DNA from: a virus
Direction: 5' to 3' (one strand)
Virus record (IMG/VR): IMGVR_UViG_3300038656_000194
Coordinates: 1-21,608 of that record
DNA: 21,608 bases
Shown: one piece after another, positions 1 through 21,608 of the stretch
How positions within the stretch are numbered: the first letter of the stretch is position 1
Layout: every line of letters starts with the position of its first letter
The notes under the pieces: generated by a model
Database searches by the model: none
Seen by the model: only the letters and a program-made list of their open reading frames with translations
Told to the model about the DNA's origin: nothing
Position numbers and translations under genes: made by a program

Positions 1-215
1 TTCCAAAAGTATTCAGGCGTATAATGTTCATCCGCTAAATCGTGGTCAAAAGAAATAGCATCAGGTAGTCCAAAAAGTTCTATCCATTTAACAAACTGTT
101 TGTAGTTTAAAACCCAATTTATATTATAGTGTTTGCCATTTTTACGTGTTGGCACTTTGCCTTCTTCGTTTATATAAGGGTTTCTAATATCATCTAACCA
201 AAGTAAATTTTTCAT
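1..215 (-). CDS. Cyclic-phosphate-processing receiver-like (cREC) protein, 5' part
   Basis: Starts at ATG 215 and runs leftward off the window; 71 codons are visible. The N-terminus LLWLDDIRNP (residues 4-13) with the acidic pair D8-D9, followed by FDHDL at 56-60, is the pattern of small standalone receiver-like domains named cREC. The DD pair would bind the metal and D57 would be the phospho-acceptor-like aspartate. From family knowledge, cREC proteins have been proposed to act on cyclic phosphate ends in RNA-repair or stress contexts; the substrate is not established. It lies beside an attC-like hairpin and another small orphan gene, which suggests host accessory DNA rather than phage. The C-terminal half is not visible, so completeness cannot be judged. 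The domain call is fairly secure, the function is not. Confidence 0.7.
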   Translation of the reverse strand, partial: MKNLLWLDDIRNPYINEEGKVPTRKNGKHYNINWVLNYKQFVKWIELFGLPDAISFDHDLADEHYTPEYFW

Positions 216-252
216 TCTATTTATGTTTTTTATTAATTAAGTCGCACAGTAG

Positions 253-342
253 TTAACACCGTGTATAGCAAATAGCCTATTAAGGTTTGCTTATTAATTC
301 AATCTTTGTGCTTCGGCTACTTGCCATACACAAACCGTTATA
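253..342. repeat. attC-like imperfect inverted repeat
   Basis: Left arm 253-277 and right arm 315-342 are complementary. Read inward, GTGTATAGCAAATAGCC (261-277) pairs with GTGTATGGCAAGTAGCC (the reverse complement of 315-331), 15 of 17 identical, and both outer ends carry TAAC. About 37 bases separate the arms. The element lies between two unrelated small minus-strand genes, fills almost the whole gap and is right next to the stop of the 67-aa gene. Size, imperfect pairing and position resemble integron attC sites, but the outer motifs do not match the canonical RYYYAAC/GTTRRRY boxes. A related but shorter pair (AACG at 578-581, CGTT at 595-598) lies on the other side of the 67-aa gene. A plain bidirectional terminator or a REP-like element is the alternative. 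Confidence 0.5.
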
Positions 343-349
343 TACAAAA

Positions 350-553
350 CTAAGTTTCGTCATCACAGATATCTTCTCGTTCATTTAATATTTGAAGCAA
401 TCTTTCAGGAGTTAATATCCATCCTGCCAACATTTCGTCTGTTCCAAATTTTCCACAATCAGATGTGAAGTCTATTTGTATTGTTTTTTCTTTTGTAATT
501 TTTATATCACAAGTCAAAGTTTGTTCTTCTTTTGGTTTGTATAATAAACTCAT
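350..553 (-). CDS. Small hypothetical protein, 67 aa
   Basis: A 67-residue acidic soluble protein with no signal peptide or membrane segment. The middle alternates charged and beta-prone residues (LTCDIKITKEKTIQIDF) and the C-terminal part is helical (RLLQILNERED), suggesting a small alpha/beta fold. I do not recognise the family. The stop is only about 8 bases from the right arm of the attC-like repeat, and a shorter inverted pair lies just upstream of its start, so the gene is packaged like a cassette. Base composition and spacing resemble the neighbouring cREC gene more than the phage block. It is probably a real gene of the host accessory region. Confidence 0.55.
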   Translation of the reverse strand: MSLLYKPKEEQTLTCDIKITKEKTIQIDFTSDCGKFGTDEMLAGWILTPERLLQILNEREDICDDET

Positions 554-627
554 AAATTTTATTTTTTAGTCATTAAAACGTGTTTTTATACGGGCGTTAT
601 CAACCCTATTTCTAAAAGCTTCAATCT

Positions 628-834
628 CTAAACTTCCAAATGAAGCTCGAGGTCCAAAGCATTTGCCAATAGAATAGAATGGTGAAGAGAAAACAAACCT
701 TTGCCGCTCATATTCCTATAAAAAGTGGATTGTTTCATCCCGATTATCTTAGGAAGTTCTATAAGATAAATCCTTTTTTTCGCAGCTGTGTTTTTGATCT
801 CTTCTAGAAATTGATCGTTTGTTTTAAGTTTCAT
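628..834 (-). CDS. Small XRE-like helix-turn-helix protein, 68 aa
   Basis: Residues 17-66 follow the XRE/Cro fold: a first helix ending IYLIELPKIIG, the turn and recognition helix MKQSTFYRNMSGKG, then the closing helices SLHHSILLANALDLEL. GMKQSTFYRNMSGK corresponds to the G-x-S-Q-S-T-x-x-R-x-x-x-G-x block of Cro-type repressors. A DNA-binding regulator is likely; its operator is unknown. It is the last minus-strand gene after TerL, separated by 57 AT-rich bases that include a TATATTTG box, so it may have its own promoter. It lies where the portal gene would normally follow the terminase. It may be the leftmost element gene (an AlpA- or Xis-like role is possible but not shown) or the first host gene. 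Confidence 0.65.
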   Translation of the reverse strand: MKLKTNDQFLEEIKNTAAKKRIYLIELPKIIGMKQSTFYRNMSGKGLFSLHHSILLANALDLELHLEV

Positions 835-853
835 TTGGCTAATTGTATAAAAC

Positions 854-861
854 CAAATATA
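854..861 (-). promoter_or_regulatory. Possible -7 box for the 68-aa HTH gene
   Basis: On the minus strand the sequence reads TATATTTG, an exact match to the Bacteroidota -7 consensus TAnnTTTG, with its end about 20 bases before the ATG at 834. A TTG lies only 11 bases further upstream instead of the usual 19-21, so the -33 element is poor. Its position just after TerL suggests that the HTH gene can be expressed apart from the packaging operon. Confidence 0.35.
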
Positions 862-891
862 ATTAATTATTACAACATATTAGAATTAATA

Positions 892-2580
892 CTAATAAAC
901 CTCTGGATCACTAGTGTGGTAAATGCTACGACCATTACTAATCTTCACCCAGTTTTTTCTATAAAGCAAGTATTTAAACGCGTCAGAATAGTTGGTCGAA
1001 TACATGGGCAGCTGCTTAATAGGTAACTTTTCGCTAGACTTGTCCTTTTTGATCACCGTTTGCCCTTTGGCGTTTTTGGTGACTTTTGTTTTGGCAAGCT
1101 CGAGAGAAGATTTCAGGTTTGGACATTGCAAAGCATCGATAATAAGCTCCGGTAATTTTGGATAATAATTACCCATGAGCTTTTTGGCAAATAAGTATTC
1201 TTCTTCCTGGAGTATGTTCGCCTGATTTTTAGAATTGAGAACCACTGTCCATCCTGTTTTGGCACCTTCGTAATTCTCGATATGGTCCTTGATCTCATTC
1301 GCAAAATCTCGCTTAATCATCTGGTATTGATTTCCTGCCCGGTCATACCATAAATACAAAACTTTGTTTTTTTGGTACTTAAAGAAATCTATAAACTTCT
1401 TGGCCAACTCCTTGCTAGATTCCGGGGCAAGGGTGTGAAACTCCTTGAATATTCTATAAAGGCGATCGTTTCCCTGTCCCAATACCAAACTAGTCTGGTT
1501 TCCAAAATCCATACCTCCTTCTATAGGTCCTTTATGATTTAGGTATCTAAGGGCTAAAGAGGAAGCTTCAAATTTTTCTGTAAGTTTTTTACTCTCGTAA
1601 AATTGATTATTTACACCATCATAATAAAAATGATCTTCATTCAGATTGATATAAAAACGCTCTCCTTTTTCAATATTGGGCTTGAAGGATAATATACTGG
1701 CCTTGGCTTCTTCTTGTCCTAGATCCTTAAGAGAGTTTATAAAATAATCTGCCCCCAAAATAGTTGCATTGGCCAAAGAAGAACTTATATGAAAAAAAGT
1801 AAGACCCTTTCTTACTCTATTGTGCCGCCCCATCCATCTTACAAGGTTTTTATCTAGTTTCTTTACCCTATCATAATGGCCTTTGTCGTGAGCTTCTTTC
1901 ATTTCTATACGTATCTCATTTATAACGATACCCGCTTCTAAGGCATATAAGAATTTATCTTGGTCCATTTCTTTAGCCCCTTTCAATATCCAATCTTGAT
2001 CGCCCATGGTGACATTGGGCATATCTGTAGTAAATGTGGTGCCAAGGTAAAAAGGAGATTTGGAGGCTTCTGGAAAACCCCGTAATGCAGGCATTAATTT
2101 GTTGAGCTTTTTGGATTTTAAATATTTTGCTTCATCACCAAATACATGCTGGTAAGAATCCCCCGCAACAGAAGAAACCTGATCTAAGGAGCCAAGCTTT
2201 ATTAAATTTCCTAAATAGGTGGATATGGTATGCTTAAATTTAAGAACGGGCTTGTAGTTTTTTTGAAAGTGATCTGGAGGTGAAACATCGGTGACATAAT
2301 GAACCCCCTCAATCCAGCCTTTCCTGTTAAAACCTTCCAGAATAGAAGGCACAACATTTTCTAAAGCATTTGTATAAGTATCACTCACTATGGCAAAGCG
2401 AGCTCTGGGCATTTCGTAGCAAACATCCATAATTCTATCGGCTAGAATATCTGTAGTTTTGGAAGTACCACGGCCAGCTACAATCTTTACGTGTTGTGGC
2501 TTGGATAGATCTATAACTTGTTTTATTACGGTAGCGTAACGCTTTTCTGTATTACTTTTCTTGTAACCTTGGGTTTTCAT
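892..2580 (-). CDS. Phage terminase large subunit (TerL)
   Basis: The packaging motor: an ATPase that translocates DNA into the prohead and a nuclease that cuts the concatemer. At 562 aa it has full family length. The N-terminal ATPase domain has a Walker A-like loop AGRGTSKT (residues 35-42), a Walker B HVFGDEA (145-151, with the catalytic Glu) and a coupling-type GTTF (180-183). The C-terminal RNase H-like nuclease has three metal-binding aspartates in their usual settings: GGMDFG (D358), LWYDRAGN (D413) and NYSDAF (D533). All key residues are present, so the gene looks functional. It starts inside the 3' end of the preceding gene (29-base overlap), implying translational coupling. It is the last gene of the packaging operon. 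The portal gene that usually follows TerL is absent. Confidence 0.93.
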   Translation of the reverse strand: MKTQGYKKSNTEKRYATVIKQVIDLSKPQHVKIVAGRGTSKTTDILADRIMDVCYEMPRARFAIVSDTYTNALENVVPSILEGFNRKGWIEGVHYVTDVSPPDHFQKNYKPVLKFKHTISTYLGNLIKLGSLDQVSSVAGDSYQHVFGDEAKYLKSKKLNKLMPALRGFPEASKSPFYLGTTFTTDMPNVTMGDQDWILKGAKEMDQDKFLYALEAGIVINEIRIEMKEAHDKGHYDRVKKLDKNLVRWMGRHNRVRKGLTFFHISSSLANATILGADYFINSLKDLGQEEAKASILSFKPNIEKGERFYINLNEDHFYYDGVNNQFYESKKLTEKFEASSLALRYLNHKGPIEGGMDFGNQTSLVLGQGNDRLYRIFKEFHTLAPESSKELAKKFIDFFKYQKNKVLYLWYDRAGNQYQMIKRDFANEIKDHIENYEGAKTGWTVVLNSKNQANILQEEEYLFAKKLMGNYYPKLPELIIDALQCPNLKSSLELAKTKVTKNAKGQTVIKKDKSSEKLPIKQLPMYSTNYSDAFKYLLYRKNWVKISNGRSIYHTSDPEVY

Positions 2581-3181
2581 GGTCTGGTTTAAATAATTTA
2601 AAAGGCAATAAATCTGCTTCCTCTCTTAAAGAATTTCGTTCTTTTTCGCTCAATTCTGGATATTCATCTATAAATCTTGCCAGCTTGTACCTATCTGGTT
2701 TTGGTAGGCCCAAGAATTCTGCATCTACAGAATACATTTTGAAGGGTTTGGCCAAAAGTTCTTCGGGAAACTCCATGGCATCTTCTTTATTGATTTCTAG
2801 TATTTCTGCGATGTCTTTTATTTTACCTAAAGCCATAACAACATCCTTGGAGCTTTCTGCAAGCTTCAGGGCGAGTGTTATTCCATTTTCTAGCTTTTCT
2901 GCTAATCTATTCTTGTGAGCTTGTTTGCTGACTTGCCGCTCTGCATAGAAATACTCCGTCATCATATCGTACCACTTGTTGGCGAGATAGTAAGAATAAC
3001 CATCTACTTTTTCCAAATGCTTTATAATGTGATCTCTACTTTGCCACCTCAAATACATGCCATGTATTTTCTCTAGCTTAGATAGTGTTTCCACGACCTC
3101 ACTAGGAGCGTCCTTACGGCTTCCATTGTGAATAAAGTCCTGTATGTCTTCTAGAGTGATATCTTCAATCTTCATGGCCAA
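2552..3181 (-). CDS. Helical protein preceding TerL, possible terminase accessory/small subunit
   Basis: A 209-aa, almost wholly alpha-helical, charged protein without membrane segments. Residues 1-70 form short amphipathic helices with IEDITLEDIQDFI and RDHIIKHLEKVDGYSYYLA; 85-135 contain a longer helix (KLENGITLALKLAESSKDVVMALGKI split by turns) that could mediate oligomerisation. The C-terminal end is proline-rich and acidic. I do not recognise the family. Its position directly before TerL, with a 29-base overlap and a 17-base overlap with the gene before it, argues for a role in the terminase complex. The start could also be the second methionine at 3175, which leaves an 11-base overlap. 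Assignment as small subunit is positional inference. Confidence 0.6.
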   Translation of the reverse strand: MAMKIEDITLEDIQDFIHNGSRKDAPSEVVETLSKLEKIHGMYLRWQSRDHIIKHLEKVDGYSYYLANKWYDMMTEYFYAERQVSKQAHKNRLAEKLENGITLALKLAESSKDVVMALGKIKDIAEILEINKEDAMEFPEELLAKPFKMYSVDAEFLGLPKPDRYKLARFIDEYPELSEKERNSLREEADLLPFKLFKPDHENPRLQEK

Positions 3182-3515
3182 ATAGTATGTCGTTCTTTAA
3201 ATTTTCTACCCTTTGCACTCTTGCTATTTTCTTAAATTCTTGTGCTGCAGTAATATTTCCACTTTTGGCATGGGTAAGAAGTCCTTCAGCAATAAGAAAT
3301 TCTGCCTCGAGCAACCCTTTGTCATAATGATGCCTTACTAGGGAGGTATTTATTTTCCACTCTTTTATAAAATGGGTCTCGTTGACACCCAAATACTTTG
3401 CTATGCTTCTTGGGGCATAGTTTGCAGCTGCTAGTGTTTCAATTTCGCTGTATTGCTCCTCCGATAGCCTTAGCTCTGATTTTAACATCGGTAAAAATCT
3501 TTCTTCTGAATTCAT
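3165..3515 (-). CDS. TerS-like helix-turn-helix protein
   Basis: A 116-aa protein read from the ATG at 3515 (MNSEERFL). The frame is open further upstream, but that part is antisense-like shadow of the PLD-like gene. Residues about 17-45 (LSEEQYSEIETLAAANYAPRSIAKYLGV, given here in segments) form an HTH with the turn at YAPRSIAKYLGV. It is followed by helices with YDKGLLEAEFLIAEGLL and KSGNITAAQEFKKIA. This order (HTH, then Y-x-K-G-x-x-E-A, then A-K-x-G-N-x-x-A) is typical of phage small terminase subunits that recognise pac/cos DNA. It overlaps the end of the PLD-like gene by 77 bases; a start at 3488 would reduce this to 50. It is probably TerS, with the 209-aa neighbour as an accessory protein. 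Confidence 0.68.
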   Translation of the reverse strand: MNSEERFLPMLKSELRLSEEQYSEIETLAAANYAPRSIAKYLGVNETHFIKEWKINTSLVRHHYDKGLLEAEFLIAEGLLTHAKSGNITAAQEFKKIARVQRVENLKNDILFGHED

Positions 3516-4059
3516 AAGTTTCTTTTGAATTATAAAATAGGTACTGCTCGTAGTGGGCATTTTCACTATGATTTCCAGATCCTTCAATACCAAAATAAGC
3601 ATCTTGCGTCTTAATAAGTGTGACTTTGGCATGTGACCAGGAATAGTTGACAATAAAATTTGCTCTACTACTTACCTGGGCTGCTAGGAGCTCCATAGTG
3701 GTAGGATTTCTTTTAATAAGAGAATCTGAAATCATTAAAGTGATTTGGTCGCAGTAGCCCTTATCGTACAGTTCTATCAAGGCGTCTATAACCCTTCTAC
3801 TTATAGAATATGTACAAATGTAAAGATGCTGTATATTATGATTTTGAGCTATAAAGGGGATAAAAGTAAACGCATTAAAAGAGTTGTCTGTTTGCAAAAA
3901 AAAGAACTCTTCCACAGTAGGAAGCCTTTTGAGATCTTTGTCCAGATGGGCTATTTTTTCAAAATGCTTATTGATGTATTTGGACTTAAAGACAGAAGAC
4001 ATCTCATCTTTCGCCTCTTCTTTTGGCAGTTGCTGCAAATCAAAGAATCTGTTTTTCAT
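3439..4059 (-). CDS. Phospholipase D-like (HKD) domain protein in the packaging operon
   Basis: A 206-aa soluble protein. The C-terminal half has the PLD/Nuc-type active-site pattern: H143-x-K145 in SWSHAKVTLI, an acidic D153 and GSGNHSEN (160-167). The H-K spacing and the GSGN match the HKD signature. The K-to-D gap is seven residues, not four, so the Asp position is atypical. One HKD motif per chain implies a dimer, as in bacterial Nuc-type endonucleases. The preceding region (LYICTYSISRRVIDALIELY) resembles the first beta-strand and helix of the PLD fold. It lies between the 138-aa reading frame (20-base overlap) and the TerS-like gene (77-base overlap). A nuclease or DNA-end-processing role in packaging is inferred; the substrate is unknown. 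Confidence 0.72.
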   Translation of the reverse strand: MKNRFFDLQQLPKEEAKDEMSSVFKSKYINKHFEKIAHLDKDLKRLPTVEEFFFLQTDNSFNAFTFIPFIAQNHNIQHLYICTYSISRRVIDALIELYDKGYCDQITLMISDSLIKRNPTTMELLAAQVSSRANFIVNYSWSHAKVTLIKTQDAYFGIEGSGNHSENAHYEQYLFYNSKETYEFRRKIFTDVKIRAKAIGGAIQRN

Positions 4060-4456
4060 TGAGCTTAGTTTTTAGAAGTTGGCGTTTAGTCTCTTTTAAT
4101 TTTAAGTTTCTAAGAGCCTCTTCATCTAGAGGATCTACTTTTAGTTTAGTCCTTAACCTAGAGATTTGAGAACTCATATTTTTGTAGAGCTTCAGGGCGT
4201 CTAGATCACACATATTAGTAATGCCAGCCCTAAGGTTTTCATCGTCAAAAATAGAATGCTTACCCAATATCTCCCCTTTCTCCTGGTAATGCAAAAGCTC
4301 ATTAAATGCCAATTGATTTTCTTGATACGCCAAGACTATACTTTGGGCAATTTTAAAAGAATCCTCTGGGCTAAAAGATTTATTTTCTAGATCTAGAACA
4401 AGTTTTTTTCTATTCTCATTTACAAATATAAAAGCCGAAATCATATCCGAGGTCAA
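4040..4456 (-). CDS. 138-aa reading frame, probably the -1 frame extension of the upstream gene
   Basis: Conventional translation would begin at TTG 4456 or at ATG 4444. However, the frame stays open upstream to 4540 and the extra codons look like real protein (RSIRELFPFLNKPNVPDKLK immediately precedes residue 1), with no ATG, GTG or TTG available there. The open stretch begins exactly at a run of nine A (minus strand) near the end of the 170-aa gene, so the simplest reading is a -1 shift from that gene. The visible product is helical and charged: a coiled-coil-like C-terminus (RLRTKLKVDPLDEEALRNLK and beyond) and no membrane segments. The family is not recognised. It overlaps the PLD-like gene by 20 bases. 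It may be a structural or packaging protein made as a fusion, or a gene split by a homopolymer error. Confidence 0.6.
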   Translation of the reverse strand: MTSDMISAFIFVNENRKKLVLDLENKSFSPEDSFKIAQSIVLAYQENQLAFNELLHYQEKGEILGKHSIFDDENLRAGITNMCDLDALKLYKNMSSQISRLRTKLKVDPLDEEALRNLKLKETKRQLLKTKLNEKQIL

Positions 4457-4509
4457 AATCTTGAGCTTGTCCGGAACGTTCGGCTTATTAAGAAATGGAA
4501 ATAGCTCTC

Positions 4510-5022
4510 TTATGCTTCGTTGGCCAAGCTTTTTTTTTGCTCAGTCAAAAATGCTTTAAGCGTTTCTGCCCTTTTGTTTGGAAAATCGATATTAAGCTCG
4601 TTGGCTAAACCAAAAGCAAGTTTTTTAATATCGTTGTATTCTGCATTTTCGATATCGATAACTTTAAGCTGTTGATTGTACTCCTCAAGTTGTAACTTGT
4701 CTTCCTCTTCTTCTTTATCCGCCTTAGTTTCTTCTACTTCTTTTTCTTCTGAATTGGAATCGTCTTGACTTGGAGCAGGAGCTTTTTTAGCCGGTGTTTT
4801 TTCAAACGCATTCAGATCTGCCAGTGATATGCTGTAAGCTTTTTTGACATCGTAGACGATAGCTTTTAAGTTCTTGTCTGAGTAGCCCACTCTATTGTAA
4901 TGCGCGGTAAGTGCAAAGTTTTTCACTGGGGCTTGATTGAGCGCCATAAGCAACGTGGAGAACTTTTGTCTCTTGTCTTGTTTTTCATCCCTTAGGATAC
5001 TTACTACTTTTTTCTTTTCCAT
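4510..5022 (-). CDS. 170-aa protein with acidic linker and C-terminal HeH/SAP-like domain
   Basis: First gene of the packaging operon. Residues 1-75 are a mixed alpha/beta N-terminal part. About 76-112 form a low-complexity linker rich in Ala, Pro, Lys, then Glu and Asp (EEKEVEETKADKEEEEDK). Residues 125-165 (YNDIKKLAFGLANELNIDFP, then NKRAETLKAFL) look like a HeH/SAP/Rho-N-type helix-extended-helix fold, as found in small proteins near the capsid genes of Mu-like and Bacteroidota phages. Near its end nine consecutive A (4530-4538) make the codons CAA AAA AAA AGC. Slipping back one base would skip the stop at 4510 and enter a 165-codon open frame, giving a 327-aa fusion. It is transcribed from the promoter at 5060-5095. 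Confidence 0.65.
   Translation of the reverse strand: MEKKKVVSILRDEKQDKRQKFSTLLMALNQAPVKNFALTAHYNRVGYSDKNLKAIVYDVKKAYSISLADLNAFEKTPAKKAPAPSQDDSNSEEKEVEETKADKEEEEDKLQLEEYNQQLKVIDIENAEYNDIKKLAFGLANELNIDFPNKRAETLKAFLTEQKKSLANEA
4530..4538 (-). promoter_or_regulatory. A9 slippery run, possible -1 recoding site
   Basis: On the minus strand CAA AAA AAA AGC is followed by CTTGGCC; the run is nine A. In the zero frame the gene stops 18 bases after the run. After a -1 slip the reading is CAA AAA AAA AAG CTT GGC and stays open to 4040. A weak 4-bp stem (GCTT/AAGC) follows directly. Ribosomal slippage, RNA polymerase slippage and a homopolymer sequencing or assembly error would all look the same here. 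Confidence 0.45.
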
Positions 5023-5059
5023 AACATAAGGCTTATTAATAATATTAGTGATTAGATCT

Positions 5060-5095
5060 CAAAGATGCCCATAAGTAAGACTGTAAGGTGTGACA
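5060..5095 (-). promoter_or_regulatory. Late promoter A (packaging operon)
   Basis: On the minus strand TGTCACACC (5095-5087) is followed by 19 bases and CATCTTTG (5067-5060). The -7 box matches the Bacteroidota TAnnTTTG except for its first base. The TGTCACACC box replaces the usual -33 TTG. The same arrangement with the same 19-base spacer is found at 9150-9185 and 11008-11043. The start codon of the 170-aa gene lies 38 bases downstream of the -7 box. The replaced -33 element suggests dependence on an activator. Confidence 0.7.
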
Positions 5096-5100
5096 ACCAA

Positions 5101-5131
5101 AAAAGCCACTACAGAATGTGTAGTGGCTTTT
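5101..5131 (-). terminator. Rho-independent-type terminator of the head operon
   Basis: A perfect 12-bp stem: AAAAGCCACTAC (5101-5112) pairs with GTAGTGGCTTTT (5120-5131) around a 7-base loop, with a T-run on the minus strand leading into TTGG. It lies 19 bases beyond the stop of the 270-aa gene and directly upstream of promoter A, so it separates the head and packaging operons. The symmetry allows function in both directions. Confidence 0.85.
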
Positions 5132-5149
5132 ATAAAGTTTACTTTGTTT

Positions 5150-5962
5150 CTATGAACGCGAACGCTCAATTAAGAACGTATCTGTTCCTGCGATAAACAC
5201 CTCGAAGGTGATTCTAGCATTGTCCAGACCGATAAAGCTCGTTCCATCTTTAAGAAGAAACTTAGCGTCTGTTCCTGCAGCATCAGAAATAACTGCTGGA
5301 TCTGCACCACCGCCACCTATAACGCTTACAAAGGTTCCAGAAGTAAGATCGAAATCTGTAATACCTACAGATTCACCAGATGAAGAGCTTGGTAGTTTTA
5401 CCAGGGCACCATTGGCGATTAAGAATTCTAGATCTACAGCTGCAGCTTCAAAAACATTAGCAACAGGATCTGGTCCAGCAAATAACCCAGGCATAAGATT
5501 ATCGTTACTCATGTTGGAGAATGTGAGTGCGTAATGAGTGGTGTCGTTGTCCATAATAAGATTAGCTCTCATCTTAATTGGCGCAAGTAAAGAACCAATT
5601 ACACTTTTTAGTGCAGAACCACCGCCAAAAAGAACAATCACCTCGATATCCATTTGTCCACCAATAAATTCTCTTATTTCTAAACCATCCCCAGGGAATC
5701 GTGTAGAAAGTGTTTTTTGAATGCTCGCGGCATCCTCATCTCCATCAGTTTCAAAACCGAAGTTTTGAAAAGAACCTGTATTGTACATTTTAAAGGGTTC
5801 TTTTCCTTGCTTCATCTCAAATAATCCTTCTAGCAAAACCCCTAAAGCATTAGCTTGAGGTGCTGAAGCAATATCTTCAACTTTCATTATAGTAATGAAA
5901 GGCGACTTAGCAACTGGTCCTCCTGGACTAGATTTCTGTCTGTCTTTATCTATTAATTTCAT
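5150..5962 (-). CDS. Phage structural protein, 270 aa, downstream of capsid
   Basis: I chose the ATG at 5962 (MKLIDKDRQKSSPGGPV) because the longer open frame to 5992 begins inside a terminator hairpin. The protein is soluble, rich in Gly, Ser and Ala and beta-prone. Residues 1-20 are basic and flexible. The middle contains FGGGSALKSVIGSLLAPIKM and ITFEVFIAGTD-type strands; the loop SVIGGGGADPAVISDAAGTD lies near the C-terminus. There is no signal peptide or membrane segment. It follows the capsid gene and is closed off by a strong terminator, so it should be made in quantity. A capsid decoration, head-completion or tube-like structural protein fits; I cannot tell which. Family not recognised. 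Confidence 0.65.
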   Translation of the reverse strand: MKLIDKDRQKSSPGGPVAKSPFITIMKVEDIASAPQANALGVLLEGLFEMKQGKEPFKMYNTGSFQNFGFETDGDEDAASIQKTLSTRFPGDGLEIREFIGGQMDIEVIVLFGGGSALKSVIGSLLAPIKMRANLIMDNDTTHYALTFSNMSNDNLMPGLFAGPDPVANVFEAAAVDLEFLIANGALVKLPSSSSGESVGITDFDLTSGTFVSVIGGGGADPAVISDAAGTDAKFLLKDGTSFIGLDNARITFEVFIAGTDTFLIERSRS

Positions 5963-5988
5963 TGTTTTTTGTGTGTTAAAAATTAAAA

Positions 5989-6012
5989 GCAAGGCGACTG
6001 GTGCCGCCTTGC
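5989..6012 (-). terminator. Hairpin terminator or attenuator after capsid gene
   Basis: GCAAGGCG (5989-5996) pairs perfectly with CGCCTTGC (6005-6012) around an 8-base loop. On the minus strand it is followed by TTTTAATTTTT. It lies in the 60-base gap between the capsid stop and the 270-aa start. It probably lets only part of the transcripts through, keeping capsid mRNA in excess, or it stabilises the 3' end. Confidence 0.75.
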
Positions 6013-6022
6013 CTATAAATTA

Positions 6023-8230
6023 TTATGCTATTGTTCTAGAGAATTCTGTAAATACTCCATCAATAAGAGTCAATACCAAAGTATCACCTGGCTTAACAAC
6101 CGCCTCTGTAACTACAGAAACATTTCCTGCAATATTATTTACAGTCAAGTTAGCTTCACCAGAGTTAAGCAGAGTTAATTTTTGCTGCTCTGTTCCATTT
6201 TCTATTCCTGTAAGGGTCGTTGCCTCACCATTAAAGATTTGTGTAATACCATCAAGTAGATCTACTGTAGCAGAATCGAAAGTGAAGTTTTCTGCAGGAG
6301 TATTTACTGCTTCTGTGGTTCTCTTAACTTCTCTAAGCGTAAGCCCAGCAGTAACCACCAAGGTTAATGTACCGCCAGAACTAAGATCGTAATCTGCGTT
6401 AGATGCCAAATCAAAATTTGCATTGTTTTTCACGCTAGACGTAACCCCAGATGTGTTTCCTCTTATTCTTATAGTTTGTCCTTCAAAAAGGTTGGCTTTT
6501 TCCAAAGTCGCAATGTCGGTTTCGAAACCAGGTACAATGCTTAAATTAGAATAAGTAACCTTCAATTTTCCAGACTTATCGTCATGAAAAGGAATGTAGA
6601 AATCGCTCTTGAAAGGGAAAACACCATTGGTCCATACGGTTTGCACCTTGAAGGCATCTGGATCATCATCTGTTACTTCTGTACCTAAGTGAATAAATGC
6701 ACAAGCAAACTTATAGTCTGCATGGCCATAGATAATTCTCTTAAGTCTCTCAAAAGTTAATAATCCTTTTTCGTTAGGGACATCTTCCATGATTTCGATA
6801 TTATCATCGAACGTAATAATGTGGACATTTGTACCATTAAGATCATGCAACGGCTCAATACGTATATTCTCGTAGTTCTCTATGGTGAGACGATCCTCTG
6901 ATGTGAAATCATTTTCCACACCTCTTAATTGTCTATATCTCGTTTTGTACCATCTCTCATGATCTTTTGGCATATAGTACACAAGATTGGAAGCTTCTTT
7001 GCTTTCTTCTTTTATATTTTTTTCAATAACAAGTTGTGCGTAATCCACGATGTTTTCTGGAGTTGGTAAACCAATAGAAGGCACTTTTACTTTCTTGTCT
7101 ATATAGACGCCTTTGTACAGCTGATAAAGTAAACCATTCTGGCGGTTAATAGCTCTACCGGCTACTGTAGCATCATCTGGTGTAGCAACATAAACGCCTT
7201 TTATAGCGGACATTCTATCCTCGGCCTTAGCTTTTTTCATAAGCTCTGTCACCAAAAACTGAACGAACGTCATCTTGTAAGGAGTGGATCCTTCCATGCT
7301 CATTATACCTTGTAACCAGCTTTTCTCATACTTTTGTAAATCGTCTCCTACCCATTCTAAATCGATACTAACATCAAATATTTCACGAGTTTCTGGCTGG
7401 ATTCTTTGGTTGTTTTTGGCTAACCAAGGCAATTTTCTTGCTTGTGTAATCTCGTCTGAAACTATTTTACCATCACTTATTCTGTCTTTTACACCAAACC
7501 TAGTTTGCCAAAAGCTTGGAAGCTCAATCATATCTCTGTGTAGAGATTCTATAGTGCTTGGGTTTTCTCTGTAGAAAAGCTCAACATCGCCATTAAGACG
7601 TTGCAGGTTGATCTCCCCAGCTGTGCCATCCCAAGAAGTTAGACTATTGGTAAGTCCAGCTGCTCTTTGGTTCCATGGTCTGCCTGTGAATTCGTTAAGA
7701 GCTTGGCCATCACCAAAAAGATGTGTGGCAGAGTGCTTTAAATTCTTCATATCTCCATTTTTATTAAGTGGAATCACTGGATCTGGCTCAGGATCTTCTA
7801 TGAGCTTGGCGATCATTATGTCTGTCCTTTTCTGGTAGGCTTTAAAATCTGAGATAAGGCCTTCCAGACTTGCATCTGTAGATGGAGTTTCTCCATTCTT
7901 GGCTTTAGGCGTATCGCCTTTACCATCTTTTGCAGATCCTTTATTCGCCATATCGCGAATTTCTTCTTCGGTATAGCCAGAAGCTTCTAAACTTGCTTTA
8001 AATTCTGCTCGAGCATCTTCTATAAGCTTTTTACTCGATTCTTCGTCTAGTACGTTCTTTGCTTCTTTGTTTATGGCTTCAACCATAGTTTTAAAGTCTT
8101 TCTCACCGAGTGCCTCGATGATCTTATCTTCTTGGTCTTTTGAGAGATCCAATTTACCCTCTTTTATGGGGGTTTTTTGAATCCCCAAAATAGCCCAGAG
8201 AAAACCAATAGTCTTGCTTAATCGCTTCAT
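6023..8230 (-). CDS. Major capsid protein with N-terminal scaffold-like and C-terminal beta domains
   Basis: A 735-aa protein, nearly twice a typical HK97-type capsid. Residues 1-165 are highly charged and helical (KLDLSKDQEDKIIEAL, EEIRDMANKGSAKDGKG), as expected of a fused scaffolding (delta) region. About 170-540 form the presumed capsid core: aromatic, with WQTRFGVKD, LYQLYKGVYIDKKVKVP and NIRIEPLHDLNGTNVHIITF. About 545-735 are beta-rich, Thr/Asn/Gly-heavy repeats (LTLVVTAGLTL; KPGDTLVLTLIDGVF), like surface decoration domains in Bacteroidota phages. The gene directly follows the S49 protease, which presumably removes the N-terminal part during maturation. It is expressed from promoter B. 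Capsid identity rests on context and architecture rather than a diagnostic motif. Confidence 0.78.
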   Translation of the reverse strand: MKRLSKTIGFLWAILGIQKTPIKEGKLDLSKDQEDKIIEALGEKDFKTMVEAINKEAKNVLDEESSKKLIEDARAEFKASLEASGYTEEEIRDMANKGSAKDGKGDTPKAKNGETPSTDASLEGLISDFKAYQKRTDIMIAKLIEDPEPDPVIPLNKNGDMKNLKHSATHLFGDGQALNEFTGRPWNQRAAGLTNSLTSWDGTAGEINLQRLNGDVELFYRENPSTIESLHRDMIELPSFWQTRFGVKDRISDGKIVSDEITQARKLPWLAKNNQRIQPETREIFDVSIDLEWVGDDLQKYEKSWLQGIMSMEGSTPYKMTFVQFLVTELMKKAKAEDRMSAIKGVYVATPDDATVAGRAINRQNGLLYQLYKGVYIDKKVKVPSIGLPTPENIVDYAQLVIEKNIKEESKEASNLVYYMPKDHERWYKTRYRQLRGVENDFTSEDRLTIENYENIRIEPLHDLNGTNVHIITFDDNIEIMEDVPNEKGLLTFERLKRIIYGHADYKFACAFIHLGTEVTDDDPDAFKVQTVWTNGVFPFKSDFYIPFHDDKSGKLKVTYSNLSIVPGFETDIATLEKANLFEGQTIRIRGNTSGVTSSVKNNANFDLASNADYDLSSGGTLTLVVTAGLTLREVKRTTEAVNTPAENFTFDSATVDLLDGITQIFNGEATTLTGIENGTEQQKLTLLNSGEANLTVNNIAGNVSVVTEAVVKPGDTLVLTLIDGVFTEFSRTIA

Positions 8231-8250
8231 TTCAAAATATTTATTGAGGG

Positions 8251-9132
8251 TTAATAATTAGTTACTTCACTTATTTCGGCCAGTAAAAGAGCGCGTTCTA
8301 CGGCCTTTTGCATATTGCCAATGCTGTCTATCATATTGTATTCTTCTGCCAATTCTGCCTTAAAGGTTTTGCCAGATAGAACACCAACTTCTTCTATAAG
8401 GTTAGGACGAGCTGCGCGAACATCTGCTTGAAACTTCTTGGCAGATGGGGACAAGTAATCTTCCTTAATCATATCGTACTTACCTTCTCTAGCTAATAAA
8501 AATGCTTTGTTCTTGTGTTCGCTTTCTGGTGCAAAAATCTCATGGATTTTATATCCTTTTTCTTTAAGAGCTTCGCTGTTATCGATAAAAGAAACCATTA
8601 CCCCTACGCTACCTATTTCAGCTGAAATAGAATTTCTAGCCATGATGTGATCTGATACTAAGCAAGCAGCCCAATAATGTGCAGAGGCGCATAAATCTAC
8701 AAGAGCCACAATAGGCTTTGTCTTTTGCGGTTGAAATTCTTGAAATGCGGAAACAGCAGAAACACTTCCTCCTGGACCATCTATATTTAAAATTATAGCT
8801 TTTACTGCAGGAAGATCCATGGCCAATTTCATCTCATTAATAAGAGAGTCTGCTCCCTTGGTACAAAGACCACTATACTTCATCATGGGACCGATAGCGG
8901 AAACTACAGCGACAACTTCTTGTCTTGTATTTTCTTCTATAACATCCATAGCACTTACAGCTTTGCCACTTTCGTTAAGGAAAGTAATACCAGCACTTTC
9001 TTGGGTAGTAGGCAATTCTATAGCGTTACGCTCTATAAGATTTACAGCTGTAGGAAGCCACAGTGAAAGAGAGTCTACATGGAAAGCCCATTCTCCTCGG
9101 GAAATTTCAAATAATGCTTTGTTAACGTCCAT
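8251..9132 (-). CDS. S49-family (SppA/ClpP-like) prohead protease
   Basis: A 293-aa serine peptidase of the S49 class, expected to cleave scaffold and capsid precursors inside the prohead. The crotonase-type core is clear: IILNIDGPGGSV (oxyanion GPGG, 119-122), the nucleophile region LCASAHYWAA (S150, in place of the usual ASGGYW) and AEIGSVGVMVSF (171-182), then a Lys-rich APESEHKNKA segment (201-210) where the general-base lysine of the Ser-Lys dyad would be expected. Length fits phage S49 proteases rather than the double-length host SppA. There is no signal peptide, which argues against an envelope enzyme. It is the first gene of the head operon, 20 bases before the capsid gene. Confidence 0.9.
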   Translation of the reverse strand: MDVNKALFEISRGEWAFHVDSLSLWLPTAVNLIERNAIELPTTQESAGITFLNESGKAVSAMDVIEENTRQEVVAVVSAIGPMMKYSGLCTKGADSLINEMKLAMDLPAVKAIILNIDGPGGSVSAVSAFQEFQPQKTKPIVALVDLCASAHYWAACLVSDHIMARNSISAEIGSVGVMVSFIDNSEALKEKGYKIHEIFAPESEHKNKAFLLAREGKYDMIKEDYLSPSAKKFQADVRAARPNLIEEVGVLSGKTFKAELAEEYNMIDSIGNMQKAVERALLLAEISEVTNY

Positions 9133-9149
9133 AATCTACATTTGTTTAT

Positions 9150-9185
9150 CAAAAATGCGATATATGTCGGTCTAGTGGTGTGACA
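9150..9185 (-). promoter_or_regulatory. Late promoter B (head operon)
   Basis: On the minus strand TGTCACACC (9185-9177), 19 bases, then CATTTTTG (9157-9150), only 18 bases before the protease ATG. Upstream box, spacing and -7 box match promoters A and C. The 19-base spacer contains a near-palindrome that overlaps the -7 box, a natural place for a repressor to block it. Confidence 0.7.
9156..9171. promoter_or_regulatory. Operator-like palindrome overlapping the head promoter
   Basis: TGCGATATATGTCGGT differs at only 3 of 16 positions from the ideal palindrome TGCGACATATGTCGCA. It overlaps the -7 box of promoter B. Related sites are at 9268-9283 (14 of 16), 20506-20521 (12 of 16) and, core only, 20465-20480 in the immunity region. 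Confidence 0.5.
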
Positions 9186-9203
9186 CGTTTTTAAGCAATA
9201 AAA

Positions 9204-9226
9204 AAGGCTCTCGCTAGGAGAGCCTT
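9204..9226 (-). terminator. Rho-independent-type terminator of the lysis operon
   Basis: AAGGCTCTC (9204-9212) pairs perfectly with GAGAGCCTT (9218-9226) around the loop GCTAG. On the minus strand the stem runs into TTTTTTATTGC. It lies downstream of the last small lysis gene and about 20 bases upstream of promoter B, insulating the lysis operon from the head operon. Confidence 0.88.
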
Positions 9227-9267
9227 AAACTTAAACAAAATTAAACATGAGAATTACTCAGTAAATA

Positions 9268-9283
9268 TACTACATATGTCGCA
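9268..9283. promoter_or_regulatory. Second operator-like palindrome in the lysis/head gap
   Basis: TACTACATATGTCGCA matches the ideal palindrome TGCGACATATGTCGCA at 14 of 16 positions. It lies between the stop at 9287 and the terminator hairpin, where no promoter is evident. It may be an auxiliary site allowing a loop with the site at 9156-9171 about 112 bases away; this is inference. Confidence 0.4.
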
Positions 9284-9286
9284 ATA

Positions 9287-9436
9287 TTAGAACCTGATTA
9301 ATGTATAAGTTAATCCAAAACAAATATATGGCGAAAAACCATCTGCGGTGTAAGCGACTCCTACTTGTGGACCAATGATAAAGCGATAGTTTTTGACTTG
9401 TATCTCAGTTTTTACATTAACGTTTTTTCTCAACAT
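9287..9436 (-). CDS. Tiny lysis-cassette protein with beta-rich, C-terminal aromatic end (spanin-like?)
   Basis: A 49-aa protein from the ATG at 9436, overlapping the holin stop by 20 bases. A longer version from 9484 would add 16 residues read out of frame through holin codons and seems less likely. The basic N-terminus is followed by alternating beta segments (YRFIIGPQVGVAY; PYICFGLTYTLIRF) and the chain ends in Phe. The pattern GPQxGVxY...PYIxxGLTYxLIRF resembles the C-terminal end of longer spanin-like or membrane-associated proteins in Bacteroidota phages. Here the usual N-terminal membrane segment and coiled coil are missing. It is the last gene before the lysis terminator. It may be a reduced outer-membrane lysis partner or a remnant. 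Confidence 0.5.
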   Translation of the reverse strand: MLRKNVNVKTEIQVKNYRFIIGPQVGVAYTADGFSPYICFGLTYTLIRF

Positions 9437-9920
9437 CTGAGCTCCCAAAAAAGAAACCAAATATTGATAGTGCAACGCCTTCAACTATTCCAATAAGATG
9501 TATAAATATCTCCTTGTTTGATGAAGGAATATCTAAGAATACAATTGAATAAACCACAAAGGCAAAAACTCCCAATCCAATAAATCCAGACACGTTGTAC
9601 AACAAATCTTTTTTTCCAGATTTAGCGATTTCAACTTGCCTATTCCTTGCTGAATTTCTGTCAGCAACTTGGATTTCGTATTCTTTAATGTCTAATTCCA
9701 GCTCTGCTAAAAGCATGTCTTTATCCATTTGAGAAATATCAGGAGAGTCACTTATCTTGTTAGCTAAGGTTCCTAAAGCTGTTACGCCGGTCAAACTTCC
9801 TGCGAGCTGTAAAAGTTCTGGAGCAACTTCTTTGCCTTGTTTGATCAACCACCGGAATCCGTCACCGACCTTAGAGGTTCCGTTCTTTTCTTTGTAAGAT
9901 TTTTCTTTGCGATTTTCCAT
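9417..9920 (-). CDS. Holin (two/three-membrane-segment type)
   Basis: A 167-aa protein. After a basic N-terminus (1-30) comes a possible amphipathic or weakly hydrophobic helix (34-55, ELLQLAGSLTGVTALGTLA), then a charged helical linker (60-105), then two clear membrane helices: 107-129 (YNVSGFIGLGVFAFVVYSIVF) and 138-160 (FIHLIGIVEGVALSIFGFFF). The end FFGSSDVEKKR is a characteristic holin ending (hydrophobic, GSS, charged tail), like the Holin_3TMs group. It would permeabilise the inner membrane and release the M15 endolysin encoded upstream. It is transcribed from promoter C and overlaps the next small gene. The function is well supported by position and topology. Confidence 0.8.
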   Translation of the reverse strand: MENRKEKSYKEKNGTSKVGDGFRWLIKQGKEVAPELLQLAGSLTGVTALGTLANKISDSPDISQMDKDMLLAELELDIKEYEIQVADRNSARNRQVEIAKSGKKDLLYNVSGFIGLGVFAFVVYSIVFLDIPSSNKEIFIHLIGIVEGVALSIFGFFFGSSDVEKKR

Positions 9921-9926
9921 TTTCTA

Positions 9927-10100
9927 TTATTTATCGATAAAATCAGCAACTTTATTCTGTGCTTCTGCAAGAAGAACAACTGCATCTGTCAAATCTTCGT
10001 CACATCCCATATCCTCTGTTATTTTTATTGCTTGGTATATTATTTTTTCTGCAAAGCTCCACTTTTCTTGTATTGCTCTTCTTGGTATTTCATCACTCAT
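9927..10100 (-). CDS. 57-aa helical-hairpin protein in the lysis operon
   Basis: Runs from ATG 10100 to TAA 9927, between the endolysin and holin genes, with a 6-base gap before the holin start. Two helices are predicted from the pattern: residues 7-31 (KWSFAEKIIYQAIKITEDMG) and 37-56 (LTDAVVLLAEAQNKVADFI), joined by CDEDL. There is no membrane segment. I do not recognise it with certainty. Size, helix-turn-helix-pair layout and a second helix of the type L-x-x-A-x-x-L-x-E-A-x-x-x-V-A resemble the Acb2/Tad1-type hairpin proteins that sequester cyclic nucleotides in many phages. The diagnostic SLALTKLEEA-like motif is absent, so this is only a suggestion. An antiholin or structural role is equally possible. 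Confidence 0.6.
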   Translation of the reverse strand: MSDEIPRRAIQEKWSFAEKIIYQAIKITEDMGCDEDLTDAVVLLAEAQNKVADFIDK

Positions 10101-10125
10101 AATTAATGTTTTGATTTATTTTTTT

Positions 10126-10629
10126 CTAGATATCAAATTGATAAACTCTAGGGTTTTTTGGATCGTCGCAAACATCTTTATGTACCCAAGAAATTTGCTC
10201 ACCATTTAGTTTTCTTTCAAGGCGTATTGGATTTGGAATAAGAATAGATCTTTCATCTAACCAGGCTCTATGCTCTTCTGCAGTTTGTCCATCCACATCA
10301 TAATCCAATGCCATAGCTAAAACATGGCCGCTTAACCAGGCATCATTATCTCTAGCTCTTTTTTGTACCATCGGAGTAGATGTATCTCTGAGGCCACGCT
10401 CATCGAATCGACCACCCCACATCCAAGTATTAATCGTGATTTTTGCATTTACAGTTTCTCTTATCCATAGAATATTTTGGAGTAAACGAATGTCAAATCT
10501 GGATAAGAAAAAGTAATTTCCCTTATGCTTAAACTTATTATAAACACCAGGGCTTACTAGTTCTCTAATATCGAAATAAACTAAAAGTTTGTCGTAAAGC
10601 TCTTTGGTAGTAAGTGATTTAATTTTCAT
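10126..10629 (-). CDS. M15-family peptidoglycan endopeptidase (endolysin)
   Basis: A 167-aa zinc peptidase cutting peptide crosslinks or stems of peptidoglycan during lysis. The M15 zinc site is complete: SGHVLAMALDYD gives H102 and D109 (S-x-H-x6-D pattern) and ISWVHKDV gives the third ligand H150. The segment TWMWGGRFDERGLRD (68-82) corresponds to the substrate-side loop ahead of the metal site. Full length for a single-domain phage M15 enzyme; there is no signal peptide or binding module, so export depends on the holin. It starts within an ATGA overlap with the preceding membrane-protein gene and precedes the 57-aa and holin genes, forming a standard lysis cassette. Confidence 0.9.
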   Translation of the reverse strand: MKIKSLTTKELYDKLLVYFDIRELVSPGVYNKFKHKGNYFFLSRFDIRLLQNILWIRETVNAKITINTWMWGGRFDERGLRDTSTPMVQKRARDNDAWLSGHVLAMALDYDVDGQTAEEHRAWLDERSILIPNPIRLERKLNGEQISWVHKDVCDDPKNPRVYQFDI

Positions 10630-10988
10630 TTTCCTGAATATTTTCTGTTAATATTTTGTTCGTTAAGCTCAGATTTTAGCTCGGCTCTTACTTCTTTGGG
10701 AAGCTCATTCATTTTAAGCTCAAGCATAGTATGGAATTCTCTATTGGATTGGGTGTCCCGCTCTTGAATATCGATAAGGCGCTGATTTATTCTATTTTGC
10801 TCGAGGTTTGTTTTGTAGTTATGATCTATTTGAGTTTTGGCAACATTTCGCCATTCTGCACCATCCTCATTTATCTTATTATACATTTTGTAAGAAATAA
10901 AACAAATTCCTATAAGAACAATTCCTAAAACACCATAGTCTAGTAACTTATCTGAAGTATTTTCGAGCTGTAAAAATAGAAAGATCAT
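10626..10988 (-). CDS. Single-membrane-helix coiled-coil protein of the lysis operon
   Basis: A 120-aa protein. One membrane helix (about 17-36, DYGVLGIVLIGICFISYKMY) lies near the N-terminus. The rest is a long charged helix or coiled coil (40-120) with many Gln, Glu, Arg and Asn, ending in a basic tail. This topology is that of an inner-membrane spanin (Rz-like) subunit; a small holin or antiholin is the alternative. It is the first gene of the lysis operon, 20 bases downstream of the promoter C -7 box, and its stop overlaps the endolysin start as ATGA. No lipobox is present, so it is not the outer-membrane partner. Confidence 0.65.
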   Translation of the reverse strand: MIFLFLQLENTSDKLLDYGVLGIVLIGICFISYKMYNKINEDGAEWRNVAKTQIDHNYKTNLEQNRINQRLIDIQERDTQSNREFHTMLELKMNELPKEVRAELKSELNEQNINRKYSGK

Positions 10989-11007
10989 CGTATAAAGATT
11001 TAGAAAA

Positions 11008-11043
11008 CAAAGCTGAGAACTTAAGATAAATTAAAGTGTGACA
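11008..11043 (-). promoter_or_regulatory. Late promoter C (lysis operon)
   Basis: On the minus strand TGTCACACT (11043-11035), 19 bases, then CAGCTTTG (11015-11008), 20 bases before the ATG at 10988. The upstream box is part of the perfect palindrome AAGTGTGACACTT (11034-11046, centre base unpaired), which reaches the stop codon of the preceding gene. Same architecture as promoters A and B. Confidence 0.68.
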
Positions 11044-11044
11044 C

Positions 11045-11623
11045 TTAGTTTGTCTTGATGTTTCGCCTTGATTTTTTGGTGCAAAAAAAACTTAATCTCT
11101 TGTTCTCATTGACGTATCTATAGTACGCACGCCTTAAGGCTTCTGGATCTACATCGAAATCGTAAAGCGAATATTTTTGCATAAAAAGATCTATGCCTTT
11201 GCGAAGTCCTTTTTCTGAATCTCCGTTTTGGTGTCCTTCCAAATAAAATAAAAGAGATTGAGAAAAGATTCCCTCAAAATGATCGTTGATAATTTCCACA
11301 CCTTCGTTGGGCAAATGAAGAAAAGAATATTCACCTGAAGCATATTTATAGATTTGGCCTTCCCATTGTTTTTTGGTGTATGAATTTTTAACCCGGATAA
11401 AGACTGAAAACTTTTGTAAGTCTCGTTCTGGCTTATAAGCCTTATCACACATCATCCGGATGATCTTACCAAAACTATTGTGAAGTGAAATGTCTACAAT
11501 TTTGGCCATAACCCCATCGAATAAAGCCTGGTCTTTAACCGCAAATTCCTTCTCTATAAAAGGGATAAGATATGGCCTTATTTTACAAGGAAGGAGCTGG
11601 TGATTTTTTTCTATGGTGATCAT
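11045..11623 (-). CDS. Hypothetical phage protein, 192 aa
   Basis: Soluble, mixed alpha/beta and basic at the C-terminus (CTKKSRRNIKTN). The N-terminus LLPCKIRPYLIPFIEKEF and the central LHLPNEGVEIINDHFEGIFSQ stretch suggest a compact domain; YDFDVDPEALRRAYYRYV near the end is helical. I believe similar proteins occur in flavobacterial prophages, but I know no function. It stands alone: 101 bases separate it from the 68-aa gene upstream, and its stop abuts the box of promoter C. Frame, start (ATG 11623) and codon use look normal. A regulatory or host-interaction role is as likely as a structural one. Confidence 0.6.
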   Translation of the reverse strand: MITIEKNHQLLPCKIRPYLIPFIEKEFAVKDQALFDGVMAKIVDISLHNSFGKIIRMMCDKAYKPERDLQKFSVFIRVKNSYTKKQWEGQIYKYASGEYSFLHLPNEGVEIINDHFEGIFSQSLLFYLEGHQNGDSEKGLRKGIDLFMQKYSLYDFDVDPEALRRAYYRYVNENKRLSFFCTKKSRRNIKTN

Positions 11624-11724
11624 TTATAGTTTTATACAGACATTAAAAAAGTAATGCTATCGCAGATATCTTTAAAATTCGTTGCTTTGGTATATGATTT
11701 TCTAATTTTAAAATTTATTTATTT

Positions 11725-11931
11725 TTATACTTCTGAAGCTATCGGATTATAAGAAATCACTTGAAGCTCTTTTAAACTATCCCTTATTTCAAAGAACTTA
11801 TCATCAGTCAATACTTCTTTGCCTATAATATTATTATCATCCGCATCCTTAATAAATTTTATGTGGCTATTTCCATTTGAAAAACCTTCAAGGTTTTCAT
11901 ATTGTGCGGTATTTGCTGTAAGTACTTCCAT
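11725..11931 (-). CDS. Hypothetical protein, 68 aa, end of tail-tip module
   Basis: A small acidic protein (QYENLEGFSNGNSHIKFIKD, then DDNNIIGKEVLTDDKFFEI) whose ATG shares one base with the stop of the 261-aa gene (TAATG), so the two are translationally coupled. It has no membrane segment. I do not recognise it. Coupling to a receptor-binding-type protein suggests a tail-fibre chaperone or small structural partner, by position only. Confidence 0.55.
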   Translation of the reverse strand: MEVLTANTAQYENLEGFSNGNSHIKFIKDADDNNIIGKEVLTDDKFFEIRDSLKELQVISYNPIASEV

Positions 11932-12716
11932 TAGATTTTGGATAAATATGTTTTTACGGCATTTGATAAAATTCCAAGTTCACTAGATGTGAGTTCATCA
12001 GAAATAAAAGAAAAAGCAATAGGTTTATTTGTAAATCGTTCTGCATTCCCGTTAAAATTTCTAGCCAATAAATAAACACTATTACTAGACTTAAATGTTA
12101 AATTTAAATTTCGTTGATTTTTAATAATTTCATTTTCCCTCACTATAAAATCATTTCCATTATTACTTATTGAAACTAGTTCATCTTTTACAATTAAAAA
12201 ACTACTTTCTTTACTATTTACAGAAGCAAGCATGTCACCATTATTATGCCTATACAATATGGATATACCACCTTCAGAAGATATACCACCCATTACTGAT
12301 TCTGAACTTGTGTCAGAAAGACCGTCAGGGGCTAAAAAACCGAAGGTTAAAGAATCAGCATCAGTTAAAGCGTTAGCATCAAAATTTAAATCTACATAAG
12401 AAGATGTACCATTTCCTTTAACCCCTCTAGCTAAAAAAGTAGGTGAATTATAGTAGTCAGCTTTATTTAACCTAACAAGATCAATAGATTTAAAACCTCC
12501 TAAATCTGCTTCGCCTGCCCATAAGTGCACCTCTTTAAATTTGCTAAAAAATGGATTTATAGCTTCAAACAATTTATTTTGAAGACCTTGAATAGTAGCG
12601 TTTGGCAGTGCAAGACTTTCAGAAGTTGCAAAATCTAAAACGGCTTGGTAAGCTGGGTCAAAGCCACCCCATATAAACCTCTGATTAGCTAAGCTAAGTC
12701 CAATTCCTAATTTCAT
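11931..12716 (-). CDS. Receptor-binding/tail-fibre-like protein with ConA-like fold
   Basis: 261 aa. The N-terminal 70 residues are helical (FDPAYQAVLDFATSES, LQNKLFEAINPFFSKFKEV). Residues 75-255 alternate beta strands and turns with many Asn, Ser and Gly, with ARGVKGNGTSSYVDLNFDAN and VYLLARNFNGNAERF, and end in a helix DELTSSELGILSNAVKTYL. This layout is like the LamG/concanavalin-like domains of Bacteroidota phage tail-tip and receptor-binding proteins. It probably contacts host surface glycan. It sits in a compact run of tail-tip-like genes (12998, 14573, 15111 upstream) and overlaps the following gene by one base. Fold assignment is from pattern only. Confidence 0.6.
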   Translation of the reverse strand: MKLGIGLSLANQRFIWGGFDPAYQAVLDFATSESLALPNATIQGLQNKLFEAINPFFSKFKEVHLWAGEADLGGFKSIDLVRLNKADYYNSPTFLARGVKGNGTSSYVDLNFDANALTDADSLTFGFLAPDGLSDTSSESVMGGISSEGGISILYRHNNGDMLASVNSKESSFLIVKDELVSISNNGNDFIVRENEIIKNQRNLNLTFKSSNSVYLLARNFNGNAERFTNKPIAFSFISDELTSSELGILSNAVKTYLSKI

Positions 12717-12722
12717 AATAGT

Positions 12723-12998
12723 TTATTTTGTAGGGTAACAAGCGAGTTCGCCAACGACCTCTCTAATATTAGAAAATGGACCAAGTATCGATTGGCCTTT
12801 GTCAAGATTCCAAGCGAATGTTTTATCGCCGATGCCTGATAGATCTGCAATGAATGAGCTATTATTTTCTCCGGCTTGGATACCTACAAATTTTACTCCG
12901 CGCTTGGATCTAACCCCGGTTGTAAGTTTTACGATACCATATTGGCCAGACGTTGCTGTGTTATAGATGTCTTCGTGTTTTAAATTAGATTCTGTCAT
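12723..12998 (-). CDS. Small beta-rich virion-like protein, 91 aa
   Basis: A compact beta protein with SGQYGIVKLTTGVRSKRG, NSSFIADLSGIGDKTFAWN and GPFSNIREVVGE segments; it lacks signal peptide and membrane segment. The density of Gly, Ser and Thr and its position between two tail-fibre-like genes argue for a small virion component such as a fibre-tip or attachment domain. Family not recognised. It follows 69 bases after the large fibre-like gene and precedes the ConA-like gene by 6 bases. Confidence 0.55.
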   Translation of the reverse strand: MTESNLKHEDIYNTATSGQYGIVKLTTGVRSKRGVKFVGIQAGENNSSFIADLSGIGDKTFAWNLDKGQSILGPFSNIREVVGELACYPTK

Positions 12999-13067
12999 AA
13001 TGTTTATTTGATTTTAATTGTGTTTGTTTTTGTAGCCTCGTTAGCTGGTTAATTTATTTTATCTGTA

Positions 13068-14573
13068 TTAAACTGGTTTTAAAGTTCCTGTTAAAACAGC
13101 TACATTATTGCCTTGCGTTCTTATTCTCCAGGAACAATGCTGACCAGCTGTTTCTCGCAAAAATTCAGAAAACACGTTTAATCTATTAATGCCAAAACCA
13201 TCTGTTTCTGTAATAAAATTAACTTGACCACTTCCGCCTTGTATGCCTTGAAATTCTAAGTTTGCGAGTAATCCATAAGGTACAGTGACCGTACATTCAA
13301 CAGAAAATACTAAAAATTTATATACATCTTCTAGTAATAATGTGTAGGTGGATTCACTAATGGGTTTATTTGTCCTTTTTAGTATTGGCAAATTATCCAA
13401 ATCACCATACTTATTACTAAAACCTACTTTTGATACAATATTTAATAGTGGGTTTTCTTCTTTAAAAATGTTTCCATTTACATCATAAACCAAATAATCT
13501 CCTTTCTCCCAATCTATGCCGAAACGTGTAAAGGAATTAAGACTTATATAGGCATATCTAAATTTAGAAGTATCTGAATTTGAAAGTGTTGGTGTGTTAG
13601 TCTTTGGATTCCACTGAGAAATATAAATTAAACCTGCATCAATACCCTCTTCTCCTGTAATAAATAGATAATAATCTTCTAGTGATGATCCCTCATTGCC
13701 GTCCGCCAGCCAAACTTCAAAAGCCGATAGGCCGTCTACTGGATAGTTATCGAACAATTCTTTTATTTCAGATTTGATTCTATTTGCCCAAATGGACAGA
13801 ACCTTATTTTGTAACGGATTAAGAGATGTTGTGCTAAAGGCACTATCCACAGTTATTGTGTTGGAATTACAAGACTCTCTAAGAGGCTCAAAATGCCCTG
13901 CTAAGGCTGTGTTTTCTGCACCTACACCATAATCACCTCGGGGACCAATAAACAGATAAGACTCGTCTTGTGCAAAAAGATTGCCTCTGAAAATGACTAG
14001 GCCATCTGCTTGTGGTTGTAGTGTAATAACAGGGTCTTGAGATTGTAACCAGTCTTCTATATTTCCAGAAATATTAGGAAATGTTATTATTTGTGTTTCA
14101 GTCTCTTCTTCTAGCTCATCTGCTGTAGCATTACGCTCAAAATCTATAAACAAATCTGCCTCGGTAAGAATTCGACTCCCACCCTCTCCAAAAATACCTT
14201 GCTGTACTCCTCTTATAGAATAACTCGTAATCTTTGGTAACTCGTTTGGCAAATAAATAAGAAACCTGAATTTTGGTATTTGCCCTGGTAAAACCTCAAA
14301 AGGATTTTTGTCGTTGATGTAAGTAGCATAGGATGAAGGTTCGAATCCTCCAATAAAAAACCGAAAAAGAACAATTTCTAAGCCTGCTATACCTTCCCCT
14401 CCAGTAAGCTCTAAATTATCCAATAAATATTTAAGATGATTTATCTTGGCGCGAACCAGATTAAACTCAAAGGCCCTTAACTTAAATTTATCTGGCAAAC
14501 CAGAAAGCCTTAAGATTTGCTCTAGGCTATCTTCTTTGGTTTCCAATTCGCTATAATTTTTTATAATACTCAT
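13068..14573 (-). CDS. Tail-fibre-like structural protein, 501 aa
   Basis: I start it at ATG 14573 (MSIIKNYSELE), two bases after the upstream stop at 14575; the longer open frame overlaps that gene and is unlikely. The N-terminal 70 residues are helical. The middle is beta-rich and acidic (ELEEETETQIITFPNISGNI). VDSAFSTTSLNPLQNKVL, about 270 residues in, matches the T-S-x-N-P-x-Q-N-K-V element common in phage tail fibres and baseplate-associated proteins just before the distal part. The C-terminal half has repeating aromatic beta segments and ends AVLTGTLKPV. It probably forms part of a fibre or spike. The usual upstream tail genes (tube, tape measure) are absent. Confidence 0.65.
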   Translation of the reverse strand: MSIIKNYSELETKEDSLEQILRLSGLPDKFKLRAFEFNLVRAKINHLKYLLDNLELTGGEGIAGLEIVLFRFFIGGFEPSSYATYINDKNPFEVLPGQIPKFRFLIYLPNELPKITSYSIRGVQQGIFGEGGSRILTEADLFIDFERNATADELEEETETQIITFPNISGNIEDWLQSQDPVITLQPQADGLVIFRGNLFAQDESYLFIGPRGDYGVGAENTALAGHFEPLRESCNSNTITVDSAFSTTSLNPLQNKVLSIWANRIKSEIKELFDNYPVDGLSAFEVWLADGNEGSSLEDYYLFITGEEGIDAGLIYISQWNPKTNTPTLSNSDTSKFRYAYISLNSFTRFGIDWEKGDYLVYDVNGNIFKEENPLLNIVSKVGFSNKYGDLDNLPILKRTNKPISESTYTLLLEDVYKFLVFSVECTVTVPYGLLANLEFQGIQGGSGQVNFITETDGFGINRLNVFSEFLRETAGQHCSWRIRTQGNNVAVLTGTLKPV

Positions 14574-14574
14574 A

Positions 14575-15111
14575 CTATGGGGTTTGTGTAGGGATTTGAT
14601 AAGGGAATCCTGCTCCATCCAATTGCAAAAAGCCTGCAGAAAAAATACTCCTGCAGGTGTATTGAAATTGTGCCAGCTGCTCATTGGAAGTGTACTCGCA
14701 ATTCAATTTTTTATTTTGCAGATGGTCGTTTCTACCGATGACTAAAACAGATCCATTACTCAGTTTCAAAAAAACATATCTGGCAGAAATAAGTTTCTTT
14801 ATTTTGGTGCTGCGATCATATTCGGATCTAGGCATGCTTATCACTACTTGCTGCGAAAAAAACCCTCCAGATCTATTATCTTGAAAACTCTCCCGAAATT
14901 GAGTTTTGGATCTACTTACATATATGGCCTCGAATGTATCTGGAGGGATGCTATCAAAAAAGTTTTGAGATAACTCTGCACCCCTTATATGATCTAGATC
15001 TTTATCGAAGCTTAGAAAGACTTCGCAGATGTAAGGATTGTAACTTAACTTCTTGTCTAACACAGGATTATTGTTTATCAAATTTACCTTTATTTGCGAA
15101 TATAATCGCAA
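14575..15111 (-). CDS. Tail-tip/baseplate-associated hypothetical protein, TTG start
   Basis: 178 aa. No ATG is available: the frame is open from a stop upstream of 15135 and the first usable start is TTG at 15111; the only internal Met is far downstream. The protein mixes beta strands (SYNPYICEVFLSFDKD; YVFLKLSNGSVLVIG) and has the ending QLDGAGFPYQIPTQTP. The pattern resembles minor tail proteins placed before fibre genes in Bacteroidota phages, but I cannot name the family. The start codon is embedded in tandem palindromes (15096-15130), suggesting that initiation or transcription is controlled there. It is followed after two bases by the fibre-like gene. Confidence 0.55.
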   Translation of the reverse strand: MRLYSQIKVNLINNNPVLDKKLSYNPYICEVFLSFDKDLDHIRGAELSQNFFDSIPPDTFEAIYVSRSKTQFRESFQDNRSGGFFSQQVVISMPRSEYDRSTKIKKLISARYVFLKLSNGSVLVIGRNDHLQNKKLNCEYTSNEQLAQFQYTCRSIFSAGFLQLDGAGFPYQIPTQTP

Positions 15112-15130
15112 TATTAGCGAAATATATCGC
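15096..15130. promoter_or_regulatory. Tandem GCGA-N6-TCGC palindromes over a gene start
   Basis: GCGAATATAATCGC (15096-15109) and GCGAAATATATCGC (15117-15130) are two 14-base palindrome-type sites, 21 bases apart start to start (two helical turns, same face). They cover the TTG start and the -1 to -20 region of the 178-aa gene. Dimeric repressor or activator sites that gate the tail-tip module are the natural reading. Confidence 0.5.
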
Positions 15131-15147
15131 TTAACAAATCAAATTTT

Positions 15148-15315
15148 TTACATAGAATCCAATTTGGAATTAATAATAAGGATCAAACTCATTTTGTAAT
15201 ACGAATTAATAAGATTATCGTTAAACAATTGCTTAAAAATAGCTACCGATTCCATAAGCTCATCTATGGTCTTGCAATTATAAACGATGGTTTTCATTTC
15301 TTTGGGTGTATACAT
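15148..15315 (-). CDS. Small hypothetical protein, 55 aa
   Basis: Runs from ATG 15315 to TAA 15148; only one base separates it from the stop of the 82-aa gene (TAAATG), so translation is probably coupled. Sequence: MYTPKEMKTIVYNCKTIDEL, then helical MESVAIFKQLFNDN and a hydrophobic C-terminal end SLILIINSKLDSM. The pattern suggests two helices and no true membrane span. Unknown function; an early or replication-associated accessory gene by position beside the origin-like repeats. Confidence 0.5.
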   Translation of the reverse strand: MYTPKEMKTIVYNCKTIDELMESVAIFKQLFNDNLINSYYKMSLILIINSKLDSM

Positions 15316-15316
15316 T

Positions 15317-15565
15317 TTACATTGGTTTTAAAAATTCAACTAAATTTTCATCTACTAAAGGGACGTAGATCATTTCTGCTTCGAGAAGTTCTTTGAATAC
15401 TTCTAAGTCTTGAGCATAGGACAAAACAAAACATCCCTGCATCTTATCTTCTAGGTCCATATCTTCTACAAAGTAGATGGCGCCTTGCTTAAGCTCATCT
15501 CTGGTGCCATTTCTAATTTTGAAATCTTCTGGAATAGCTAGTCTCATTTCAATTTTTCCTAACAT
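15317..15565 (-). CDS. Small hypothetical protein, 82 aa
   Basis: An acidic alpha/beta protein with IPEDFKIRNGTRDELKQGAI, YFVEDMDLEDKM and VFKELLEAEMIYVPLVDE segments; no membrane helix. A second start at Met7 (15547) is possible. It lies between the iteron array and the 55-aa gene, on the same strand as the primase but separated from it by the repeat region. Function not recognised. Confidence 0.55.
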   Translation of the reverse strand: MLGKIEMRLAIPEDFKIRNGTRDELKQGAIYFVEDMDLEDKMQGCFVLSYAQDLEVFKELLEAEMIYVPLVDENLVEFLKPM

Positions 15566-15614
15566 AATTATAGATTTTTATTGTTTTTATAGTCGAGGGG
15601 TAGGGTGAAATCAT

Positions 15615-15811
15615 CCTTACACTCCTTACACTCCTTACAGCTCTCATTATCAAATACTTATACTTCATTTATGGTGTTTAGGTGTAAGGAAGTGTAAGGA
15701 ACACGAATCCACTTCCTTACACTTCCTTACACTTCCTTACAGCATTCCTACACCTTTTTACTACTTAATATATTGATTATTAATAAGTTATATAAATGTA
15801 GGATTGTAAGG
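15615..15811. repeat. Iteron array, candidate replication origin
   Basis: The 7-mer CCTTACA occurs perfectly six times (15615, 15624, 15633, 15715, 15725, 15735) and its complement TGTAAGG three times (15683, 15693, 15805), with 9- or 10-base spacing inside clusters. TGTAAGGAAGTGTAAGGAA (15683-15701) and its reverse complement (15713-15731) form a perfect 19-bp inverted repeat. An AT-rich stretch (about 15755-15797) follows beside the end of the primase-helicase gene. Iterons, an AT-rich unwinding zone and an adjacent replication gene are the usual parts of a phage or plasmid origin. No known initiator family gene is evident, so the binding protein is not identified. Confidence 0.65.
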
Positions 15812-15814
15812 AAC

Positions 15815-18800
15815 TCAAAACGGCAATCCAGAACTTTTTCCTTTATTATTTTTTTCTTCAGGGGTAACAGGGGAATCGTCACCATCTGGTGGAAAGGCAC
15901 TTGTTTGCGGATTTACCTTGTCCTCTTGAAACTGAATAGCCATTGCTATCTCCTCACGGATGTTAAGCTGAGACAGATCTGTGCAGTAAGCTGAAGACGA
16001 AACCCCAAGCGAATATCGAAACGAGTTAAGATAATCTACCCAGCTCGGTTCTTTCTTAAGCGCATCGCTCATGACAGTCTTGCTTGGCATACCTTCCTTA
16101 TACTGCATATACCACTGGCGTGACACTTTGTTGTACACATTGGTCCACGAATAGTAAAGCTTCTGGCCATCTAACCTGAAATCTCTACCGGCAATTAATA
16201 TATCTGTATGGTTACCCCGAAGTGATGCTAAGAAACAATCCCAAAATCTGTTGATAATGCTAGCAGAATCTAGTTTGTTCATTTGCATCTGTAACACCTT
16301 GCTAAATACCTTCATTATATCTGCCATATTGTATGGAAATTCGATATAGTTGGAAGTGATCTTATATATAGCCCCAAAAACACTAAGATTTTGGATCATC
16401 CTAGAATTCACATTTGGGTTTTCCTGCTTAAGAAAAGACTTAAAGGCTCGGAATTGCGCCTTAAACTGGTCTTCGACATCTTTCCGATGAACCATAAATT
16501 GATTGGTGAGACCGCTAAAACCTTTTTTAATAATATCGGACAGCTCAGCGTAGTGCTTATCTTCTTGTTCACTAAAGGTGGTTCTGTCCATAAGATTTGA
16601 AACTAAACGTGTAATAAGAGCCTCTTGGTCGGGATAAAAATTGGACGTAATAATGGCACTGGATAGGATAGGAATAGAATCTGTACCCACGTGGCTTTCA
16701 ATATTACCACGCTTATAGCCTCTTCTATCCCATAGGCCTTTTAAGATACCATCAATACCAGGATCACCAGGCTTATATTCTGAGAGCTGCGAAATCCCAT
16801 TGCCAAACTGAGCAAATTCTCTTATCTGCGCTTTAGTTGTGCTGGCAGATCCTTCAAGGTTAATAGCAGTCTGGGGCATCCCCATAAAACCCTGCACAAC
16901 TTCAGCTAACTGGTCTTTTCCAGAACTTGGGGGACCATACAAAAAAAGTATAGGAAAAGAACTAAGTTCCTTCACGACTATATCTTGAAATATAGAAGAG
17001 ATCCCGAATAGAATTCCCATAAGGCCATGACTTCCATGAACATCGAATGTTCGCTTAGCAATGTCAAAAAACGTAGTTTTGGTATTTATAGATATAAAAC
17101 GCTTTTGTGCATCGTATTTATAGTGATTACTTGAAAAAATGGAATTGGCGGAAGGTGTGTAATAAGCCACGCCTTTATAGTCAAAACACCCATTCTTATC
17201 GATATCTAGCTTATCGCCATTCTCTGTAATAACAAGATTATTCCAAACCCAAAAGCCTTCTGGTTGCCATCCAAGAACTTCCACTTGTCTACCAGTTCCC
17301 ATACCATCAAACAGATAGGACTTAAGCAGTTGATGATCTTCTCTTTTCCCTCTCCATTGGTAGTTGCCATAATTAGTAATGGCATTTTCGAAAGAATTGG
17401 GCGTGTTAATAGCTTCTGAAGCCATATCGAAAACACTTTCGTGCTTATGTATATTTCTTACACGAACGAGTTTCTTGGGAAACTTCTCGTCGTTCATATG
17501 TTGAATAATCTCAATAGAAAAGTTCGACACAGATCTAAATCTAAAAGGAGCTTCATCACCAAACTGCACATAGATCATACTATTGGCTTGGAACAATCTA
17601 TACCTTTGTATAGTCGGCAGTAGCTTTTCCAAGGGCTCTTTTACTTCGTCCGGGAGCTCGTACAAATCAAAGTCACGACTAGTGTTTTTATTTGGCAAAA
17701 GCTCTTCCATATCTTGAGCTTTCATATACTTATTGATAGTAGCTATTTTCTGTCCAGTTTCCTTGGCCAACCACTGTAGATAAATATCTCGCATCACTTC
17801 ATCGTCGATCTGATGGATAAGCTTTACAAAATCTTTGGCCAGCTGAGCGTTTTCAATCTCATCATCGGTTTTGTTTTCGTCGATAAGAAATTTAAAGCCA
17901 TCTACCCAAGTCTTTGTGTCTTTAAGATGATCTAGAGCAGCTTCGTCTTCAGCTTCGATAGCTCTTACATAATCATCTGGATCTAGACCATCCTTAAGGG
18001 TGACCACATGTGTACGAAAACCAGCTTTAAGGAATTCCTGAACATATTTAAGTATAGCCCGCTTTCCAGCTTTGTCTGGGTCCATACAGAATATTACATG
18101 CGAACAAGATTTTTTAAGAGCTTTTATCTGGTTGGTGCTTATAGCAGTACCACTAGACGATACAGTATTGGTGATTCCAAAACGTTGAAAGGCAATTACA
18201 TCATTATAGCCTTCGACGATCCAAGCTTGTTTTGATTTTACAATACTGGATTGAGCTTTATCCAAACCATACCAAAAACGATCTTTCTGGTAAATCTTGG
18301 AGTTATTAGAATTTAACCATTTGGAATATTTCGTATTTTCTGAAAGGCGGCGTCCAGAAACCCCTATAGGAATACTTTTACCCTGGTGCATCTGTGTGAG
18401 AGGATAAATGACACGGTCTACCCACTTATCGGCTTTCTCTGAAATAAGACCTATCTCTATGGCATCTATTTTTTTGCCATGCTTTACGCATAAATCATAA
18501 ATAAATTTGCGTCCAGGGGAATAACCAATTCTATATTCTAGGGCTAACTTTTTGGTATATTTTCTATTTTGAAACACTTCTATTTTGGCAGGATGATCTT
18601 CTGGAAGAGCCCAAAAACTTTCTTCAAACTTTTTGGTGACCGATTCCATAAGAGGTAACAGCTCGTTTTTTCGCTCTTCCTTTTGCATGTACTTTTTAGC
18701 GGCTTCCTTATCCTCATACTCTACTTCTATAGAATATTTTTCAGCCAAATACTTAATGGCATCTGGGTATGAAAAGTTTTTGACCATTAGAAAAGAAAGA

Positions 18801-19006
18801 GCACCTACACCCGAAGTTCCCGAGGCGAAGCATTTCCATAAATTCTTGGTTATAGAAACAGAAAAGGAAGGGGATTTTTCATCGACAAAAGGAGACAATC
18901 CAAACCAGTTGGCGCCTTTTTTGGAGAGCTGAACAAATGCACCAATAACTTCAACTATATCAGCAACGTCTTCAACTTTTTCTATGGTAGATTTTCTAAT
19001 GAACAT
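15815..19006 (-). CDS. Primase-helicase fusion (DnaG-type Toprim + AAA+ ATPase)
   Basis: A 1063-aa replication protein. Start is ATG 19006, overlapping the upstream stop as TGATG. Domains in order: a DnaG-type N-terminal zinc-binding fold (30-75) whose sequence is GLSPFVDEK...KCFASG, so only C59 of the four expected ligands remains (S38, V41 and S62 replace Cys/His/Cys). Then a Toprim catalytic core with VEGYND (E265), MDPDKAG (308-314) and the D-x-D-type DPDD (342-345). From about 640 an AAA+ ATPase with Walker A GPPSSGKD (691-698), a Walker B-like ISQLSEYK (738-745), sensor AIITSN (784-789) and Arg near 800-808. It should prime and unwind DNA at the adjacent iterons. The zinc-site loss is notable. 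Confidence 0.88.
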   Translation of the reverse strand: MFIRKSTIEKVEDVADIVEVIGAFVQLSKKGANWFGLSPFVDEKSPSFSVSITKNLWKCFASGTSGVGALSFLMVKNFSYPDAIKYLAEKYSIEVEYEDKEAAKKYMQKEERKNELLPLMESVTKKFEESFWALPEDHPAKIEVFQNRKYTKKLALEYRIGYSPGRKFIYDLCVKHGKKIDAIEIGLISEKADKWVDRVIYPLTQMHQGKSIPIGVSGRRLSENTKYSKWLNSNNSKIYQKDRFWYGLDKAQSSIVKSKQAWIVEGYNDVIAFQRFGITNTVSSSGTAISTNQIKALKKSCSHVIFCMDPDKAGKRAILKYVQEFLKAGFRTHVVTLKDGLDPDDYVRAIEAEDEAALDHLKDTKTWVDGFKFLIDENKTDDEIENAQLAKDFVKLIHQIDDEVMRDIYLQWLAKETGQKIATINKYMKAQDMEELLPNKNTSRDFDLYELPDEVKEPLEKLLPTIQRYRLFQANSMIYVQFGDEAPFRFRSVSNFSIEIIQHMNDEKFPKKLVRVRNIHKHESVFDMASEAINTPNSFENAITNYGNYQWRGKREDHQLLKSYLFDGMGTGRQVEVLGWQPEGFWVWNNLVITENGDKLDIDKNGCFDYKGVAYYTPSANSIFSSNHYKYDAQKRFISINTKTTFFDIAKRTFDVHGSHGLMGILFGISSIFQDIVVKELSSFPILFLYGPPSSGKDQLAEVVQGFMGMPQTAINLEGSASTTKAQIREFAQFGNGISQLSEYKPGDPGIDGILKGLWDRRGYKRGNIESHVGTDSIPILSSAIITSNFYPDQEALITRLVSNLMDRTTFSEQEDKHYAELSDIIKKGFSGLTNQFMVHRKDVEDQFKAQFRAFKSFLKQENPNVNSRMIQNLSVFGAIYKITSNYIEFPYNMADIMKVFSKVLQMQMNKLDSASIINRFWDCFLASLRGNHTDILIAGRDFRLDGQKLYYSWTNVYNKVSRQWYMQYKEGMPSKTVMSDALKKEPSWVDYLNSFRYSLGVSSSAYCTDLSQLNIREEIAMAIQFQEDKVNPQTSAFPPDGDDSPVTPEEKNNKGKSSGLPF

Positions 19007-19161
19007 CAAGTAAGTTTTTGTTTAAGGATCATTATTTGTTCTTCGTAGTGTGGAGCTAATATTTCTTTTTCGTAATCTGTAAAAATATCGCTATTACGAA
19101 GTTGCTCTAAATGAGCCTCTGCCCTATTGATATGCGAACGTATAAGTTTATGATTTATCAT
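19006..19161 (-). CDS. Small helical protein upstream of primase, 51 aa
   Basis: Runs from ATG 19161 to TGA 19006, ending in the overlap TGATG that starts the primase-helicase. It is a single long charged helix or helix pair (RSHINRAEAHLEQLRNSDIF, EKEILAPHYEEQIMILKQKL) with no membrane segment. Such small coupled proteins upstream of phage primases are common, but I do not recognise this one. Translational coupling suggests tuning of primase amount. Confidence 0.55.
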   Translation of the reverse strand: MINHKLIRSHINRAEAHLEQLRNSDIFTDYEKEILAPHYEEQIMILKQKLT

Positions 19162-19179
19162 GGTTTTTGGGTTTTTGTG

Positions 19180-19434
19180 TTAATAAGGCATCCATTGAAA
19201 TGGTATGTATTTTCCAGACTTAGATTTCTGCTTCTTTTTTTTATTCTTAAAATAATTAGCAGATTTTATGGCTTGGATTTCTTCTTTAGTAACCGTTAAT
19301 CCATTTAATTCCATGTGCTTTCTAAGTCTTGGAATAGGAATCTTTAAAAACTCTGTTATATCTTTCATTGACATAGTTTTATAATTGGCTGTAATAAAAT
19401 CAGCTTGGTATGAAGTAATAGGTGTTGTTTTCAT
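19180..19434 (-). CDS. Small HTH-like DNA-binding protein, 84 aa
   Basis: Residues 1-50 look like a helix-turn-helix: an opening ITSYQADFITANYKTMSMKD, then ITEFLKIPIPRLRKHMEL as turn and recognition helix, as in small phage regulators. The C-terminal third is strongly basic (KNKKKKQKSKSGK) and ends FQWMPY, adding non-specific DNA affinity. It lies in the early operon between the LuxR-type gene and the 51-aa/primase pair. A replication or transcription accessory role is likely; the target is unknown. Confidence 0.6.
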   Translation of the reverse strand: MKTTPITSYQADFITANYKTMSMKDITEFLKIPIPRLRKHMELNGLTVTKEEIQAIKSANYFKNKKKKQKSKSGKYIPFQWMPY

Positions 19435-19454
19435 GATTTAATTTCGAGGTTATT

Positions 19455-19499
19455 AAAAAAGAAGCCCCGGAAGGCTCCTATCGCAACGGCCAAGTGGCC
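19455..19499 (-). terminator. Two stem-loops after the LuxR-type gene; probable terminator or attenuator
   Basis: On the minus strand, GGCC/GGCC with loop ACTT (19496-19499 with 19488-19491) is followed by AGCC/GGCT (19473-19476 with 19463-19466) and then six T (19460-19455). The stems are short, so termination may be partial and let early transcripts continue into the primase operon. Confidence 0.55.
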
Positions 19500-19509
19500 A
19501 GGGTTAAAA

Positions 19510-20079
19510 TTATCTAACGAGCTTGTGTTTTATGGCTCGAACTGCAGTAGAAGTCTTGCAGAATGTATTAAGTTTCTTCTGTAATCTTCGTTTCAGATCG
19601 CTAAGAGAATTAACTGTTATTTGCATCTTATCGGCAATTTGCATATCGGTAAGTCCTTTTGCAATAAGCTCCAGACAAACAAGCTGTCTGGAAGTGAACT
19701 TCTCATTTTTGTAGGTGATGGATTTTGATTTCCAAAACATACATCGGCAATTATCCGAACATCTATAATTATCTGGCTTGCCCAGCTGTCCTTCTTTAGA
19801 GAAATCTTCTACATGATCTAAAGAGCCAAACATACATCTGGAATATTGCTCATAAGCTTTGGTAAACCCAAGGCCTCCTAAATCTGCCATAGCGCAAGGG
19901 TCCGACAATAGTCGCTTAAGAATTTGTCTTTTGTATTCCTTGGATAGTTCTGAAAAATCTGAAACCTTGCCGGATTTCAAAAAATAAAGATCTAATGTGT
20001 TGGGGTCTGCGAAAATGTTCGCTCTTTGATCCTTTGGAAAAACACCTGCTGGTGTTTTGTAAAATAATTGAGATTGCAT
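19510..20079 (-). CDS. LuxR-type HTH regulator with N-terminal cysteine-rich region
   Basis: 189 aa. The C-terminal domain (about 128-188) matches the LuxR/GerE four-helix HTH: FTSRQLVCLELIAKGLTDMQ, IADKMQITVNSLSDLKRRLQ and the final helix ending IKHKLVR. The motif R-x-x-x-x-L-x-L-I-A-x-G-L-T-x-x-x-I-A is the family core. The N-terminal 125 residues are not a known receiver or autoinducer domain as far as I can see. They contain five cysteines (C62, C82, C107, C111, C113), including YRCSDNCRCMFW, which could bind a metal. LuxR-type domains usually bind promoters as dimers just upstream of the -35 region, so it is a reasonable candidate activator of the three late promoters. That link is inference. 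Confidence 0.75.
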   Translation of the reverse strand: MQSQLFYKTPAGVFPKDQRANIFADPNTLDLYFLKSGKVSDFSELSKEYKRQILKRLLSDPCAMADLGGLGFTKAYEQYSRCMFGSLDHVEDFSKEGQLGKPDNYRCSDNCRCMFWKSKSITYKNEKFTSRQLVCLELIAKGLTDMQIADKMQITVNSLSDLKRRLQKKLNTFCKTSTAVRAIKHKLVR

Positions 20080-20097
20080 AGTTTAAATTATTAAAGG

Positions 20098-20382
20098 TTA
20101 ATTGTTTAAGAGCTCCGATGTCTTGTCGGAGAGCTTTTGAATCCTCGTGGCATTACTTTTCTTTTCTTTGGAAATAGCATCCCAAAACTCTAAGAATGAA
20201 TCGTCTAATTGTAGTGAACCATTGGTACTTGTTGAAAAATATCTACGGATATGGCTTGCTGAGTATGGATTGCCCTTGTTATTTGAGATGTTATTATTTT
20301 TTAAAAACTCTAGAAACACTTTAGTGTAGTTGTAACCAGTAAGTTTTTTCACTTTTTCTTTGTCCTCTTTTTGTATAGCCAT
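20098..20382 (-). CDS. Cro-like small DNA-binding protein, 94 aa
   Basis: I start it at ATG 20382 (MAIQKEDKE); the frame is open to 20472, but the likely promoter box for this gene lies at 20459-20466, inside the longer version. The core YTKVFLEFLKNNNISNNKGN then PYSASHIRRYFSTSTNG resembles the small Bacteroidota phage regulators with the pattern N-x-K-G-x-P-Y-S-x-x-H-I. The C-terminal helix (SDKTSELLNN) is acidic. It is divergent from the CI-like repressor across 166 bases, the standard early-gene arrangement, so it probably controls the lytic switch or excision. Confidence 0.68.
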   Translation of the reverse strand: MAIQKEDKEKVKKLTGYNYTKVFLEFLKNNNISNNKGNPYSASHIRRYFSTSTNGSLQLDDSFLEFWDAISKEKKSNATRIQKLSDKTSELLNN

Positions 20383-20548
20383 TGATATGTGTGGTTTTGA
20401 TATTATTGTCGCACTTGTAATTGCGTTATATTTGCACGTTAGTTGCGTTTGACTCACACAAACATAATACATATGTAGTCAATATAAATAATATTATCTC
20501 ACAAATAACTCATATGTCGCATAATTTAACATTTAAAACCTAAGAACT
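20383..20548. promoter_or_regulatory. Divergent immunity control region
   Basis: A 166-base gap between divergent regulators. Plus strand: TATATTTG (20427-20434), a perfect TAnnTTTG, with TTG at 20406-20408, 18 bases upstream, a good Bacteroidota promoter toward the repressor. Minus strand: TATGTTTG (20466-20459) toward the 94-aa gene, without a well-spaced -33. Three TTGC motifs at 20421, 20432 and 20443 are spaced one helical turn (11 bases). Palindromes with an ACATATGT core lie at 20469-20476 and, as CATATGTCGCA, at 20511-20521; these match the sites near the head promoter. The leader to the repressor is about 105 bases. Confidence 0.6.
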
Positions 20549-20929
20549 ATGCAAAAGAATGGAATTGTAAAAAGAATGATAGAGATAGCTTTTGACAATA
20601 ATTATACAGTCTCATCTATAGAACGCGCATGCGGAATGACAAAAGGTATTCTTCAACAGGCCTCTAGACGCGAGACAGGTATCTCGACCCATAACCTTGA
20701 ATTGTTCTTGGATAATATTTATGAAGTCACAAAAGGGAGGAAACTAAATTTTGAATATCTTCTATTTGGAACCTTACCAAAATATAATAATTTTTATAAA
20801 GCTGATTCCCCAACTCATTATGCAAAGGAGAAGACTAAACAAGATCACTTTGAAGAACGTTTGGAAATCGCTCTGGACAATAAAAGCATCCAAAAAAAGC
20901 TAAAAGAAGTATTGCTGTTGTCACAATAG
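20549..20929 (+). CDS. CI-like HTH repressor, 126 aa
   Basis: A soluble HTH protein. Residues 1-50: IVKRMIEIAFDNNYTVSSIE, then RACGMTKGILQQASRRETG, with the turn and recognition helix at GMTKGILQQASRR. The continuation HNLELFLDNIYEV, then LNFEYLLFG matches the N-P-x-W-L-L-x-G block following the HTH in Bacteroidota phage repressors. No S24 autoprotease domain follows; the C-terminal 45 residues are a charged helix that could dimerise. It is divergent from the Cro-like gene and shares the strand of the integrase. Release from repression would have to work without RecA-triggered self-cleavage, e.g. by an antirepressor. Confidence 0.75.
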   Translation: MQKNGIVKRMIEIAFDNNYTVSSIERACGMTKGILQQASRRETGISTHNLELFLDNIYEVTKGRKLNFEYLLFGTLPKYNNFYKADSPTHYAKEKTKQDHFEERLEIALDNKSIQKKLKEVLLLSQ

Positions 20930-20937
20930 TGACACAA
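20918..20937. repeat. TGTCAC-AATA-GTGACA inverted repeat at the end of the repressor gene
   Basis: TTGTCACAATAGTGACACAA is an inverted repeat (stem TGTCAC/GTGACA, loop AATA) over the repressor stop codon. It contains TGTCACA, the same core as the upstream box of the three late promoters, but no -7 box lies 19 bases away. It may be a binding site for the same regulator, an integrase arm site or a weak terminator. Confidence 0.4.
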
Positions 20938-21064
20938 AACATTTTGTAACCCCTGTTATTACAGTGTTGTTTAAAATCCTGTCGCGATCACTTATAACCA
21001 TCGCAACGGTTAATTTTAAAGGCTAGGGTTTTGATAAACAGACGTTTAACTTAACCCTTTTTTT

Positions 21065-21608
21065 ATGGTCACGACTACAATAAGCCTATTTAAACTTAAA
21101 AATGACACAAGTAATGACACAAAAAAAATCCTTGTGCCAATTACAACTCATTTTGCCATTAGAAACTATGTTAGAAAGACCGATGGCAGATCACCTCTAA
21201 CTCTTCATGTATCCCAAAGTGGTAAAAGAAAGCGTATAGCGTTGGACCTACATACGTTTCACAAAGAATGGAATCCCAAAAAAGAACGATGTAAGAAGGA
21301 TCTAGATGTAAATCTGATTCTGGAAAATATCCAAAAAAGGATTACAGAAATTAAAACCCAATACCGGCTTAATAATTCCTATCTCACTTTAGACAAATTT
21401 TTATACGAATTTGAAAAGGGATTTAGTCGTTTCGATTTTATCGAATTCTACGAGCTTATGGTGGAAGAACAATCCCATACTTACACCTCTGGAACCTACA
21501 GGCGGTATAAAAGTGTATGCAATAAGATGAAAGCTTACCAAAAGCAATGGTATTTTGCAGACATCACTGTCTCTTTTCTAGAGAGATATTGCAACCACCT
21601 CAGAAAAA
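21065..21608 (+). CDS. int: Tyrosine recombinase/integrase, 5' part
   Basis: Starts at ATG 21065 and runs off the right edge after 181 codons. Residues about 28-80 match the Arm DNA-binding domain of Bacteroidota integrases (FAIRNYVRKTDGRSPLTLHV, then the basic SGKRKRIALDLHTFHKEWNP). From about 105 the SAM-like core-binding domain begins (SYLTLDKFLYEF, FDFIEFYELMVEEQSHTYTS, YRRYKSVCNKMKAYQ). The catalytic domain with R-H-R-Y is not in the window. It would catalyse site-specific insertion and excision at attP, expected near the gene but not identifiable here. It is on the same strand as the repressor, 135 bases downstream of it. Two TGACACAA repeats occur near its start. Confidence 0.85.
   Translation, partial: MVTTTISLFKLKNDTSNDTKKILVPITTHFAIRNYVRKTDGRSPLTLHVSQSGKRKRIALDLHTFHKEWNPKKERCKKDLDVNLILENIQKRITEIKTQYRLNNSYLTLDKFLYEFEKGFSRFDFIEFYELMVEEQSHTYTSGTYRRYKSVCNKMKAYQKQWYFADITVSFLERYCNHLRK

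Follow-up and report, generated by a model that had tools for sequence, protein, structure and literature searches.

A split gene near the terminase genes

The window analysed here is a virus record from IMG/VR, 21,608 bases long, and the features of it described below all lie on the minus strand. A 170-aa zero-frame ORF (5022-4510), comprising an N-terminal helical domain, an acidic linker and a small helical segment (helices placed from an AF2 model of an intact homologue, L046), ends in a TAA stop at 4510-4512, six codons past a run of nine As at 4538-4530. The zero-frame codons from the run to the stop read GAG CAA AAA AAA AGC TTG GCC AAC GAA GCA TAA, so that the run begins within CAA, ends on the first base of AGC and contains an A_AAA_AAA heptamer in the zero frame. 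The C-terminal half lies in the -1 frame (4540-4040), which is open for 166 codons after a TGA and stops at 4040-4042; joining the two frames at the A9 run gives a 327-aa fusion. A preliminary description of this DNA had claimed the run ahead of the stop, the frame open from just after the TGA to 4040 and the 327-aa product of a -1 slip, all of which hold. Between the opening of the -1 frame and the LFPFL motif with which the C-terminal domain begins (FPFL, 4490-4501, conserved among homologues), the window contains no ATG, GTG or TTG in that frame; the first ATG is codon 33, and the ORF listing includes a TTG-started 138-aa ORF within the same frame. The arrangement exceeds chance, because no other A/T run in the 21.6 kb reaches nine, the two halves are adjacent in one PHROG profile and the split recurs in relatives (both below).

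Upstream of the split gene lies a 280-aa gene (5150-5992; phrog_19897) that is syntenic in the split lineages checked, and between the two is an intrinsic-terminator-like hairpin of 13 pairs followed by a T-rich stretch (5101-5131), given which a separate transcript may start with the split gene. On its other side lie genes for a PLD-like protein (3439-4059), whose ATG at 4059 is 17 bases before the stop of the long form, for a terminase-small-subunit-like protein (TerS; 3165-3653; phrog_20317, E 4e-21; weak match to phrog_309, E 0.015) and for the terminase large subunit (TerL; 892-2580; phrog_2, E 9e-12), which ends the syntenic block. The order 280-aa gene, split gene, PLD gene, TerS, 209-aa gene, TerL is largely kept in split lineages.

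Uninterrupted homologues and recurrence of the split

Both halves match the same profile, phrog_21662 (288 positions), the first at positions 4-100 (E 5e-4) and the second at positions 117-277 (E 1.5e-12). Its members from cultured Duneviridae (laban6-1 gp034, 328 aa; Ingeline gp47, 301 aa; Flavobacterium phage 6H, 288 aa) resemble the split gene in both halves and in genomic position, but are uninterrupted single ORFs that lack A9. They have the same neighbours as the split gene, save for Ingeline, in which the PLD-like gene that follows in most relatives is missing from this place (gp47/gp48; L406, 39807-39811). A single ORF spanning both halves was also found in ~110 IMG/VR or genome loci, and this finding that homologues without the A-run are one gene supports the fusion proposed in the preliminary description. 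The longest A-run in the 75 bases ahead of the motif was 3-8 in the 63 single-ORF homologues checked, although two single-ORF relatives added later (L300 and L416) do carry A9 near the junction. A survey of ~1,180 Bacteroidota genomes returned few copies and no split copy, two hits with short frames being left aside.

Relatives were gathered first through the neighbouring PLD gene and afterwards through the C-terminal domain, and ~130 distinct ones were classified. The same split was present in eight other IMG/VR contigs from different metagenomes, seven of which read A9 and one (L008) A8; ten As, which would restore one ORF and had been named as the reading that would undo the frameshift, were found neither in these eight nor in any other split gene. 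Split sequences make up 19 of the 129 on C-domain trees and fall into six groups there, with A9 in 17 of the 19 (the exceptions being lineage E, with A7, and L008). The site reads CAA AAA AAA AGC in lineage A, which includes the window, CAA AAA AAA AGT in lineage B (L039-L041), GCA AAA AAA AAG in lineage C (L099 and L113-L118), CTC AAA AAA AAA GCA in lineage D (L181/L271), GAA AAA AAG TAG in lineage E (L087), GAA AAA AAA AGC TAG in lineage F (L286), GAC AAA AAA AAA GCA in lineage G (L412) and GAA AAA AAA AGC AGC TAA in lineage H (L415), lineages G and H having been found by a pattern that requires A9, so that their A9 is no independent evidence on run length. In all splits the break falls just ahead of the C-terminal domain, and the C half is in the -1 frame in every split gene except that of L008.

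Well-supported branches of the C-domain trees force at least three changes of label between split and unsplit; for some of the independent origins suggested by these sequences, the support from the trees is modest. Lineages A and B both keep A9 despite 0.8-1 amino-acid changes per site, the run is kept across dS from 0.4 to saturation, and the split outlasts saturated synonymous divergence in A plus B and in C. On these comparisons, the putative slip site is conserved in relatives beyond chance. The A8 of L008 (IMGVR_UViG_3300028300_000053) lies ahead of locus position ~5010, where a simple -1 slip joins neither frame; its C half is almost identical to those of L005 and L007, and an assembly error, a variant or slippage of +2/-1 A are candidate explanations. 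L080 (1940-2766) was considered as another split and rejected, its -1 break lying early in the gene, elsewhere and without an A-run; an error in the sequence of an old metagenome is the probable cause.

The dN/dS of the C half was 0.07-0.25 in the -1 frame and, among close informative pairs, ~1-1.6 in a wrong frame (0.13 and 1.3, respectively, for the window and L009), which indicates that purifying selection is acting on the C half in the -1 frame. The constraint reaches the stretch before any start. Extended synonymous conservation around the site was confined to a few close pairs, with no general pattern.

Slippage as the probable source of a short and a long protein

The explanation that we favour, with a probability of about 0.87, is that one gene is read in two ways, slippage at the A-run giving rise to a short protein (N-domain) and a long one (N plus C). 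Ordinary decoding would halt six codons past A9 and yield the 170-aa short form, while in a fraction of events either RNA polymerase would add one A (an A10 mRNA) or the ribosome would step back one base on A_AAA_AAA; the slipped fraction would then read on in the -1 frame to give the 327-aa long form with the conserved C-terminal domain. The frameshift is supported because A9 is found in seven of the eight contigs and A10 in none, no start precedes the motif and homologues without the run are one gene. The frames, the conservation and recurrence of the site, the constraint on the C half and the absence of a separate start can be read in the sequence, whereas the production of both predicted forms, their ratio and the identity of the slipping machine are inferred. 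Of the programmed -1 frameshift originally proposed, the slip and the fusion are supported, with the refinement that RNA polymerase, rather than the ribosome, may be what slips. L008 counts against the favoured explanation, its A8 being unjoined by a simple -1 slip, and so does the fact that most relatives, with their single ORF, make the long form alone, which means that not every phage needs the short one. On the two-product reading, both forms of the protein would matter.

An alternative that retains slippage and gives it another meaning is saviour slippage, whereby an accidental indel in the A-run split the gene, just enough long form is made for the split to be tolerated and the short form is useless. 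Such rescue has been described in AT-rich endosymbionts (PMC5009743), and the lack of a short form in most relatives fits it. We nevertheless consider this unlikely, as an A9 to A10 change is easy and would restore the ORF, yet A10 is absent from split genes, which suggests that the split itself has been kept; furthermore, the split persists over saturated synonymous divergence in two sets of lineages (A plus B, and C), and a break at the same domain boundary in six groups would not be expected of accidents.

Explanations that dispense with slippage fare considerably worse. A reading of the halves as separate genes, with the second using a start of its own or reached by re-initiation, could appeal to the TTG-started 138-aa ORF, but is very improbable. 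A start belonging to the second protein had been named in the preliminary description as a refuting find, but none of the split lineages tested has an ATG, GTG or TTG ahead of the conserved [FY]xFL motif. The first ATG in lineages C-E lies more than 115 codons into the -1 frame, and the constrained region includes the stretch ahead of any start. Sequencing or assembly error, or a decayed gene, is less credible still. Homopolymers are error-prone and one contig has A8, but seven of the eight independent contigs agree on A9 and distant lineages share it, dN/dS is far below 1 and the adjacent PLD gene, which served as a control, is never broken (0 frameshifts in 110 distinct loci, 109 of them unbroken and one truncated where its locus stops). 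Taken over the whole set, these sequences refute error and decay.

Polymerase or ribosome as the slipping machine

RNA-polymerase slippage is efficient on nine As or Ts and is used by Thermus dnaX (PMC5009743). Across the split lineages, A9 occupies three codon phases (A/B/F/H; C; D/G) with nine As in each, and of 64 further A/T runs of at least seven in the same loci (slip sites left out), 2 reach nine. A shared downstream RNA structure was sought and not found in lineages A-D, where structure was absent or inconsistent and z is mostly -1 to +1 (exceptions being L118, -3.4, and L181, -2.2). Because the length of A9 is kept while no shared downstream structure was found, and because a heptamer would suffice for the ribosome, polymerase slippage is favoured, and RNA polymerase appears somewhat more likely to be the slipping machine in the A9 lineages. 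Lineage E (L087) has a downstream nested hairpin at 2488-2560 (-25.5 kcal/mol, z -4.55), whose first base lies 23 bases past the T of the TAG stop behind A_AAA_AAG. Its A7, the stop codon directly after the site and the high stability of the hairpin make the slip in this lineage look ribosomal.

A purely ribosomal slip throughout, for which A_AAA_AAA or A_AAA_AAG would act as a programmed -1 frameshift site in the manner of E. coli dnaX, is a reasonable contender, if somewhat short of probable. An in-frame A_AAA_AA[A/G] heptamer is present at every split site, lineage E has the features just described, and total frameshifting in E. coli reporters also rises with longer runs (10% with 7 As, 40% with 9 As and 63% with 11 As; PMC3711429). 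Conversely, A9 is kept in the other lineages though A7 already makes the heptamer, and two further points speak against it, namely the scarcity of nines among the other runs of the same loci and the failure to find structure downstream of the site consistently in A-D. The fullest form of the polymerase reading we put forward only tentatively: RNA-polymerase slippage on the conserved A9 would set the ratio of the two forms, having arisen several times in one family, and would be mirrored in at least one relative (L416) and replaced in one lineage by a ribosomal site with a hairpin.

The A9 of L416 (1945-1953) lies inside an uninterrupted long frame, and the other two frames stop after 1 and 5 codons. 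This is only suggestive of a mirror arrangement in which slippage would make the short form, as L416 was found by an A9-requiring pattern and quick stops are commonplace in such DNA. L300 may be a similar case: its A9 is located at ~codon 75 of a single long ORF, close to that domain boundary, and the -1 frame soon meets a stop. Together, genes with A9 and no shared hairpin, with A7 and a hairpin, and without interruption would offer a natural comparison of polymerase slippage and ribosomal frameshifting in phages.

Relation to known slippage systems

The dnaX gene, with its gamma and tau products, is like the split gene as read here: a shorter and a longer product come from one gene through slipping at an A-rich run, and the runs belong to the same length class. 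Its slip machinery differs by lineage (ribosomal -1 frameshifting in E. coli, transcriptional slippage on nine residues in Thermus thermophilus), as seems to be so here. Where dnaX consists of two ORFs, in Chlorobi and others (PMC3711429), its long form depends on the slip, like that of the split gene. The proteins are unrelated, however, the zero-frame product of dnaX is the long form in E. coli and Thermus, and the two products of the split gene, like their ratio, are predicted ones. The site described here appears to be a real, recurrent and conserved slippage site, and belongs to an already known class, that of programmed frameshifts making short and extended proteins. No report of frameshifting in Duneviridae or Flavobacterium phages was found in the open-access literature. 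If correct, slippage recurs at one domain boundary of a conserved protein of the head and packaging region in a widespread, Duneviridae-like family of Bacteroidetes phages, and gene callers would have reason to join the two halves.

Genomic position and possible function

Among dsDNA phages, the best-documented cases of programmed slippage are tail chaperones and some capsid genes, and the preliminary description had likened the split gene to G/GT of lambda. Both are phage structural-region genes with a -1 slip near the end of the short ORF that leads to an extended form, but the slip sites and the C-terminal extensions differ. This logic of a short plus an extended form holds, whereas the tape-measure position and homology to known chaperones are absent: the tape measure gene lies beyond the terminase and portal genes in Ingeline and far from gp034 in laban6-1, a 1290-aa ORF stands in its place ~14 kb downstream of the split gene in a close relative, and Pfam, PHROG and Foldseek searches gave no likeness to G/GT-type proteins in sequence or fold. 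A tail assembly chaperone is therefore ruled out by position (the gene does not adjoin the tape measure gene) and by the absence of chaperone homology in the searches made. Because the gene sits between the capsid genes and the terminase, the two proteins would serve in assembling the head or packaging the DNA.

In the AF2 model of an intact homologue the whole chain is helical and falls into an N domain, a small segment in the middle and a C domain that is long. Foldseek searches of this model against PDB and BFVD gave nothing significant, and the only Pfam matches, in 56 homologues and in the N halves of split genes, were weak ones of coiled-coil type, so that these searches yielded no homologue with a known function. 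A HeH/LEM-like reading of the segment ahead of the A-run, suggested by eye and by three predicted helices, was set aside, as no profile supports it.

Since the PLD start codon lies inside the end of the long frame, only ribosomes making the long form would arrive there, and slippage could in this way be coupled to PLD translation; if so, the slip may also determine how much PLD and terminase is expressed. In L286, the TerL match is on the strand opposite to that of the split gene and PLD gene, unlike in the other lineages. In the window, a 735-aa protein (6023-8230) occupies the place of the major capsid protein, and its C-terminal end weakly matches the C-terminal beta-sandwich domain of a phage depolymerase (E 3.5e-4, short of the Pfam cut-off).
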